Part shown: one piece after another, positions 1 to 64,000 of the stretch
How positions within the stretch are numbered: position 1 is the stretch's first letter
Layout: each line of letters starts with the position of its first letter
NCBI RefSeq assembly: GCF_010119195.1
Contig: NZ_WRXL01000003.1
Span: forward strand, 1 to 64,000
Direction of reading: 5' to 3'
DNA: 64,000 nucleotides
Source of the DNA: Haloarcula salina
GTDB lineage: Archaea > Halobacteriota > Halobacteria > Halobacteriales > Haloarculaceae
Program-made: the position numbers and the translations under genes
The notes under the pieces: generated by a model
Database searches by the model: none
Told to the model about the DNA's origin: nothing
Seen by the model: the letters and a program-made list of their open reading frames with translations, nothing else

Positions 1-57
1 CGCTCGTGTACCTGATGCTGCCGAACTGTTTCGGTCATGAAACGGGCAGAAGCGGGA

Positions 58-132
58 TGGGCCCTGCCGGATTTGAACCAGCGCTCAATCGGTTATGAGC
101 CGATCGCTTTAACCAGACTAAGCTAAGGGCCC
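58..132 (-). tRNA. tRNA with CAU anticodon, probably tRNA-Ile2 (agmatidine-modified); elongator Met is the alternative
   Basis: On the minus strand a full cloverleaf folds. The acceptor stem is GGGCCC/GGGCCC, the T-loop is TTCAAAT closed by GCTGG/CCGGC, and the anticodon loop carries CAT at 97-95. The discriminator base is A at 58, and no CCA is encoded, so the tRNA depends on the CCA-adding enzyme encoded next door. Initiator tRNA is excluded by the fully paired acceptor and unlike T-arm. Choosing between elongator Met and the AUA-reading Ile tRNA rests on my memory that haloarchaeal Ile2 starts GGGCCC. No intron is seen. Confidence 0.85.
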
Positions 133-246
133 TCATCGGTGCTTCAGGAGTGTTCGTCTTTAGCCTGTCGGGTCCGAGTCAGGGGGTTTCGACTGCGAAG
201 CCGCCGTCGACAGAAGCACTTCGCGAAACGGAACCGTGATGAATGC

Positions 247-262
247 GAGAGAGAGAGAGAGA
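247..262. repeat. (GA)8 dinucleotide tract, pyrimidine tract 3' of tRNA-Asn
   Basis: Eight GA units lie 4 nt beyond the tRNA-Asn 3' end. On the transcribed strand this reads (TC)8. Pyrimidine-rich DNA directly after a tRNA may serve as the transcription end point. It is also a simple repeat prone to length variation between strains. Confidence 0.6.
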
Positions 263-266
263 ACGA

Positions 267-339
267 CGCCACCGCCAGGGCTCGAACCTGGGACAACCTG
301 GGTAACAACCAGGTGCTCTACCAACTGAGCTACGGCGGC
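267..339 (-). tRNA. tRNA-Asn(GTT)
   Basis: The acceptor stem GCCGCCG pairs with CGGTGGC (one G-U), the D-arm holds AGCTCAGTTGGTAGAGC, the anticodon loop is TTGTTAC with GTT in the middle, and the T-loop is TTCGAGC. The discriminator is G73, as expected for tRNA-Asn. It is 73 nt long with no intron and no encoded CCA. A TATA-like CTAATTACC lies upstream on the minus strand near 370-378. Confidence 0.95.
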
Positions 340-435
340 TCGTACGCATACTGTGCTTGCCACAGTTGGTAATTAGGGCTTTCGCTTCGGGCCGGCATCG
401 ACACGCTTTCACGCACTCTGCGAGTAGCCGGCGGT

Positions 436-1830
436 ATGAGCGACGAGTTCGACGCCGTCGTCGAGGCGGTTCGAGAGCGGATCTCGCCCACCGGCGACGA
501 GCGAGCGCGGTTACAGCGGGTCGCCGACGCCGTGATGGCCGACGCCGAGTCGGCGATCGCCGAGCTGCCGGTCGACGCCGAGGTCGTCCAGGTCGGATCG
601 ACGGCCCGCGGGACGTGGACCGCCGGCGACCGGGACGTGGACGTGTTCGTCTGCTTCCCGCCGTCGCTGGACCGGGAGACCCTGGAGGAGTACGGGCTGA
701 CCGTCGGCCACGCGGTGTTGCCGGAGGGGCGCGAGGAGTACGCCGAGCACCCCTACGTCGTCGGCGAGCGCGACGGCTACGCCGTCGATCTGGTCCCGTG
801 CTACGCGGTCGAATCGGCCACGGAGATCCAGTCGGCGGTGGACCGCACGCCATTTCACACGCGATATCTGGCGGCGCGACTGGGTGAAGACAGCGCCGGC
901 GACGTGCGCGTGGCCAAGCAGTTCCTGAAGGGCATCGGCGCGTACGGGAGCGATCTGCGGACTCGGGGGTTCTCGGGTTACCTGACCGAGCTGCTGGTAC
1001 TGGAGTACGGCGGCTTTCGCGGGCTGATCGAGGCGGCGGCGGACTGGCACCCGCCGGTCCGGCTGGACCCGGCGGACCACGGGGCGGCGACCTTCGACGA
1101 CCCGCTGGTGGTTATCGACCCGACGGACCCGGAGCGAAACGTCGCGGCTGTCTGTTCGACCGACAACGTCGCCCGGCTCCAGCACTACGCCCGCGACCTG
1201 CTCGACGACCCGCACACCGCCCTGTTCACGGCTCGCGAGCCCGAGCCGCTGGACGCGAGCGCAGTCGAGGCGGCCGTCGACCGACGGGCGACGACGCCGG
1301 TCGCGCTCCGGTTTGCGGCCCCGGACGTGGTGGAGGATCAGCTCTGGCCCCAGTTGCGCAAGTCGCTCGACGGTTTGCGGGGCGAACTCGACCGCCGCGG
1401 ATTCGACGTGTTCCGGGCGGCGGCGTTCGCCACGGACGGGGCCAGAAATTCCGCCGGATCCGGGACCGCAACGGGCGACGCCGTCCTGTTCATCGAACTC
1501 ACGGTCTCCGAACGCCCGGCCGTCGAGCGCCACGAGGGGCCGCCGGTCCACGTCCGCGAGCACGCCGGCGGCTTCTACGAGAAGTACGACAGTGACCCGG
1601 ACGTGGCCGGTCCCTTCATCGACGGCGACCGGTACGTCGTCGAGCGACCGCGGGAGTTCACCAGCGCGTCCGAGTTCCTGTCGAGTGACCGTGTCTTCGA
1701 CGTGGGGCTCGGGCCGCACGTCGAATCGGCGTTAGCCGACGGCTACGACCTGCTGGTCGGGACCGAGGTCGTAGCGCTGGCTGACGACTTCGGCGTCGAA
1801 CTGGCCCGTTACTTCGACCCGAAGCCCTGA
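436..1830 (+). CDS. cca: CCA-adding enzyme (archaeal class I tRNA nucleotidyltransferase)
   Basis: This cytoplasmic enzyme adds or repairs the 3'-terminal CCA of tRNAs using CTP and ATP. The 464-residue length matches archaeal class I enzymes. The nucleotidyltransferase core is visible as the G54-S55 helix turn followed by D65-R-D67-V-D69, where D67 and D69 would bind the catalytic metals. The central and C-terminal tRNA-binding parts follow without interruption. It sits beside two tRNA genes that lack encoded CCA, which fits its role. The last 22 nt overlap the 3' end of the convergent deacetylase gene. The ATG at 436 directly precedes the conserved start of the family. Confidence 0.95.
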   Translation: MSDEFDAVVEAVRERISPTGDERARLQRVADAVMADAESAIAELPVDAEVVQVGSTARGTWTAGDRDVDVFVCFPPSLDRETLEEYGLTVGHAVLPEGREEYAEHPYVVGERDGYAVDLVPCYAVESATEIQSAVDRTPFHTRYLAARLGEDSAGDVRVAKQFLKGIGAYGSDLRTRGFSGYLTELLVLEYGGFRGLIEAAADWHPPVRLDPADHGAATFDDPLVVIDPTDPERNVAAVCSTDNVARLQHYARDLLDDPHTALFTAREPEPLDASAVEAAVDRRATTPVALRFAAPDVVEDQLWPQLRKSLDGLRGELDRRGFDVFRAAAFATDGARNSAGSGTATGDAVLFIELTVSERPAVERHEGPPVHVREHAGGFYEKYDSDPDVAGPFIDGDRYVVERPREFTSASEFLSSDRVFDVGLGPHVESALADGYDLLVGTEVVALADDFGVELARYFDPKP

Positions 1831-2816
1831 TCGGCGAGCGCGTCGAGCACGTCGCGGGCGTCGTCGCTGACCTCGTCGTCGGGCTCCATCGGCTGGTAGC
1901 CGTCGAACACCTCGTGGACGGTGGTCAGCGAGTCGGCGAGCGTGTCCAGCCCGTAGCCGCCTTCGAGAACGAAGCCCAGGTCGGCCCCGCAGGCGTCGGC
2001 GAGCGTGCGCACGCGGTCGGTCATCGCGCCGTAGCCCTCGGTCGAGACGCGCATTCTGGAGATGGGGTCGTGTTCGTGGGCGTCGAAGCCGGCGCTGATG
2101 AGCAGCAGGTCGGGGTCGTAGTCGCGGATCGCCGGGGCGAGGCACTCGTCGATGGCGGCGAGGTAGTCGGCGGTGTCGGCCCCCGGCTTGTACTTCACGT
2201 TGAGGTTCGTGCCGTCGGCGTCGCCCGTGCCGGTCTCGTCGACGTCGCCGGTGCCGGGGTACAGTCCGTCCTCGTGGATCGAGGCGTAGAACACGTCCGG
2301 GCGGTCGTAGAAGATGTCCTGCGTGCCGTTGCCGTGGTGGACGTCCCAGTCGAAGACGGCGACGCGCTCCGCGTCGGCTTCGAGGGCCGCCTGCGCGGCG
2401 ACTGCGACGTTGTTGATGAAGCAAAAGCCCATGGCGTCGTCGCCGACGGCGTGGTGGCCCGGCGGTCGGCCGAGCGCGAAGGGCGTGTCGCGGCCGTCGT
2501 CGCCGGCGAGCGCGGACTCAGCGGCCCAGACGGCGAGTCCGGCGGCGGCGAGCGCGGCGTCCCAGGTTGCCTCGACGGCGACGGTGTCGGCATCCCAGTT
2601 CCCGCCGCCCTCCTCGCAGAACGTCCGGAACTCGTCGATGTAGTCCGCCCCGTGGACCTCGGTGACGAGGTCGACGTCGACGTCGCTCGCGGCGACGTAC
2701 TCGACGCCGTGGTGTTCCTTGAGCGCGCGCCGTATCGCTCGAAGTCTGTCAGGGCTCTCGGGGTGTCGCGGGCCGGTGTCGTGGTCCAGACAGACTTCGC
2801 GGTAGCCGAAGTTCAT
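1809..2816 (-). CDS. hdaI: Histone deacetylase family protein (class II type, HdaI-like)
   Basis: A zinc hydrolase of the arginase/deacetylase fold that removes acetyl groups from lysines or other amines. Visible active-site elements are H121-H122 in RPPGHH, the D158-V-H160 zinc ligands in FDWDVHH, D245 in SAGFDAH, and the GGY motif ending at Y288. The 335-residue length is normal for prokaryotic members. Its ATG abuts the stop of the upstream histone gene with no base between, so the two are very likely translated from one mRNA. The Haloferax homologue is reported as important for growth. Whether the natural substrate is the histone, another protein or a small acetylated amine cannot be told from sequence. 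Confidence 0.93.
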   Translation of the reverse strand: MNFGYREVCLDHDTGPRHPESPDRLRAIRRALKEHHGVEYVAASDVDVDLVTEVHGADYIDEFRTFCEEGGGNWDADTVAVEATWDAALAAAGLAVWAAESALAGDDGRDTPFALGRPPGHHAVGDDAMGFCFINNVAVAAQAALEADAERVAVFDWDVHHGNGTQDIFYDRPDVFYASIHEDGLYPGTGDVDETGTGDADGTNLNVKYKPGADTADYLAAIDECLAPAIRDYDPDLLLISAGFDAHEHDPISRMRVSTEGYGAMTDRVRTLADACGADLGFVLEGGYGLDTLADSLTTVHEVFDGYQPMEPDDEVSDDARDVLDALADQGFGSK

Positions 2817-3254
2817 TCAGTAGTACGTGGCGAGTTCGAAGTAGGTTTCCACGTCCGCTGCCTTGATGGTTCGGCGGTCAGCGTGACGGGCCAACGCCGC
2901 GGCCGCCGCGGCCGTGTCGTCGGCGTACGTTTCGAGGATCGACGCCAGCGCGACGCGGGCGTCCATGGCGACGCGGTAGTCGTCGTCGATGTCGAGCCTG
3001 GCGATGCGGTCGACCGGGGCGACGGGGAGTTCGAGTCCGTCTTTCTCCGGGACCCCCTCGACACCGAAGTCGGCAGGCATCAGCGTCTTCCGGCCGTCGG
3101 CCGTGGCCTCCTCGGCCGCCGAGACGGCCAGCGCGGCCCCGTGGTCCTGTATCCGGCGAGCCAGTTCCTCCGCAGCATCGGCACTCACCCGGAGTCCGTC
3201 CGCGTTCCGTCGAATGACTGCATCCACCGGGGCGAACGGTAGCTCGACACTCAT
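2817..3254 (-). CDS. hstA: Haloarchaeal doublet histone (two fused histone folds)
   Basis: This 145-residue protein contains two histone-fold repeats. Each starts with ELP(F/V)APVDRI-like residues (about 4-15 and 75-86) and ends with an R-K/R-T...AAD/PAD loop (about 55-63 and 127-135). Haloarchaeal histones are known to be such end-to-end fusions, and their role as chromatin or regulator is debated. The protein is very acidic and has only three lysines (K56, K71, K131). The start is the ATG at 3254; the extra in-frame codon upstream is TTG. A CTTAAGA TATA box 28 nt upstream implies a leaderless transcript. It is co-transcribed with the deacetylase and lies next to the ssDNA-binding protein gene. 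Confidence 0.93.
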   Translation of the reverse strand: MSVELPFAPVDAVIRRNADGLRVSADAAEELARRIQDHGAALAVSAAEEATADGRKTLMPADFGVEGVPEKDGLELPVAPVDRIARLDIDDDYRVAMDARVALASILETYADDTAAAAAALARHADRRTIKAADVETYFELATYY

Positions 3255-3277
3255 ACGCAAACCCGGGAGTGTTGCGG

Positions 3278-3285
3278 TCTTAAGA
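3278..3285 (-). promoter_or_regulatory. TATA box of the histone-deacetylase operon
   Basis: The minus strand reads CTTAAGA centred about 28 nt before the histone ATG. That spacing predicts transcription starting at or within a base or two of the start codon. A matching CTTAAG box precedes the neighbouring RPA gene at 4785-4790. Confidence 0.6.
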
Positions 3286-3309
3286 GTTTCCGTAGCGCCG
3301 CTCGGCGAC

Positions 3310-4755
3310 TCAGAACACGTCCTCGGCGTCGAGGCGGTCGTCGCGGAGCTCGCCGCGGACCGTCACCTCCTGACCGAGCTGGACGCGCTCGCCGGTCTCG
3401 ACGCTCATCGTCTGCTCGCCGTCGTCGAGAACGACGGGGTCGCCGGTCTGGACGACGGTGCCGGTGAACTCGACCTGCTGGCCCGCGCTCTGGGCGGCGT
3501 CGCCCGTGGTGCCCGCGTCGGGTGCATCCGCACTCTGGGACGCCTCGTCAGCGGCCCCGCCGTCGCCGTCCGCGAACGACGAGAGGCCGGCGTTCGCCGA
3601 GTCGTCGGCGTCCGCGCCGGGCGCTGCACCGCCGGTGTTCAGGTTCGCGCCGTCGTCGAGGACGACGACCGTCGACTGCCAGCCGGCGGAGGCCTCCTTG
3701 TCGTCCTGCCAGCCGTCCTGGATCTCCACGTCGGCCGCCAGCACCTCGTCGCCCGGCGCGATCTCGGCGTCGGCCTTGTCGCCCCACAGCGCCACGCGGA
3801 TGTCGCCGGTGGCGTCCTGGATGCGGACGTTGCGAACCTGGCCCTCGCTGCCGTCGTCCCGGTCGAACGTCCGCTTTGGGTCGGCCGAGCGGACGACGCC
3901 GGCGATGTCGACCGTGTCGCCGATCTCGACGCGCTCGATCGCGTCCGCCTCCGGTTCGAAGGCCACGTCCTCGTCGACCTCGTCGACCGCGCCCTGGTCG
4001 CCGACGTGCAGTTCCAGCGCGCCGTCGCGCTCGCGAACGTAGCCGTCCACGACTTCGACGGCCGCCCCAGCGTCGAGTTCCTCGGCGCGGTCGGCCCGGT
4101 CGTCCCACAGCGTGACCCGGATGCGGCCCGTCTCGTCGCCGAGCGTGAGGTTCGCGACCCGTCCCTCGCTGCCGTCGTCCCGGTCGAACGTCCGGATCGA
4201 GTCGGTGTCGAGGACGAGCCCCCGAAGCGTCACGTCCGACTGGCCCATCGTCAGCGAGTCGATGGACGAGCCGCCGCCCGGCTCCACGTCGATCTCGGCG
4301 TCCTCGTCGGGTTCGGCCTTGTCGACGGACACTTCCAGCCCGTTGTAGCCGTCCTTCGGCCGGCCCTTGACGCGCAGCACGTCGCCGACCTCCAGTCCCC
4401 CGTCGTCGATGTCGACGGCCTGGCCGTCCCAGAACGCCAGCCGGACGCTCCCGGTCTCGTCGGCGGCCTCGATGTTGATGACGCGGCCGTCCTCGTCCTC
4501 GCCGTCGCGCTCGAACGTGCGCAGGTCGCCGACCGACAGCACCTTCGCCAGGAACTTCACCTCGTTCATCCCCGGTTCGACGTCGGCGATGGCGTTGACC
4601 TCGTTCTCGTTGAGTTCGTGGGCGAGCAACATCGCGGCCGTCTCCTCGTCCGCGAGCCCACCCATCTGCTCGACCTTCTCCTCGACGGCCTCGCGGAACT
4701 CCTCCTCGGAGACGTCCGTCTCGAGATCCGCGTAGATATCCTCTATCGCACCCAT
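3310..4755 (-). CDS. rpa2: RPA-like single-stranded DNA-binding protein with several OB folds
   Basis: Binds and protects single-stranded DNA during replication and repair. The 481 residues contain at least three OB-fold units, marked by repeated strings such as FDRDDGSEG followed by a strand like IRVALW or IRVTLW (around residues 65-110, 170-220 and 265-320). An acidic, alanine-rich linker (about 350-435) and a short C-terminal OB-like segment follow. The N-terminal 60 residues are helical. No zinc-ribbon cysteines are present, which suits the Haloferax RPA2 type that stands alone rather than the RPA1/RPA3 types paired with associated proteins. It lies upstream of the histone gene on the same strand with a short gap, so read-through is possible. 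Confidence 0.88.
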   Translation of the reverse strand: MGAIEDIYADLETDVSEEEFREAVEEKVEQMGGLADEETAAMLLAHELNENEVNAIADVEPGMNEVKFLAKVLSVGDLRTFERDGEDEDGRVINIEAADETGSVRLAFWDGQAVDIDDGGLEVGDVLRVKGRPKDGYNGLEVSVDKAEPDEDAEIDVEPGGGSSIDSLTMGQSDVTLRGLVLDTDSIRTFDRDDGSEGRVANLTLGDETGRIRVTLWDDRADRAEELDAGAAVEVVDGYVRERDGALELHVGDQGAVDEVDEDVAFEPEADAIERVEIGDTVDIAGVVRSADPKRTFDRDDGSEGQVRNVRIQDATGDIRVALWGDKADAEIAPGDEVLAADVEIQDGWQDDKEASAGWQSTVVVLDDGANLNTGGAAPGADADDSANAGLSSFADGDGGAADEASQSADAPDAGTTGDAAQSAGQQVEFTGTVVQTGDPVVLDDGEQTMSVETGERVQLGQEVTVRGELRDDRLDAEDVF

Positions 4756-4782
4756 CTATCTATGGGACGCAAGGTTGGGGCG

Positions 4783-4880
4783 CGCTTAAGCGTTGTCGTT
4801 GGGCGGTCGTACGGCCGCTGTCCGTCGGTTTCGCGGTCCGGTGGTCCATCACCTCCGTCTGCCCGCGGGATGGGATATAA
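4783..4880 (-). promoter_or_regulatory. Two candidate promoters for the RPA gene
   Basis: Reading on the minus strand, CGCTTAAGCG at 4792-4783 lies about 33 nt before the RPA ATG and would give a near-leaderless mRNA. A second strong TATA, TTTATATC, lies at 4879-4872 and would give a leader of roughly 90 nt. The same 4872-4880 element read on the plus strand (GATATAAAC) would fire antisense into the lipoprotein gene, where I see no plus-strand gene. Confidence 0.45.
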
Positions 4881-4923
4881 ACGCTCGGCCGCGGCCGGGG
4901 TCACGCGAAGGGAGGGCCGACAC

Positions 4924-5394
4924 TCAGCGCGTCGCCGTCGCCGCCGTCGTCGGCCCGTCGCCGTGGTCGTGCGTGACCGTGACCGAGCCCGGGAGCCCAC
5001 CGTCGACCGTCACGACCGCGCGGTAGTCGATCTCGACGATCGCCTGGGTACAGCCGTCGCCCGCTCCCTCGCGGTCGGTGGTCGCCACTGCAATCGTCAG
5101 TTCGTCGGCGTCGCCGTCGTACGACACGCCGGCCAGTTCCGCCGTCTTGCAGCCGTTGGCGCCCCAGATGGTCCCCTCGGCGACGACCGTTCCGTCCCCG
5201 AACGTGACGGTCGCGTCGCTCGCCTGCGTGCCCGAGGCGCGTCCGGTGACAGTGAACTGGGTGTCGGTCACACTCGGCCCTTCGGCCGGACTCCCCGTGG
5301 GCGTTTCGCCGGACCCCGGCCCGCCGTCGAGACAGCCGGCGACCACCGCTGTTCCGGCCGCTCCGACAGACCGTACGAACTGTCGCCGTCTCAT
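4924..5394 (-). CDS. Small Tat-type lipoprotein of unknown function
   Basis: Starts MRRRQFVRSVGAAG and reaches a lipobox VVAGC at about residue 21, the usual arrangement for haloarchaeal lipoproteins exported by Tat and anchored through the lipidated cysteine. About 135 mature residues follow: a Thr/Gly/Ser-rich linker, then beta-rich sequence with two later cysteines (in GANGCKTAE and GDGCTQAI) that could form a disulfide. I do not recognise a family. The ATG at 5394 is chosen because it starts the signal peptide. An in-frame extension to 5439 adds 15 Ser/Arg-rich residues with no signal character. Confidence 0.75.
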   Translation of the reverse strand: MRRRQFVRSVGAAGTAVVAGCLDGGPGSGETPTGSPAEGPSVTDTQFTVTGRASGTQASDATVTFGDGTVVAEGTIWGANGCKTAELAGVSYDGDADELTIAVATTDREGAGDGCTQAIVEIDYRAVVTVDGGLPGSVTVTHDHGDGPTTAATATR

Positions 5395-5495
5395 ACTCGA
5401 TGGTGTGCGGGTACGTGAAAGGTCCTGTCGGTGGCTCAAACGCGCCTTTCAGCGAGGTGTGTCCACCCGTCGCGTGGCGGTGGCCGAACCGTCAC

Positions 5496-5506
5496 CCTTT
5501 TTAGAG
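5496..5506 (+). promoter_or_regulatory. TATA box of tRNA-Arg
   Basis: CCTTTTTAGAG lies 23-33 nt upstream of the mature tRNA 5' end, the expected archaeal box A position, followed by a short leader. Confidence 0.55.
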
Positions 5507-5528
5507 GGACCACCCTCTCTCGATATGA

Positions 5529-5601
5529 GTCCGGATAGGGTAGTGGACTATCCTCTTGGCTTGCGGAGCCAGGGACCGGAGTTCAAATCTCCGTCCGGAC
5601 G
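5529..5601 (+). tRNA. tRNA-Arg(GCG)
   Basis: The acceptor GTCCGGA pairs perfectly with TCCGGAC, the anticodon loop TTGCGGA carries GCG, and the T-loop is TTCAAAT. The discriminator is G73 at 5601. It is 73 nt long with no intron and no encoded CCA. Its last 21 nt are repeated exactly 133 bp downstream. Confidence 0.95.
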
Positions 5602-5655
5602 TTTCCTGCCGACGCAATTCGCCGAGCGACAGCGAGGCAACTGCGTCGGTGAAAC
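5601..5655 (+). repeat. Long imperfect inverted repeat directly after tRNA-Arg
   Basis: GTTTC at 5601-5605 pairs with GAAAC at 5651-5655, and CCGACGCA at 5609-5616 pairs perfectly with TGCGTCGG at 5642-5649. Inside the loop, GCC and GGC can pair again. It starts on the tRNA discriminator base, so it could act in transcript ending or 3' processing. It could also be the foot of a lost mobile element. Confidence 0.7.
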
Positions 5656-5713
5656 GCCACGCGGAGATGTGAGCAGACGAGGAACGCGCAGCGAAGCGAG
5701 CATTTCTCGACGT

Positions 5714-5734
5714 GTTCAAATCTCCGTCCGGACG
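5714..5734 (+). repeat. Exact 21-bp copy of the tRNA-Arg 3' end (candidate att site)
   Basis: Positions 5714-5734 repeat 5581-5601 (T-loop, 3' T-stem, 3' acceptor strand and discriminator) without mismatch. The flanks on both sides differ. Archaeal integrases commonly recombine at tRNA 3' ends and leave such direct repeats as attL/attR. No integrase lies between the copies (112 bp apart), so this would be a scar or a cryptic secondary att site. Confidence 0.8.
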
Positions 5735-5806
5735 GTCACTGCATTCACGACCGGCCGCGCTCGGTGGGTCGGTGTGGTTTTCCGACTGTGCGGTCAATCT
5801 CCGAGT

Positions 5807-6418
5807 ATGCGCGACCATCTCCGGGCGGGCATCGCCGTCTACAACGAGGGCCGCTACCACGCCGCACACGACGCGTGGGAGGACTACTGGCTGGTCCTCG
5901 GTTCTGGTGACGACGAGCGCTTTCTCCACGGCCTCATCCAGTTCACGGCGGTCGTCCACCACGCCACGCGGGAGAACTGGTCCGGCGCGGAGGGCCTGGC
6001 CGAGAGCGCGGGCGAGTACCTCGCCGATCTCCCGGACCCCTACCGCGGCGTCGCGCTGGCGGACGTGCGGGCCCTCCTCGCCGAGACGGCGGCCGACCCG
6101 CGCTTTGCGGGGCGAGTCGAACCGCCGGTGCTGACACACGAGGGCGAGGCGCTGGACTACGACGCGCTCGACTTCGAGGCGACGGCCGTCGCCGCCGGTG
6201 TCCTGGCCGAAGCCGACGGCTACGACGAGAATGTCGTCGACACGGCGGTCGACTATGCGCGGGACGAACTCGGTGGGGAGGGCGGCGAGCGGTTCGTGGG
6301 GATGCTGTTCTCGTTCGTCCGCGAGCGCGACCAGCGACCAGTGGTCTATCAGCGACTGCGTGACCACGTCCAGCGGGAGCGGCAGAAAGACGACGACGTG
6401 CGCGGGCTGTTCGACTGA
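5807..6418 (+). CDS. DUF309 family protein
   Basis: A 203-residue, probably cytoplasmic, all-helical protein. The N-terminal third has the DUF309 signature: GIAVYNEGRYHAAHDAWE followed by LHGLIQFTAVVHHA (residues about 6-55), a two-helix motif with conserved His, Glu and Trp whose biochemical role is unknown. The rest is helical and more variable, ending in a charged tail. The ATG at 5807 begins the conserved domain; the open frame further upstream passes through the tRNA gene and is not coding. No operon partner is evident, as the downstream gene is convergent. Confidence 0.85.
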   Translation: MRDHLRAGIAVYNEGRYHAAHDAWEDYWLVLGSGDDERFLHGLIQFTAVVHHATRENWSGAEGLAESAGEYLADLPDPYRGVALADVRALLAETAADPRFAGRVEPPVLTHEGEALDYDALDFEATAVAAGVLAEADGYDENVVDTAVDYARDELGGEGGERFVGMLFSFVRERDQRPVVYQRLRDHVQRERQKDDDVRGLFD

Positions 6419-6436
6419 ATAATTCTGATACCGGCG

Positions 6437-6643
6437 TTAGCGGAACGGCTCACCACGCTGTCGTTCGTACCACCAGTGTAATAAATAGAAGAAGAAAGTC
6501 AGAATGAGAAAGGCACCAACTATTCCGATGAGATCGCCAAAACCCACCACTTCTTCGGAGATTATACTGTAAACTAATCCACCGGCCATTCCAGCGATTA
6601 CTGTCTCCCCTGCTTTTGTACCGGTATACAACAAATCAACCAT
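6437..6643 (-). CDS. Small two-helix membrane protein in an AT-rich patch
   Basis: A 68-residue protein with two hydrophobic segments: about 15-30 (VIAGMAGGLVYSII) and 38-57 (LIGIVGAFLILTFFFYLL). A basic C-terminal tail, WYERQRGEPFR, follows. The gene is markedly AT-rich compared with its neighbours, with codons such as ATT, AAA and TTT that the surrounding genes avoid. This hints at recent arrival or relaxed selection. It resembles small orphan membrane proteins common in haloarchaea; I cannot assign a family. It stands alone between convergent DUF309 and the Azf gene. Confidence 0.6.
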   Translation of the reverse strand: MVDLLYTGTKAGETVIAGMAGGLVYSIISEEVVGFGDLIGIVGAFLILTFFFYLLHWWYERQRGEPFR

Positions 6644-6669
6644 CGTCTACTCTGTGCTCAGAGTGATAC

Positions 6670-7443
6670 TCAGGCGTCCGGTTCGGCGACGCGCTCGTCG
6701 CCGTCGAAGTGCGCGGAGTTGTCCTGCGGATCGTAGCCGAGCACGTCCTTCGCCCGCTCGATGGAGTAGTACTTGCGGTCGTTGTCGGAGATGCCGTAGA
6801 CGATCTCGAAGCCGTAGTCGGCCTCCAGCGCGCACTCGTGGATGTGGGCGCAGTCGCGGTAGGAGAGCCACATCGCCTGTCCGCGCTCGTAGTCGATCGG
6901 CGGGTGGCCGCGGGTGAGGTTGCCGATGCGGATGTTGCAGACGGAGATGTCGTGTTCGTCGTGGTAGTAGCGCCCGAGGACCTCTCCGGTGGCCTTCGAG
7001 ACGCCGTAGAGGTTGCCGGGGCGGGGCAGTTCCGTGCCGTCGAGGCGGTAGTCGTCGGCGGTGCGATACATCTCCGGCGTGCGCTCGTCGGTCTCGAACG
7101 CCCCCACGGCGTGGTTCGAGGAGGCGAAGACGAACTTCTCGACGCCCTCCGCGACGGCGGCCTCGTACATCTTCTGGGTCCCGTCGATGTTGTTCGAGAG
7201 GACGGAGTCCCAGGGGGCCTCCGGGCGGGGGTCACCGGCGAGGTGGACGACGGCGCCGACGCCGTCCATCGCCGCTCCCACGTCGTCTTCGCTACTGACG
7301 TCGCCGACGAGGTAGTCGTGGTCGGGCTCCTCGGCGGGCGGGCTGTGGAACATGAGCTTCCACTCGTAGGCGTCCCCGATGCCTTCGAGGATGGCCGCCC
7401 CCACAGCGCCGCCAGCGCCGGTGAGCAGAACCGGGTCGTCCAT
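6670..7443 (-). CDS. azf: NAD-dependent glucose-6-phosphate dehydrogenase, Azf type (SDR/epimerase superfamily)
   Basis: A 257-residue extended short-chain dehydrogenase. It has the Rossmann motif TGAGGAVG (residues 8-15), the VVHLAG strand (65-70), S109 and the catalytic Y146-xxx-K150 in LYGVSK. In Haloferax volcanii a homologous epimerase-like protein was shown to be the glucose-6-phosphate dehydrogenase (archaeal Zwischenferment) of an oxidative pentose phosphate pathway. Its chromosomal neighbourhood there also includes the histone, RPA and deacetylase genes, which supports the match. UDP-sugar epimerase is the fallback. The ATG at 7443 is chosen because it starts right before the Rossmann strand; the 40-residue upstream extension is not conserved in character. 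Confidence 0.8.
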   Translation of the reverse strand: MDDPVLLTGAGGAVGAAILEGIGDAYEWKLMFHSPPAEEPDHDYLVGDVSSEDDVGAAMDGVGAVVHLAGDPRPEAPWDSVLSNNIDGTQKMYEAAVAEGVEKFVFASSNHAVGAFETDERTPEMYRTADDYRLDGTELPRPGNLYGVSKATGEVLGRYYHDEHDISVCNIRIGNLTRGHPPIDYERGQAMWLSYRDCAHIHECALEADYGFEIVYGISDNDRKYYSIERAKDVLGYDPQDNSAHFDGDERVAEPDA

Positions 7444-7516
7444 TCGAGTGTAAGATACGCCGCCCCCAATAGGTAGCTTGCGGTTCGCTTTTGTGTCGTG
7501 CCGGCGATCCGACGCT

Positions 7517-7864
7517 ATGGACCCGACGACGCCACAGACCGCCTGTTTCGAGGCGGGCATCAAGTTCGGCTCGCTGTATCACCAGTTCGCCGGGACGCCG
7601 ATCAGCCCCGACAGCGCCGACTCGCTGGCGACGGCGATGGAGGAGGCCATCGAGAACCAGCCGTACTGCGAGTCGGTCACGGTCTCGGTGAAAGAGGAGG
7701 CGCTCGCGGCGGCCATCGACGACGCCGGCGCGGACTACACCGAACTTACGGGCCGATTGCTCGACGTCGCGATGGAAATCGACTACGAGGGCGTCACCGT
7801 CGAGACGAGCATGGCGATGGCGGACGGCTACCCGCTGATGCAGGTCGACGCCGTGCGAGAGTGA
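7517..7864 (+). CDS. mptD: Archaeal dihydroneopterin aldolase (MptD)
   Basis: This 115-residue protein matches the archaea-specific MptD family. The N-terminal block F11-E12-A-G-I-K-x-G-x-L-Y-H22-Q-F-x-G-T-P is nearly diagnostic. MptD cleaves 7,8-dihydroneopterin to 6-hydroxymethyl-dihydropterin and glycolaldehyde in pterin (H4folate or methanopterin-like) synthesis. E12 and H22 are candidate catalytic residues. The ATG at 7517 is chosen because the family motif begins ten residues later. It diverges from the Azf gene across a 73-bp gap that must hold both promoters. Confidence 0.88.
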   Translation: MDPTTPQTACFEAGIKFGSLYHQFAGTPISPDSADSLATAMEEAIENQPYCESVTVSVKEEALAAAIDDAGADYTELTGRLLDVAMEIDYEGVTVETSMAMADGYPLMQVDAVRE

Positions 7865-7960
7865 CGGCAGGGGCCAAGCGGAGAGAGTGGGTCGCGAGCG
7901 GCTGAATCACTGTCATCCCTCCGAAAATTTTACGCGACAGGCAGGTGAGTCTCTGTTTGC

Positions 7961-9079
7961 ATGGCCCTCCACGCAGTAGACGACATCGACGACGCTATCG
8001 ACGCCACGAAGGCGTTCCTCTTCCCGTTCGAGAAGTGGACGTGGCTCAAACTGGCGTTCGTCGTGTTCTTCATCGGCGGTGGCGGCGGCGGTCTGAACAA
8101 CGTCCAGTCGTTCGGCAACGTCGGCGACTTCGGTAACGGCGGCCCGGGGAGCGGGAGCGGGGGCGGTTCGGCGAGCGGAGAGTTCTCGCTGTCGGCGCCG
8201 CTCGAATCGGTCGCGGGACTGCCCGGCGACGCCCTCTTGCAGGTCTCCGAGCCGGGCGTCCCCTCGGACGTGCCCACGGAGGCCCTTGCCGGCCTCGGGT
8301 TCGTCGTCTTCGCGCTGCTGGGGCTGATCGTCCTCCTCGCGCTCGTCTACGGCATCCTGAGCAACTTCATGGAGTTCGTGCTGACGCAGGCGCTCATCGA
8401 CCGCGAGATACACGTCCGGCGGTACTTCAGCGACCACGTCGGGAACGGCGTGCAGTTGTTCCTGTTCCGACTCGCGCTCGGCGTCGTCTGGCTCGGGGTC
8501 GCCCTCGCCATCGGCGCGGCCGTGTTCTTCCTCGCGCTCGGCGGCGAGATGGCGAACGTCGGGGCGTCGAGCATCCTCGCGCTGTCGGGACTGTTCATCG
8601 TCGTGTTCGCGGTGCTCGCCGTCAGCTACGGCGTCGTCTTCGGCTTCACAACGGTGTTCGTCGTCCCCATGATGACGGCGAGCGACGACGGCGTCCTCTC
8701 GGGGTGGAGCCGGCTCTGGGGCTCGATGAAAGCCGAGCCCAAGCAGTACCTGGCGTACTTCGGGCTGTCCATCGTCCTCCAGATCGGCGTCGGCATCCTC
8801 CAGGCGATCCTCGGAGTCATCGCACTCATCGTCCTGTTGATCCCGTTCGGCCTGCTCGGGCTGGTGCTGTTCCTCGCGCTCGGCGGCGGCGGGATGCTGG
8901 CGTGGGCGGCAGTCGGCATCGTCGGCACGCTCGGCTTCCTCGCGTTGGTCGTCGTCGGCGCGCTGATCCAGGTACCGCTGACGACGTTCCTGCGGTACTA
9001 CGCGATGCTCGTGCTGGGCGACATCGACACGGACCTCGACCCCATCCCCGAGGTGCGCGCGGACATTCGCTCGGCCTGA
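7961..9079 (+). CDS. Polytopic membrane protein, haloarchaeal DUF7544-like
   Basis: A 372-residue integral membrane protein. One hydrophobic segment lies at about 28-40 next to a five-Gly run, followed by a Gly/Ser-rich loop of about 70 residues. Five or six long hydrophobic segments then lie at about 110-135, 165-195, 205-240, 260-300 and 305-345. The cytoplasmic start contains DDIDDAIDATKAFLFPF, which I have seen only in haloarchaeal membrane proteins of unknown role. No transporter or enzyme motif is visible. It is preceded by 96 bp of intergenic DNA and followed by a separate promoter, so it appears monocistronic. Confidence 0.75.
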   Translation: MALHAVDDIDDAIDATKAFLFPFEKWTWLKLAFVVFFIGGGGGGLNNVQSFGNVGDFGNGGPGSGSGGGSASGEFSLSAPLESVAGLPGDALLQVSEPGVPSDVPTEALAGLGFVVFALLGLIVLLALVYGILSNFMEFVLTQALIDREIHVRRYFSDHVGNGVQLFLFRLALGVVWLGVALAIGAAVFFLALGGEMANVGASSILALSGLFIVVFAVLAVSYGVVFGFTTVFVVPMMTASDDGVLSGWSRLWGSMKAEPKQYLAYFGLSIVLQIGVGILQAILGVIALIVLLIPFGLLGLVLFLALGGGGMLAWAAVGIVGTLGFLALVVVGALIQVPLTTFLRYYAMLVLGDIDTDLDPIPEVRADIRSA

Positions 9080-9153
9080 CCGCCTGACTGGGTTTTCGGT
9101 TTCGCGATCGACCATCCGCCCACGTCTTGCGGTTTCACTTTCACTTTCAGGCG

Positions 9154-9165
9154 GGCTTTTAACCC
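9154..9165 (+). promoter_or_regulatory. TATA box of the 9188 gene
   Basis: GCTTTTAACCCC lies 23-34 nt before the ATG at 9188, predicting a leaderless or nearly leaderless mRNA. Just upstream are three near-copies of TTTCAC/TTTCAG (about 9132-9150). Confidence 0.5.
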
Positions 9166-9187
9166 CGTACCGATCGAACCGGTTGGC

Positions 9188-9634
9188 ATGAGTCAAACGA
9201 GTCTGGACGACGACGAACTGTTCGGCGAGGCGGCGAACGAGATGCGGACGGACGTCGAGGAGTCGCTCGCGAAGGCCCGCGAGGCGCTCCCCGAGGCCGA
9301 CGCGGTCTGGGACGTGGAGGCCGACAACACGCTCGGCGTCCTCAACGCGCTCAAGACCGCCCTCGACGTGGGCGACGCCGAGGACCACCTGCGGGACGCC
9401 AAGAAGTGGTACACGATGGGCGAGCGCGCCGACGCCTTCGAGGACGCCGACGACCTCGCCGAGGAGATCGAGACCATCGCCGACCTCGTCGACGACGTGG
9501 ACGACGCCCGCGAGCAGGTCGGCGACCTGACCGCGACGATCCCGCAGCTCCGCAGCACGCTGGAGGAGTTCGAAGACGAGGAGGGCGCGGACGCCGAGGC
9601 CGACGGCGACGGCGAGGCCGAGGCGGAAGCCTGA
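9188..9634 (+). CDS. Acidic coiled-coil protein, DUF5790-like
   Basis: A very acidic 148-residue protein with long amphipathic helices (about 15-45 and 60-115) and a low-complexity Glu/Ala/Asp tail from about 125. There are no cysteines, no membrane segment and no signal peptide. It resembles a conserved haloarchaeal family of unknown role that I recall as DUF5790; that name is from memory. Its stop codon is one base from the stop of the convergent creatininase-family gene. Confidence 0.75.
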   Translation: MSQTSLDDDELFGEAANEMRTDVEESLAKAREALPEADAVWDVEADNTLGVLNALKTALDVGDAEDHLRDAKKWYTMGERADAFEDADDLAEEIETIADLVDDVDDAREQVGDLTATIPQLRSTLEEFEDEEGADAEADGDGEAEAEA

Positions 9635-9635
9635 G

Positions 9636-10361
9636 TCAGTCCCGGTCGTTCAGGTCCCGGTCAGCCACGCGCGCGAGCAGCGCCGAAAGCGCCTCGCTCG
9701 CGTCGTCCAGTAGCTGTTCTCCCCGCTCGGCCCCGCCCTGGCGCGGGTCGCCGACCGTCCCGTTCTCGCTGAACTCCGCCGAGTCGTAGGCCAGATTGAC
9801 GCCGCTGACCCACTCGCCCCAGCCGTCGGCTCCGCCCGCCGCGGCCTCGTCCAGTCGGTCCTCGCGGACGAAGTCGGGATAGACACACTGGAGCAGGCTC
9901 GTCTCGACCGGTCCGCCGTGGCCCATGTCCGGGGCGTCGGCGGCGTCGAACCAGGTGAAGGGGACGGCGTAGGCGTCGTCGTGGCGCGTGATGCGGGCGC
10001 AGACCTCCCGGAGCGCCGCGACGTTGCCGCCGTGGCCGTTGACGACGACGACGCGGTCCCAGCCGTGATGGGCGAGGCTCGCGACCGTCTCGCGGACGTA
10101 GTCGCGGAAGGTGTCCTCGCCGACCCAGAGCGTCCCGGTGAAGTGGCGATGCTCCTCGGCGATGCCGACCGGGACCGCCGGCGCGACGACGACCTCGCCG
10201 TCGTAGCGCTCGACGCCCGCGTCGGCGACTGCCTCGGCGGTCAGCACGTCCGTCCCCAGCGGCGCGTGGGGCCCGTGTTGCTCGGTGCTCCCGACCGGCA
10301 GCACCGCGAGGTCCGTCTCGACGGCGTCGGCGTCCGTCCACGTGGCCGCTCGTAAGTGCAT
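9636..10361 (-). CDS. Creatininase-family metal amidohydrolase (possibly ArfB-like)
   Basis: A 241-residue cytoplasmic metalloenzyme. It shows the family's metal-binding elements: LPVGSTEQHGPHAPLGTD (E and H ligands, about residues 21-38), the strand VVVNGHGGN, and the acidic DMGHGGPVETS block. The family includes creatininase, mycofactocin MftE and archaeal ArfB, which deformylates an intermediate in flavin and F420 synthesis. Archaea need ArfB, so that role is plausible, but sequence alone does not decide. The start is the ATG at 10361. The longer reading frame starts with GTG and adds an atypical Ala/Thr-rich stretch. Confidence 0.83.
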   Translation of the reverse strand: MHLRAATWTDADAVETDLAVLPVGSTEQHGPHAPLGTDVLTAEAVADAGVERYDGEVVVAPAVPVGIAEEHRHFTGTLWVGEDTFRDYVRETVASLAHHGWDRVVVVNGHGGNVAALREVCARITRHDDAYAVPFTWFDAADAPDMGHGGPVETSLLQCVYPDFVREDRLDEAAAGGADGWGEWVSGVNLAYDSAEFSENGTVGDPRQGGAERGEQLLDDASEALSALLARVADRDLNDRD

Positions 10362-10458
10362 ACCCGTCGGTGTGGCCGCCGGGGACACAAGCGTAGCGGT
10401 CACGCGCGGCCGACGCTCGCCGCTGGCGAGCGCAGTGGCAAGTGAACCGCGGCGGGCC

Positions 10459-10980
10459 TCAGACGATGGAGTCCGGCCGGGTCGAGAAGTAGGTGAACAC
10501 CATCCCGAGGCCGACGCCGTAGACGACGTGGGCGACGAGCGTCAGGACGGCGTACAGTGCCAGCGCGAGGCCGGACTGGTCGGTGTAGAAGGCCAGAACG
10601 AACCCGGTCCACATGGCCGCGCCGAAGAACGCGCCGCTGACGGCGTCGGACTCGCCCGGGAGATAGGCCTTCAGCGAGGCGAACAGCAGCGGCCAGGGGA
10701 ACATCCCGCCGCCGAGGAAGATGAAGAAGCCGAACAGGACTTCGGGGACGTAGCCGGTCAGGCCGACGAGTTCGGTGAGGACGGCGAAGTCGGACAGGCT
10801 GAACGCACCGACGGACTGCGCGATGAGGAAGACGACCGTCATCATCGCCGTCCCGACCAGGCCGCCGGCCGCACCGACGACGCCGTCGGCCAGGATACCC
10901 GCGAGGCTGTCGAACTCCTCGGCGTCGGTGAGCGAATCGTCGGACACGGGGTCGTCGACGCCGGTGGACGTATCTTCCAT
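10459..10980 (-). CDS. Membrane protein divergent from the oxidase operon (DUF6789-like)
   Basis: A 173-residue protein with an acidic N-terminal 25 residues and four hydrophobic segments (about 28-55, 65-95, 105-125 and 130-160). There is a Gly-rich GAAGGLVGTAMM turn in the first. I recall related haloarchaeal proteins beside cytochrome oxidase genes, so it may be linked to oxidase assembly or function, but this is inference. The second ATG (10980) is preferred because a TATA box at 11002-11011 lies 27 nt upstream of it and only about 12 nt from the first ATG (10995). Confidence 0.7.
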   Translation of the reverse strand: MEDTSTGVDDPVSDDSLTDAEEFDSLAGILADGVVGAAGGLVGTAMMTVVFLIAQSVGAFSLSDFAVLTELVGLTGYVPEVLFGFFIFLGGGMFPWPLLFASLKAYLPGESDAVSGAFFGAAMWTGFVLAFYTDQSGLALALYAVLTLVAHVVYGVGLGMVFTYFSTRPDSIV

Positions 10981-11098
10981 GGTGTGTCGTAACATACCAG
11001 TAGATAAAAAAGTTCCCGCAGATGTCGGGGTCGAGAGTTATAGGGGACACCGAGTGGTCCACAATACCTAATACCTGTTGGAAATAATCATGTAGGAA
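10981..11098. promoter_or_regulatory. Divergent promoter region between the DUF6789-like gene and coxB
   Basis: The minus strand has TTTTTTATCT (11011-11002) for the leftward gene. The plus strand has AATACCTAATACC (about 11065-11078) about 27 nt before the coxB ATG. The region is AT-rich relative to the flanks. Both transcripts would be leaderless. Confidence 0.55.
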
Positions 11099-11923
11099 AT
11101 GCCGAGTTTCGTGTTATCACACACCGCGGCAGTGTTCCCCTTGCACGGTGGCGGTGTCAGGGCCCCCAGTGAGGTATTCGCCCAAATTTTCGAGGTGTTC
11201 CTCCTGCTGGGGACGGCAGTCGGCGTCGTCGTCGTGGCGTACACGATGTACCACGCGCTCAAGTACCGCGACGACGGGGGCGCGGACCCGTACGCTGACA
11301 AGGTCGAACGCCCCCAGATGGGCGAGATGCCCACGGGCGGCTCGGGCGGCCGGAAAGTGTTCTACTCCTTCAGCATCAGCGCCATCATCGTCGTGTCGCT
11401 GATCGCCTGGACGTACTCGCAGTTGCTCTACATCGAGCAGGGACCGGATCCGGCTCAGACGGACGCGCTCGAAATCGACGTGGAGGGCTTTCGCTTCGGA
11501 TGGGAGTTCGCCTACCCGAACAACCACACGACGAACACGCTGTACGTGCCACAGGACCGGGTGGTCAGATTACAGGTGACCTCGCGGGACGTGTTCCACA
11601 ACTTCGGCATTCCGGAGTTGCGCGTCAAGACCGACGCCATCCCCGGCCAGTACACCTCGGCGTGGTTCACGGCGAACGAGACGGGCACCTACGAGGCCAA
11701 GTGCTACGAGCTGTGCGGTAGCGGCCACTCGCTGATGATCGCCGAGGTCCGCGTGCTGCCCCAGGACGAGTACGAATCGTGGTACAACGGGACCGAGGGC
11801 TCGACCGGGAGCGGCAACCAGACGGCGGCGAACGGGACCGAGACCGCCACCGAGTCGGCTGACCTCGCGGCACCGACCGCGAGCGCCGCGCCCGCCGCGA
11901 CCGCGGGAGGTGTCGGCGCGTGA
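11099..11923 (+). CDS. coxB: Cytochrome c oxidase subunit II with CuA site
   Basis: Receives electrons at the binuclear CuA centre and passes them to subunit I. Two transmembrane helices (about 33-52 and 92-112) precede a cupredoxin domain. All CuA ligands are visible: H167 (VFHNF), C202, E204, C206, H210 and M213 in CYELCGSGHSLM. The 274-residue protein ends in a Thr/Ala/Gly-rich tail that could be glycosylated outside the cell. An N-terminal hydrophobic stretch (1-15) may be a short signal. Haloarchaea often use halocyanin-type copper proteins rather than cytochrome c as donor. The stop overlaps the GTG start of the next gene (GTGA), indicating tight translational coupling. Confidence 0.95.
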   Translation: MPSFVLSHTAAVFPLHGGGVRAPSEVFAQIFEVFLLLGTAVGVVVVAYTMYHALKYRDDGGADPYADKVERPQMGEMPTGGSGGRKVFYSFSISAIIVVSLIAWTYSQLLYIEQGPDPAQTDALEIDVEGFRFGWEFAYPNNHTTNTLYVPQDRVVRLQVTSRDVFHNFGIPELRVKTDAIPGQYTSAWFTANETGTYEAKCYELCGSGHSLMIAEVRVLPQDEYESWYNGTEGSTGSGNQTAANGTETATESADLAAPTASAAPAATAGGVGA

Positions 11924-14481
11924 GCCACGACCACGGGCTCCCGCCGAAGTCGTCGGTGAGCCGGTGGTTCCTCACGACGAACCACAAGGACATCGGCGTC
12001 CTGTATCTCATCACCGCGCTGTTCTTCCTCGTCTTCGGCGGCGTGCTGGCCCTGCTGTTCCGCCTCGAACTCATCACGCCCGGCGCTGACCTGCTGGGAC
12101 AGATGGGGTACAATCAGGCCGTCTCGACACACGGTCTGCTGATGGTGTTCTGGTTCATCTCGCCCTTTGCCTTCGGGTTCGCGAACTACCTCGTCCCGCT
12201 CCAGATCGGGGCCGACGACCTCGCCTTCCCGCGCCTGAACGCGCTGTCGTACTGGCTGTACCTGTTCTCGGGGCTCCTGATGGGCGTCTCATTCTTCCAG
12301 GGCACGACGTTCGCCGGGGGCTGGACGATGTACGCCCCGCTGAACACGCCGGCCTACATCCCCGGCGAAGGGCTGGGCGCGACCTCGGTCGTGCTCGCGC
12401 TCATCATGTTCACCGCCGCCGTGACGCTCGGATCGGTGAACTTCCTGACGACGATGTACCGCATGCGCGCCGAGGGCCTGCGGATGCGAGACATCCCGAT
12501 CTTCTCGCTGTCGATCAACCTCACCGTCTGGATGATGCTGTTCGCGTTCGCGGCGCTGCTGGCCGCGCTGATGATTCTCGCCTCGGATCACATCCTCGGG
12601 ACGACCTACTTCCAGTACTCCATCGACGGGACGACGATGGCGACCGACGCCGACAACCCGGGGGCGTCGCTGCTGTGGGCGCACCTGTTCTGGTTCTTCG
12701 GCCACCCGGAGGTGTACATCGTCTTCTTCCCCGCGCTCGGCGTGATGGCCGAGTGCTTCCAGACCTTCACGGGCCGCCGGCTCGTCGGCCGGAAGTGGTT
12801 CATCATCTCGATGGTGCTGGTGGCGATCCAGAGCTTCGTCGTCTGGATGCACCACATGTTCCTGACCGGGATCAACCTCCCCATCAAGACCATCTTCATG
12901 GCGACCACCATCGGCATCTCCCTGCCCTTCGACCTGATGGTGTTCTCGCTCATCTACACGATGGCCAAGGGGCGGGTCCGCTTTACCACGCCGTTCCTGT
13001 TCTCGCTGGGCGCGCTCATCCTGTTCATCATCGGCGGCATCACCGGCGTCTTCCTCGGAGCCATCGTGCTCGACTACCAGTTCCGCGGGACCTACTGGGT
13101 CGTCGCGCACTTCCACTACGTGATGGTCGCGGGCGCGACCGCCCTCTTCGGCGGACTGTACTACTGGTATCCCAAGATAACGGGGAAGATGTACAACGAG
13201 CGGTTGGGTCAGATCCAGTTCGGCGTCTACTTCCTCGGCTTCAATCTGCTGTACTTCCCGATGTTCATCGCCTGGGAGACCCCGCGGCGGGTGTTCGTCT
13301 ACCCCGAGAGCCTCCAGATCTGGCACTCGATGGCGACCGTCGGCGGATTCATCCTCGGTGCGAGCTTCCTCCTCATGTTCTACAACCTCTTCGTCAGCCT
13401 CTGGCGCGGCGAGGACGCCGGCGACAACCCCTGGGCGTACGCCACCTCCGCGGAGTGGGCGGTATCCTCGCCGCCGCCGCTGGAGAACTTCCCCGGGGTC
13501 CCCAGTTACGCCACCGGCAAGCTGGAGTTCCTCGACGACGAGACGGTGGCGGAGCGGACGGAGCGCGCGAGCGGGGCCGGTCACGGCCACGCCGCGACTG
13601 ACGGCGGGACCGCGGCCGACGGCGGTGCCGTGACGACCAGGGCCGCGGCGACGGCCACCGCGATGGAGCCGGCCCACGAGACCGCCGGCGAAGAACACGC
13701 CAGCCACGCGAGCTTCTGGCCGTTCCTCGTCAGCCTCGGGGGCTTCGTCACGTTCCTCGGCCTCTCGGGCGTGCGGACGGGGAGCGTCGTGTACCTGTCG
13801 ATGGCGGCCATCGGCGGCCTCGTGACGTTCGGGTCGCTGTTCGGGATGACCCGCGAGCCGTTCCACGCGCCGGAGATGGCCATCGCGGAACGCTGGCCCT
13901 TCTCGTCGGTCGAGAAGATGAAGCTCGGGATGTGGACGTTCCTCGCGAGCGACATCGTCCTCTTCGGGGCGTTCATCGGCTCGTACGCCTTCGTCCGGGT
14001 CGCCTACGGCTGGACGGCCTGGCACCACGACCTCATCCCCGCCGAGCACGTGACGATGCCCGGCCTCATCAACACGTACCTGTTGCTCACATCGAGCTTC
14101 CTCGTCGTGCTGGCGATGGTCGCCGCCGAACGGGAGAGCAAGCGCGGCACTGTCGCCGCGCTCGTCGGGACGTTCGCGCTGGGCGTCGGCTTCCTCATCA
14201 ACAAGGGACTGGAGTGGCAGCACCTGTTCCACATCCACAGCGAGGCGTTCCCGAACGGGTGGAACCTCTCGACGAACATCGCGTCGTCGACGTTCTACCT
14301 GACGACGGGACTGCACGGGGCCCACGTCACCATCGGGCTCATCATCTGTGCGTACATGGCCGTCCGGGCCTGGAACGGGGCCTACCAGGGCGACGACAGG
14401 GCAATCGAGTACTTCGGCCTGTACTGGCACTTCGTCGACATCGTCTGGCTGTTCCTGTTCCCGCTGTTTTACATCCTCTAG
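11920..14481 (+). CDS. coxAC: Cytochrome c oxidase subunit I-III fusion
   Basis: The catalytic heme-copper oxidase subunit fused to subunit III in one 853-residue chain. The subunit I part (about 1-560) has the heme ligand H71 in STHGLLM, the CuB/cross-linked region GHPEVYIVFFPALG, HH in WMHHMF, and the paired histidines of HFHYVMVAG. This is an A-type family layout. A charged Ala/Thr/His-rich linker (about 555-600) joins the subunit III part, which has seven or so helices and GLHGAHVTIGL. The start is GTG overlapping coxB. Fusions of this kind occur in several archaea and bacteria. No heme A synthase or assembly gene lies in the window. Confidence 0.95.
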   Translation: MSHDHGLPPKSSVSRWFLTTNHKDIGVLYLITALFFLVFGGVLALLFRLELITPGADLLGQMGYNQAVSTHGLLMVFWFISPFAFGFANYLVPLQIGADDLAFPRLNALSYWLYLFSGLLMGVSFFQGTTFAGGWTMYAPLNTPAYIPGEGLGATSVVLALIMFTAAVTLGSVNFLTTMYRMRAEGLRMRDIPIFSLSINLTVWMMLFAFAALLAALMILASDHILGTTYFQYSIDGTTMATDADNPGASLLWAHLFWFFGHPEVYIVFFPALGVMAECFQTFTGRRLVGRKWFIISMVLVAIQSFVVWMHHMFLTGINLPIKTIFMATTIGISLPFDLMVFSLIYTMAKGRVRFTTPFLFSLGALILFIIGGITGVFLGAIVLDYQFRGTYWVVAHFHYVMVAGATALFGGLYYWYPKITGKMYNERLGQIQFGVYFLGFNLLYFPMFIAWETPRRVFVYPESLQIWHSMATVGGFILGASFLLMFYNLFVSLWRGEDAGDNPWAYATSAEWAVSSPPPLENFPGVPSYATGKLEFLDDETVAERTERASGAGHGHAATDGGTAADGGAVTTRAAATATAMEPAHETAGEEHASHASFWPFLVSLGGFVTFLGLSGVRTGSVVYLSMAAIGGLVTFGSLFGMTREPFHAPEMAIAERWPFSSVEKMKLGMWTFLASDIVLFGAFIGSYAFVRVAYGWTAWHHDLIPAEHVTMPGLINTYLLLTSSFLVVLAMVAAERESKRGTVAALVGTFALGVGFLINKGLEWQHLFHIHSEAFPNGWNLSTNIASSTFYLTTGLHGAHVTIGLIICAYMAVRAWNGAYQGDDRAIEYFGLYWHFVDIVWLFLFPLFYIL

Positions 14482-14485
14482 AACA

Positions 14486-14752
14486 ATGGACTGGAAAGGA
14501 TACACCGTCATATACGTCGTACTGTTCGCGTTCGCGACCGCGCAGGCCGTCGTCGAGTTCGCCGGCCTCGTCGAGAGCGCGTACTGGATCGCCTTCGCCG
14601 TCATCATGGTGCTGTCGGTGATCAAAGCCGTCGGCGTCGCCGCCTACTACCAGCACCTGCGCTGGGAACCGCGAGCCGTCACGTACCTCGTGGTCGGCGG
14701 CACCGTCGCCGCCCTCGCCCTCACTGGTGCGGCGGCGTACTCGATACTGTGA
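14486..14752 (+). CDS. Small oxidase subunit (subunit IV type)
   Basis: An 88-residue protein with three hydrophobic helices (about 5-25, 32-55 and 65-85), the size and topology of the small subunit IV of heme-copper oxidases. The first residues MDWKGYTVIYV and the internal YYQHLRWEP loop are consistent with that family. The ATG lies 4 nt after the coxAC stop, so it is the third gene of the oxidase operon. It likely stabilises subunit III contacts. Function is inferred from context. Confidence 0.8.
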   Translation: MDWKGYTVIYVVLFAFATAQAVVEFAGLVESAYWIAFAVIMVLSVIKAVGVAAYYQHLRWEPRAVTYLVVGGTVAALALTGAAAYSIL

Positions 14753-14758
14753 GAGCGG

Positions 14759-15199
14759 TCAGGCCAGCAACTGGAGGCTGACCGCGACGAGAAAGAGCGC
14801 GCCGGCGACGGTCGCCGACTCTGCGACGGCCAGCGAGCGCGGGTGGCCCCGGCGTGTGGCCGAGAGATAGACGCCAAACAGCAGGTAGCCGCCGAGGACG
14901 AGGCCGCCGGCGACTGCCACCGCCAGCCCGGCGGTGGCCTGGCTCTCGACGGGGCCCGAGATGGCTGCGACGACGCCGAGGACGAAGCCGACGACGAGCA
15001 CAGCGAAGGCGACCACCCAGGTCATCGGGCGGCCGGCCATCGCTTCGAGGCGGCCCGTGCGATTTAGCGCCGGCGACCAGTCGCCTGTCGAGTCCGTCGG
15101 GCGGTACTGATACCAGCCGCGGCCGCGGATCATCCATACCACCACCGCTACCGCGAGTACGCCCATCAGGGCCGTGCTCGCGAGGTACGCGGTTGACAT
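14759..15199 (-). CDS. Membrane protein convergent with the oxidase operon
   Basis: A 146-residue protein with four hydrophobic segments: about 5-24, 60-82, 88-112 and 122-145. A hydrophilic WYQYRPTDSTGDWSPALNRTG loop follows the first helix. I do not recognise a named family. Proteins of this size and pattern occur near haloarchaeal oxidase genes. Its stop is 6 nt from the end of the convergent subunit IV gene. A short AT-rich stretch at 15200-15235 should hold its promoter. Confidence 0.65.
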   Translation of the reverse strand: MSTAYLASTALMGVLAVAVVVWMIRGRGWYQYRPTDSTGDWSPALNRTGRLEAMAGRPMTWVVAFAVLVVGFVLGVVAAISGPVESQATAGLAVAVAGGLVLGGYLLFGVYLSATRRGHPRSLAVAESATVAGALFLVAVSLQLLA

Positions 15200-15254
15200 G
15201 TGGTGACATACATGATGCTAGGCAATAATCGTTTACCTCCCACGACCCCGGTCG

Positions 15255-16787
15255 TCAGCCGAGCGAGACGACGTCGACGCCGGTGACCTCGAAGCGAGCA
15301 CCGCCCTCCTCGCACTCGGTGATCGTCAGCGCCCAGCCGTGGGCGTCGGCGACCTGTTTGACGATGGCCAGCCCGAACCCCGTCCCGGATTCGACGGTCG
15401 TGTACCCGGCGTCGACGACCGCCTCGCGGTCCTCGGCCGGGATTCCGGGGCCGTCGTCCTCGACGTAGAAGCCCCATCGGTCCGGTTCGTCGACGTCGCC
15501 CACGGTCACGGTCACGTCATCCCCTGCGTGCTCTACCGCGTTCCTGATGAGGTTCTCGAACAACTGCTTGAGGCGCACCTCGTCGGCGCGGACGGTCCGG
15601 TCGGTGTCGACGACGAGCGCCGCGGCACCGGTCTCGACGCTGTCCCAGCACGCGTCGACGACCACGGACAGCGGAACTGGGTCCGGGTCGTCGACGAGGC
15701 GGCCGTCGCGGGCCAGTGCCAGCAGGTCGTCGACGAGCGACCGCATCCGATCGTGGGCGCGCGCCACGTCGGCCAGGCGCTGGCTGTCACAGTCCTCCAT
15801 CGCCAGGTCGAGGTGGCCCTCGGCGACGGTCAGCGGGTTCCGGAGGTCGTGGCTGACGACGCTCGCGAACTCGTCGAGGCGGTCGCGCTGTCGCTGGAGT
15901 TCGCGCTCCTGGCGCTTCCGGTCGGTGATGTCCATCGCCGTCAGATACACCCGTTCGAGGGTGTCGGCGTACTCCGCCGGGACGTTCAGTTCGATGATCT
16001 CGTGTTTGCGCTCGCCCGACAGCGTCCGCCCCACGGTCTCCCAGCGGTAGGTCCTCTCGCCGTCGGCGAGCGCGAGCCACATCCCCGCGGCCGACTCGTA
16101 GGCCGCGTCGGTGAACACCCGATCGAGGTTCGTCAAGAGCGCCTCCTTCGACGGGGCGTCGTAGTACGCCAGCGCGTTCTCGTTGACGTCGATGATGTCG
16201 ATGTCGGCCATCAGTTCGCGGACGACCTCGGGGCTGGTCTCGAGGTGGGCTTCGAGGTCGTCGACGCGCGCCGTGATCTCGTCCAGTCGGCGCTTGCTCG
16301 CCGAGTAGTCCTCCTCCCAGATGATGTGCGGATTGTTCTCGAACAGCGAGCGGTAGCGCTTCTCGGCGTCGCCGGAGTGCTCGACGAGGCGACGCTGTTC
16401 GACGGCGTCTCGGACCGTCGAGACCAGTACCGCCGGCCATCTCGTCGCGTCGGCCGGCCGGCGAAGCGTCCGGGTCGCTCCGCGTTCGAGGGCAGTGGTT
16501 GCTCGGGACCCGTCGCCGGTGTCGAACACCGCGACGAACGGGATCCCATCGGTGACGGCGTCCAGCACGGACGGACCGTCGACGGCGGGCGCGTCGAACT
16601 CACAGACCACGCAGTCGACGGGCACCGACGCGCACCGCTCGATGGCGTCGGCCGTGGTCGGAGAGCGCTGGACGGAGCGAATCGCCGATTCAGATTCGAG
16701 CACCTCGACCGCCCGCCGAGTTCGGTCGTCGTTCCAACCCCCGCCGACGTACCGCACCGAAACGGGGTCCCCCACCTCGCTACCCAT
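15255..16787 (-). CDS. PAS-domain histidine kinase with a degenerate receiver domain
   Basis: A 510-residue cytoplasmic sensor kinase with no membrane segments. Residues about 10-130 resemble a receiver domain, but the phospho-acceptor position is Glu (E63 in CEFDAPAVDG), a substitution that may lock it. A PAS domain follows (about 145-290), then the HisKA helix with H313 in SVVSHDLRNPL, and the HATPase_c domain with LIRNAVEHA (N box), DDGPGIP (G1) and GTGFGLAIV (G2). Haloarchaea carry dozens of such kinases; no partner regulator is adjacent, so the signal is unknown. The ATG at 16787 is chosen as the start nearest the receiver-like fold; in-frame upstream starts add basic residues. Confidence 0.88.
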   Translation of the reverse strand: MGSEVGDPVSVRYVGGGWNDDRTRRAVEVLESESAIRSVQRSPTTADAIERCASVPVDCVVCEFDAPAVDGPSVLDAVTDGIPFVAVFDTGDGSRATTALERGATRTLRRPADATRWPAVLVSTVRDAVEQRRLVEHSGDAEKRYRSLFENNPHIIWEEDYSASKRRLDEITARVDDLEAHLETSPEVVRELMADIDIIDVNENALAYYDAPSKEALLTNLDRVFTDAAYESAAGMWLALADGERTYRWETVGRTLSGERKHEIIELNVPAEYADTLERVYLTAMDITDRKRQERELQRQRDRLDEFASVVSHDLRNPLTVAEGHLDLAMEDCDSQRLADVARAHDRMRSLVDDLLALARDGRLVDDPDPVPLSVVVDACWDSVETGAAALVVDTDRTVRADEVRLKQLFENLIRNAVEHAGDDVTVTVGDVDEPDRWGFYVEDDGPGIPAEDREAVVDAGYTTVESGTGFGLAIVKQVADAHGWALTITECEEGGARFEVTGVDVVSLG

Positions 16788-16880
16788 GGGCCTACGCATG
16801 GGGCACACCCTGATAACGTTGTGTGTCACACGGGCTGTCGTCCCCGGTTTCCGGGCGGCCGCGTCCAGTCCGGCGAGGCC

Positions 16881-18797
<1,917 letters not shown>

Positions 18798-18837
18798 TGT
18801 CGAATCGGAGGGGTCGAACCCGCAAAAGGGCGTCGGG

Positions 18838-19449
18838 CTACGCGGCCTCGGCCGGCAGTTCCACGTGGTCGCCCACGGTCACACCGGTCCGGTTCGTCCA
18901 CCCGCGATTCACTTCGAGGACGTACTTTCCGTAACCCGAGTAGCGCTCGCTGTACTGCTCGCCCTCGGGCGGCGTCGGCGCGTGGTGAATCGTCGTGATC
19001 GTGCCGTTCTCCGCGACGAAGATGATGTCGAGCGGGAACGACATGTTCCGCATGACGTAGGTGTGTGTCTCCTCGGACTCGTGAACGAACAGCATCCCCT
19101 CGTCGGGCCCAAGCGACTCGGTCTCGCTCAGTCCGACGAAACGCTGCGTACCCGTCTCGGCGATCCGCACCTCGACCGTCCCGAGCGCCTCGCCGGCCCC
19201 GCGCTCGCGCACGGCGACGGTCGTCGCCGGCGTCGCGCTGTCGCCCGCCGTTCCAGCGTCGGTCGCCCCCTCGGTCGCGGTCGGGTCGGCGGCCGTCGCC
19301 GTCCCCTCGCGAACCGTCACCGTCCCCTCTTCGTACTCGCCGACGCCGACGACGTCGACCCAGAGCCCCGGCAGGACCGTCGCGGCACCGACGAGGACCA
19401 CGACGGCCACGGCGGCGACGGCGATCCCAACCGCGAGACGGCGCTGCAT
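18838..19449 (-). CDS. DUF192 family protein, membrane-anchored or secreted
   Basis: A 203-residue protein with one N-terminal hydrophobic helix (about 3-28), a Thr/Ala-rich linker, and a C-terminal DUF192 domain from about 85. The domain motifs are TQRFVGLSETESLGPDEGMLFV and MRNMSFPLDIIFVAENGTI. DUF192 is a small beta-barrel of unknown function often placed outside the membrane. The ATG at 19449 is chosen because MQRRLAVGIAVAAVAVV begins a normal signal-anchor; the in-frame extension upstream is hydrophilic. Confidence 0.85.
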   Translation of the reverse strand: MQRRLAVGIAVAAVAVVVLVGAATVLPGLWVDVVGVGEYEEGTVTVREGTATAADPTATEGATDAGTAGDSATPATTVAVRERGAGEALGTVEVRIAETGTQRFVGLSETESLGPDEGMLFVHESEETHTYVMRNMSFPLDIIFVAENGTITTIHHAPTPPEGEQYSERYSGYGKYVLEVNRGWTNRTGVTVGDHVELPAEAA

Positions 19450-19546
19450 ATCACCAGTGTCGGCGAGCGCGTGGGTAATACTGTCGGTGCCCACTGCCGG
19501 CCGAGAGAGAAAGCGTTATTCCTGCCGATGGGGAACGGTGAAATGC

Positions 19547-19620
19547 GGGTCCGTGGTCTAGTTGGTTATGACGTGGCCTTTACAAGGCCGAGGCCGGTGG
19601 TTCGAATCCGCCCGGACCCA
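19547..19620 (+). tRNA. tRNA-Val(TAC)
   Basis: The acceptor GGGTCCG pairs with CGGACCC, the anticodon loop TTTACAA carries TAC, and the T-loop is TTCGAAT. The discriminator is A73 at 19620; the gene is 74 nt long without intron or CCA. A TATA-like AGCGTTATTCC lies about 27-37 nt upstream. Confidence 0.95.
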
Positions 19621-19708
19621 TCGATTCTATCGCGAACATTCCGTGAGCGATGAATCTGTCTACCGGGCGGTCCGAACCCTGGAAGACGAGCGAAGCCAAC
19701 CATCTCCC

Positions 19709-19721
19709 GGTTCGAATCCGC
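19709..19721 (+). repeat. Partial copy of the tRNA-Val T-arm
   Basis: GGTTCGAATCCGC at 19709-19721 repeats 19599-19611 of tRNA-Val. It is flanked by CTCCC and AGGGAG, which can pair to make a T-arm-like hairpin. The copy lies 110 bp downstream, similar to the tRNA-Arg situation, and may be an old att-site remnant. At 13 bp the match is short. Confidence 0.45.
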
Positions 19722-19860
19722 AGGGAGAGCGCTGCTCTACCGAGACCTCGTTCGTGTCGCTTACGAGGACACCCCGACCCAGTTCTACCAACGGACGCCA
19801 GTCAGCGCGACGCGAATCCTCGACCGCTGGAACTGTCTCTGTGGCAATAGCTCCCGAAAG

Positions 19861-19870
19861 GCATATACCG
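19861..19870 (+). promoter_or_regulatory. TATA box of the zinc-finger microprotein
   Basis: GCATATACCG is centred 27 nt before the ATG at 19892, the spacing of a leaderless haloarchaeal gene. It supports this very short frame as a real gene separate from the long open frame upstream. Confidence 0.55.
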
Positions 19871-19891
19871 AGTGTTGCGTTACCGCAGATC

Positions 19892-20011
19892 ATGATAGAC
19901 GGGTCGACGTGTCCGCAGTGCAGCGGGCACGTCTCGACGGCTAACGGAACGGAGTACGAGTGCGACGACTGCGGGGAGACGTTCGACAGCGCCGACCTGT
20001 TTCTCCCGTAG
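19892..20011 (+). CDS. 39-residue zinc-finger microprotein (CPxC...CxxC)
   Basis: The product starts MIDGSTCPQCSGHV and continues to ECDDCGETF, giving a CPxC-N15-CxxCG pair that would bind one zinc ion. Such small zinc-finger proteins are widespread in haloarchaea, and several affect growth, motility or biofilm formation in Haloferax. The TATA box at 19861-19870 and GC-ending codons support it. The longer open frame beginning at 19562 runs through tRNA-Val and is not coding. Confidence 0.75.
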   Translation: MIDGSTCPQCSGHVSTANGTEYECDDCGETFDSADLFLP

Positions 20012-20101
20012 CGCGGCGTGAGGGGGGCTCGTACGACGCAGTCGAACGCCCGCCGGCTTTCGAAATCCTTTTTTCTACCCTCGTCGTCGCTTGGAGTGCG
20101 C

Positions 20102-20175
20102 GCCGCCTTAGCTCAGACTGGGAGAGCACTCGACTGAAGATCGAGCTGTCCCCGGTTCAAATCCGGGAGGCGGCA
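20102..20175 (+). tRNA. tRNA-Phe(GAA)
   Basis: The acceptor GCCGCCT pairs with AGGCGGC, the anticodon loop CTGAAGA carries GAA, and the T-loop is TTCAAAT closed by CCCGG/CCGGG. The discriminator is A73. It is 74 nt long with no intron. Long T-rich DNA at 20065-20080 probably contains the promoter. Confidence 0.95.
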
Positions 20176-20231
20176 TTTTCTTTCGAATCAGTGGGAGAGC
20201 AATGCGACCGTGTCGGTGAGCAGTGACGAAT

Positions 20232-20305
20232 GTGCCCGAGCGGATTCGACCCCTGGAAGGCGTAGCGCCGAGCGGAAACGAGGTGAACGACCTCTGTTCG
20301 GGCAC
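20232..20305 (+). repeat. tRNA-sized inverted-repeat element downstream of tRNA-Phe
   Basis: GTGCCCGA at 20232-20239 pairs with TCGGGCAC at 20298-20305. Inside are GGCG-TAG-CGCC (20259-20269) and GAGGT-GAACG-ACCTC (20280-20294). The 74-nt unit thus has a closing stem and internal hairpins, like a tRNA, but lacks T-loop and anticodon features. It could be a structured RNA, a decayed tRNA-like remnant or part of an att region. Confidence 0.45.
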
Positions 20306-20385
20306 GCTCCGAGGGCACGTCTGTGAGTTCGCTCGACGAGCAGCGGCGACGGGAAATGAATCAAGCGTGTGAGGCAATTCGGTGA

Positions 20386-20592
20386 CTATCGCCGTCCCGT
20401 CGCAACGAGCAGGGCGCCGAACCCGACGCCAGCGACGATGAGTCCGGCACCAGACAGCGCGTACAGCTCTGCCGGATCGAAGGATAGCCGGTTGCCATAG
20501 GCGGCGATGGCGGCGGAGAGTAACAGCGTGAGCCCCGAGCCAGTGAGGACGGTCGCGAGATCGAAGCCGACAGGGCTACCGAGATCGGGCAT
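20386..20592 (-). CDS. Small two-helix membrane protein
   Basis: Starting at the ATG at 20592, the 68-residue product has hydrophobic segments at about 11-26 and 42-62 separated by a polar loop NRLSFDPAELYALSG. It ends in a short basic tail. I do not recognise the family. The open frame continues upstream, but that part is Arg-rich and non-membrane, so I take this ATG. It lies downstream of the lipoprotein gene on the same strand with 112 bp between. Confidence 0.55.
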   Translation of the reverse strand: MPDLGSPVGFDLATVLTGSGLTLLLSAAIAAYGNRLSFDPAELYALSGAGLIVAGVGFGALLVATGRR

Positions 20593-20704
20593 GGGAACGA
20601 GAACGTGGCGCGGACGCATACGTCGCGGGCTTGCGTGTGAAGACCGTCGAGCGGCGGTCGTCCAGACCCCGCACTGGCGGCGGGAGCGTCCCCGAGTCAA
20701 CCCC

Positions 20705-21814
20705 TCACGAGCAGTCGAGGTCGTCGCACTCGGCCGAGTATTTGAGCCGAGCGGGACCGTTCCCGTCGTCCCATCTGTTGTAGTAATGGAAGAGCGGAGG
20801 CCGGTCGGTACGGAGGACCGTGGACGCGTCGTCCGGCGGTGCGTCGGCGAGTACGAGGCCGTCGCGGTCGAAGAGATACCGCGTCTCGCCGGGGGAAAAC
20901 GGCGGTTCGAACGAGATGTCGGCTCCCCCTACCATTTCGTTGACGGTCAGGCGGCCCACCAAAAAGCCGGTCGAGCTGTTCCCGAGAACGTCCCCGCCCC
21001 CGGTGTTCGTCAGCTCCATCACGCGCCCTTCGTCGCGCCACTCGACGCCGAAGGCCGGGAACGCACGAGCTCGGTCGGGGAGACCCGAAAGCGCCGCCGG
21101 TGGCTCGGCACCGATGTCGATCTGGTAGCGGTACTCCCGCTCGTACGTCGATTGGGCGGGGTTCTGTCTGATTCCCGTGTATCGGGCCTCGAGTCGCCGG
21201 ATGAGTCCGTTCTCGTCGACGGCGAGTTCGATGTGGTCTACCGACTCGACCGTCCGAGTGGTGGCCGAGGTGACGGTGAAGGCGGCGACGTCCGTCCCGC
21301 CCTCGCTCCGGATTTCGAGGTCTCCACTGCCGAAGGGGGCCTCGAGCGCCTCTCGGAACCGCGGTGCGACGCTGTCGGCGACCGCCTGTGAGAACGGGCG
21401 GCTACTCCCGGCGGCGTCCCCGACGTACAGCTCGGCCTTCCGCTCTGCGCTTCGCTCGATGTAGCGGACGTTCGGGTCGATGTAGAGGGTGGTGTGTGGC
21501 GACACGCGGTGAGCGACCTCCCATCGGGTGTAGTCGGGCGTCCCGGCCGAACGGATGCGTCCCTCCTTTCCGTCGATGAAGTAGTTATCCGACCGGTCGA
21601 CGAACTCCGCCGTGAACGTCATCGACTGCAGTTGCTCGTGGTGGCCGGCGATCAGCCGCGTCGGATTCTCGACCCCGTCGACGGAGATGCCGGGCGGAAA
21701 ATCGAATCCGGACGCTGCGCTGCGGTTCTGGACCGCTGTCTGCGCCCTGCTACAGCCGGCGGCGCTCCCGAGCACGCCCGTCCCGAGTGCGGAGAGATAG
21801 TGTCTACGTCGCAC
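20705..21814 (-). CDS. Haloarchaeal lipoprotein (LolA-like, DUF7537-type)
   Basis: A roughly 369-residue exported lipoprotein. The signal reads RRRHYLSALGTGVLGSAAGC, a basic start, a hydrophobic core and a lipobox AAGC. The mature part is beta-rich, with a pattern (MTFTAEF..., then YIERSAERKAELYVG) like LolA/LppX folds that cradle lipids. It ends in CDDLDCS. I recall many paralogues in haloarchaea under DUF7537; no function is established. The GTG at 21814 gives the signal at the very N-terminus. An upstream in-frame start at 21922 would add a 36-residue hydrophilic lead, which is less likely. Confidence 0.75.
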   Translation of the reverse strand: MRRRHYLSALGTGVLGSAAGCSRAQTAVQNRSAASGFDFPPGISVDGVENPTRLIAGHHEQLQSMTFTAEFVDRSDNYFIDGKEGRIRSAGTPDYTRWEVAHRVSPHTTLYIDPNVRYIERSAERKAELYVGDAAGSSRPFSQAVADSVAPRFREALEAPFGSGDLEIRSEGGTDVAAFTVTSATTRTVESVDHIELAVDENGLIRRLEARYTGIRQNPAQSTYEREYRYQIDIGAEPPAALSGLPDRARAFPAFGVEWRDEGRVMELTNTGGGDVLGNSSTGFLVGRLTVNEMVGGADISFEPPFSPGETRYLFDRDGLVLADAPPDDASTVLRTDRPPLFHYYNRWDDGNGPARLKYSAECDDLDCS

Positions 21815-22004
21815 GACCCGTTCGTTAGGGTGGCCGGGTAAATCGCTTTCGGGCGGCCCGATGCCAATGTGAGCGTCGCCGTCGGTGCCGACAGCGGGGC
21901 TCATCCCTGTGGTATCGGCCACCGAGGGAGCACCGACGGTGGCAGATTCGGCGGCGCGAATAACCGACAGCTATTTGAAAATTCGAGCGGTCGTGACAAC
22001 CACT

Positions 22005-22250
22005 ATGTCAGTCTTGTCGACGGAAGACGAAGGGAAGTTCCTCATGGACGCGCAGGGCGAGCAGATCGGGATCGTCACTGAGGTCGATCCGGAGGCCCAG
22101 GTCGCGTACGTCGAGCCGGAGCCGGACCTCACCGAGGCCTGGATCCAGGGGCTCGGTTTCGGTGACGCCGACGAGGACGACATCGAGGTGTCCGGCGACG
22201 CCATCGAGACGATCACGGACACGGAACTGCGCGTGGCCGTCGACCTGTAG
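22005..22250 (+). CDS. Small acidic PRC-barrel-like protein
   Basis: An 81-residue acidic protein whose N-terminus has the PRC-barrel pattern: GKFLMDAQGEQIGIVTEVDPEAQVAYVEPEP, that is, a G..IG.V core followed by short beta strands. PRC-barrel domains occur in RNA-processing and photosynthetic proteins, and archaeal stand-alone copies have no known role. The ATG at 22005 begins the domain. The gene diverges from the lipoprotein gene; TATTTGAAAA at about 21973-21982 is its probable TATA. Confidence 0.75.
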   Translation: MSVLSTEDEGKFLMDAQGEQIGIVTEVDPEAQVAYVEPEPDLTEAWIQGLGFGDADEDDIEVSGDAIETITDTELRVAVDL

Positions 22251-22299
22251 CGCGCCCGGACCACCAGGAGACCGCGACGCAAGAGCTACCGAGCCGAAG

Positions 22300-22971
22300 T
22301 CAGCCCTCCACGGGGAGTTCGCCGACGGCGAACGTCCACCACTTGACGAACTGCGTCCGCTCGTAGAGGTCGAGGAGCCGGGCCGAGAGGTCTGACTCCG
22401 AGATACTCGCGAGCATGAGCGGCGAGCCGAGCGTCCGCGACTGGACGAGGTCGAACTCCGCTTCGACGAGGTCGGTGACGGCGGTCTCCGAGAGGTGGCC
22501 GTAGATGTCGGTGTCCTCCTCGAGGGCGCCGAGGCGGAACGCCGCGCCTTTGGTGAGCCGGCGGTACAGCCCCGGCGTTCCTTCGAGGAGGGCGAGCCGG
22601 CCGCCGGGACGCAGGACGCGAGCGGCCTCGCGGATGATTCGCTCGCGGTCTTCAGGCGGAACGTGGTGGAGGAAGCGACGGCCGATGACCGCGTCGAAGC
22701 TGTCGTCGGCGAACGGCAGCGAGCGGGCGTCGCCGGCCAGTGCCGGTTTCCGAACGGCCGTCGCGTTCGACGGCCACCCTTCGAGCCCGATGTCCGCTCG
22801 CGGGTGCATGTGCTGGCCGAACGCGAGTTCGAGCGTGCGGCCGGCGGGCAACCGCGCGGCGATCAGCCGGTCGTGACGCTGGTAGATCCGCTCCAGGAGC
22901 GGGTGCTCCCGTACGTTGCGTGGCCGCTCCACGATCGCGCCGTCCTGAACGTCCCACGTGGCTTCGGACAT
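22300..22971 (-). CDS. Class I SAM-dependent methyltransferase
   Basis: A 223-residue methyltransferase of the UbiE/Methyltransf_11 type. Motif I is unusual: RTLELAFGQHMHP (about 44-57) in place of the common E/DxGxGxG. The later parts are typical: DARSLPFADDSFDAVIGRRFLHHV and AARVLRPGGRLALLEGTP. The C-terminal 70 residues are variable and may select the substrate. The altered glycine loop may affect SAM binding. The target is unknown and neighbouring genes give no hint. The ATG at 22971 is clear, with CATTCTTATATAGG at about 23010-23024 as possible promoter. Confidence 0.82.
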   Translation of the reverse strand: MSEATWDVQDGAIVERPRNVREHPLLERIYQRHDRLIAARLPAGRTLELAFGQHMHPRADIGLEGWPSNATAVRKPALAGDARSLPFADDSFDAVIGRRFLHHVPPEDRERIIREAARVLRPGGRLALLEGTPGLYRRLTKGAAFRLGALEEDTDIYGHLSETAVTDLVEAEFDLVQSRTLGSPLMLASISESDLSARLLDLYERTQFVKWWTFAVGELPVEG

Positions 22972-23136
22972 ACGCTGTCAGTCTCGTCGGTTCCGACGGC
23001 ATCTGTCGACATTCTTATATAGGCTGTAAAATGAGGATTCCGCCGACTTAACGAGCGATTCACGCTCTCGACGTGACGATTAACGGTGCGATAAGCAAGC
23101 GAGGATGCTGCCGAATGGGCTGAAACGACGGCGCAG

Positions 23137-23610
23137 TCACTCGATGTCGATCCGGTGGCTGTCGTCGGCGTCGTCGGCCGCGACGGGGAGCGTGATTTCG
23201 AGGACGCCGTTGTGGTACGACGCCGAGATCTCGTCTTCGAGGACGGAGGCGGGGAACGCCAGCCGTTCGTCGACGCGCCGACTGCGGCGGGAGGCGACGG
23301 TGTCTCGCTCCTCGCTGACCTCGCTCTCGCCGTGGATGGCGAGGACGTCGTCGTCGAAGCGGATCGAGAGGTCGTCCTTCTCGAAGCCCGGGAGGTCGGC
23401 CATCACGACGAAGCCCTCGTCGGTCTCCTCGACGTCGACGTTCGTGTCGACGGTGGGCCAGCCGTGGTCGCCGTTCCACCCGCCGGCGGAGCGTCGGGCC
23501 GGCAGGGCCGACCCGGCGTCGCCACCCGTTCGGGCGTCGTCCCACATGGAGCGTCGCGCCTGTTCGAAGAATCGGTACATGTTCTCGAAGGGGTCGTGTC
23601 GGGTCGTCAT
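23137..23610 (-). CDS. hsp20: Hsp20/alpha-crystallin small heat-shock protein
   Basis: A 157-residue holdase chaperone. The alpha-crystallin domain runs from about 52 to 150 and shows the expected strands, FVVMADLPGFEKDDLSIRFDDDVLAIHGE and the GVLEITLPV signature. The N-terminal 45 residues (ENMYRFFEQARRSMW plus a Gly/Ala linker) would drive oligomer formation. The C-terminal IDIE is the short IxI-type tail. A TAATAT-N12-ATATTA inverted repeat covers its promoter. A second Hsp20 gene lies at 50.7-51.1 kb, so the organism has at least two. Confidence 0.92.
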   Translation of the reverse strand: MTTRHDPFENMYRFFEQARRSMWDDARTGGDAGSALPARRSAGGWNGDHGWPTVDTNVDVEETDEGFVVMADLPGFEKDDLSIRFDDDVLAIHGESEVSEERDTVASRRSRRVDERLAFPASVLEDEISASYHNGVLEITLPVAADDADDSHRIDIE

Positions 23611-23935
23611 AACGCCCTAATATAGGCTAGTATCGATATTAACCGTTGCGAGAACAGTGCTATCACGGCCTGAAAATAGCTTTGGTGGGGTATTCGGTCA
23701 ACGCTCGATGAGACGGCGGCCTGGTCTCGGAACGACTGGTGCGGCCGCGGGGAGCCCAATTCGGAGGGCGCTACGGTCCCGGTGAGCGCAGGACAGCGCG
23801 TCCCGCTGGTCCGGACAGTGTGAAGTGATACCCCGTAACGGAACTATTTTGTCGGCCGTGGAACTAGCCGGGACAGAGACCCGACGAGTGCCCGGCGGCG
23901 CGGCCGGGCGGAGACAGCGAGGTTCGAGACACACC
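23611..23935. promoter_or_regulatory. Promoter region between hsp20 and the FAD/Fe-S dehydrogenase
   Basis: Adjacent to hsp20, TAATAT (23618-23623) and ATATTA (23636-23641) form an inverted repeat around its TATA (GGTTAATATCG on the minus strand, centre about 23640, 30 nt from the ATG). For the rightward gene, AACTATTTTGTCG at about 23842-23854 could be a TATA, giving a leader of about 65 nt. Between 23660 and 23835 I see only GC-rich DNA and no supported gene. Confidence 0.5.
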
Positions 23936-26900
23936 ATGGCAACCGACTCCGGCATCCGGGCCGACCCAGCGGCGGACGAGGCATCGAACTACGACTACCG
24001 GAACGACAGCGTCACCCGGTCCGGCCTCGTCGACGACCTGGACTCCCGGATCGAGGGTGAGGTCCGCTTCGACGAGTACTCCAGACAGCTGTACGCCACG
24101 GACGCGAGCATCTACGAGGCGCTGCCCATCGGCGTCGTCTTCCCGCGCTCGACGGCGGACGTGTCGGCGGTCGTCTCCTACTGCGCCGACCGCGAGATCC
24201 CGGTCCTGCCACGCGGCGGCGGGACGAGCCTCGCCGGCCAGACCGTCAACGAGGCCGTCGTCCTCGACTTCTCGCGGCACATGACCGACCTCGTGTCGTT
24301 TCGTCCGGACGAGCGGCGGGCGCGCGCCCAGCCGGGGGTCAAGCTGGGCGACCTGAACGCCGAGCTCGAAGCCGAGGACCTGAAGTTCGCTCCCGACCCG
24401 GCGTGGGGCGACAAGAGCGCGCTGGGCGGGGCCATCGGCAACAACTCCACCGGCGCGCACTCCCTGCAGTACGGCAAGACCGACGCCTACGTCGAGGAGT
24501 GCGAGGTGGTCCTCGCCGACGGCACCGTCACCACCTTCGGCGAGGTGACCCGCGGGGAACTGCGCGAGCGGGCGGACCCGGACGGCGACCTCGAAGCCCG
24601 CATCTACGCCGAAATCGAGCGGATTCTCGACGAGGAGGGCGACGAGATCGAGGCCCGGTACCCGGACCTCAAGCGGAACGTCTCGGGCTACAACCTCGAC
24701 TGGGTCCTCGAGGACGCGGAAGACGGCACGCTCAACGTCGCCTCGCTGCTGGCCGGCAGCGAGGGGACGCTGGCCGTCGTCACCGAGGCCGAGGTGTCTC
24801 TCGAACCGCTCCCCGAGACGAAGTCGATGGCGCTGCTGGCCTACGGGGACCTCATCGAGGCGATGGAAGACGTCTCGGACATCCTCGAACACGACCCGGC
24901 GGCCGTCGAGGTGCTCGACGACGTGCTCATCGACCTCGCGCGGGACACCGCGGAGTTCGAGGACGTGGTCGGGATGCTCCCCGAGGGGACGCGGGCGGTC
25001 CTCATCGTTGAGTTCTACGCCGACGACGACGCCGCGGGCAAGGAGAAGGTCGCCGACCTGCTGGCCGACCGGACGGCCGGCGTCGATCCCGTCGCCGACC
25101 CGACCGACGGCGGCCCGGTCGCAGCAGCCCCGGTTCGGGCCTTCGACGCGATGGAGGCCCACGACGAAGAGACGCGGACGAAGTTCTGGAAGCTCCGCAA
25201 GTCGGGGCTCCCCATCCTGCTCTCGCGGACGACGGACGCGAAACACGCCGCGTTCGTCGAGGACACCGCCGTCCCGCCGGAGAACCTCCCGGAGTACGTC
25301 GCGGACTTCCAGGAGATTCTCGACGACCACGACACCTTCGCCTCGTTCTACGCGCACGCCGGGCCCGGCGTGCTGCACATCCGCCCGCTCGTCGACACGA
25401 AGACCGTCGACGGGGTCGAGCAAATGGAGTCTATCGCCGACGCGGTGACCGACCTCGTCGTCACGTACGGCGGGAGCGTCTCGGGCGAGCACGGCGACGG
25501 CCGCGCCCGCACGCAGTGGAACAAGAAGCTGTACGGCGAGGACCTCTGGGAGACCTTCCGCGGCCTGAAGTCGGCGTTCGACCCGGACTGGATACTCAAC
25601 CCCGGCCAGGTCTGTGGCGACGTGGACATGACCGAGCACCTCCGGTTCGATCCCGACTACGACTTCGACGCGGGCTTCGACCCCGCGCTGGAGTGGGACA
25701 CCGAGAACGGGATGCAGGGGATGGTCGAACTCTGTCACGGCTGTGGCGGCTGTCGCGGCCCGCAGGAGACCACCGGCGGCGTGATGTGTCCGACCTACCG
25801 CGCGGCCGACGAGGAGATCACGGCGACGCGGGGCCGGGCGAACATGCTCCGGCAGGCGATGAGCGGCGACCTGCCCGAGGACCCCACCGACGAGGAGTTC
25901 ATGCGCGAGGTGCTGGACCTCTGTATCGGCTGCAAGGGCTGTGCGAAGGACTGCCCGAGCGAGGTCGACATGGCCAAACTCAAAGCCGAAGTTACCCACG
26001 CCCACCACCAGGAACACGGCTCCAGCCTCCGGGACCGGCTGTTCGCGAACGTCGACCTGCTGGCGAGCCTCGGGAGTTCGTTCGCGCCGCTGTCGAACCT
26101 CGCGACGAAGGTCCCCGGCGCGCGGACGGTGCTGGCGAAGACGGTCGGCATCGCGCCCGACCGGACGCTCCCGAGCTTCGAGCGCGAGACCCTGCAGGAC
26201 TGGTTCGACGAGCGGGGCCCGCAGATCCCCGAGAGCGAGGCCGAGCGCAGGGCCCTGCTGTTTCCCGACACCTACACGAACTACAGCCACCCCGAGGTCG
26301 GCAAGGCGGCCGTCCGAGTGCTCGAAGCCGCCGGCGTCCACGTCGCGCTGGCCGACCGGACCGACAGCGGCCGACCGGCCCACTCGAAGGGCTTCCTCGA
26401 CCAGTCCCAGGAGACGGCCGCGGCGAACGTCGACGCGCTCGCCCCCGCGGTCGAGGACGGCTGGGACGTGGTCCTCGTCGAGCCGAGCGATGCCGTGATG
26501 GTCCAGTCGGACTATCTCGACCTGCTCTCGGGGCCGGACGCGGAGGCGCTGGCGGCGAACGCCTACGGCGTCTGCGAGTACCTCGACGCCTTCCGGCTGG
26601 ACGAGGACGTCGACTGGAACGCCGGGCGCGAGACGCTGACCTACCACGGCCACTGCCACCAGAAGGCGACGAAGAAGGACCACCACGCCGTCGGCGTCCT
26701 CCGGCGGGCCGGCTACGAGGTCGACCCGCTCGACTCCGGCTGTTGCGGCATGGCCGGCTCCTTCGGCTACGAGCGCGAGCACTTCTCGATGAGCAGAGCC
26801 ATCGGCGAGATCCTGTTCGACCAGATCGGCGACAGCCGCGGCGAGACGGTCGTCGCGCCCGGTGCGTCCTGTCGGACCCAGCTAGAGGACTGGGACGAGC

Positions 26901-26953
26901 GCGACGGCGAGCCGCCCCACCCGGTCGAGAAGCTGGCGGCGGCGCTGGCCTGA
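23936..26953 (+). CDS. FAD-linked oxidase with Fe-S and CCG domains (D-lactate/glycolate dehydrogenase type)
   Basis: A 1005-residue flavo-iron-sulfur dehydrogenase that probably oxidises a 2-hydroxy acid such as D-lactate or glycolate and passes electrons to quinone. The N-terminal FAD_binding_4 domain has PRGGGTSLAGQT and SALGGAIGNNSTGAHS, and a glycolate-oxidase C-like domain follows with GSVSGEHGDGRAR. Two ferredoxin-like cysteine clusters follow near residues 599 (CHGCGGC...C) and 661 (CIGCKGCAKDCP). CCG-domain cysteines come last (GCCGMAGSFGYE near 935). This resembles GlcD+GlcF or Dld fused in one chain. The ATG at 23936 is chosen; in-frame sequence upstream is promoter-like. Confidence 0.9.
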   Translation: MATDSGIRADPAADEASNYDYRNDSVTRSGLVDDLDSRIEGEVRFDEYSRQLYATDASIYEALPIGVVFPRSTADVSAVVSYCADREIPVLPRGGGTSLAGQTVNEAVVLDFSRHMTDLVSFRPDERRARAQPGVKLGDLNAELEAEDLKFAPDPAWGDKSALGGAIGNNSTGAHSLQYGKTDAYVEECEVVLADGTVTTFGEVTRGELRERADPDGDLEARIYAEIERILDEEGDEIEARYPDLKRNVSGYNLDWVLEDAEDGTLNVASLLAGSEGTLAVVTEAEVSLEPLPETKSMALLAYGDLIEAMEDVSDILEHDPAAVEVLDDVLIDLARDTAEFEDVVGMLPEGTRAVLIVEFYADDDAAGKEKVADLLADRTAGVDPVADPTDGGPVAAAPVRAFDAMEAHDEETRTKFWKLRKSGLPILLSRTTDAKHAAFVEDTAVPPENLPEYVADFQEILDDHDTFASFYAHAGPGVLHIRPLVDTKTVDGVEQMESIADAVTDLVVTYGGSVSGEHGDGRARTQWNKKLYGEDLWETFRGLKSAFDPDWILNPGQVCGDVDMTEHLRFDPDYDFDAGFDPALEWDTENGMQGMVELCHGCGGCRGPQETTGGVMCPTYRAADEEITATRGRANMLRQAMSGDLPEDPTDEEFMREVLDLCIGCKGCAKDCPSEVDMAKLKAEVTHAHHQEHGSSLRDRLFANVDLLASLGSSFAPLSNLATKVPGARTVLAKTVGIAPDRTLPSFERETLQDWFDERGPQIPESEAERRALLFPDTYTNYSHPEVGKAAVRVLEAAGVHVALADRTDSGRPAHSKGFLDQSQETAAANVDALAPAVEDGWDVVLVEPSDAVMVQSDYLDLLSGPDAEALAANAYGVCEYLDAFRLDEDVDWNAGRETLTYHGHCHQKATKKDHHAVGVLRRAGYEVDPLDSGCCGMAGSFGYEREHFSMSRAIGEILFDQIGDSRGETVVAPGASCRTQLEDWDERDGEPPHPVEKLAAALA

Positions 26954-27023
26954 CGGCACACGGCGCTGGGGATCACCCCCAGGTAACTCAACAGTTAGGT
27001 ACCGGGCAGTCGGACGGTACCAC

Positions 27024-28439
27024 ATGTCAGATCCATTCGTCGTGGTCGGCGGCGACGCCGCCGGACTGAGCGCCGCCAGCAAGTTCGCCCGCGAGCGACC
27101 GGAACGCGACGTGCTCGTCTTCGAGAAGGGCGCGTGGATCTCCTACGCCCACTGCGGGACGCCCTACTACGTGAAAGGCGAGGTCGAGCGCCTGACGGAC
27201 CTGCTCTCGCTGTCGCCCGAGGACGCCGCCGAGCGGGGCATCGACCTCCGACGGCACCACGAGGTCACGGCCGTCGACGCCGACGCGAAGGCGGTGACGG
27301 TCGAACACGACGGCGAGACGACCCGGCAGTCCTACGAGGCCCTGCTCGTGGCGACCGGCGCGCACGCCGTGACGGATCCGATTCCCGGAGCCGACCTCGA
27401 CGGCGTGTTCACCCTGCACGGACTCGACTCGGCGGCGGCCATCCGCGCGTACCTCTCGGACCCGGACGACGACGATATCGCGGCCGTTGAGCAGGTCGAC
27501 CGGGCGCTGGTCGAGCGTTACGCCGACCGGACGCCGCCCGAGCGCGTCGCCATCGTCGGCGGCGGCTACGTCGGCGTCGAGATGGCGGAGGCCTTCCGGT
27601 CTCGCGGACTCGAAACGCACCTGTTCCAGCGACCCGAGCAGGTCCTCCCGCCGTTCGGCGAGGCGGTCGGCGAGCGGGCGGCCGACCACCTCCGCGACCG
27701 GGGGGTCCACCTCCACCTGGACACGAGCGTCGAGCGACTGGTCGGCGACGACCACGTCACCGCCGTCGCCCACGAGGGCGGCACGACGGGCGTCGACGCG
27801 GCGCTCGTGGGCATCGGCATCCGCCCGAACACCGACCTGCTCTCGGAGACTGGGGTCGAGCTCGGCGGCTCCGGTGCGGTCGCGACCGACGACTACGGTC
27901 GCACGACCGTCGAGGACATCTACGCCGCCGGCGACTGCGCGGAGATGCGCCACGCCGTCACGGGCGAACCGGCGTGGGTCCCGCTCGGGCTGACGGCCAA
28001 CCGCGCCGGCCGGGCCATCGGCCAGACGGTCGCCGGCGACCGGGAGCCGGTCGGCGACATCGCCGGGACGGCGGTCGTCAAGGCGTTCGAACTGGAGTGC
28101 GGTCGGACCGGTATTCTCGACCACGACGAGGCGCGCGCGGCCGGCTTCGACCCGGTCTCGGAGACGATCACCGCCGGGTCGCGCTCGGGCTACTACCCCG
28201 GCGGCGACGAGACGACCGTGACGCTGACCGCCGACCGGGAGACCGGACGGCTCCTCGGCGGAGCCATCGCCGGGCGCGACCGGGCGGCCATCCGCATCGA
28301 CACGCTGGCGACGGCGCTCGAAAGCGACCTGACCGGCGCGGAACTCGAACGCCTCGACCTGGCGTACGCGCCGCCGTTCAGCCCGGTGTGGGACCCGGTG
28401 CTGGTCGCGGCGAAGGTCCTCCGGGGCTCGCTCGACTGA
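27024..28439 (+). CDS. FAD-dependent pyridine nucleotide-disulfide oxidoreductase (CoA-disulfide reductase/NADH oxidase type)
   Basis: A 471-residue flavoprotein of the single-active-cysteine group. The FAD motif is VVGGDAAGLSAASK (about 7-20), the redox cysteine is C44 in SYAHCGTPYY, and the NAD(P)H motif is VAIVGGGYVGVEMAE (about 174-188). A second FAD motif, VEDIYAAGDCAEM, and a dimerisation domain follow. Members reduce CoA disulfide or oxidise NADH. In haloarchaea a bis-gamma-glutamylcystine reductase belongs to a related but distinct group, so the precise disulfide is uncertain. The gap to the dehydrogenase gene is 70 nt and includes a TTAGGTACC-like TATA, so it may have its own promoter. 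Confidence 0.88.
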   Translation: MSDPFVVVGGDAAGLSAASKFARERPERDVLVFEKGAWISYAHCGTPYYVKGEVERLTDLLSLSPEDAAERGIDLRRHHEVTAVDADAKAVTVEHDGETTRQSYEALLVATGAHAVTDPIPGADLDGVFTLHGLDSAAAIRAYLSDPDDDDIAAVEQVDRALVERYADRTPPERVAIVGGGYVGVEMAEAFRSRGLETHLFQRPEQVLPPFGEAVGERAADHLRDRGVHLHLDTSVERLVGDDHVTAVAHEGGTTGVDAALVGIGIRPNTDLLSETGVELGGSGAVATDDYGRTTVEDIYAAGDCAEMRHAVTGEPAWVPLGLTANRAGRAIGQTVAGDREPVGDIAGTAVVKAFELECGRTGILDHDEARAAGFDPVSETITAGSRSGYYPGGDETTVTLTADRETGRLLGGAIAGRDRAAIRIDTLATALESDLTGAELERLDLAYAPPFSPVWDPVLVAAKVLRGSLD

Positions 28440-28946
28440 CTACCGAGACGCCGCGGTCACGATACCGGCGGTCTGCCCGACGAGCGCCAGTGCGATCCCG
28501 CCGAGCAGGAGGGGCGTCTCGGCCGGGAACAGCGCGGCCGCGTAGACCGCCGCGCCGAGGGCACTCAGTCCCGCGGCGGCCAGATACACCCGCTCGGCCT
28601 CGGGGACGCGTTTTCCGGTGTAAAAGAGGCCGACGGCGGGGACGGCCATCCAGCCCAGTATCGCGACGGTCAGGAACGGTTCGCGCACCTGGATGACGAG
28701 CAGGCCGACGACGCCGCCGACCGTCAGCACGAGCCCCACCAGCAGGATGTCGCGCCAGATCCGAAGGACGCCGGACGCCATCTCGTCCCAGGAGCGGGCG
28801 GTGAAGCCCGCGACGACGAGCGCGACGACGAGGTGGAAGACGAGGACACCCCGCCCGGGAACCATATCGAGGTGTGCGAGGGCCACGAGCGCCCAGGCGA
28901 ACGGCACGAGAACGGCCGGGCCCTGGGTCTGCAAGCGACGGAGCAT
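28440..28946 (-). CDS. Membrane protein of unknown function
   Basis: A 168-residue protein with five or six hydrophobic segments (about 10-30, 33-50, 60-83, 88-103, 115-135 and 140-162). The ATG at 28946 (MLRRLQTQGPAVLV) is preferred; the longer frame starts with TTG. Its stop codon directly abuts the stop of the convergent flavoprotein gene. No family motif is recognised. Confidence 0.65.
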   Translation of the reverse strand: MLRRLQTQGPAVLVPFAWALVALAHLDMVPGRGVLVFHLVVALVVAGFTARSWDEMASGVLRIWRDILLVGLVLTVGGVVGLLVIQVREPFLTVAILGWMAVPAVGLFYTGKRVPEAERVYLAAAGLSALGAAVYAAALFPAETPLLLGGIALALVGQTAGIVTAASR

Positions 28947-28998
28947 ACCACCGACTGCTCGCTCCAGCGTCAAGAAGCATCGGTCGTGTGAACGTGAC

Positions 28999-30189
28999 TC
29001 ACGCCCTCGGGAGCGTCACCACGAAATGCGCGCCGCGCATGTCAGTGGGGCACGGCGACCCGGCCGCGTCCTCGGCCAGACGGACCCCGCCGTCGAAGCT
29101 GTCGACCAGCGTCTCGACGAGGTGGAGGCCGCCGCCGTGGGTCTCGCCCGCCCGGGGGTCGAATATCCGGTCGCGCCTGTCGGCCGGAACGCCCGGGCCA
29201 TCGTCGCAGACGTGAATCTCGACGGCGTCGTCGGTCACGTCGATCCCGACGACTACCGCCGGCCGGTCGCCGCGTTCGGCGAGCGCGGCGTCGGCCCCCG
29301 GTGCCCGCGATCTGTCGGTCGACACCTCGGTCCGTCCCCGGTCGGCCTCCCGGTCGGTTCGATCGGCCGCCACGGCACCGTGCTCGACCGCGTTCTCGAC
29401 GAGGTTCCAGAGGACCGGGCGAACGGCGTCGTTGGCGCGCGCGACCGCCTCGTCCGGTCCCCGGACGTCGATGGGCACGTCGCGCGTTCGCTGGAGGCGG
29501 TCGACCACGTCTCGGGTAACGGCGACCACGTCGACCGGCTCGAACGTCGCGTCGCCGGCGAGCGTCTCGGCGACGGCCCCGGCGTTGTCGATGACCCTGT
29601 CGAGTTCCGTCACCTGCTCGCGGATCGCCTCGACGGCGTTTCTGGCGTCCACAGACTCGAGCTGTCGGTGGAGGAGTGACGCCCGGCCGTCGATGACGAG
29701 CAGCCCGTTCGCCAGGTCATGGCGGAGCAAGTCGTTGACGAACGTCAGCGTGCTCGCGGTTCGGGCCGCGCGGTCGGCGTCCTGTCGGGCCCGTATCGCG
29801 AAGTAGCCGGCGACGAGGCCGGCGACCGCGCCCGCCTCCACCGAGAGCAGCGTGACGAACACCGGTTCGGCGACCGTCCCGCCCTCGAACTGACGGACGA
29901 GTACGCTCAGACCGATGAGACCGCCGATCGACGCGCTGCCGACGACGCTCCAGACGAACACCGTCCAGATCTGTTCTCCCGGCGTCGCGGTCCTGACGAG
30001 CCGGTAGCCGCCGTAGACCAGCGCCAGCGGGAGGACGCCGTCCAGGGCGAGCGCGAGCATCGGTCCGCCGAGCCGGCCCAGCTGTCGTGCCTCGACGCCG
30101 AGGTGCCAGCCGACGGCGACGACGGCGAGCGCGAACCCGTAGCCGATCAGCAGCCAGGGGGCGAGCCGGGCCCGCGCGTTCGCGTCCAT
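28999..30189 (-). CDS. Membrane-bound histidine kinase
   Basis: A 396-residue sensor kinase. The N-terminal 135 residues form four hydrophobic segments (about 10-30, 42-62, 75-98 and 108-132). A coiled linker leads to the HisKA-like helix with H157 in NDLLRHDLANGLLVIDGRA. The ATPase domain has WNLVENAVEHG (N box) and VCDDGPGVP (G1), and a GGGLHLVETLVDSF G2 region that departs from the canonical GxGLG. It has an inserted Arg/Asp-rich loop (about 275-305). No receiver or regulator is adjacent. I chose the ATG at 30189 just before the first membrane helix. Confidence 0.85.
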   Translation of the reverse strand: MDANARARLAPWLLIGYGFALAVVAVGWHLGVEARQLGRLGGPMLALALDGVLPLALVYGGYRLVRTATPGEQIWTVFVWSVVGSASIGGLIGLSVLVRQFEGGTVAEPVFVTLLSVEAGAVAGLVAGYFAIRARQDADRAARTASTLTFVNDLLRHDLANGLLVIDGRASLLHRQLESVDARNAVEAIREQVTELDRVIDNAGAVAETLAGDATFEPVDVVAVTRDVVDRLQRTRDVPIDVRGPDEAVARANDAVRPVLWNLVENAVEHGAVAADRTDREADRGRTEVSTDRSRAPGADAALAERGDRPAVVVGIDVTDDAVEIHVCDDGPGVPADRRDRIFDPRAGETHGGGLHLVETLVDSFDGGVRLAEDAAGSPCPTDMRGAHFVVTLPRA

Positions 30190-30365
30190 GAGATGATCGT
30201 CGTCGATAACTCGGGACGTGGATTTCGTTAGTGAGTCGCTAATGCGTCGGCTGGCGGACGGCCCGGAGAGACCGAAGTGAGTCCCACCTGCGATACTGTC
30301 GGAGTAAAAGACGGCGTCTGTCCGCCGAACGAGGCCGTCGAACGGTGCGGTACGCGTACCGACAC

Positions 30366-30373
30366 TGTTATCC
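30366..30373 (+). promoter_or_regulatory. TATA box of the tandem cold-shock genes
   Basis: TGTTATCC is centred about 30 nt before the first ATG (30400), predicting a leaderless or near-leaderless bicistronic mRNA. A similar AGTTATCC precedes trmB. Confidence 0.5.
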
Positions 30374-30399
30374 GTGGTGCTGGCCTCTGTTCGGTTGCA

Positions 30400-30594
30400 A
30401 TGGCGAAAGGAACGGTTGATTTCTTCAACGACACTGGCGGTTACGGTTTCATCGACACTGAGGACGCGGACGAGGACGTCTTCTTCCACATGGAAGACAT
30501 CGGCGGCCCGGACCTCGAGGAAGGACAGGAGCTCGAATTCGACATCGAGCAGGCGGACAAGGGTCCGCGCGCGAACAACGTCACACGGCTCTAA
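30400..30594 (+). CDS. cspA: Cold-shock domain protein, first of a tandem pair
   Basis: A 64-residue single cold-shock domain: KGTVDFFNDTGGYGFID carries the RNP1-like GYGFI, and DVFFHMEDI the RNP2-like VFFH. These are small nucleic-acid chaperones that bind single-stranded RNA or DNA. The protein is acidic, as usual for haloarchaeal Csps. The stop is followed after two bases by the ATG of the second copy, so both are on one mRNA. The ATG at 30400 directly precedes the domain. Confidence 0.95.
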   Translation: MAKGTVDFFNDTGGYGFIDTEDADEDVFFHMEDIGGPDLEEGQELEFDIEQADKGPRANNVTRL

Positions 30595-30596
30595 CA

Positions 30597-30791
30597 ATGG
30601 CGACAGGCACTGTCGACTTCTTCAACGACACGGGCGGGTACGGCTTCATCGAGACCGACGATGCGGACGAGGACGTCTTCTTCCACATGGAAGACGTCGG
30701 CGGCCCTGACCTCGAAGAGGGGCAGGAAGTCGAGTTCGACATCGAGCAGGCGGACAAGGGTCCGCGCGCGACCAACCTCACGCGGCTGTAA
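30597..30791 (+). CDS. cspA: Cold-shock domain protein, second of a tandem pair
   Basis: A 64-residue paralogue that differs from the upstream copy at only a handful of positions (for example FIETDDA versus FIDTEDA and ATNLTRL versus ANNVTRL). It keeps both RNA-binding motifs (GYGFI and VFFHM). With a 2-nt gap it must be translated by re-initiation or coupling. The near identity suggests a recent duplication or continuing gene conversion. Confidence 0.95.
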   Translation: MATGTVDFFNDTGGYGFIETDDADEDVFFHMEDVGGPDLEEGQEVEFDIEQADKGPRATNLTRL

Positions 30792-30862
30792 GACGGCCTT
30801 CTGTCTACAGTCCGAACATCAGTATCACCGGCGAGCGGCGGCTGTGCCGGCGGTCGCCGACG

Positions 30863-31606
30863 TTACGCACCGGAGAGCGGCGATGCCGCCCGATAAGCGA
30901 TCTCCATCGGCAGCCCCACGGCGTCGGTCGGCGGGTCGGCCGGGAGCGTCCGCAGGTCGCCGTCGCCCGGACGAGCAGTGTACGCGAGCGCGACGGCGTC
31001 GAGCACGTCGGCGACGGTCACGTCCGCGCCGCCGGTCGCCTCGGCGGCCTTCTGGACCGTCGGCGCGGCGTCGCGGTCGTAGCGCGCCAGGGTCCGCATC
31101 CGCTCGGCGTAGCCCGCCGCGGTCTCCCGCGAGAACTCGAGGGGGTCGCCGGCGACGGCCCGGAAACAGACTTCCGGGTGGGACTCGCGGACGACCGCGG
31201 CGGCCTCGGGCAGCTCCTGGAGGAGTTCGTCGAGACGCGCGATCCCCTCGCTGCGGTCGAAGGCCCGTTCGGTGAGGTCCCGCCCGCTCTTGCGCCGGTG
31301 GACGCGGTCGGCCGTCGAGTAGCGCCGCTTCCGGGTCGCCTCCCTGACCGGGGGCGAGACCACCGTCTCGGCCCGGTCGCCAAGCACCGAGCGCGCGAGG
31401 GCGTCACAGCGCCGCGTCGGGTCGCCCGACTCCACCAGCCCGATCGGCACGTCGACGAGGATTCGCCGCGCGCGGTCCTCGTAGCGCGACCAGCACGCCC
31501 CGACACCGTCGAACGTCTCGGCGTGGTCGAAGCCGTCGCCGGTAAAGGCGACGGCGAGCCAGACGTCCCCGCGCCAGACGACGCCCACGTACAGCGGTTC
31601 GACCAT
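30863..31606 (-). CDS. DUF429 family protein
   Basis: A 247-residue, probably cytoplasmic protein. It has the family hallmarks: an N-terminal RNase H-like strand (LYVGVVWRGDVWLAV), RRILVDVPIGLVESGDPTRRCDALAR, and ESHPEVCFRAVAG near the middle. Early on, members usually have a VDG-type Asp; here the first strand reads YVGVVWRG, a possible loss of that residue. DUF429 has been predicted to be a nuclease of the RNase H fold, without experimental proof that I know of. The ATG at 31606 (MVEPLYVG) begins the fold. Confidence 0.83.
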   Translation of the reverse strand: MVEPLYVGVVWRGDVWLAVAFTGDGFDHAETFDGVGACWSRYEDRARRILVDVPIGLVESGDPTRRCDALARSVLGDRAETVVSPPVREATRKRRYSTADRVHRRKSGRDLTERAFDRSEGIARLDELLQELPEAAAVVRESHPEVCFRAVAGDPLEFSRETAAGYAERMRTLARYDRDAAPTVQKAAEATGGADVTVADVLDAVALAYTARPGDGDLRTLPADPPTDAVGLPMEIAYRAASPLSGA

Positions 31607-31788
31607 TATCGACACTGGGCGCGAGGGACGCAAAAGTGTACCCCGAGGTGTCTCTCGCCCGAACGGTCTCGCCGATCGGGGCGCCACCGCGCCCTTCCGC
31701 CGCGCTCGGAGCGGCCGAGGACCGCCACGGAAAGCGTGCGTAGACGGTTCCTACGAACCCCTCAGCGACCGCCTACTCGTCCGACGAC

Positions 31789-31974
31789 CTACGTGTCGCC
31801 GAACTTCGTGAGTTCCTGCAGCGCCACGAGGCGGTGCTCGATGGTCGGTTTCGTGTAGCCGGCCGACTCCTCGGAGACGCCGCTCGTGTACACGAGCACC
31901 TTCTGCTGGAGGACGTGCGGGACGCCGTCGTTGTTGCGGATGATGTCGACCGACTGCCAGGCCTCGTCTTCCAT
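31789..31974 (-). CDS. Small conserved-looking haloarchaeal protein
   Basis: A 61-residue acidic-to-neutral protein (MEDEAWQSVDIIRNNDGVPHVLQQKVLVY...). It has GC-ending codons and a clean ATG, but no cysteines, membrane segment or known motif. It may be a small fold with a beta hairpin (VPHVLQQKVLVYTSG) followed by a helix (EHRLVALQELTKF). The 180 bp between this gene and the DUF429 gene is GC-rich and shows no other supported gene. Function unknown. Confidence 0.6.
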   Translation of the reverse strand: MEDEAWQSVDIIRNNDGVPHVLQQKVLVYTSGVSEESAGYTKPTIEHRLVALQELTKFGDT

Positions 31975-32015
31975 GCCAGTAAGTCACATTCTACGGCCTC
32001 CTGGCTCTTTCCCCG

Positions 32016-32180
32016 TCACCCGTCCGGGCCGACGAACACCGTCCGGAGGCGGTCCCCGCAGTCGGGACAGCACAGCGTCTGCCACTGGGTTCGGTCGAGG
32101 TCCCCCATCGTCTCCCGGCGAATCGCGTCGTCTGCCGTCACCGACCGCCCGCAAGTGTCACAGTCGAACTGCTCGGGCAT
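32016..32180 (-). CDS. 54-residue zinc-ribbon-like small protein
   Basis: MPEQFDCDTCGRSV begins the product and a second pair, CCPDCGDRL, follows 29 residues later. CxxC...CxxC is a zinc-ribbon layout. The rest is polar with an amphipathic helix (DAIRRETMGDLDRTQW). Haloarchaeal genomes hold many such zinc-binding microproteins. The longer open frame upstream overlaps the divergent nucleotidyltransferase gene and is rejected in favour of the ATG at 32180. Confidence 0.72.
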   Translation of the reverse strand: MPEQFDCDTCGRSVTADDAIRRETMGDLDRTQWQTLCCPDCGDRLRTVFVGPDG

Positions 32181-32255
32181 GTACACGCATTCGTCCGCCG
32201 CGCCCAAAACTCGAACGCCCACAGGCATTTCCGCGGGCCGGCCGTCCCGACGCAC

Positions 32256-32963
32256 ATGGACGGCGTCGTACTCGCGGCCGGCGAGGGAACGCGGATGCGC
32301 CCGCTCACCGACGACGAGCCGAAGGGGCTGGTCGAGGTCGCCGGCGAACCGCTGCTGACGCACTGCTTCGAAGCGCTGCTGTCCGTCGGCGTCGACCGAC
32401 TGATCCCCGTCGTCGGCTACCGCGGCGACGACATCGTCGCCCGCTACGGCGAGCGCTACCGGGACGTGCCGATCGAGTACGTCCGCCAGGAGGAACGACT
32501 GGGGCTGGCACACGCGCTCGAACGGGCCGCCCCCGCCGTCGACGGGACGTTCGTCGCGATGAACGGCGACAACGTCTGTCGGGCGAACCTCCGTGAAGTC
32601 GTCGCGCGTCACCGCGAGACCGACGCGAGCGCGACGCTCCTAGTCGAGGAAGTCGGCCGCGAGGAGGCCGGACAGACCGGCGTGGTGACGACCGACGGCG
32701 AGGGCCGCGTGACGGGGCTGGTCGAGAAGCCCGACGACCCGCCGTCGACGCTGGTCTCGCGGGGCTTCTTCGCGTTCGACCCGGCCATCGACCACGCCTG
32801 TGCGCTGACACGGCCGTCCGAGCGCGGCGAGTACGAGCTCCCGGCGGCCATCGACCTGCTCCTGACGGCGGGCCACCGCGTCGAAGCCGTCGAACTGGAC
32901 GGCTGGTGTCACAACGTCAACGAGCCAGGCGACGTGACCGCCGTCGAGGAGCGACTGGGCTGA
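32256..32963 (+). CDS. Sugar-1-phosphate nucleotidyltransferase, short form
   Basis: A 235-residue NTP_transferase domain: VVLAAGEGTRMRPLTDDEPKGLVEV (residues 4-28) is the nucleotide-binding signature, followed by AMNGDNV (metal Asp), GLVEKPD and NVNEPGD. It would make an NDP-sugar from NTP and a sugar 1-phosphate for glycan or lipid head-group synthesis. It lacks the C-terminal left-handed beta-helix of GlmU or AglF-like enzymes. Which sugar and nucleotide are used cannot be told, and no glycan genes lie nearby. It runs convergently against the antiporter gene with a 5-nt gap. Confidence 0.87.
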   Translation: MDGVVLAAGEGTRMRPLTDDEPKGLVEVAGEPLLTHCFEALLSVGVDRLIPVVGYRGDDIVARYGERYRDVPIEYVRQEERLGLAHALERAAPAVDGTFVAMNGDNVCRANLREVVARHRETDASATLLVEEVGREEAGQTGVVTTDGEGRVTGLVEKPDDPPSTLVSRGFFAFDPAIDHACALTRPSERGEYELPAAIDLLLTAGHRVEAVELDGWCHNVNEPGDVTAVEERLG

Positions 32964-32968
32964 GGCGG

Positions 32969-33889
32969 TCAGAACAGCGCGAGCGACGGGAGATACAGGA
33001 GCACGCAGACGACGGCCTCCCGGCGACCGATGCCCCGCCGCCAGTACAGCAGTCCGAGGACGCCGAGCGAGACGACCAGCATGTAGGTCACGGACGCGGC
33101 GACGGCCGCCGGGTCGGCCAGCGTGACGTCCGCGACGAGCGCGCCGACGCCGAGCGAGAACACCGGGTCGGTGATGTTGCTCCCGAGCAGCGACCCGACG
33201 GAGATGCCCTCGCGGCCCTCGTGGGCGGCGATGCCGGCCACGGCGATCTCCGGGGCCGTCGTTCCCAGGCCCGTCAGGACCCCGACGAGGTACTCGGGGA
33301 TGCCCGCGACCGTCGCGATGGCGACGCCGTTGGTCACCAGCAGGTGACCGCCGACGATTACGAGTCCGATCCCGACCGCGATCTGGGGCAGCGCCCGCGC
33401 CGGGGGTTCCTCGTCTTCGATGACCTCCTCGGTGATCTCCTCGCCGCCCTCGTTGGAGTAGAGGTCGTGGATGAACATGAGGTAGGCGAGCATCATCAAC
33501 AATCCCTCGGAGCGGGTGACGCCGTCCTCCAGCGTGAGGATCATGATGATCATGGCGAGCACCATCGCACCGCCGTAGACCAGGACGTTCCGTCGCTCGG
33601 CGGCGATCGGCGAGATTAGCGCCACGATACCGATGGCCAGCGTGATCTGCGCCGTCTCGGAGCCGACGATGTTCCCCACGAGCAGGTCGCCGGCGCCGTA
33701 GGTCGCGGCGTAGACCGAGGTGGTCATCTCCGGGATCGACGTGCCGATGGAGACGACGGTGACGCCGACGAAGAAGGTGGAGACGCCGTAGTAGAGGGCG
33801 AGTTCGGCCGCCGACCGCACCGTCCTGTCGGCGCCGAGGAGGAGGAGCGCCAGTCCGGCCAGAAACCCCGCGGCGTCGAGGGCCACCAT
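32969..33889 (-). CDS. Ca2+/Na+ (or cation/H+) antiporter, CaCA family
   Basis: A 306-residue membrane transporter with ten or so helices in two inverted halves. Both alpha repeats are visible: GTSIPEMTTSVYAA...GNIVGSE in the first and GLGTTAPEIAVAGIAA...GSLLGSNITDP in the second. In the first repeat the acidic residue is E in SIPE; the second has E in APE, as in YrbG/NCX_Mj. A cytoplasmic acidic loop (EGGEEITEEVIEDEE, about 145-160) separates the halves. It would extrude Ca2+ or a similar ion using the sodium gradient. The ATG at 33889 is unambiguous. Confidence 0.92.
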   Translation of the reverse strand: MVALDAAGFLAGLALLLLGADRTVRSAAELALYYGVSTFFVGVTVVSIGTSIPEMTTSVYAATYGAGDLLVGNIVGSETAQITLAIGIVALISPIAAERRNVLVYGGAMVLAMIIMILTLEDGVTRSEGLLMMLAYLMFIHDLYSNEGGEEITEEVIEDEEPPARALPQIAVGIGLVIVGGHLLVTNGVAIATVAGIPEYLVGVLTGLGTTAPEIAVAGIAAHEGREGISVGSLLGSNITDPVFSLGVGALVADVTLADPAAVAASVTYMLVVSLGVLGLLYWRRGIGRREAVVCVLLYLPSLALF

Positions 33890-34003
33890 GTGATTCGAGT
33901 GACAGTGCCGCGGCTCAAAAGCGTTGACCCGCGCGGACAGTGCGGTCCACCGAGCGGGGCGAGACAGCCGAACAGCGAAGGCCGTACAGATACATGGTCA
34001 CGT

Positions 34004-34627
34004 ATGGCACGGGACTGGGTCGTCCGACTGGGAGTCGTCTGCGCCGTCGCGCTCCTCGCGGGGTGCGGGGCGCTGTTCGGCGGGGGACAGACAGCGGCCG
34101 AAACCACTGTGACGCCCGCGGCCGTGCCGACCGACGAGACGCCCGACGGGGCCGGGGAAGCGGCGGGCCTGCAGGGTGCCGAGCGGGAGTACTGGGGCAA
34201 CGTCACGGCAGCGAACGCGTCGGCCGTGACACAGCCGCGGGTGCTCGACCTGCGTCCGACCTGCCGGCGGCCGCCGGGGCTGGTCGTCCACGTGCAGGTG
34301 CTCGCGCTGCGGAACAACGACCCGGCGACGAACGAGGGCATCAATACGACCTGGCGCTTCGCCGCGCCGTCGAACCGGGCGGTCGCGGGCTCGTACGACA
34401 ACTTCGTCGGGACGATCAGACGGGGCTTTCGGCCGCTTCTGAACGCGACGGCGGTCCGGTACGGGCCGCTCGACCGGGACGGGGACACGGCCACGCAGCC
34501 CGTCACCGTCTACGACGCGAACGGGACGGCGACGGCCTACACGTGGTATCTCGAACGCCAGGACGGGGCGCGATACGATGGCTGCTGGATGACGACCGGG
34601 GTGTCCGCTACCCCTCCATCCCGCTGA
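34004..34627 (+). CDS. Lipoprotein of unknown function
   Basis: A 207-residue exported protein starting MARDWVVRLGVVCAVALLAGC, a signal peptide with the lipobox LAGC at residue 21. It lacks the twin arginine, so it may use Sec. A Thr/Ala-rich linker follows, then a beta-rich domain with several N-x-S/T sites (NVTAANAS, NTTW, NATAV, NGTAT) open to N-glycosylation. A late Cys (GCWM) pairs possibly with C in RPTCRR. I do not recognise the family. Its last 20 nt overlap the 3' end of the convergent permease gene. Confidence 0.72.
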   Translation: MARDWVVRLGVVCAVALLAGCGALFGGGQTAAETTVTPAAVPTDETPDGAGEAAGLQGAEREYWGNVTAANASAVTQPRVLDLRPTCRRPPGLVVHVQVLALRNNDPATNEGINTTWRFAAPSNRAVAGSYDNFVGTIRRGFRPLLNATAVRYGPLDRDGDTATQPVTVYDANGTATAYTWYLERQDGARYDGCWMTTGVSATPPSR

Positions 34628-35687
34628 AAGAGAGCCCGCCCTCGATGTAGCGCTGGGCGAACAGGTACGCCAGCATGATCGGCGAGGCGAACGTGAGCGC
34701 GAACGCCGAGAAGCGCGCCCACGGGATGGAGTACTCGTCGACCAGCGCGTACAGGCCGACCGGGAGCGTGTAGTTCTCCGTGCCGAGCAGGGTCTGGGCG
34801 ACGACGAACTCGGTCCACCCGGTGAGGAAGACGAAGATGAACACCGTCGCCAGCCCGGCGGTCGACATCGGGATGATGACCTCCGTCACCACGCGCCACG
34901 GCGGCGCGCCGTCGACGACGGCCGCCTCCTCGTAGGAGACCGGGATGCCGTCCATGTACGTCTTCAGCAGCCACGTGTTGAACGGCACGGCGGTCGCCGC
35001 GTAGTACACCGCGAGCGCCAGCTTGTTGTCGTTGATGCCGAACTGGACGTACAGCGCGTACATCCCGATGAGCAGCGCCACGCCGAGGCCGCCGCCGACC
35101 TGCGTCATCAGCACGTAGACGAACAGGATCTTCCGGCGGAAGAGGAACTCCCGGCGCGACAGCGCGTACGCCGCCGGGACGATGAGCGACATCGCGATGA
35201 GGACCGTCGGGACGGCGACGGTGAGGCTGTTCCAGAGGAACCGCTTGAACTCCGAGGGCCGGTCGACGCCGAACTCCGACGCGTCGAGCAGCTCGATGCC
35301 CGGCGTCTGGAACACGACGGCGAGGTCGGTGAACGGAACCCCGGCGGAGACCGTGTAGGCCGGGAGGATGAGGTCGCCGACTACCCAGACGAAGGGCTTC
35401 AGCGTCGGCTCGGCGGGGAACAGCGTGAAGCTCTCGGAGGTGTATAGCGAGCTGCCGGAGCCCGAGAGCGCGGCGGTCAGGATCCAGTAGATGGGAAAGA
35501 GCAGTGCCAGCACCACCAGCGTCGCCCCGATGGTCGAGAGGACGACCTTGAGGACCGCGGAGGCGGGCAGTTCGCCGCGTCGGACCGCGCGGACGGTGTA
35601 GGACCAGTTGCGGAGCGTCCGGGCCGGCGTCGCGGCGATGGCCTTCGCGTCGCCGGCGAGTTTCCGCGCGATGGCGTCGAACAGCAT
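34608..35687 (-). CDS. Maltodextrin-type ABC transporter permease, MalG-like
   Basis: A 359-residue inner-membrane permease. A first helix (about 48-75) is followed by a large extracytoplasmic insert (about 76-165) and then five helices. The EAA loop that contacts the ATPase is EEAAVVDGAPPWRVVTEVIIPMSTAG (about 275-300). The insert is reminiscent of MalF/MalG P2-type loops in carbohydrate importers. The ATG overlaps the stop of the upstream permease (ATGA), a sign of coupled translation. Together with the binding protein, the other permease and the ATPase at 40.3 kb it forms a CUT1 importer. Confidence 0.9.
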   Translation of the reverse strand: MLFDAIARKLAGDAKAIAATPARTLRNWSYTVRAVRRGELPASAVLKVVLSTIGATLVVLALLFPIYWILTAALSGSGSSLYTSESFTLFPAEPTLKPFVWVVGDLILPAYTVSAGVPFTDLAVVFQTPGIELLDASEFGVDRPSEFKRFLWNSLTVAVPTVLIAMSLIVPAAYALSRREFLFRRKILFVYVLMTQVGGGLGVALLIGMYALYVQFGINDNKLALAVYYAATAVPFNTWLLKTYMDGIPVSYEEAAVVDGAPPWRVVTEVIIPMSTAGLATVFIFVFLTGWTEFVVAQTLLGTENYTLPVGLYALVDEYSIPWARFSAFALTFASPIMLAYLFAQRYIEGGLSFSGMEG

Positions 35688-36649
35688 CAGTCGCTCACCC
35701 CGTCGGCGAGGCGACCCTTCTTCACGTTCAGCCACATGAACGCGCCGATGAAGGCCAGTGCGACGATGCTGATGGCCGCGCCGCGACCGTACTCCTGAAA
35801 GGCGAGCGCCTCGCGGTAGCCGTAGACGACGATGAGCTCGTTGGCCCGCGCGGGACCGCCCTGATTGAACACGTAGGGGATGAGGAACTGCTGGAACGAC
35901 GCCGCGGAGGTGAGTATCGACGCGAACAGCACGGGCCGCTTGATCGACGGCAGCGTGACGTGGGCGAAGCGCGCGAGGAAGCCCGCGCCGTCGACGACCG
36001 CGGCCTCGTGAAGCTCCTCGGGGACGTCCTGGAGCGCGCTGACGGTGATGATGACCATGAACGGGTACGCCAGCCACGCCTCCGTGACGTTGTACGCGAC
36101 GAAGGCGGTCCAGCGGCCGGACAGCCACGCCACCGATCCGAACCCGACGGCCGAGAGCAGTTGGTTCATCAGCCCGAACTTCGCGGAGCTGAAGATGCCG
36201 CGCCAGACCGTGATGGTGAAGATCGGGGGCAGGCCCATCGGGAAGATGATGAGCGCGCGCAGGAGGCGCTTGCCCCGGACCAGGTCGCTGGTGACGACGA
36301 GCGCGATGGCGAGACTCGCGCCGATCTTGAGCGTGACGCTCGTGGCCACGAACAGCCACGTCACGCCGAAGGAGTTCCAGAACTGCGGGTCGGTCAGCAC
36401 GTCGGCGTAGTTTCGCAAGCCGACGAACGCCGCGTCGCCGAACGTCAGGACGCCGACGACGCCCTCGCCGGCGAAGAGGTTCGCCGGGTCGGCGTTGGTG
36501 ACGGAGATGCCGACCAGATAGAGGACGGGAAACAGCATGAACGCGGAGAAGACGAACAATCCGGGCAACACCAGCAACAGCGAGGCGTCTCCCCGGTCCA
36601 GAAACGGGACGGACTCGATCCGGTCGGCGGCGCGTGTGACCGTGCTCAT
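35687..36649 (-). CDS. Maltodextrin-type ABC transporter permease, MalF-like
   Basis: A 320-residue permease with six helices. An N-terminal soluble segment precedes a first helix near 22-50, and the EAA motif is EELHEAAVVDGAGFLARFAHVTLPSIK (about 210-236). It starts 7 nt after the end of the binding-protein gene and its stop overlaps the start of the second permease. It lacks the very large P2 loop of E. coli MalF, as is usual for other CUT1 transporters. The sugar is inferred as a malto-oligosaccharide from the nearby GH13 and GH15 genes. Confidence 0.9.
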   Translation of the reverse strand: MSTVTRAADRIESVPFLDRGDASLLLVLPGLFVFSAFMLFPVLYLVGISVTNADPANLFAGEGVVGVLTFGDAAFVGLRNYADVLTDPQFWNSFGVTWLFVATSVTLKIGASLAIALVVTSDLVRGKRLLRALIIFPMGLPPIFTITVWRGIFSSAKFGLMNQLLSAVGFGSVAWLSGRWTAFVAYNVTEAWLAYPFMVIITVSALQDVPEELHEAAVVDGAGFLARFAHVTLPSIKRPVLFASILTSAASFQQFLIPYVFNQGGPARANELIVVYGYREALAFQEYGRGAAISIVALAFIGAFMWLNVKKGRLADGVSD

Positions 36650-36656
36650 GGTCCCC

Positions 36657-37943
36657 TCACTCCCACTTGCTGCGGATCTCCTCGGCGGCGGTCGAGAGGG
36701 CCTGCTCCGGCTCGGCGTCGCCGTTGAAGGCCTTGGTGAGGGCGGTCTTGACCGGGGCCCAGACCTTGTTCATCCGGGGGTCGGTCGGCATCGGGACGCC
36801 CTGGCTGACCGTCTGCGAGTAGGTCTGGACGGTGCTCGGGAGTTCGTCGCTCCCGACGAGGCTGTCGAGGACGGGAATCGAGCCCTGCTCCTCGGCGAGG
36901 CGGAGCTGGTGGTCCTCGCTGGTGGCGAACCACTCGACGAACGACCGGGCGGCCTCGGCGGAGCTGCCGCCGTCGCTCATCGCGGACGCGAAGTACCACA
37001 TCGAGATGCCGGTGTACGGGCGGACCTGCCCGCCGTCGATCTCGGGGAACGTCGCCACCTCGTAGTCGATGTCGTTCTGATTGAGCGTCGCGAGGTACCA
37101 CGGCCCGTTGACGGCGAAGGCGGCGTTGCCCTCCGAGAACGCCGCGGCCTGGGGCTCGTAGGTCGGATCGTTGGGCATGTACGGCCGGAGGGTGTCGAGC
37201 GCGAACTGCAGGCCCTCGACCGAGGCGTCGGAGTCGATGCCGAGCGCGGGGTCCTTCTCGGGGTCGAAGTAGTAGCCGCCGAAGGCCTGGATCCACCCGC
37301 TGGTGAAGTAGGGGTCGAACGGCGCGGCCAGCCCGTACTGACTCTTGTCGGGGTCGTGGTAGTCCTCCATCGCCGCGACCATGTCGTCCATCGTCTCGGG
37401 GGCCTCGTCGACGATGTCCGCGTTGTAGATGAGCGTCACCGTCTCCGCGGAGTGGGGCAGGCCGACGACGGCCCCGTCGTACTGGACGGCGCTCGCGGCG
37501 GCGTCCGAGAACTGGTCCAGGCTCACCGAGAGCTGGTCGGACTGGTCGACGACGAACTCGCGCTGGGAGTAGTCCCCGACCCAGTCGTGGGCCCACTCGA
37601 AGATCTCCGGGCCCTGGCCGGCCGGGATGGCGCTGGTCGTCTTGTTCTCCATCTTCGAGATGTCGGACCCCTCGATGGTGTACTCGGTCTGCTCTCCGAA
37701 CGACGCGATGGCGTCCTTTCGGGCCGGGAGCTCGGAGTCCTGAAGCTGGTACCACGCCGTCGCGGTCCCGCCGGACGACCCGCTCGCCGTGCCGTCCGCG
37801 CCCTGGCTGGAGCCGTCGCCGGACCCACCGCCCGAGGCCGTTCCGCCCGTGCTCCCCTGTTCCTGCACGCTACAGCCCGCGAGGGCCGCAGCCGCGGCGA
37901 CGCCACCGATCCGTTCGAGTACCGTCCGTCGTTCCATCGTCAT
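36657..37943 (-). CDS. Sugar ABC transporter substrate-binding lipoprotein (maltose/maltodextrin type)
   Basis: A 428-residue extracellular binding protein with a Tat-like lipoprotein signal: ERRTVLERIGGVAAAAALAGC, lipobox AAGC-type at about residue 24. A Gly/Ser/Thr-rich linker of about 30 residues follows. The mature part shows the SBP_bac_1 pattern: IFEWAHDWVGDYSQ, VVGLPHSAETVTLIYN, FAVNGPWYLATLNQN and MSDGGSSAEAARSFVEW. It captures malto-oligosaccharides for the permeases encoded just downstream. The ATG at 37943 is chosen because it starts right before the twin arginine. A TTTAAGTT box about 35-42 nt upstream on the minus strand is the probable TATA. Confidence 0.9.
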   Translation of the reverse strand: MTMERRTVLERIGGVAAAAALAGCSVQEQGSTGGTASGGGSGDGSSQGADGTASGSSGGTATAWYQLQDSELPARKDAIASFGEQTEYTIEGSDISKMENKTTSAIPAGQGPEIFEWAHDWVGDYSQREFVVDQSDQLSVSLDQFSDAAASAVQYDGAVVGLPHSAETVTLIYNADIVDEAPETMDDMVAAMEDYHDPDKSQYGLAAPFDPYFTSGWIQAFGGYYFDPEKDPALGIDSDASVEGLQFALDTLRPYMPNDPTYEPQAAAFSEGNAAFAVNGPWYLATLNQNDIDYEVATFPEIDGGQVRPYTGISMWYFASAMSDGGSSAEAARSFVEWFATSEDHQLRLAEEQGSIPVLDSLVGSDELPSTVQTYSQTVSQGVPMPTDPRMNKVWAPVKTALTKAFNGDAEPEQALSTAAEEIRSKWE

Positions 37944-38149
37944 GGATAGATATTGGATGAAATAGTGCTTCATAACTTAAATCATTCGGATTAGACAAAT
38001 ACAATGATGATAGATTTCATCGGAAATCCCGACCTCGGAGATCGGACAGGTGGGGCGCAGGCCGCCCGCCTCCAATTACTGATGAGATATTCATTCGTAG
38101 TTCGCGGCGAAGCGTAACACTCAGGTGACCCACTGTGCACCGTTGGCGT
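37944..38149. promoter_or_regulatory. Divergent regulatory region of the maltodextrin importer and GH13 genes
   Basis: This AT-rich 206-bp spacer contains three inverted-repeat-like sites. AATAGTGCTTCATAAC at 37961-37976 resembles an element upstream of the GH15 gene. GATGA-N6-TCATC lies at 38006-38021. TACTGATGA...TCATTCGTA at 38077-38099 is an imperfect 23-bp palindrome. The binding-protein TATA is about 37978-37985 (minus strand). GCGTAACAC at about 38112-38120 may serve GH13. TrmB, encoded in the same cluster, is the obvious candidate regulator. Confidence 0.55.
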
Positions 38150-40225
38150 ATGCACCACCCAGGACCGCCGCGGTTCTGCGCCGTCGGCGACGCGGTCGAA
38201 CTGGCTCCGCGCCGACCGGACCCCGACGCGGCCGCCGAGTGGACGCTGCGCGACCGGCCGGCCGAGAGCGCTGCGACGGTCGGCGACGGGCCGGTCTGTC
38301 ACCTCGAACCCGACGCACCCGGGACCTACCGGGTCGAACTACACACGGAGGACGCGACGCACGTCCAGACGGTCCGGGCGTTCCCGGCCGTCAGAGCGTC
38401 CGCCCGCTTCAGCGTCGACGCGACGGACTTCGAGAGTGAGCCCACGGACGACGCGGACCGGGCCGTCGTCATCGGGCAGTTCAACGACTTCACCGCGGGG
38501 ACCCACTGGGCCGAGCGCGACGGTGACGAGTGGGCGATCGAGACCGATCTCCCGCCGGGAATCCACCGGGCCACCTTCTCGTTCGACGGGTCGTTCGCGG
38601 ACACGGCGACCGACGAGATCACCGTCGACGGGCCGGGTCGGCCGCGCGTCGAACTCGCCGGCGAGGCGGTCGACGACGACCTCGTCGTGACCGCGGACGC
38701 CCGCGCGGCCCCGTCGGGCGGCGACCCCGCCGTGGAGTTCCACCTCGACGACCGCGACGCGCTGGACGAGGCGGCGGTGACCGTCGACGGCGACGAACTC
38801 CGGGTCCCGGTCGACGCCCTTCCCGAATCGGCCCGAATACACGCGGTCCCCGTCGCCGAGCGCCACGGCGTCGCCGACACGCTCGCGGTGGAGCGATCGT
38901 CCGTGGCAGACGGCGACGACATCTCGATCTCGCGACCCGCCGACCCGCCGGCGTGGGTCGCGGACGCGACGATCTACGAGATATTCGTCCGCTCGTTCGC
39001 CGGCGAGACCGTCGACACCACCTTCGAGGCCATCGAGCGGCGGGTCCCCTACATCGAGTCGCTGGGCGTCGACGTGGTGTGGCTCACGCCGGTGCTGTCG
39101 AGTCCGACCCGTCACGGCTACCACGTCACGGACTTCTTCGACACCGCCGACGACCTCGGGTCGCGCGAGGCGTTCGCGTCGCTCGTCGAGCGCCTCCACG
39201 ACGCCGGCATCCGCGTCGTCTTCGACCTCGTCATCAACCACACGTCGCGGGACCATCCGGCCTTCCAGTCGCACCGGGCCGGCGTCCCCGAGTACGCCGA
39301 CTACTACGAGCGCGTCCCGGCCGAGCGCGATATCTCGGACGTGGACTGGGCGGGCGAAGACGCGCCGGGATACTACTTCAACTGGACGCGCATTCCGAAC
39401 CTGAACTACGACTCGCTGGCCGTCCGGCGCTGGATGCTCGACGTGGTCGACGAGTGGCGCGACGTGGTCGACGGCTTCCGCTGCGACGTGGCCTGGGGCG
39501 TCTCCCACGGCTTCTGGAAGGAGGTCCGCGAGCGGGTCAAGGCCGACGACCCCGACTTCCTCCTCCTCGACGAGACCGTCCCGCGCGACGCCGCCTTCGC
39601 CGAGAACGAGTTCGGCGTCCACTACGACACGGACCTGTTCGACGCGCTCCGCGACGTGGGCCGCGGCGACGACCCGGCCAGCGCCGTCCTCGACGCGCTC
39701 GCGGCATCGGTCGAGCGGGGCTACCCGGACCGCACCGGCCACATGCGCTACGTCGACAACCACGACGAGGACCGCTACGTCGAGGCGTGCGGGGCCGCGG
39801 CGCTCCGGGCGGCCGTCGGGGCCGTGTTCACGCTCCCGGGCGTGCCGATGGTCTACGCCGGCCAGGAGCGCGGCGTCGCGGCCCAGCGCGGGACGATGCG
39901 CTGGCACGACGGCGACGACGCCCTCACCGACTTCCACCGGCGGCTGGTGGCGCTGCGCGGGGACCGCCCGGCACTGCGCGCGCCCGAGGTCGAGCCGGTT
40001 TCGTACGCCGTCGAGACGGGCGAGGCCGACAGGGTCGTCGCCTACGAGCGCGCCGACGGGGCCGAGAGGCTGGTCGTCGTCCTGAACTTCGGCGCGGAGC
40101 CGGCCGCGGTAGCCGTCGAGTGGCCCGTCGGCGAGACCGACCTCCTCAGCGGCGAGCGGGTCGCCAGCGAGGACGGCCTCCGGGTCGAGGACGTCGTCGT
40201 CGTTCCGATCCGCGACGGCGACTGA
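38150..40225 (+). CDS. GH13 alpha-glucan hydrolase (neopullulanase/cyclomaltodextrinase-like), cytoplasmic
   Basis: A 691-residue glycoside hydrolase with no signal peptide, so it should act on imported maltodextrin. N-terminal beta-rich domains (about 1-250) include a CBM48-like stretch, VVIGQFNDFTAGTHWAERDGDEW. The GH13 barrel then shows region I DLVINHTS, region II GFRCDVAW (nucleophile Asp near 445), region III LLDET (acid/base Glu near 473) and region IV YVDNHDED (near 536). A C-terminal beta domain ends the chain. Region II lacks the usual RxDxA spacing (R-C-D-V-A), fully consistent with activity. It precedes malK by 95 bp on the same strand. Confidence 0.9.
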   Translation: MHHPGPPRFCAVGDAVELAPRRPDPDAAAEWTLRDRPAESAATVGDGPVCHLEPDAPGTYRVELHTEDATHVQTVRAFPAVRASARFSVDATDFESEPTDDADRAVVIGQFNDFTAGTHWAERDGDEWAIETDLPPGIHRATFSFDGSFADTATDEITVDGPGRPRVELAGEAVDDDLVVTADARAAPSGGDPAVEFHLDDRDALDEAAVTVDGDELRVPVDALPESARIHAVPVAERHGVADTLAVERSSVADGDDISISRPADPPAWVADATIYEIFVRSFAGETVDTTFEAIERRVPYIESLGVDVVWLTPVLSSPTRHGYHVTDFFDTADDLGSREAFASLVERLHDAGIRVVFDLVINHTSRDHPAFQSHRAGVPEYADYYERVPAERDISDVDWAGEDAPGYYFNWTRIPNLNYDSLAVRRWMLDVVDEWRDVVDGFRCDVAWGVSHGFWKEVRERVKADDPDFLLLDETVPRDAAFAENEFGVHYDTDLFDALRDVGRGDDPASAVLDALAASVERGYPDRTGHMRYVDNHDEDRYVEACGAAALRAAVGAVFTLPGVPMVYAGQERGVAAQRGTMRWHDGDDALTDFHRRLVALRGDRPALRAPEVEPVSYAVETGEADRVVAYERADGAERLVVVLNFGAEPAAVAVEWPVGETDLLSGERVASEDGLRVEDVVVVPIRDGD

Positions 40226-40269
40226 CGGGCGCGGACGCCGAGCGCCTCGCTGACCCACTGCAAAAACTT

Positions 40270-40297
40270 CTATGAAAAATCCCATCAAACTTATTAG
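40270..40297 (+). promoter_or_regulatory. malK promoter with upstream CTATGAAAAA element
   Basis: TTATTAG at 40291-40297 is a TATA centred 27 nt before the ATG (40321), so the mRNA should be leaderless. CTATGAAAAA at 40270-40279 ends 11 nt before it. The same 10 bp, in the same orientation relative to transcription and 13 nt from the TATA, precedes the GH15 gene. That position is typical of an activator site next to the BRE. Confidence 0.55.
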
Positions 40298-40320
40298 CCG
40301 AGGGCGTGACACCTCCTGTA

Positions 40321-41487
40321 ATGGCGAGTCTCGAACTAGAAGCGCTTCGAAAGGAGTTCGACGGCGGGTCCATCGTCGCGGTGGACGACATCGACCTGTC
40401 CATCGACGACGGGGAGTTCGTCACGGTGGTCGGGCCGTCGGGCTGTGGCAAGTCGACGACGCTGCGGATGATAGCGGGGCTGGAACGGCCGACGAGCGGG
40501 CGCATCCGCATCGGCGACGAGGACGTGACCGACGTGCACGCGCGCCACCGCGACGTGGCGATGGTGTTCCAGAACTACGCGCTGTACCCGCACAAGACCA
40601 TCGAGCAGAACATGGCGTTCGGTCTGCGGATGAGCACCGACCTCTCGGCCGCCGAGCGCGAACAGCGCGTCACCGAGACGGCCGAGATGATGGGCATCGG
40701 GGACCTGCTCTCCGACACCCCTGACCAGCTCTCCGGCGGGCAGAAACAGCGCGTCGCGCTCGGCCGGGCCATCGTCCGCGAGCCCGACGTGTTCCTCTTC
40801 GACGAGCCGCTCAGCAACCTCGACGCGAAGCTCCGGACGACGATGCGGACGGAGATCCAGCGCCTGCAAGAAGAGCTGGGCATCACGGCGGTCTACGTCA
40901 CCCACGACCAGGAGGAGGCGATGACGATGGGCGACCGCATCGTCATCCTCAACGACGGGAACCTCCAGCAGACCGGGCGACCGAAGGAGGTGTACGAGAA
41001 CCCCGCGAACCGCTTCGTCGGGGGCTTCGTGGGCTCGCCCTCGATGAACTTCCTCGACGTGACCGCCGAGCCGACGGGGGACGGGATCCGCCTGTCCGAC
41101 GAGGACGGCGGGTTCGCCTACGACCTCACCGGCGGTCGCGTCCGGGCGTTCGGCGACATCGAGGGCGGCTCGTACGTCCTCGGCGTCCGCCCGGAAGACG
41201 TCTCGGTGGCCGAGGGCGACGGGCAGGCCGCCGTGCCGGCGACGGTCGACGTGCTGGAGCCGGTCGGGAGCGACAACTACCTCTATCTGAATCTGGGCGA
41301 CGGATCGGACGGTTTCGACGGCGAGGACTCGCCCGCGTTCGTCGCGCGGGTCAGCGCCGACGTGGAGCCGGCCGTCGGCGAGCGCGTTCGAGTGGTCTTC
41401 GACGAGTCCGCCGTCCACCTGTTCGACCCGCGGGACGGCAACGCGGTCACCGCGGCCGAGGAGCCGGCGGCCGCCACGCCGAAGTAG
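40321..41487 (+). CDS. malK: Sugar ABC transporter ATP-binding protein (MalK/MsmX/UgpC type)
   Basis: A 388-residue cytoplasmic ATPase. It shows Walker [10 protein letters not shown] (residues 38-46), the Q-loop [10 protein letters not shown], the signature [16 protein letters not shown], Walker [13 protein letters not shown] and a TOBE-like regulatory domain from about 235 ([27 protein letters not shown]). It energises the importer formed by the binding protein and permeases encoded 4-6 kb upstream on the other strand. A single MalK-like ATPase often serves several sugar importers, so it may be shared. The gene follows GH13 but has its own promoter. Confidence 0.92.
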
Positions 41488-41552
41488 CCGGAGAGCGCGC
41501 TTCTACTCGCCGTATCGAGTTAGTTCACAAAACCAGTCTCGGGAGCGGCCGC

Positions 41553-43571
41553 TCACTCGGCCGCGCGCACCGGCTCGGCCCGGTACTCGTCGGCCGCCGA
41601 GAGCTCAGCGACCGTCGCCAGCCGGAGGGCGTGGGGCCAGCCCAGCGGCGTCCCGCAGTCCGGCGTGCCGTCGTCGAACAGCTGTTCCGGGAGGTAGCCG
41701 GTCGCCTGGACGAGCGAGCCGCCGGGCAGAATCTCGGCGAGCAGGTCCCGGGACCGGGCGTAGGCCGGGGCCGCGCGGGCGTCGTCGCGGTCGCGCAGGA
41801 GCGCGCCGAGCTGGGCGGCCGCGTTCGCGCCCCACGCCGTCGACACCGTCCAGACCTTCGCCGCGTCCTGTGTCCCGCGTCGCCAGTCGTCGCCCTCGAA
41901 GCGGATCAGGCCCCGAACCGCGCCGGTGTCCCGTTCGAGCCCGTCGAGGGTCGTCTCGACGTGGGTGACGAGCCGGTCGAGCGCGTCCGGGGAGAGCCCG
42001 ACGGCTTCGTCGGCGACTCGGAAGGCGTCGACCAGCGCGAGCGTGGCGGAGTCGAGCCGGTCGTCGACCCGCCCCTCGTGTTCGCGGAGAGCGTAGCGGT
42101 CGCCGGTCCAGAGCGCGTCGAGGCCCGAGAGCACCGACTCCGCCTGGACGCGGGCGTGGTCCCGGAGCGCGGTGCAGACCGGCGCGCGAGCGACGGCCGC
42201 GTAGGCGGACAGGAAGGTGGCCGCGGTGTGTGCGAACCGGCCTTGCATGTTCTCCCAGGCGTTCTGGCACTCCAGGGGGAGGCCGTCCTCGGCCAGCGTG
42301 TCGTCGATGCTCTCGACGGCGCATCCCAGTGTGGTCTCGATTCGGTCCGGGTCGATTGGGTCGCCGGAGCGGCGGAACTCGGCGAGGAAGGCCGCGACGC
42401 TCGCGGTCTGGTCGGCCTGGTAGTCGGCGTTCGATCCGCTCTCGAGGCGGGCGTTCGCCCATCCCGGCGCGAGCGTCTCGTCGCCCGGCCAGACGCGGTG
42501 GGGCCAGCTCCCGTCGGCGCGCTGGGTCCGGCAGTAGAAGTCGGCGGACCGCTGGAGCCAGCGACACAGACCGAGGTCGACGGTCTCGCTGGCGTCGAGC
42601 AGGAACCCGGAGATCTCGGCGTCGTCGCGGAACCAGGTGTAGCCGTAGCCGCCCGAGGTGACGTAGAACGGGTCGAAGTCGGCCGCGGCGATGCGCGCGC
42701 CGTTGGCCGCGGACAGCAGCGACAGCACCCGGAGGTCGGCGACGACGCAGTCTCGTGCTGGCGTGTCGTGGGGGACCCGCCAGCGGCGCTGCGTCCGGCC
42801 CGCCTCGGCCAGCGTGTCCGGCGTGTAGTGGTCGCCGGCCAGTCGGTCGACGGTCGAAAGCGCCGCGTCGCGGTCGGTCCGCGTCGCGTCCGTCAGCAGC
42901 GTCGCGAGCGTGACGCCGCCGTCGCGGAACGGCGCGGTCAGCGAGACGCCGCCCGTCAGCGTCGTGTCCTCGTACCGGCGCTCGCCGGTCGCGCGCGGGA
43001 ACGGGACGGGGTCGTCGTCGAGCAGTTCCGGGAGCCGTTCGGGGATCTGGCCCTCGACGGCGGCGAGGTCGGTCGAGACGGCGACGAAGTCGTGTTCCGT
43101 GCGGTGGTAGGCCTCGACGGCCCCGTCGTGGACCAGCAGGCTCTGCTGGCCCTCGCGGCCGTCGGGGGCGAAGCCGACGAACGCCCGGAGCGAGACGTCG
43201 TCGGGCGCGTCGCCACGGAGTTCGAACCGGGTGACGTGACCGCGTTCGATGGTGCAGTCGGTCTGGACGACGGCCCAGTCACCGCGGTCGTGGACGGTCT
43301 CGACGGCCCCCGAATCGCGTCGATACCGCTGGTCGCCGTCGGCGTCGAACCACGTCGTCGCGTCAGTCTCGACGCCGAACCGCGAGCGGTCGATCCCCGT
43401 GAGCCCGCAGAGCGGATAGGAGTAGTCGCACAGCGATCCGTCGCCGTCGACGTGGACGAGCCTGTCGTCGAGGCCGCTGAACCGTCCGGTCGTCGAGCGT
43501 CGTTCACCCGGGAACTGCCGACCGCGGTCCCGCGTCCGCTTGAAATCGTTGAGCGCCGTCCGAAGCGTCAT
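41553..43571 (-). CDS. GH15 glucoamylase-family alpha-glucosidase, cytoplasmic
   Basis: A 672-residue enzyme that would release glucose from the non-reducing ends of maltodextrins. An N-terminal beta domain (about 1-280) precedes an (alpha/alpha)6 barrel, with FYVTSGGYGYTWFRDDAEISGFLLDA and RTQRADGSWPHRVWPGDE typical of archaeal GH15. PLECQNAWENMQGRFAHTAATFLSAYAA carries the candidate general acid Glu. No signal peptide is present, so it acts on imported sugar. It diverges from trmB across a 163-bp spacer with a shared element, and its TATA (TTTTATAG) is 25-32 nt from the ATG, indicating a leaderless mRNA. Confidence 0.9.
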   Translation of the reverse strand: MTLRTALNDFKRTRDRGRQFPGERRSTTGRFSGLDDRLVHVDGDGSLCDYSYPLCGLTGIDRSRFGVETDATTWFDADGDQRYRRDSGAVETVHDRGDWAVVQTDCTIERGHVTRFELRGDAPDDVSLRAFVGFAPDGREGQQSLLVHDGAVEAYHRTEHDFVAVSTDLAAVEGQIPERLPELLDDDPVPFPRATGERRYEDTTLTGGVSLTAPFRDGGVTLATLLTDATRTDRDAALSTVDRLAGDHYTPDTLAEAGRTQRRWRVPHDTPARDCVVADLRVLSLLSAANGARIAAADFDPFYVTSGGYGYTWFRDDAEISGFLLDASETVDLGLCRWLQRSADFYCRTQRADGSWPHRVWPGDETLAPGWANARLESGSNADYQADQTASVAAFLAEFRRSGDPIDPDRIETTLGCAVESIDDTLAEDGLPLECQNAWENMQGRFAHTAATFLSAYAAVARAPVCTALRDHARVQAESVLSGLDALWTGDRYALREHEGRVDDRLDSATLALVDAFRVADEAVGLSPDALDRLVTHVETTLDGLERDTGAVRGLIRFEGDDWRRGTQDAAKVWTVSTAWGANAAAQLGALLRDRDDARAAPAYARSRDLLAEILPGGSLVQATGYLPEQLFDDGTPDCGTPLGWPHALRLATVAELSAADEYRAEPVRAAE

Positions 43572-43734
43572 TAGGAGAACGAACCACGCCGGGGGCTATA
43601 AAATATGGTGTAATAGTTTTTCATAGTTGTAGATTCTGGAGGGGGCGGCCCCAGCGTACGGTTCGGATCGGCGGCCTCGACCCCACACAGCACCGAAACA
43701 CAGTTATCCGACACCCATAACAGGAACACAAGGA
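43572..43734. promoter_or_regulatory. Divergent GH15/trmB regulatory region
   Basis: On the minus strand, TTTTATAG (43603-43596) is the GH15 TATA and CTATGAAAAACTATT (43626-43612) lies 13 nt upstream of it. On the plus strand, AGTTATCC (43702-43709) is centred about 29 nt before the trmB ATG. Between them is GC-rich DNA. The CTATGAAAAA core is identical to the one before malK. Confidence 0.55.
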
Positions 43735-44787
43735 ATGGACGATTCGACTCTCAGCGACAGACTCTCGCAACTGGGCCTGTCGGACAAGGAGGTCGACACG
43801 TACCTGTCGATCCTCCAGAGCGGGGAGGCCACGGCGAGCGAGATCGCCGACGACACCGGCGTCTCCAAGCGATACGTCTACAGCATCAGCAATTCGCTGG
43901 AAGACCGCGGGTTCGTCGCGGTCAACGACCACGTCGTCCCGACGACGATTCGCGCCCGCCCGCCCGAGGAGGTCGTCGACTCGCTGACCGACCGCCTCGA
44001 AGAGATGGGCGGCGCGCTGGACGAGCGCTACTCGGAGAGCGTCAAGGAGCCCCAGCAGTTCGACGTGATCAAGTCCCGAACGACGGTCGTCAAGCGGCTC
44101 ACCGAGTACATCGCCGACGCCGACCACGAGATCATGCTGTCGGTCCCCCAGCAGTACCTGCCGGAGGTCGGCGAGGAGCTGGCGGCGGCCCTCGACCGCG
44201 GCGTGCTGGTGATGCTGGTCGTCAGCAGCGCGGACGACTTCCGGGCCGAGGACGCGGCCGGCCGGGGAACGGTCGTCCGGGCCTGGGACCACGAGATGCC
44301 GATCATGCTCACCGTCGACGCCCAGTTCGGGCTGGTGTCGCCCGCGGAGATGGTGACCCGGACGAACTCCGACCAGCGCGCCATCGCCTTCGTCCAGCGA
44401 CAGCTCGTCCCGGTGCTGTCGGGCTCGTTCCTCGGGAACTACTGGCCGATGGCCGAGGAGGTGTTCGTCGCCGACCCCGCCCCGCTGCCGGCGACGTACC
44501 GCGACTTCCGCCACGCCGTCCTACAGGCGACGCTCCGCCGGCGCGCTGGCGAGACGGTCCAGGCCGCCGCGCAGGTCAGCCCGGTCCAGGCGGACGACGA
44601 CCCCGGGCGCGTCGAGGGGGCCGTCGTCGAGACGCGACAGGGCCTCGTCGAGCCCCACACCAACGCCTACCCGATCGAACACTCGCTCGTCGTCGACGTG
44701 GGGGACCGGACCGTCACGCTGGGCGGCTCCGGGTCCTTCCTCGAAGACTACGAGACCGACGCGGTGACGCTGTCGCTCGAATCGTGA
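43735..44787 (+). CDS. trmB: TrmB-family sugar-responsive transcriptional regulator
   Basis: A 350-residue DNA-binding protein. The N-terminal winged helix (about 1-75) reads LGLSDKEVDTYLSILQSGEATASEIADDTGVSKRYVYSISNSLEDRGFV, the TrmB pattern. A helical linker (LTDRLEEMGGALDERY) and a C-terminal sugar-binding domain (about 95-330) follow. TrmB proteins bind maltose, glucose or trehalose and repress or activate sugar genes. In Halobacterium, TrmB adjusts glycolysis, gluconeogenesis and cofactor genes in response to glucose. Its place beside the importer and glucan hydrolases points to local control of this cluster. The ATG is set by the TATA spacing. Confidence 0.93.
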   Translation: MDDSTLSDRLSQLGLSDKEVDTYLSILQSGEATASEIADDTGVSKRYVYSISNSLEDRGFVAVNDHVVPTTIRARPPEEVVDSLTDRLEEMGGALDERYSESVKEPQQFDVIKSRTTVVKRLTEYIADADHEIMLSVPQQYLPEVGEELAAALDRGVLVMLVVSSADDFRAEDAAGRGTVVRAWDHEMPIMLTVDAQFGLVSPAEMVTRTNSDQRAIAFVQRQLVPVLSGSFLGNYWPMAEEVFVADPAPLPATYRDFRHAVLQATLRRRAGETVQAAAQVSPVQADDDPGRVEGAVVETRQGLVEPHTNAYPIEHSLVVDVGDRTVTLGGSGSFLEDYETDAVTLSLES

Positions 44788-44812
44788 GACGAACGGGAGT
44801 TTCCGCGCGCGG

Positions 44813-45316
44813 TCAGGTCCGCCGGCTCGGCTCCGGCCAGCGGTAGACGACGTAGGTCTCCGCGTCGGGGTCGTTCTCGGGCGTCCACACCAGTCGCAGC
44901 GTCGCGTCGCTCAGGTCCAGGTGCTCGCCGGAAGCGACGCCCGAGAACTGCCCGGCGTGGATGGAAATCTCCGTGCCCGCGGAGACGGAGGCCGGCGCTT
45001 GTGACTGGATGGGGTCGCCCGTCAGCGTCGCGTCGCCGCCGCTCGAACTCGCCGCGTCCGTGACGACGACCGACAGCCGCTCGCGGTCGAGCACGTCGCC
45101 GCTCTCGAACGAGAGGTTCAGGTACTCGCCGTTGCCGGTGGTCCGCTCGCTGTAGTCGGCGACGACGGCGACCTGCGGGGCGGCGGTCGGCTGCCGGTCG
45201 GTGAAGTCCAGAGCGAACGCCCCGGCGACGGCGGCGAGAACCACCGCGATACCGACGAGCATGACGACGCCGACGACCGGGCTCGCGGCCCGGGTTCTCG
45301 ATGATCCCCGACTCAT
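44813..45316 (-). CDS. Archaeal type IV pilin-like protein
   Basis: A 167-residue protein with a class III signal typical of archaeal pilins: SRTRAASPVVGVVMLVGIAVVLAAVAGAF. A basic segment precedes cleavage by PibD, then a hydrophobic assembly helix (about 12-35) opens the mature protein. The rest is beta-rich and acidic with no cysteines. This matches the Pilin_N (DUF1628) group. It is monocistronic; no pilus assembly genes are in the window, so it may use a system encoded elsewhere. The ATG at 45316 begins the signal. Confidence 0.85.
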   Translation of the reverse strand: MSRGSSRTRAASPVVGVVMLVGIAVVLAAVAGAFALDFTDRQPTAAPQVAVVADYSERTTGNGEYLNLSFESGDVLDRERLSVVVTDAASSSGGDATLTGDPIQSQAPASVSAGTEISIHAGQFSGVASGEHLDLSDATLRLVWTPENDPDAETYVVYRWPEPSRRT

Positions 45317-45393
45317 TGGGGTACCTGAGGACTACCCACTGATAAACGTCGCTCTCGGCTCGGCGTTCGATATTCGGCGCGATGACAGCCGAT

Positions 45394-46392
45394 TCAGGCC
45401 GTCACCAGGAGGTCGGTGGGTAGGTCGCCGTCGAGCGCATCCCGGTCGTGGGCCGCCTCGAAGTCCGGGTCGGGCCCCTTCGGGACGATGCGCTTCGGGC
45501 TCACGTCGGGGTGGGTCGTGTAGTAGTGCTCTTTGATGTGGGCCATGTTCACCGTCTCGGCGACGCCGGGGAGCTGGTAGAGCTCGCGCAGGTACGGCCA
45601 GAGGTTGTCGTACTCGCGGACGAGCCGGTGGTTGCACATGAAGTGGGTGTGATACACCTCGTCGAAGCGAACCAGCGTCGTGAACATGCAGAGGTCCGCT
45701 TCGGTCAGGCGGTCGCCCGCGAGGAAGCGCTGGTCTTCGAGGACCGAATCCCAGTGGTCGAGCGCGTCGAACAGTTCCTCGACGGCCTCGTCGTAGGCCG
45801 ACTGGCTCTCGGCGAAGCCACAGCGGTAGACGCCGTTGTTGATCGGCTCGTAGATGTCGTCGATGATCCGGTCGACCTCGTCCTGATACCCGCCGGGGTA
45901 GAGGTCCACGTCGTTCTCGGCCACGTCGTCGAACGCCACGTCGAGCATCCGGAGGATCTCTTCGGACTCGTTGTTGACGATGGTCTCCTCCTGCGTGTCC
46001 CACAGCACGGGGACGGTCACGCGACAGGTGGCGTCCGGGTCGGCCTCGACGTAGATCTCGCGGAGGTAGTCCGCGCCGTTTTCGGTGTCGGGCGTACAGC
46101 CCGCCTTCTCCGGCGTGAACTGCCAGCCGCCGTCCTCGCGGTAGGGGTCGACCACGTCGACGCTGATGGCGTCTTCGAGCCCTTTCAGCGCCCGTGCCAG
46201 GAGCGTCCGGTGGGCCCACGGGCAGGCCAGCGAGACGTAGAGGTGGTAGCGACCGGCCTCGGGCTGGAAGCGCGCGTCGGGGTCGTCGCGGACCCAGTCA
46301 CGAAAGGTGGTGTCTTGCCGGTCGAACGCCCCGTCGTCGTCCGTGCTCTCGTACGCGTCGGTCCGCCACTCGCCGTCGACGAGCATATTCAT
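45394..46392 (-). CDS. Glutathione S-transferase superfamily, glutathionyl-hydroquinone reductase (Xi) type
   Basis: A 332-residue cytoplasmic oxidoreductase. The Xi-class signature is clear: YVSLACPWAHRTLLARALKGLEDAISVDVVDPY with the catalytic Cys in CPWAHR (about residue 53), then PVLWDTQEETIVNNESEEILRML and the helical C-terminal domain with RFDEVYHTHFMCNHR. Such enzymes reduce thiol-conjugated hydroquinones. Haloarchaea use gamma-glutamylcysteine rather than glutathione, so the natural thiol is probably that. The ATG at 46392 is preferred over an in-frame start 12 codons upstream because the conserved part begins there. Confidence 0.88.
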   Translation of the reverse strand: MNMLVDGEWRTDAYESTDDDGAFDRQDTTFRDWVRDDPDARFQPEAGRYHLYVSLACPWAHRTLLARALKGLEDAISVDVVDPYREDGGWQFTPEKAGCTPDTENGADYLREIYVEADPDATCRVTVPVLWDTQEETIVNNESEEILRMLDVAFDDVAENDVDLYPGGYQDEVDRIIDDIYEPINNGVYRCGFAESQSAYDEAVEELFDALDHWDSVLEDQRFLAGDRLTEADLCMFTTLVRFDEVYHTHFMCNHRLVREYDNLWPYLRELYQLPGVAETVNMAHIKEHYYTTHPDVSPKRIVPKGPDPDFEAAHDRDALDGDLPTDLLVTA

Positions 46393-46630
46393 CGTGCCGG
46401 TCGGTTGGCGCTCGACGGAGATAAACACCCGAGCGAGGTAACGGCGATGTCACCGGCCGCGGGTCCGAGACGGCCGCGGCGTCGGGAGCACGCCGCGGCG
46501 CGGACCCGACGCGGCCGCCCTGCGCCCGCTCTCGCGGCGTGTCGGGACCGCGTGCGACACTCCGACACGCCGCCGGCCCGGTTCGAAGGCCTTATTGGGC
46601 CGCTCGGCGACGTATTCGCCAAGAGTACCT

Positions 46631-47164
46631 ATGTCGGACAAACCTGCCTCGATGTACCGGGACATCGACAAGCCCTCGTACACCCGGCGCGAGTACATCA
46701 CGGGCATCCCCGGCTCGAAGATCGCACAGCACAAGATGGGTCGGAAGCAGAAGGACGCCGAGGACTACCCCGTCCAGATCAGCCTCATCGTCGAGGAGTC
46801 CGTCCAGCTGCGTCACGGCTCGCTGGAGGCCTCCCGCCTGTCGGCCAACCGCCACCTGATCAAGGAACTCGGCGAGGAAGGCGACTACAAGATGATGCTG
46901 CGGAAGTTCCCCCACCAGGTCCTGCGCGAGAACAAGCAGGCGACCGGTGCCGGGGCCGACCGTGTCTCCGACGGGATGCGCCAGGCCTTCGGGAAGATCG
47001 TCGGCACCGCCGCCCGCATCCAGGCCGGCGAACAGCTCTTCACGGCGTACTGCAACGTCGAGGACGCCGAACACGTCAAGGAGGCGTTCCGCCGCGCCTA
47101 CAACAAGATCACTCCCTCGTGTCGGATCAAGGTCGAACGGGGAGAAGAGCTGCTGATCGCGTAA
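46631..47164 (+). CDS. rpl10e: Large-subunit ribosomal protein L10e (uL16)
   Basis: A 177-residue L10e protein, the archaeal/eukaryotic uL16. Recognisable parts are [23 protein letters not shown] at the start, [33 protein letters not shown] around the middle (the loop nearing the peptidyl-transferase centre) and the C-terminal [22 protein letters not shown]. It is a stand-alone gene preceded by GGCCTTATTGG (about 46588-46598), the probable TATA. The ATG at 46631 is standard for the family. Confidence 0.97.
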
Positions 47165-47353
47165 GTCGAGCAGCGACGTTTTTTCGCCGTTCGTCGAGTG
47201 AGAGAGCGGAACGGCTAGCGTCCGCTGACCTCGTTTTCCGCGTCGGTCCGAGCGACGATGAGTCGCGTCCGGACCGATCGGATCCGAACCGACTCTCGAC
47301 ACATGCTATCGTTCCCCACAATATTCTTGCCCCCATCGCGCGTACCGAGAGGT

Positions 47354-47551
47354 ATGGCACTTCGACTCGTACTCCTGGTCCTCGGCGTCCTCGAACTGCT
47401 CCGCCCGCGGAAGGTCGTCGACTTCTGGATGGGAATGGCGGCGACGAACGGCGACGATGTCGACCTGCGGCCGTGGGTGTACAGCGCCGCCCGCGTCGAG
47501 GGCGCGCTCCTCGTGCTGTGGGCGCTCCGGCGGGGCCGCGGCGGCGAGTGA
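47354..47551 (+). CDS. Small protein with one hydrophobic helix
   Basis: A 65-residue product starting MALRLVLLVLGVLELLRPRKVVDFWMGMAA. A hydrophobic N-terminal helix is followed by RPRKVVDFW, an acidic stretch and a second moderately hydrophobic helix (VEGALLVLWAL). This is the pattern of small membrane-associated proteins. An ATATTC/TTGCCCCC AT-rich bit at 47319-47335 could be the promoter. It lies 53 bp before the ATP-grasp gene on the same strand and may be co-transcribed with it. No family is recognised. Confidence 0.6.
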   Translation: MALRLVLLVLGVLELLRPRKVVDFWMGMAATNGDDVDLRPWVYSAARVEGALLVLWALRRGRGGE

Positions 47552-47604
47552 CGACCGCTCCGTCGAGCGGACGACCTTAGTAACGACCGCCCGTACGGCC
47601 GGTA

Positions 47605-48468
47605 ATGCTCAGACTCGCCGTCGCGACAGCGGCCGAGACGTTCGAGCGGATGCGGGAACCGCTCGCGGCCAGAGACATCGAGGTCGGGCACGTCGAGACG
47701 GAGGAGCGGACGATTCCCCTCGACGCGTCGCCGTTCGCCGACTACGACGTGGGGTTCGTCTACCCGTCGCGGATCATGGAGGGCGGCGTCGCCGACGCGA
47801 TGCTCGACGTACCGTGGGTCAACGACCGGGAGGCGATCCTGCGGTCGCGCAACAAGGCCGACGTGCTGGCGCGACTCGGCCGGGCGGGCGTTCCCGTCCC
47901 CGAGACCGTCGCCGTCTCGAACCCGGCGAGCGACGCGGACCTGACGGCGGCCTTCGAGCGGTTCGACCCGCCCGTCGTCGTGAAACCGAACTCGACGACC
48001 CGCGGGGTGGGCGTGACGACGGCCCACGACCTGGACTCATTTCTCGGCGTCGTCGACTACCTCGACCTGGTCCACGACTACCGCGCGGTCGGGGACCGCT
48101 CCTTCCTCGTCCAGGAGTACCTCCCCGACGCCGCGGACTACCGCGTGATGGTCGTCGACGGCGAGTACGTCGGCGCGGTCCGCCGGAGCCTGCCGGACGA
48201 CGCCCGCGAGCGCGGTCGGTGGAAGCACAACGTCCACCGCGGTGCCGACGCGGACGGCCTCGACTTGCCGGCAGACCTGCGAGCCCTCGCCGAGCGCGCG
48301 GCAGCGGTGCTCGACATCCCCTATCTCGGCGTCGATCTGCTGGTGACCGACGAGCGCGCCGTGGTCAACGAGACGAACGCCCGGCCGACCATCGACGCGG
48401 CGACGAAGTACGAGGACGGCTTCTGGGACGACCTGGCGGCACTGATTCGAGCGACGGAGACCGATTAG
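47605..48468 (+). CDS. RimK-family ATP-grasp ligase
   Basis: A 287-residue ATP-grasp protein that would join a carboxylate to an amine with ATP hydrolysis. It shows a NKADVLARLGRAGVPVPET lid region (about 91-110), VVVKPNSTTRGVGV (nucleotide-binding loop), LVQEYLPDAADYRVMVVDGEYVGAVRR and the metal-binding VNETNARPTI near the end. RimK relatives add glutamate or other amino acids to proteins or cofactors such as F420, or make lysine via LysX. The substrate is unknown here. The ATG at 47605 is unambiguous; a short gene precedes it. Confidence 0.87.
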   Translation: MLRLAVATAAETFERMREPLAARDIEVGHVETEERTIPLDASPFADYDVGFVYPSRIMEGGVADAMLDVPWVNDREAILRSRNKADVLARLGRAGVPVPETVAVSNPASDADLTAAFERFDPPVVVKPNSTTRGVGVTTAHDLDSFLGVVDYLDLVHDYRAVGDRSFLVQEYLPDAADYRVMVVDGEYVGAVRRSLPDDARERGRWKHNVHRGADADGLDLPADLRALAERAAAVLDIPYLGVDLLVTDERAVVNETNARPTIDAATKYEDGFWDDLAALIRATETD

Positions 48469-48594
48469 CCCCTCAGGCTGAACGGCGATCGGTCCGGGGC
48501 GTTGATGTAATGTGAAATAAATCATATATATTTCAATGTAATGTTATATCTCGAGTAGTAATATTTAAGATAGATTTAGAGTGTATTCAGCCTG
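48469..48594 (+). promoter_or_regulatory. AT-rich promoter region of the PKD-domain gene
   Basis: TATTTAAGA at 48562-48570 is the TATA, 25-33 nt before the ATG, so the mRNA should be leaderless. Upstream, TGAAAT (48513-48518) and ATTTCA (48530-48535) form an inverted repeat with an 11-nt spacer. TGTAATGT occurs on both sides of it. The stretch is far more AT-rich than anything nearby. Confidence 0.6.
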
Positions 48595-50520
48595 ATGAGA
48601 GAAGATACTCTCGACGGAATCGATAGGCGAGCGTTCATGCGGCGAGCGACGGTCGGAGTGGCCGGATTGACGGCGGCCAGCGGAACGACGGCTGTCGCGG
48701 GACAGACGGCGACGGCGACCGGGAACGAGCAGGGGCCCGACAACGTCACCGTTCCCACCAGCGACTGGTCCGAGTCTGTGTCGGTCTCGGGGAACACGTC
48801 GAAAGCGGTCTTCCACGACGCGGCCTCGCTCGGGGACGGATCGGTGCTGCTCGCGGGCGAACTGGACGCGTTCTCCACCGATGGAACCGACGGGTGGTAC
48901 GCCCGGATCGGGAGTGACGGCGGCCTCCAGTGGCAGGAGTTCATCAGCGAGTCCCTCTACGACCGCTTCGACGGCGTCGCACCGACGGCAGACGGCGGTG
49001 CGGTCCTGTGTGGCCACTCGACGCCGGACGAGGATGACAGCAGCACGACCGCGGTCTTCGTTCGCGTCGACGAGATGGGCGAGGTGCAGGCGAAGAACAC
49101 GTTTCAGCACCGCGATTCGACGGCTGCACACGCCGTCGTGGCGCTCGAAGACGGGGAGTTCCTCGTGGTCGGCGAGGACGCGGAGGTGTCGTGGTACGAT
49201 GTCGACACCGACACGACCAACGGCTGGATGGTCCGCGTCGACGGCGACGGACAGGAACAGTGGGAGCAGACAGTCCAGCGCTCGGGCTATCTGTCGCTTA
49301 CGGGCGCCGTCTCCGGCACCGATGGAAGCGTCTTCGCCATCGGTCGAGCGGGCACCGACGGACTACTGACGAAGATCTCGTCCGACGGCGTCGTCGAGTG
49401 GCAGCAGACGTTCGGCGGAAGCGAGTACGACGAGTTCCACGACATCGCTCTCAACGACGACGTCCTCGGTATCGCCGGATACACCGACAGTTACGACGAC
49501 GGTCGGAACGGCTGGCTCGTCCTCGCGACGGAGTCCGGCGAGGCGATCACGAGTAAGACGTTTTCCGGGGAGTACGAGTCGGCCAACGGTGAGACGGCTC
49601 GGGCGATCACGGGCACGCCGGACGGCGGATTCATCACGGCCGGCGAGTTCATGAAGGTCGAACAGCGCTTCCTGTCGTCGAGTTACACGTACCTCGGGGG
49701 CGTCCTCCGGAGCTTCTCTGCGTCGGGCGACCATCGGTGGCAACGGATCCACGACGCGAACAGGAATTCGCGGCCGCTGAGCGTCGTCTCGACCGGCGAG
49801 AACGGGTACGTTGTCGCCGGCGGCTACGTGGAGAACGCCTCCGGGTACGTCTCCGATCTCCGCGTCGTCGAGAACGAGGTCCCGGTTCCGGAGTTCGAAT
49901 TTTCGCCGTCGAGTCCCGGACTGGAGAGCGTCTCCTTCGACGCCGCGAAGTCGACCGACGGCGACGGGACCATCGAGTCCTACGAGTGGGACATCGACGG
50001 CGACGGGACCTTCGAATCGACCGGTCAGACGGTGACTCACGAGTTCACAGACGAAGGCGACAGGCGGGTGTCGCTACGAGTGACTGACGACCGGGGGACG
50101 ACCGCGACGAAGTCGGTGACCCTCACCGTCGACAACGAACCCCCACGCCCGGCGTTCGGGATGAACCGAACGGCGACCGCGGGTACTCCCCTCACCTTCT
50201 ACGCCGGCAACCAGACGGTCGACCCCGACGGAGACGTCGCGACCTACGAGTGGGACCTCGACGGGGACGGCGAGTACGAGGCCGAAGGGGCGCAGGTGAC
50301 GGCGACCTACAACGAGACCGGCCCCCACAACGTCACGCTCCGTGCCGTCGACGACGTCGGTGAGATGGCGACTAACACCACGACCGTCGACGTGCGAGAC
50401 AGCGGTCTCGTGGGCGGTTTCGGACCGCTGCTACCCGGCTGGGCCACGGTCGCCGTGCCGCTCGGAACGATGCTCGCGTATGCGCTCGCCCAGCGCAAAA
50501 CCGACGAGAGTGAGGACTGA
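48595..50520 (+). CDS. Tat-exported PKD-domain surface protein
   Basis: A 641-residue secreted or surface protein. The Tat signal is DRRAFMRRATVGVAGLTAAS (about 10-30). Residues about 60-425 hold repeated WYARIGSDGGLQWQ-like, GWMVRVDGDGQEQWEQ and GLLTKISSDGVVEWQQTFGG units, a blade-like repeat suggestive of a beta-propeller. Two PKD domains follow (about 430-515 and 520-600) with YEWDIDGDGTFES and YEWDLDGDGEYEA. A hydrophobic stretch near 610-630 and a short charged tail (QRKTDESED) anchor it. It probably binds surface partners. It is monocistronic. Confidence 0.88.
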   Translation: MREDTLDGIDRRAFMRRATVGVAGLTAASGTTAVAGQTATATGNEQGPDNVTVPTSDWSESVSVSGNTSKAVFHDAASLGDGSVLLAGELDAFSTDGTDGWYARIGSDGGLQWQEFISESLYDRFDGVAPTADGGAVLCGHSTPDEDDSSTTAVFVRVDEMGEVQAKNTFQHRDSTAAHAVVALEDGEFLVVGEDAEVSWYDVDTDTTNGWMVRVDGDGQEQWEQTVQRSGYLSLTGAVSGTDGSVFAIGRAGTDGLLTKISSDGVVEWQQTFGGSEYDEFHDIALNDDVLGIAGYTDSYDDGRNGWLVLATESGEAITSKTFSGEYESANGETARAITGTPDGGFITAGEFMKVEQRFLSSSYTYLGGVLRSFSASGDHRWQRIHDANRNSRPLSVVSTGENGYVVAGGYVENASGYVSDLRVVENEVPVPEFEFSPSSPGLESVSFDAAKSTDGDGTIESYEWDIDGDGTFESTGQTVTHEFTDEGDRRVSLRVTDDRGTTATKSVTLTVDNEPPRPAFGMNRTATAGTPLTFYAGNQTVDPDGDVATYEWDLDGDGEYEAEGAQVTATYNETGPHNVTLRAVDDVGEMATNTTTVDVRDSGLVGGFGPLLPGWATVAVPLGTMLAYALAQRKTDESED

Positions 50521-50653
50521 ACCGTCGGTTACCACGACGTTCCAGACGCGGTGCACTGAGACGCCGCCAGACCGCCGGTGGCCCAGCAGGCGACGCCCCG
50601 GACGTGGCGGTCGCTAGCCGGCGTGAGATCGCGGAAAGTGAAACGGACGACCG

Positions 50654-50667
50654 GGTCGCAAGCGACC
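50654..50667 (-). terminator. Candidate terminator hairpin after hsp20
   Basis: GGTCGC-AA-GCGACC is a perfect 6-bp hairpin beginning 2 nt beyond the hsp20 stop. On the transcribed strand it is followed by a pyrimidine-rich stretch (CGTTTCACTTTCC, about 50644-50632). Confidence 0.4.
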
Positions 50668-50668
50668 G

Positions 50669-51055
50669 TTACAGTTCGATATCGGCGGAGTCCTCCTCGC
50701 GGTCGAACGTGACCTCGAGGATGCCGTTGTTGTAGGTCGCGGCGGCGGAGTGCTCGTCCACGCGGGACGGGAGCGTGAGGCGCTCGTGATACTCGCGCTG
50801 GCCGCTCTCGGCGTTGATCGTCAGTACGGTTCCGTCGCACTTGAGGTCGATGGCGTCCTTGTCGACGCCCGGCACGTCGGCCACGACCCGGATCTCCTCG
50901 TCGGTCTCGTGGACGTCGACGTGCAGGTCGACCTCGCTCCCACCGGTGTCCCGGTCGATGTGTACGTCGCCTTCCGACCCCATCATCTCGTCCATCATCC
51001 GTTCTATCTCCCGGAAGAACTCGTCGAACGGGTCGTCGCGGTCATCGCGTCTCAT
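50669..51055 (-). CDS. hsp20: Hsp20/alpha-crystallin small heat-shock protein, second copy
   Basis: A 128-residue small heat-shock protein. A short Asp/Glu/Met-rich N-terminus (DDPFDEFFREIERMMDEMMG) precedes the alpha-crystallin domain, with IRVVADVPGVDKDAIDLKCDGTVLTINAE and the signature YNNGILEVTFD. It ends in ADIEL. It is shorter than the copy at 23.1 kb and has a different N-terminus, so the two could form different oligomers. The ATG at 51055 begins MRRDDRDDPF. The open frame further upstream crosses the divergent gap gene and is not coding. Confidence 0.92.
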   Translation of the reverse strand: MRRDDRDDPFDEFFREIERMMDEMMGSEGDVHIDRDTGGSEVDLHVDVHETDEEIRVVADVPGVDKDAIDLKCDGTVLTINAESGQREYHERLTLPSRVDEHSAAATYNNGILEVTFDREEDSADIEL

Positions 51056-51219
51056 CCTTGATCGGTATAGGTTCGTCCGTTTCAAAAGCCTTCTGACGCG
51101 CTCAACACCTGCACCGATCAGCGCCGAACCGAGAGCCTGCGACGCCCTAAACGCACCCATACAAACATTTCCTGCCCGAACGGTCATAAACAAAAACGAT
51201 TTACAACAGATCCGAAAAC

Positions 51220-51251
51220 ATTTTACACTGACCGATAGCCTGTCTAGACAG
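51220..51251 (+). promoter_or_regulatory. gap promoter with CTGTCTAGACAG palindrome at the start site
   Basis: ATTTTACA at 51220-51227 is the TATA, about 27-34 nt before the ATG at 51254. A perfect 12-bp palindrome, CTGTCTAGACAG, occupies 51240-51251 and ends 2 nt before the ATG, exactly where transcription should start. A protein bound there would block initiation. Confidence 0.65.
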
Positions 51252-51253
51252 CA

Positions 51254-52258
51254 ATGAGTGAGCCAGTCCGCGTCGGCCTGAACGGCTTCGGCCGTATCGG
51301 CCGCAACGTATTCCGCGCATCGCTGGAGAACGACGCCGTCGACATCGTCGGCATCAACGACGTGATGGACGACGACGAGATCGACTACTTCGCCCAGTAC
51401 GACACCGTGATGGGCGAACTCCCCGGTGCCGGCGTCGAGGACGGCGTTCTCACGGTCGAGGGGACGGACTTCGAGGCGGGCGTCTTCCACGAGACGGACC
51501 CGACGGCGCTGCCCTGGGACGACCTCGACGTCGACGTGGCGTTCGAGGCGACGGGCATCTTCCGCACGAAGGAAGACGCGAGCCAGCACCTCGACGCCGG
51601 CGCTGACAAGGTCGTCATCTCCGCGCCGCCGAAGGGCGAGGAGCCGGTCAAGCAGCTCGTCTACGGCGTCAACCACGACGAGTACGACGGCGAGGACGTC
51701 GTCTCGAACGCCTCGTGTACGACCAACTCCATCACGCCGGTCGCGAAGATCCTCGACGAGGAGTTCGGCATCGAGGCCGGCCAGCTGACCACGGTCCACG
51801 CCTACACCGGCTCCCAGAACCTGATGGACGGCCCGAACGGCAAGCCCCGTCGCCGCCGCGCCGCCGCCGAGAACATCATCCCGACCTCGACCGGGGCCGC
51901 GCAGGCGACCACCGAGGTCCTGCCCCAGCTCGAGGGCAAACTCGACGGGATGGCCATCCGCGTTCCGGTGCCGAACGGCTCCATCACGGAGTTCGTCGTC
52001 GACCTCTCCGAGGACGTGACCGAGGGCGACGTGAACGCCGCCTTCGAGGAGGCTGCCGCCGGCGAACTCGAAGGCGTCCTCGGCGTCACGGACGACGACG
52101 TGGTCTCCTCGGACATCACGGGCGACCCGTACTCCTCGCAGGTCGACCTGCAGTCGACGAACGTCGTCGGCGGGATGACGAAGATCCTCACCTGGTACGA
52201 CAACGAGTACGGCTTCTCGAACCGCATGCTCGACGTGGCCGAGTACATCACCGAGTAG
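51254..52258 (+). CDS. gap: Glyceraldehyde-3-phosphate dehydrogenase, bacterial type (type I)
   Basis: A 334-residue NAD(P)-dependent enzyme converting glyceraldehyde 3-phosphate and phosphate to 1,3-bisphosphoglycerate. The N-terminal NAD motif is GLNGFGRIGRNVFR (8-21), and the active-site C155 sits in SNASCTTNS. HAYTGSQNLMDG and WYDNEYGFSNRM complete the family set. This is the bacterial-type enzyme, which Haloferax uses for glycolysis, not the archaeal phosphorylating GAPDH type II. The residue after the first nucleotide strand (GIND) suggests NAD rather than NADP. The pgk gene follows 320 bp downstream on the same strand. Confidence 0.96.
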   Translation: MSEPVRVGLNGFGRIGRNVFRASLENDAVDIVGINDVMDDDEIDYFAQYDTVMGELPGAGVEDGVLTVEGTDFEAGVFHETDPTALPWDDLDVDVAFEATGIFRTKEDASQHLDAGADKVVISAPPKGEEPVKQLVYGVNHDEYDGEDVVSNASCTTNSITPVAKILDEEFGIEAGQLTTVHAYTGSQNLMDGPNGKPRRRRAAAENIIPTSTGAAQATTEVLPQLEGKLDGMAIRVPVPNGSITEFVVDLSEDVTEGDVNAAFEEAAAGELEGVLGVTDDDVVSSDITGDPYSSQVDLQSTNVVGGMTKILTWYDNEYGFSNRMLDVAEYITE

Positions 52259-52259
52259 C

Positions 52260-52276
52260 CCGAGACCGGGTCTCGG
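52260..52276 (+). terminator. Hairpin directly after gap
   Basis: CCGAGAC-CGG-GTCTCGG is a perfect 7-bp hairpin starting 2 nt after the gap stop. No T-run follows at once, so it may stabilise the mRNA 3' end rather than terminate. It separates gap from pgk. Confidence 0.45.
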
Positions 52277-52578
52277 TGCGGCGACTTCCGCGGCTCACCG
52301 TCAGACAGTCGTGAAAACGTTTATAGCAATTCTTATCGAACGATGGTAACACACGGAGTCTCGCACGGATGCATCGGCTCTGTGTACCTGTGCTGTCGAC
52401 CTGGCGACGCCACTCGTGACCCGGTGGCGACCCAGTGAGGCGGTCGACAGACTCCCACCCATTTCCCCCCACTTTCCCGACTGATTCGGCGCCAGGACAG
52501 CCCCGCTACCGCCGCGAACGGGGCGCGCGGAACCCGACTCGGAAACCGTTAAGCGGCCGGCAGGTATCCTCCCGAGTG
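52277..52578. other. gap-pgk intergenic region
   Basis: About 300 bp with no supported gene. A TATA-like CGTTTATAGC at about 52318-52327 lies far from pgk. The likelier pgk promoter is ACCGTTAAGCGG (about 52544-52555), 24-35 nt before the pgk ATG. What the first promoter would transcribe is unclear: a long pgk leader or a small RNA. Confidence 0.4.
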
Positions 52579-53781
52579 ATGACTTTCCAGACGCTCGACG
52601 ACCTCGACGACGGCCAGCGCGTCCTCGTTCGCCTCGACCTCAACTCCCCGGTCGAGGACGGGGAAGTACAGGACAACCGGCGGTTCGAACGACACGCCGA
52701 GACGATCAGCGAACTCGTCGACCGCGGGTTCGAGGTCGCGGTCATGGCTCACCAGGGCCGACCGGGCCGCGACGACTTCGTCTCGCTCTCCCAGCACGCG
52801 GACATCCTCGCCGAGCACATCGACCACCCGGTCGCGTTCGTCGACGAGACCTACGGCCCGCAGGCCATCCACGACATCGCCGGCCTGGAGTCGGGCGACG
52901 TGCTCGTGCTCGAAAACACGCGGATGTGTGACGACGAGCTCCCCGAGGAAGACCCGGAAGTGAAGTCCCAGACGGAGTTCGTCCAGACGCTCAAAGACGA
53001 GTTCGACGCGTACGTCAACGACGCGTACTCGGCGGCCCACCGCTCGCACGCCTCGCTCGTCGGGTTCCCGCTGGTGATGGACGCCTACGCCGGCCGCGTG
53101 ATGGAGACCGAGTACGAGGCCAACACCGCCATCGCCGAGAAGGAGTTCGACGGGCAGGTGACGATGGTCGTCGGCGGAACGAAGGCGACCGACGTCATCG
53201 ACGTGATGACCCACCTCGACGAGAAGGTCGACGATTTCCTGCTGGGCGGGATCGCGGGAGAGTTGTTCCTGCGCGCGGCCGGCCACCCCGTCGGCTACGA
53301 CATCGACGACGCGAACCTCTACGACGAGCAGTGGGAGAAAAACAGCGAGAAGATCGAGTCTATGCTCGAGGACCACCGCGACCAGATCTCGCTCGCGGTC
53401 GACCTCGCCTACGAGGACGACGGGAGCCGCGCCGAGCAGGCCGTCGACGACATCGAAGAGAAGACCGTCTCTTACCTCGACGTGGGCAGCGAGACGGTCA
53501 TGGAGTACTCACCGATCATCCGGGACTCGGAGGCCGTCTTCGTCAAGGGCGCGCTCGGGATGTTCGAGGACGAGCGCTTCTCGGTCGGGACCGCTGGCGT
53601 CCTCGAGGCCATCGCCGAGACCGACTGCTTCTCCGTCGTCGGCGGCGGCGACACCTCGCGGGCCATCGAGATGTACGGCATGGAAGAGGAGGAGTTCGGG
53701 CACGTCTCCATCGCCGGCGGCGCGTACATCCGGGCGCTGACCGGCGCGGAACTGATCGGCGTCGAAGTCCTCAGTCGTTAG
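52579..53781 (+). CDS. pgk: Phosphoglycerate kinase
   Basis: A 400-residue two-domain kinase that transfers phosphate from 1,3-bisphosphoglycerate to ADP. Recognisable parts are RVLVRLDLNSPVEDG (N-terminal substrate site), AHQGRPGR, LENTRMCDDE, VVGGTKATDVIDV and the C-terminal nucleotide loop FSVVGGGDTSRAIE. The enzyme follows GAPDH in glycolysis, and the genes are neighbours in the same orientation. The ATG at 52579 begins the first conserved strand; its last four bases overlap a tiny convergent gene. Confidence 0.96.
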   Translation: MTFQTLDDLDDGQRVLVRLDLNSPVEDGEVQDNRRFERHAETISELVDRGFEVAVMAHQGRPGRDDFVSLSQHADILAEHIDHPVAFVDETYGPQAIHDIAGLESGDVLVLENTRMCDDELPEEDPEVKSQTEFVQTLKDEFDAYVNDAYSAAHRSHASLVGFPLVMDAYAGRVMETEYEANTAIAEKEFDGQVTMVVGGTKATDVIDVMTHLDEKVDDFLLGGIAGELFLRAAGHPVGYDIDDANLYDEQWEKNSEKIESMLEDHRDQISLAVDLAYEDDGSRAEQAVDDIEEKTVSYLDVGSETVMEYSPIIRDSEAVFVKGALGMFEDERFSVGTAGVLEAIAETDCFSVVGGGDTSRAIEMYGMEEEEFGHVSIAGGAYIRALTGAELIGVEVLSR

Positions 53782-53936
53782 AAGCGGCGTTTCGTCTCGG
53801 CGTGTCGGTCGTCCCAGACCTCGACCACGTCGTCGGGAACGCGCACGACCGGCCGCGTCTCGCTCGGTTTCGTTCGCGCGTGTCGGGCAGTCCACTCCCG
53901 GCCGTCGTCCTCCGCTTTGGGATCCGTCTCGGGCAT
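53778..53936 (-). CDS. 52-residue acidic/basic small protein, convergent with pgk
   Basis: Translated by hand: it begins MPETDPKAEDDGREWTARHA, continues through RPVVRVPDDVVEVWDDRHAE and ends with a basic KRRF. The frame has haloarchaeal codon bias with GC-rich third positions. The RVPDDVVEVWDD stretch looks like a beta strand and helix of a small folded domain. The stop overlaps the pgk stop by four bases. No cysteines or membrane segment are present and the function is unknown. Confidence 0.6.
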   Translation of the reverse strand: MPETDPKAEDDGREWTARHARTKPSETRPVVRVPDDVVEVWDDRHAETKRRF

Positions 53937-53984
53937 ACCCGCTGGTACCCGCGCGGCCGATAAATTCCTTTCGACAGTTGTCGT

Positions 53985-54008
53985 AAAAAATATACTCGGC
54001 TCCGAGTA
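53985..54008 (+). promoter_or_regulatory. Riboflavin synthase promoter with TACT-N7-GAGTA palindrome
   Basis: AAAAAATATAC (53985-53995) is the TATA. Overlapping its end, TACTCGG-CT-CCGAGTA at 53993-54008 is a perfect 7-bp inverted repeat. It fits TACT-N7-GAGTA, which I recall as the Halobacterium TrmB site. Its position between TATA and the expected start favours repression. A leader of about 50 nt would precede the ATG at 54065. Confidence 0.6.
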
Positions 54009-54064
54009 CTACTTGGGGCCGCCCGAAGCGAAGCGCTTTCCGCCCGCCGCGTCGAATCCGGGGT

Positions 54065-54643
54065 ATGTTCACCGGCATCGTCGAGGCGACCGGCGAGGTC
54101 CAGGCAGTCGTAGACGACGACGGCGGCCGGCGCGTCCGCATCGGCGCGCCGTTCGAGGGGCTCGACCACGGCCAGTCCGTCAGCGTCAGCGGCGTCTGTC
54201 TCACCGTCGAGAAGGCGTCCGACGGCGAGTGGTTCGAGGTGTTCCTCGCCCGCGAGACGCTCGACCGGACGTTCTTCGACGACCTCTCGGGGGGAGACAG
54301 CGTCAATCTGGAGCGGGCGATGCCCGCCGACGGTCGCTTCGACGGCCACGTCGTCCAGGGCCACGTCGACACCACGGCAGCGGTCGTCGCCGTCGAGCGC
54401 GAGGGCGACGACTGGACGTTCACGTTCTCACTGCCCGAGGCCCACCGGGACTACCTCGTCGAGAAGGGGTCGATCACCGTCGACGGCATCAGCCTGACCG
54501 TCGCCGACCGCCGCGAGGACGCCTTCGACGTGGCGATCATCCCGACCACGTACGCGGAGACGACGCTCTCGGAGAAGTCGGTCGGCGACCCGGTCCACCT
54601 GGAAGTCGACGTGATCGCGAAGTACGTCGAACAGCTCTGCTGA
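54065..54643 (+). CDS. ribE: Riboflavin synthase, bacterial trimeric type
   Basis: A 192-residue enzyme that forms riboflavin from two molecules of 6,7-dimethyl-8-ribityllumazine. Two lumazine-binding repeats are visible: MFTGIVEATGEV...SVSGVCLTVEKA (1-85) and VVQGHVDTTAAV...ITVDGISLTVADR (about 97-180). This is the bacterial RibE fold, not the archaeal RibC type; haloarchaea are known to use it. The ATG starts the highly conserved MFTGI. No other riboflavin gene is in the window, although the creatininase-family protein at 9.6 kb may act in the same pathway. Confidence 0.95.
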   Translation: MFTGIVEATGEVQAVVDDDGGRRVRIGAPFEGLDHGQSVSVSGVCLTVEKASDGEWFEVFLARETLDRTFFDDLSGGDSVNLERAMPADGRFDGHVVQGHVDTTAAVVAVEREGDDWTFTFSLPEAHRDYLVEKGSITVDGISLTVADRREDAFDVAIIPTTYAETTLSEKSVGDPVHLEVDVIAKYVEQLC

Positions 54644-54674
54644 GCGGGCGATCCGAGCCCGGCGTTCCGGGCCG

Positions 54675-55709
54675 TCAGGGGTCGAACTCGGTCCGTTCGG
54701 GCCGCTGGCCGCTCGACTCCGACGGGGCGTGTGCGCGCTTGTACGCCTTCCGGTAGGCGTCGAGTTTGCGCAACAGGAGGAGCCCGAAGATGGAGTCGTA
54801 GACGATGACGAAGCCGAAGAAGGCCACGAGGAAGTTCACGTCGTACAGCGTCGCGAGCACCGTCGTCACCGGCCCGGCCAGCGTGTTGTACACCGCGTGG
54901 ATGAGCGCGGCGATGAGCAGTCCCTTCAGGACGATGGGGCCGGCGTCGTCCGGATTGAACTTCGCCAGCCCGAGGTAGTAGCCCGCGAAGGCCGAGTAGA
55001 TGACGTGGCCCGGGCCGGCCAAAGCCCGTACCGCGGTGATGTCGCCGCCCTCTGCCAGCACGTTGAGCGTCCCGGTGACCATCTCGGTGTTCTGCGTGAT
55101 GTACAGCGCGTTCTCGATGGTCGCGAAGCCGAGCCCCGCGGCGGCCCCGTAGACCGCTCCGTCGACCACGGCGTCGAAGCGGTCGTCCCGGAAGGCGTAC
55201 AGTCGGACCGCGAGCAGTTTCACGCTCTCCTCGACGGGACCGACGATGAGGAAGAAGAAGAACACCTGCCCGAGGAACGGGACGAGACCGAACCCGGAGC
55301 CGATCGCCTGGACCGGATACCCGAGAAAGGCGTTGAGCAGGCCCGCGAAGCCTGCGAACAGAACGCCGAGCAGGAAGGTGCCGACGAGCAGCGTCAGCGG
55401 TTCCGACGTGGTCACGTCGGCGTACCAGATGTACGCGGCGAGCCCGAGCGCCGGGACCGCCGAGAGGAGCGCCATACCGGCGAACAGCGGCTGGTTCCCG
55501 AGCGCACCCAGACTGCCGAACAGGAGTTGCAAGAGCAGGATGGCGAGAGCGGCGATGATGACGAGCCACCGGAGCGCCCAGAGCCCGACGTGATAGAGCC
55601 AGTGGACGAACCGGTCGAGCGTCGATCGCGGCTCCCAGTTCGCGATTTCGTAGAGGTCCGCCGACCCATCTGCGTTGGCCTCGACCGGGTCACGCCGTCG
55701 CTGTCCCAT
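54675..55709 (-). CDS. PrsW-family intramembrane metalloprotease
   Basis: A 344-residue membrane protein with eight or so helices. Core motifs of the PrsW/CPBP group appear: VGPVEESVKLLAVRLYAF with the EExxK-type glutamates (about 170-187), FATIENALYI (about 206-215), HVIYSAFAGYYLG and LIHAVYNTLAGP, whose histidines may bind metal. It has an acidic cytoplasmic N-terminus and a soluble C-terminal tail. PrsW cleaves anti-sigma factors in Bacillus; archaeal targets are unknown. It is convergent with ribE, and the gap is 31 nt. Confidence 0.85.
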   Translation of the reverse strand: MGQRRRDPVEANADGSADLYEIANWEPRSTLDRFVHWLYHVGLWALRWLVIIAALAILLLQLLFGSLGALGNQPLFAGMALLSAVPALGLAAYIWYADVTTSEPLTLLVGTFLLGVLFAGFAGLLNAFLGYPVQAIGSGFGLVPFLGQVFFFFLIVGPVEESVKLLAVRLYAFRDDRFDAVVDGAVYGAAAGLGFATIENALYITQNTEMVTGTLNVLAEGGDITAVRALAGPGHVIYSAFAGYYLGLAKFNPDDAGPIVLKGLLIAALIHAVYNTLAGPVTTVLATLYDVNFLVAFFGFVIVYDSIFGLLLLRKLDAYRKAYKRAHAPSESSGQRPERTEFDP

Positions 55710-55851
55710 ACTCCTGGTGAAGTCCCGGCCACACCTAACCGTTTGGCTCGCGGCGGCGCGACGAAGCGGTCACCGCCGCATCGAGCGCGCGCCGGCCCGC
55801 ACACTTGCCAGAGACGAGAGACTTTTCGCGCAGGCCCGCCAAGAGCTAGCT

Positions 55852-56445
55852 ATGACGCTACGCGCGGGTGTTCTCGCGGTCCAGGGCGACGTGTCCGAGC
55901 ACGCGAGCGCCATCCAGCGGGCCGCGGCCGCCCACGACGAGACGGCCGAAGTCGTCGAGATCCGAGAGTCGGGGCTGGTCCCCGACTGCGACGCGCTGTT
56001 GCTCCCCGGCGGGGAGTCGACGACCATCTCGCGACTCGTCCACCGCGAGGGCATCGACGAGGAGATCGTGGCCCACGTCGACGCCGGCAAGCCGGTGCTG
56101 GCCACGTGCGCCGGCCTCATCGTCAGTGCGACGGACGCCCAGGACGACCGCGTCGACACGCTGAACATCGTCGACGCGACCATCGAGCGCAACGCCTTCG
56201 GCCGGCAGAAGGACAGCTTCGAGGCCCCGCTCGACGTGAGCGGCCTCGACGAGCCGTTCCCCGCGGTGTTCATCCGCGCGCCCGTCATCGACTACGTCGG
56301 CGAGGGCGTCGACGTACTCGCGGCGTGGGAGGACCGCCCCGTGGCGATCCGCGACGGGCCGGTCGTGGGCACGTCCTTCCACCCGGAACTGACCGACGAC
56401 CCCCGCATCCACGACCTCGCGTTCTTCGACTCGGTCGAGTCGTAG
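55852..56445 (+). CDS. pdxT: Pyridoxal 5'-phosphate synthase glutaminase subunit PdxT
   Basis: A 197-residue class I glutamine amidotransferase that supplies ammonia to PdxS for PLP synthesis. Motifs are VLAVQGDVSEH (7-17), LLLPGGESTTISR, the catalytic C86 in ATCAGLI and the His-Glu pair in GTSFHPELTDD. There is a modified glycine loop where many homologues have CAGxI, fully kept here. PdxS is not in the window. The ATG at 55852 is the family start. It lies 37 bp upstream of hisE on the same strand. Confidence 0.95.
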   Translation: MTLRAGVLAVQGDVSEHASAIQRAAAAHDETAEVVEIRESGLVPDCDALLLPGGESTTISRLVHREGIDEEIVAHVDAGKPVLATCAGLIVSATDAQDDRVDTLNIVDATIERNAFGRQKDSFEAPLDVSGLDEPFPAVFIRAPVIDYVGEGVDVLAAWEDRPVAIRDGPVVGTSFHPELTDDPRIHDLAFFDSVES

Positions 56446-56481
56446 CGACGGCCTGAAGGCCCCGCTCGCCGAACTCCGGCC

Positions 56482-56778
56482 ATGAGCGACGACACCGGCG
56501 ACGTGATCGACGACCTGTTCGCCGTCATCGAGGACCGCAAGGCGAACCTTCCGACGGACTCCTACACGACATCGCTGTTCACCCACGAGAAAGGCGAGAA
56601 CGCCGTCCTGGAGAAGCTCGGCGAGGAGACGACGGAGCTGATTCTGGCGGCCAAAGACGACGACCGCGAGGAACTGGCCCACGAGTCCGCCGACATCGTC
56701 TATCACCTCCTCGTCCTGCTCGCGATGAAAGACATGGACGTCGACGACCTGCGGGCCGAGCTGGCAGAGCGGCGATAG
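56482..56778 (+). CDS. hisE: Phosphoribosyl-ATP pyrophosphatase
   Basis: A 98-residue MazG-like pyrophosphatase for the second step of histidine synthesis. The helices carry the family's acidic ligands: SYTTSLFTHEKGENAVLEKLGEETTELILAAK and ELAHESADIVYHLLVLLAMKDM. The length is typical of stand-alone HisE. The other his genes are not in the window. It follows pdxT closely, and the two may be co-transcribed although the pathways differ. Confidence 0.95.
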   Translation: MSDDTGDVIDDLFAVIEDRKANLPTDSYTTSLFTHEKGENAVLEKLGEETTELILAAKDDDREELAHESADIVYHLLVLLAMKDMDVDDLRAELAERR

Positions 56779-56817
56779 CGAGGCGGCGACCGAATAGGCG
56801 GCCCGACCGCGACGGGG

Positions 56818-56946
56818 TCAGTCGTCCCCGTCTCGCGTCTCGCTCAGGTGCTCCCAGATTTCGGCGCAGCCACAGCCGTCCTCGACGGCGGCCAGGTGCT
56901 CGCGGTCGGGGTCGTCGGCTTTCGGCGTCGTGATCGTCTCGGTCAT
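56818..56946 (-). CDS. 42-residue small protein with a CGC motif
   Basis: Translated by hand: it starts MTETITTPKADDPDREHLAA, then EDGCGCAEIWEHLSETRDGDD. The single CGC pair sits between acidic residues and a short helix. It has GC-rich third positions, and an AT-rich stretch with GTTACGTTCAGTTACC (about 56951-56966) upstream could hold a promoter. Haloarchaeal genomes encode many such tiny Cys-containing proteins. It may bind metal as a dimer. Convergent with hisE. Confidence 0.6.
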   Translation of the reverse strand: MTETITTPKADDPDREHLAAVEDGCGCAEIWEHLSETRDGDD

Positions 56947-57049
56947 TGAGGTTACGTTCAGTTACCGAAGGGGATAAGGGTTGTCTGCGCCGCGCCGACA
57001 GCCCGCGGTAGCGGGTCGAGCGGAGCGGGCCACAGACTGGCTCGGCCCG

Positions 57050-57367
57050 CTACTCCTCGACCGAGGCAAACCGGTGGCGGACGACCTCGCTGTCGTCGTC
57101 CCACTCGAAGCTCCCGTGGACGCGCGTCATCCGCTCCCTGTAGGCGTCGAGGTCCTCGGACCCCTCGCGCTGTGCGTCCTCGTCGGTCAGATCCCCGAGC
57201 GTCCGGTGGGTCACGTCGGTGACCTCGAAGGTCGTCCCGTCGATCTCGAAGGTGTCGCCCTCCTCGGCGTACTGGTGACCGCGGTGCAACTGCGTGACCC
57301 GTCCGTCGACGGCCATCTGCTGGACGCGGTCGTTGGGCAGGATCTCGCCGGCGTCGATCTGAGCCAT
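57050..57367 (-). CDS. ASCH-domain protein
   Basis: A 105-residue single-domain protein with the ASCH beta-barrel pattern: AGEILPNDRVQQMAVDGRVTQLHRGHQYAEEGDTFEIDGTTFEVTDVTHRTLGDLTDEDAQREG. ASCH proteins are related to PUA domains, bind RNA or nucleotides, and include an N4-acetylcytidine amidohydrolase (YqfB). The catalytic lysine of YqfB-type enzymes is not obvious here, so RNA binding is as likely. It diverges from the NOG1-type GTPase gene by 102 bp. Confidence 0.8.
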   Translation of the reverse strand: MAQIDAGEILPNDRVQQMAVDGRVTQLHRGHQYAEEGDTFEIDGTTFEVTDVTHRTLGDLTDEDAQREGSEDLDAYRERMTRVHGSFEWDDDSEVVRHRFASVEE

Positions 57368-57469
57368 ACGGGCACTGCGGGCGCGACGCCCAAAAGCGTG
57401 GCTCGCAACGGTTTCGGTGTCGCCGGTGCGAGTGAACGCGTTTTTACGCGCTGGCCGTCAACGGCGTCT

Positions 57470-58468
57470 ATGAGCCATCCCTTCGAGGGTCTGCCGACGA
57501 CGCCGACGTCCGAGGAACTCTTGGACAAGGCGTTCTCGCGGGCGTCGCGCGCCGGCGGAGCCAAGGACGGGAACGAGGCCCAGCAGTCGATGCTGATGAC
57601 TGCCTCGAACATCGTCTCGGACAATCTCGCGAACGTGGTGACCGCGTGGCCGACGATCGACGACCTGGACCCGTTCTACGTTGAACTCGCCGACGCGGTC
57701 ATCGGCGAGGCCTATCCGGCGGACGACGATCCCGGTATCGACGCGCTGAAGCAACGCCTCGCGGAGATCTCCTGGGCGTCCCAGAAGACCAAGGAGATCC
57801 GCCAGGAGTACGAGAGCCGCGTGGCGCGGGGCGACATCGACACCGCTCGCAAGCTCCGAAAGCAGGCGTTCGCCCGCATCGCCGACGTGGTCGAGGAGGT
57901 CGAAGACGACCTCGCGGCCGTCTCGACAGCCCGCGACGCGCTGAAAGACATCCCCGACATCCGGCCGGACGAGCCGGCCATCGTCGTCGCCGGCTACCCG
58001 AACGTCGGCAAGTCCTCGTTCGTCAACCGCGTCACCCGCGCCGACAACGAGATCGCCTCGTATCCCTTCACGACGACGCAGCTCCGGGTCGGCCACTTCG
58101 AGGACCAGCGGATCCGCTACCAGCTCGTCGACACGCCCGGCCTGCTGGACCGGCCGCCGGAGGACAGAAACGAGATCGAGTCCCAGGCCGTCAGCGCGCT
58201 CGAACACCTCGCCGACGCGGTGCTCGTGTTCGTCGACCCGAGCGGCGAATGCGGCTACCCGCTGGCGGACCAGCTGGAGCTGCGAGACGCCATCGCCGCC
58301 CGCTTCGACGTGCCCGTCCTGACGATCGCGAACAAGAGCGACCTCTCGACGGACGTCGAGGCGGATCACTACATGAGCGTCACGGAAGACGACAACGTGG
58401 ACGGCGTGCTGGAGGCGGCCGTCGACGCCGTCGGCTACGAGATCGAACTGCCGTTCGACGACGAGTAG
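57470..58468 (+). CDS. NOG1-family GTPase
   Basis: A 332-residue GTPase of the Obg-like/NOG1 group, thought to act in large-subunit ribosome assembly. A long helical N-terminal bundle (about 1-155) precedes the G domain: G1 GYPNVGKSS (near 174), T in FTTTQLRVG (G2), DTPGL (G3) and NKSD (G4). It ends soon after the G domain, which is normal for the archaeal form. The ATG at 57470 starts MSHPFEGLPTTPTSEELLDKAF, which begins the helical domain; open frame upstream crosses the ASCH gene. Confidence 0.93.
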   Translation: MSHPFEGLPTTPTSEELLDKAFSRASRAGGAKDGNEAQQSMLMTASNIVSDNLANVVTAWPTIDDLDPFYVELADAVIGEAYPADDDPGIDALKQRLAEISWASQKTKEIRQEYESRVARGDIDTARKLRKQAFARIADVVEEVEDDLAAVSTARDALKDIPDIRPDEPAIVVAGYPNVGKSSFVNRVTRADNEIASYPFTTTQLRVGHFEDQRIRYQLVDTPGLLDRPPEDRNEIESQAVSALEHLADAVLVFVDPSGECGYPLADQLELRDAIAARFDVPVLTIANKSDLSTDVEADHYMSVTEDDNVDGVLEAAVDAVGYEIELPFDDE

Positions 58469-58545
58469 GCCGAACGCGCGCGGTCGCAGTTCAGTTGCGG
58501 CGCGGTCTCGGCGCGGTTCCGCTACGGTCTCAGTTCTCCGCCTCC

Positions 58546-59259
58546 TCAGTTCAGTTCGTAGGTCACGCTGACCGCCGCGTCGACGGTGACGGTCCCGGGC
58601 TCGATGCTCGTCCGCCCGCCGGCGTCACCGGCGGCGGCAGTCTCGGCGTAGACGACGTAGCGCCCGCTGTCGCTGGTCTGGATCGAGACGGCGCTCCCGA
58701 CGGTCCGCCCCTCCGCGCCGGCGACGACTTCGGCGTCGCTCCGGGCGCGGTCCATCGCGGTCGTCAGCGCCTCCTCGCGGGCGCTCTGTCGCGTCTCCTC
58801 GCTCAGCGAGTAGCGGATGCCGTCCACGCGATCCGCGCCGGCGTCGACGGCCGTGTCGACGAGCGTCCCGACCGAGGAGACGTTACCGGTCTCGGCCTCG
58901 ACGGTGTGAATGGCGACGTAGCCGACCTGTTCGCTCCCCGTCTCGGTCCGCTCGTACTCGGGGCGGATCTGGAAGCGCGAGGACGTGACGTTCGCGCCCG
59001 CGTCGTCGAGCGCGGTCGTGATGGCGTCGGCGTCGCCGGTGAGATTGTTCCGGGCCGCCTCGGCCGTCTCGCCGCGGCCGACGGCGGCCACGGTGACGGT
59101 CGCGCGGTCCGGCGCGCGCTCGACGGTGGCGTCGGCGCTGACGCTGACGGTGGAGTTCGTCGCCGTCGCCTGTGCGCCGGTGTCCGCGATCGCGAACCCG
59201 ACCCCGCCGGCGACGGCGAGTGCCAGTATCCCAACCAGTGCGAGTGATCGTGACTGCAT
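58546..59259 (-). CDS. SIMPL-domain (DUF541) exported protein
   Basis: A 237-residue protein with an N-terminal signal or anchor helix (MQSRSLALVGILALAVAGGVGFA) and a SIMPL domain: SVSADATVERAPDRATVTVAAVGRGETAEAARNN and IRYSLSEETRQSAREEALTTAMDRARSDAEVVA. Members are periplasmic or surface proteins such as bacterial BP26/OMP28, of uncertain role, reported to form ring-like oligomers. The final strand VTVDAAVSVTYEL is typical. Monocistronic; the ATG at 59259 begins the signal. Confidence 0.88.
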   Translation of the reverse strand: MQSRSLALVGILALAVAGGVGFAIADTGAQATATNSTVSVSADATVERAPDRATVTVAAVGRGETAEAARNNLTGDADAITTALDDAGANVTSSRFQIRPEYERTETGSEQVGYVAIHTVEAETGNVSSVGTLVDTAVDAGADRVDGIRYSLSEETRQSAREEALTTAMDRARSDAEVVAGAEGRTVGSAVSIQTSDSGRYVVYAETAAAGDAGGRTSIEPGTVTVDAAVSVTYELN

Positions 59260-59320
59260 GGGAGTATGGACACCCCCAACGGTATTTACGTCATCGGACG
59301 GTCAAAGCCGGGTTTGAGCG

Positions 59321-60601
59321 TCAGGCGGCCCGCTCGACGGTGACGTAGTGGATCTCCGTGACGACGTCGCGGCCGGCGGCGGCGTCGGCGACGGCGTCGA
59401 GCCGATCAGCCAGCGTTGGCTGTGGCGTGTCGGGCGGTAAGCCGACGGTGACGACGACGCGGCGGGGCTCCTGAAAGATGGCGGTGTTGGTGTACTCGAC
59501 CTCGACCGAGAGGACGCGCAGCGGCGACTCGACGGCCCCCTCGACGCCCTCGCGGATGTCGGACTCCGTCGTCGCCCGCTGGAAGGAGTCGAGCGTGACG
59601 CCGCCGAGGAACGCCGAGAGGACGAGGATCGACAGGACGAGAACGCCGATGCGCGTCACCGTCGCCGACCGGGCGTTGCCCTCGCGGAACCAGTGTTCGG
59701 GGCGGTAGCCCTGATACCAGAGCCCGACGAGGACGGCGAGGTTGATCGAGAGGACGTTCACCAGCACGAGGACGGTCGAGCCGAGGCTCACGAGCGGCTG
59801 GCCCCACGCGATGCCGATGCCGACCGTCGCCGCCGGCGGGATGAGCGCCACGGCGATCATGACGCCGACGAGCGCCGTCGAGACGCCGCTAGTGAGGCTC
59901 AGGACGCCGGCCGCGCCGGCCCCGAGCGCGACGACCAGCGAGAGGAAGTCGGGCGCGACGCGCTCGCGGACCTGCCCGACGGTCGTCACGTCGGCGAGCG
60001 GCGGGATGACGTTGGCGTAGCGGACGAACAGCGCGAACACGGTGGCGCTGGCGATGGCGAGGCCCAGCCCGAACACCTGGAGCTTGACGCCCCGGACGAA
60101 CAGGTCGTGGTCGTCGACGACGGTCCCGACGTTGGCGGTCATCGCCGGGCCGATGAGCGGCGCGATGACCATCGACCCGACGACGACGGCCGGCGAGTCG
60201 AGTAGCAGGCCGGCGGTGGCGATGACGGCGCTGATGATCGTCATCAGCGCGTAGATCGGGAGCGACGGCGCGAGGTCGCGGGCCTTCGTCGTCAGCTCCT
60301 CGCGCGCGATTCGGTCCTCGTCTTCCTCCTCGGCGTACTTCTCCTGGAGCTGTTCGAACCGCCGGGAGATGACGGTGTTCGCGTCGACGACGACCGTGTA
60401 GGCGTCGTCGTCGATACCGACGTCCCGCAGCTCGTCGAGAACGGGTTCGAGCGCGTTGGTCGGCAGCGGGAACGAGACGACGGCCGTGTACTCCCGGCCG
60501 CTGGTCTCGTCGGAGACCACGTAGTCGATGCCCTCGTCGTCTAACGCCCCCAGCACCGCCTCGCGCTTGCCCGCCGGGATCGTTATCTGTACCAGCCGCA
60601 C
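59321..60601 (-). CDS. DUF389/TIGR00341-type membrane protein
   Basis: A 426-residue protein. The N-terminal cytoplasmic part (about 1-75) is an ACT-like fold ([29 protein letters not shown]). About eight membrane helices follow (about 110-320), with [22 protein letters not shown] and [17 protein letters not shown] as the family signatures. A C-terminal soluble domain (about 330-425) contains [19 protein letters not shown]. Function unknown. The GTG at 60601 is preferred because it starts at the ACT-like strand; the longer frame begins with TTG. Confidence 0.85.
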
Positions 60602-60729
60602 GGCTCTCGGTGAGGCCCCCGGCGACAAAAAGCCGGCTGGTCACGGTACGGCTGCCCGGTGCCGGACAGCGACCGCCCCGGCCCGGTGCGAACGGACGCG
60701 CTTTTCCCCGCCGGCGGCCTACGACGGCT

Positions 60730-61347
60730 ATGTTCGAGACGCGACCGGACCGGGACGCCGAGGTTGTGCTCGTCGGCCGGTCCAACGTCGGCAAGTCGAC
60801 GCTGATGCGGGAGGTGACCGGCCACACGTTCGACACCGGCCAGCGCCCCGGCGTCACCCGCTCGCCGAACCACTACGACTGGGCCAGTTCGGACTTCGTC
60901 ATCACGGACCTCCCCGGGTTCGGATTCATGGACGGCGTTCCCGACGACGTCCGCGAGCAGATCAAGGCGGACGTGGTCCAGTACGTCGAGGCCAACGCCG
61001 AGAAGATCCTCGTCGGGATCCTCGTCGTCGACGGGAAGTCCGTCATCGACATCATCGACCGCCACTCCGGACCGGACGAGATCCCCCACGACGTGGAGCT
61101 GTTTCACTTCCTCCGGGAGGTCGGCGTCGAACCGGTCGTCGCCGTCAACAAGATGGACAAGGTCGACGACCGCGACGAGCGCCTGAACGAACTCTGTGAC
61201 AGGCTCGGCCTCTATCCACCGTGGCAGCAGTGGCAGGAGACGATCGCTCCGATCAGCGCCAAGCGCGGATCGCTCGGCCCGCTGAACGAGGCGGTCCGTC
61301 ACCACCTCCACGAGGCCGGACGCGACGACTTATACCAGTTCTTCTGA
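60730..61347 (+). CDS. engB: EngB/YsxC-family GTP-binding protein
   Basis: A 205-residue GTPase of the TrmE-Era-EngA-EngB family that helps large-subunit assembly in bacteria. Motifs are G1 GRSNVGKST (16-24), G2 region [13 protein letters not shown]3 [11 protein letters not shown]4 NKMDK and G5 PISAKRGS. The ATG at 60730 is standard. It diverges from the DUF389 gene. Two ribosome-linked GTPases lie within 3.3 kb of each other, though on separate promoters. Confidence 0.95.
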
Positions 61348-61470
61348 GGACAAGACTCGCTTACCGCTGGCACATATCGAGCGATTTGTTCGGTTTCGGG
61401 CGTGGTTGTTCGGGTAATCCGAGAGTACTCGGCGTTCTAGAGCGAGCGGCGGCACACGGGAACCCCACCG

Positions 61471-61500
61471 TGCTATATTTTGACATATATAAGAATATGT
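61471..61500 (+). promoter_or_regulatory. AT-rich promoter of the HPr-kinase-like gene
   Basis: ACATAT (61483-61488) and ATATGT (61495-61500) form an inverted repeat around a TATATAAG box. A second TATATTTT lies at 61474-61481. Transcription would start near 61515, giving a leader of 40-70 nt depending on the start codon. Confidence 0.5.
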
Positions 61501-61583
61501 GAATCTCGCATACGGTCAGTGACGATGAGTTGTACGACCACGCGAATCGATCGTAGATGGGGATGGGAGCGACCGGTGAAACC

Positions 61584-62720
61584 ATGAGCCCGGCACATTT
61601 CGACTTTTTCGGGGAGCTTCTGGTGCGGGTCGAAGGCGACAGCGGTCGCCTCGACAGGCAGTATCGACGGATGTACGACCAGTTCAAAACGAGTTCGCCG
61701 GACAGGGACCCGGACATCGTCATCGAGGAGACGACCGACGACGTCGAACCGACGGACGTCCTCGGGGACCCCGACGACTACTACGGCTGGACCGGCGAGG
61801 AGTTCGTCGTTCGCAACGGGTCGGACTTCATGGCCGTCGAACCGGGCTGGTCGCACGTCAGGGTGACGCGGGGGTTCGAGCCGTTCTACGCCATCTATCC
61901 GATGGAGTTCGAGATCCGCAAGCGGCGGCTCACTCGCGATCAGGCCCTGATCCACGCGTCCGGCGTCAGCCTCGACGGACAGACCACCCTGTTTCCGGCC
62001 TGGCGCGGGGCCGGGAAGACGAACACGCTCCTGTCGCTGCTGCGCGAGGGCGCGGACTTCCTGTCCGACGACCGCCTCTGGGTGGGTGCCGACGGGACGG
62101 CGGTCGGCTATCCGCTGGGCGTCAATCTCCAGCCGTTCAACGTCGAGTCGTTCCCGGAGATCGAGATCCAGTACGACGATCCGAAAGAACGGCTCCGCTC
62201 GTCGGTCCACGAGTACATCGACGCGCGCGTCGACCGGACCGGTGGCCTCCCGGAGACGGCCGTCGCCTACCTCAACGACACGTATCTCGCCGACGACAGC
62301 CGCGACTTCACCGACATCTCCGACCTGTACCCCGACGCCGACCACGTCGAGCAGGCGAGCGTCGACAACGTCGTGTTCCTCCAGGCCGCGCCCGACACCG
62401 ACACGGTCACCGTCGAACAGGTCTCGACGGAGACGGCGATGTCGGCGGCGACCGCCATCAGCAACTTCGAGTGGGACGGGCGGCTGCGGGAGTACTTCCA
62501 CGCCTACGACTCGCTCGTCGACGACGGGACCATGGTCGAGTCGCTGGAGGAGGTCACCAGACGCGAGCGGGACGTGTTCCGCTCGCTCTTCGAGGACGTC
62601 GCGACCTACCGCGCATACATCCCGCGAGAGCGCGACTGGAGCGAGTCCAGCCTCGATACCGCCGTCTCCGAAGCGGTCGCATCGCTCGACTCGCCGCGCG
62701 TGATCGAGGCGATGAGCTGA
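61584..62720 (+). CDS. HPr-kinase-like P-loop protein of unknown function
   Basis: A 378-residue protein (or 387 if the ATG at 61557 is used). The N-terminal 110 residues are beta-rich and unlike bacterial HprK. The middle carries an HprK-type P-loop: ALIHASGVSLDGQTTLFPAWRGAGKTNTLLSLLREGADFLSDDRLWV, Walker A WRGAGKTN near 140, and acidic DD shortly after, like HprK's metal site. An AT-rich promoter precedes it. No PTS or HPr gene is in view. Related proteins elsewhere occur in lasso-peptide and sugar-metabolism clusters, or as serine kinases; role here unknown. I prefer the ATG at 61584, nearest the conserved FDFFGELLVRVE start. Confidence 0.72.
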   Translation: MSPAHFDFFGELLVRVEGDSGRLDRQYRRMYDQFKTSSPDRDPDIVIEETTDDVEPTDVLGDPDDYYGWTGEEFVVRNGSDFMAVEPGWSHVRVTRGFEPFYAIYPMEFEIRKRRLTRDQALIHASGVSLDGQTTLFPAWRGAGKTNTLLSLLREGADFLSDDRLWVGADGTAVGYPLGVNLQPFNVESFPEIEIQYDDPKERLRSSVHEYIDARVDRTGGLPETAVAYLNDTYLADDSRDFTDISDLYPDADHVEQASVDNVVFLQAAPDTDTVTVEQVSTETAMSAATAISNFEWDGRLREYFHAYDSLVDDGTMVESLEEVTRRERDVFRSLFEDVATYRAYIPRERDWSESSLDTAVSEAVASLDSPRVIEAMS

Positions 62721-63005
62721 TACCGGGGTCGGTCACTGTCTCGGAACCGTTCCCGTGCAGTGTCCGGTCGCCGGCGGTACCGGCCGTCTACATCGAAACG
62801 GATCGCGAAATCGAACCAGAGCAACACACCGTACATGGAGAACACCGCATTGGCAGACATGTCAGTTTACTTATCAAGACGGCACCCAGAGACCAGGTGG
62901 GGAGAGCGGACACGGGGCAACGCAACCGACGGAGCGGCGGGCGCTTCGCGCCGGCCGTCTCGACACGATTCGGGCTGTTACGTGGCCCCTGGAGGGAACT
63001 GAGCG
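62721..63005. other. Intergenic stretch before the metallophosphoesterase gene
   Basis: 285 bp without a gene I can support. AT-rich DNA around 62862-62880 (GTTTACTTATCAAG) could be a promoter with a leader of about 100 nt for the next gene. A 55-codon open frame from 62835 has poor haloarchaeal codon bias and is not called. Confidence 0.4.
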
Positions 63006-64000
63006 ATGGACAGTAGTGCCGACCGAACGACGGGACGCACCGCGACGCGACGCGACCTCCTCAGGGCGGTGGGCGCGGGGGTCGGCGTCGCGACGCTCGG
63101 AGCCACACCGGGAGCGAGCCAGCAGTCGTCGTACTGGACCGTCGTCGCGCTGCCCGACACGCAGGTATACGCCAAAGACGACACGCCGTATGCGAACGAT
63201 CAGACCCAGTGGATCGTCGACAACCGCGACAGCGAGAACATCGCCTTCGTCAGCCACGAGGGCGACGTGGTCGACCACGGCGACGACGACGCGGAGTGGC
63301 AGTACATGGACGCGGCCATGTCGAAACTCGACGGCGTCGTTCCGTACTCGACCGTCCCCGGCAATCACGACTGGGCGACGCTGTGGGACAAAGAGTCCTC
63401 GATCGACAAGTACAAGCAGTACTTCGGGCCCTCCCGGTACGACGGGCGCGACTGGTACGGCGGTTCGGGGCCGACGGGCGTCGACGAGAACCGAGCGAAT
63501 CTCAACAGCTACCAGCTGTTCTCCGCCGGCGGCTACGACTTCCTCCACCTCGCGCTGGAGTGGGAGCCCGCGGGGTCGACCGACGATCCCTCGACGCCGC
63601 TGGGCTGGGGCCAACAGATACTCGACGAGCACCCCGACCGGGCGACGATTCTCACCACCCACTCGTACCTCCGTGACAATCCAGATCGCCGAGCGACGGA
63701 GCTCCAGGAGCCCAACGACATCGGGAACACCGGCCAGGCCGTCTGGGAGGAACTCGTCGCGCCGAACGAGCAGGTGTTCATGGTGCTGTGTGGCCACTGG
63801 CACGAGGAAGACGGGGAGGTCCACCAGGTCGCGACGAACGACGCGGGACAGGCCGTCTACGAGATGCTGGCGAACTACCAGTTCCGGCCGAACGGCGGCC
63901 ACGGGCTGATGCGCCGCATCAAGTTCGAACCGGGCGGCGGCAGTGACGGTGCCGACCGGATCGCCGTCCGGACGTTCTCGCCGAGCACGGACGAGGAACA
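63006..64000 (+). CDS. Tat-exported metallophosphoesterase, truncated by window end
   Basis: 331 residues are visible and the frame is open to the last base. A Tat signal (TRRDLLRAVGAGVGVATLGATPGA, about 14-37) is followed by a calcineurin-like fold. Its motifs are D51-x-Q in LPDTQVY, G86-D87 in HEGDVVDHGDD, GNHD at 119-122, TTHSY and the terminal GHWHEED. These supply the two-metal site. The Q in place of the usual H after the first Asp is common in the secreted branch. It may hydrolyse phosphodiesters outside the cell; further domains may follow beyond the window. Confidence 0.9.
   Translation, partial: MDSSADRTTGRTATRRDLLRAVGAGVGVATLGATPGASQQSSYWTVVALPDTQVYAKDDTPYANDQTQWIVDNRDSENIAFVSHEGDVVDHGDDDAEWQYMDAAMSKLDGVVPYSTVPGNHDWATLWDKESSIDKYKQYFGPSRYDGRDWYGGSGPTGVDENRANLNSYQLFSAGGYDFLHLALEWEPAGSTDDPSTPLGWGQQILDEHPDRATILTTHSYLRDNPDRRATELQEPNDIGNTGQAVWEELVAPNEQVFMVLCGHWHEEDGEVHQVATNDAGQAVYEMLANYQFRPNGGHGLMRRIKFEPGGGSDGADRIAVRTFSPSTDEE

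Follow-up and report, generated by a model that had tools for sequence, protein, structure and literature searches.

In the haloarchaeon Haloarcula salina the gene for a doublet histone is followed, with no base between the two, by the gene for a deacetylase of the HDAC family, an arrangement that raises the question of whether the histone is the substrate of the enzyme or whether the two genes are kept together on some other account. We have examined this question in the window, that is, the whole stretch of 64,000 nucleotides analysed (positions 1 to 64,000 of contig NZ_WRXL01000003.1, assembly GCF_010119195.1), and by comparison of 179 distinct histone loci from 194 genomes of the class and 80 named ones. 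The account we hold to be the most probable, though with some reserve, is that of a class-wide, coupled operon whose enzyme, HdaI, would be a general lysine deacetylase with mainly non-histone essential targets. The features on which the analysis turns are as follows.

436..1830, plus strand: archaeal CCA-adding enzyme, convergent to hdaI
1809..2816, minus strand: HdaI-type Zn-dependent deacetylase (PF00850), 335 aa
2814..2819, minus strand: TGA/ATG junction, zero bases between the codons, no Shine-Dalgarno sequence before the second ATG
2817..3254, minus strand: doublet histone, acidic (HstA/HpyA ortholog), 145 aa, pI 4.5
3087..3089, minus strand: codon for K56, which belongs to the L2 loop (GRKT) of the first fold (position computed from the start at 3254)
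3279..3291, minus strand: BRE/TATA of the predicted leaderless histone promoter, -37 to -25 relative to the ATG, from class-wide column conservation
3310..4755, minus strand: single-stranded DNA-binding protein of RPA type (PRK07211), upstream of the histone on the same strand
G000:C8:531059-531223, outside the window (locus L322): miniature histone, 55 aa, acidic, with a DRKTV loop

Near the left end of the window, the minus strand carries the RPA-type gene (4755-3310), the histone gene (3254-2817) and the deacetylase gene (2816-1809) in that order. The histone TGA occupies 2819-2817 and the deacetylase ATG begins at the directly adjoining base, 2816, exactly as the preliminary description of this DNA had placed them (2817-2819 and 2814-2816). 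On the other side, the 3' ends of cca and hdaI form a convergent overlap of 22 bp (1809-1830). Besides this doublet histone, the genome encodes one PF00850 deacetylase, one Sir2 and, elsewhere, one or more acidic miniature histones of 55 aa. The closest named relatives of the doublet histone are from Haloarcula species (93-94% identity), and the two genes are orthologous to hstA-hdaI of Haloferax, being one copy of a class-wide two-gene operon. This operon is already described in Haloferax, its overlap and cotranscription having been published by 2010. In Haloferax volcanii, hstA (HVO_0520) and hdaI (HVO_0522) likewise encode a doublet histone and then a class-II-like HDAC, and the genes are described there as overlapping and cotranscribed (PMC2946573); HstA is the sole histone in a second report (PMC10128011). 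The two systems differ in spacing, which is 0 here, whereas the Haloferax genes overlap (-1 in H. profundi), and in lysines, which are K56, K71 and K131 here and K56 and K120 in H. profundi. HpyA of Halobacterium salinarum, from a different genus, is also a haloarchaeal histone, 65% identical to HstA and dispensable (PMC10128011).

Pfam family CBFD_NFYB_HMF (PF00808) matches the histone in two stretches (9.6e-23) and an AlphaFold2 model (pLDDT 94.3) shows two folds, its best match in the PDB being 1F1E, the doublet histone of Methanopyrus. It thus has two tandem folds in one chain, and its length (145 aa) and pI (4.5) may be compared with the values of about 143 aa and about 4.7 given for the 'acidic doublet' cluster (PMC13260811). 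The RxT loops of its two folds, R55-K56-T57 and R127-R128-T129, are invariant or nearly so, as in a doublet histone, and DNA binding in vivo has been reported for HpyA/HstA (PMC10128011).

The census of the histone-deacetylase pair across the class, which is new, shows that its gene order is general. A histone and a PF00850 protein are both present in all 194 class genomes, and the deacetylase gene lies downstream of the histone gene on the same strand at 176 of 179 distinct loci; the order is not a peculiarity of this strain, the outcome that the preliminary description had named as a refutation. The RPA gene lies upstream on the same strand at 167 of the 179 loci, and among the 102 loci whose flank is long enough the CCA enzyme is convergent at 65. 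The spacing between histone and deacetylase falls between -4 and +7 nt at 165 loci, the commonest values being 0 (51 loci), -4 (44), +1 (24), +4 (17) and -1 (16). The preliminary description had put its weight on zero spacing: this is what is found here, as at 51 of the 179 loci in all, but we reject exact zero as the conserved feature, that feature being tight adjacency. Wide spacing occurs at four loci, of 137-158 nt at three of them (two being named Halorussus) and of 605 nt at one.

Upstream of the histone, 164 distinct regions aligned at the ATG reveal a BRE (GGAAA, -37 to -33) and a TATA element (TTAA, -29 to -26), with column conservation reaching 1.7 bits. From the position of these elements, we infer a leaderless transcript, its start lying on the histone ATG or directly beside it. 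A TATA-like element is in place before 177 of 179 histones as against 2 of 172 deacetylases, in support of the earlier proposal that a single leaderless promoter serves both genes, and a Shine-Dalgarno match precedes the deacetylase in only 2 of 172 cases, where shuffling leads one to expect 11. Since the deacetylase has neither a TATA element nor a Shine-Dalgarno sequence of its own, coupling by termination and reinitiation is likely. In H. volcanii, reinitiation requires an overlap or a very short spacing and is almost lost at about 20 nt, spacings of -8 to +10 being taken as predictive (PMC10666635); the pair lies inside this range, with a spacing of 0 here and of -4 to +7 at 165 of 179 loci class-wide. 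Within the window such a spacing is seen in only 2 of the 26 pairs of neighbouring genes on one strand, of which this is one. One leaderless mRNA would thus begin at this point, ribosomes would finish the histone at the TGA and reinitiate at the adjoining ATG of hdaI, and HdaI would thereby be produced in proportion to histone synthesis. The synthesis of the two proteins is therefore likely to be coupled, and the dosage-coupled synthesis suggested earlier is sustained as a reading of the spacing and of the missing Shine-Dalgarno sequence. Such coupling is nevertheless dispensable, given the gaps of well over 100 nt described above and the three species, discussed below, in which HdaI is absent. 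The need for dosage coupling is also in doubt, as the histones of Haloferax and Halobacterium are reported to be of low abundance and not to be proper chromatin proteins (PMC11894787). Between the TATA element and the ATG, columns -18/-17, -13 to -10, -7 and -2/-1 (GT) are also conserved class-wide (1.5 bits at -13; about 3255-3272 on the minus strand of the window), and these are possibly an operator or initiator element.

If the histone is a substrate, its lysines must be the sites of action. K56, K71 and K131 are indeed its complete set of lysines, as previously claimed, though their scarcity is no puzzle: the genes of the window, chosen by codon-position GC, average 1.44% lysine, from which 2.1 are expected in 145 aa and 3 are found, an ordinary number for a protein of that length in haloarchaea. 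We accordingly discard the notion that the histone has too few lysines. In the model, the loop that joins helices 25-52 and 60-63 holds K56, the linker holds K71, and K131 stands one residue ahead of the last helix. K56 is the lysine of the RKT loop and K131 aligns with the lysine of HMfB that comes three residues later. The earlier placement of K56 and K71 is therefore upheld, but K131 is not the counterpart of K56 in fold 2, which is R128.

Nor are the three sites, which the preliminary description had treated alike, of equal standing. K56 is invariant in 174 of 174 distinct haloarchaeal histones, whereas lysine is found at position 71 in 90 and at position 131 in 71 of them. In 173 of the 174, the fold-2 residue that pairs with K56 by pseudo-symmetry is arginine, and K56 is the sole lysine in 47, including those of several Halorubrum species, Halonotius pteroides and Halohasta litorea. 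On the alignments, K56 is the one lysine available to a class-wide acetylation mechanism, a point that is new and that narrows the question of whether tailless archaeal histones are regulated by acetylation to one residue, the sole lysine in roughly one quarter of the histones. This conservation is, however, no proof of deacetylation. The RKT lysine, which K56 represents, is ancestral in archaeal histones and is present in 69 of 70 histone matches from other families of the phylum (some of these loci overlap), and its retention is explicable by DNA binding alone; the RPA protein (K71) and the CCA enzyme (K161) have invariant lysines too, and K56 is retained where HdaI is missing.

The latter case is provided by three species with genomes of 1.9-2.2 Mb (G001, G007 and G021), natural controls in which the doublet histone is kept, with K56 in all three, and the HdaI ortholog is absent. 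The single PF00850 protein of each falls in another clade, grouping with the second, unlinked deacetylase of another genome (G093); they thus appear to have lost HdaI itself and kept the histone and K56. That the linked deacetylase is the cause of K56 conservation is not supported, given its persistence at these three loci (L175-L177) and in single-fold histones generally. Two further genomes, G020 and G158, have weak second histone matches.

The enzyme itself has an intact active site. Hist_deacetyl (PF00850) matches it at 6.7e-86 (288.7 bits against a cut-off of 27.9), and the GHH motif (H121/H122), the Zn ligands D158, H160 and D245 and the catalytic Y288 are all present, and invariant in 29 aligned enzymes. 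It is the only PF00850 protein of the genome. The best structural matches of its model (pLDDT 90) are the lysine deacylase 5zmp, HDA15 and HDAH, with catalytic domain 2 of HDAC6 close behind; it shares the fold (TM about 0.8-0.9) and the catalytic residues of these enzymes, at an identity of only 28-37%. The gatekeeper motif is P251-I252-S253, with no glutamate gatekeeper. This equals the PIS motif found in bacterial ApaH enzymes (PMC11532494) and might suggest an acetylpolyamine amidohydrolase in place of a protein deacetylase, a reading we consider very improbable: the closest folds and sequences are lysine deacylases and not ApaH, the isoleucine resembles the leucine that, in place of the glutamate of HDAC10, favours acetyl-lysine (PMC5454378), and the Halobacteriales are named as lacking polyamines (PMC11532494). 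Protein lysine deacetylase is, on the model and motifs, the better assignment, and HdaI would be a general one of the HDAC6/HDAH-like class. All the histone-linked haloarchaeal deacetylases sampled form one clade (support 100/100 among 32 rows, the bootstrap being not fully settled). One genome with a linked pair also has a second HdaI-type gene on another contig (L302, G091:C2:225500-228000), with no adjoining histone, which looks horizontally acquired or duplicated.

As to which acetyl-lysines HdaI would act upon, in Haloferax hdaI is reported to be essential (PMC2946573), while hstA was readily deleted, with a growth defect (PMC10128011), and its product is thought too scarce for a main chromatin protein (PMC11894787). 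On this evidence, the essential substrate of HdaI is probably not the histone, and its essential work would most likely be on non-histone acetyl-lysines, an argument that fails if hyperacetylated histone is itself toxic. The earlier framing, that either the three lysines matter or the enzyme has another substrate, is thus a sound one, and the Haloferax genetics, in which hdaI is reported as essential and hstA as dispensable, speaks for another main substrate, with K56 still a possible site. Other candidates are the miniature histones and metabolic enzymes such as glycerol kinase, which is acetylated by Pat2 in H. volcanii (PMC12607858; PMC12853182). If HdaI does act on the doublet histone, K56 is the only site that would be able to matter class-wide, and its acetylation would take a positive charge from the DNA-contacting L2 loop. 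We regard as unlikely a one-site switch of this kind, in which K56 alone among the conserved residues can be acetylated and the eraser, through co-translation with the histone, keeps pace with its substrate.

A stricter form of this idea makes HdaI a dedicated histone deacetylase, which keeps K56 and perhaps K131 deacetylated and whose loss is lethal because acetylated histone misbehaves on the DNA. It was proposed from cotranscription (PMC2946573) and would account for the extreme conservation of gene order and the tight spacing; furthermore, 45% of short-spaced pairs in H. volcanii encode subunits of a complex, as opposed to 6% at wider spacing (PMC10666635), and K56 is never arginine although its fold-2 partner nearly always is. 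Its standing is nonetheless low in our estimation, with hstA dispensable in Haloferax and hpyA in Halobacterium (PMC10128011), K56 kept by the three species without HdaI, K71 and K131 not conserved and no acetylated histone of H. volcanii named in the main text of the acetylome paper for that species. A precedent for such a relation is Alba/Sir2 of Sulfolobus, where the archaeal protein Alba binds DNA and loses its acetylation to the deacetylase Sir2 (PMC2946573). That system differs in that Alba is no histone, the enzyme depends on NAD and the interaction was shown experimentally. Less probable again is that HdaI acts on the 55-aa acidic miniature histones. One is encoded in the same genome, 58 of the 59 haloarchaeal genomes sampled have them, and K7, K11 and K48 (the last in the RKT loop) are invariant in 19 distinct sequences, a small sample drawn from the closest matches; the gene is, however, not linked to hdaI. 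Miniature histones often occur in several copies per haloarchaeal genome.

Of these alternatives to a general deacetylase in a coupled operon, the one we would give most room, while still doubting it, is that linkage reflects only shared regulation or inheritance of a histone - HDAC - CCA neighbourhood, with no relation of enzyme to substrate. Outside the Halobacteria, at least nine families of the phylum have the HDAC and CCA genes next to each other in convergent orientation. In five of these there is no nearby histone, and in the other four (6 of 30 genomes checked) a histone lies 0.6-4.5 kb upstream of the HDAC on the same strand. Moreover, 55% of the short-spaced pairs in H. volcanii form no complex (PMC10666635). 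Inheritance alone would not obviously maintain a spacing in the coupling range in nearly all Halobacteria, however. Since HDAC and CCA genes are neighbours across these further families, the block may be old and inherited, and the haloarchaeal pair may be, judging by gene order, its compacted remnant; the association would then predate the Halobacteria, if inherited vertically. In the deacetylase tree, the histone-linked enzymes from outside the Halobacteria are not the closest relatives of HdaI. As far as the literature searched shows, histone-HDAC-CCA synteny in other families of the Halobacteriota is new. At five loci of these families (L278, L279, L280, L317 and L318), the order is histone, other genes, HDAC and convergent CCA enzyme, and genes near these blocks resemble, by eye, ThiI and THI4 homologs and a PIN/zinc-ribbon nuclease.
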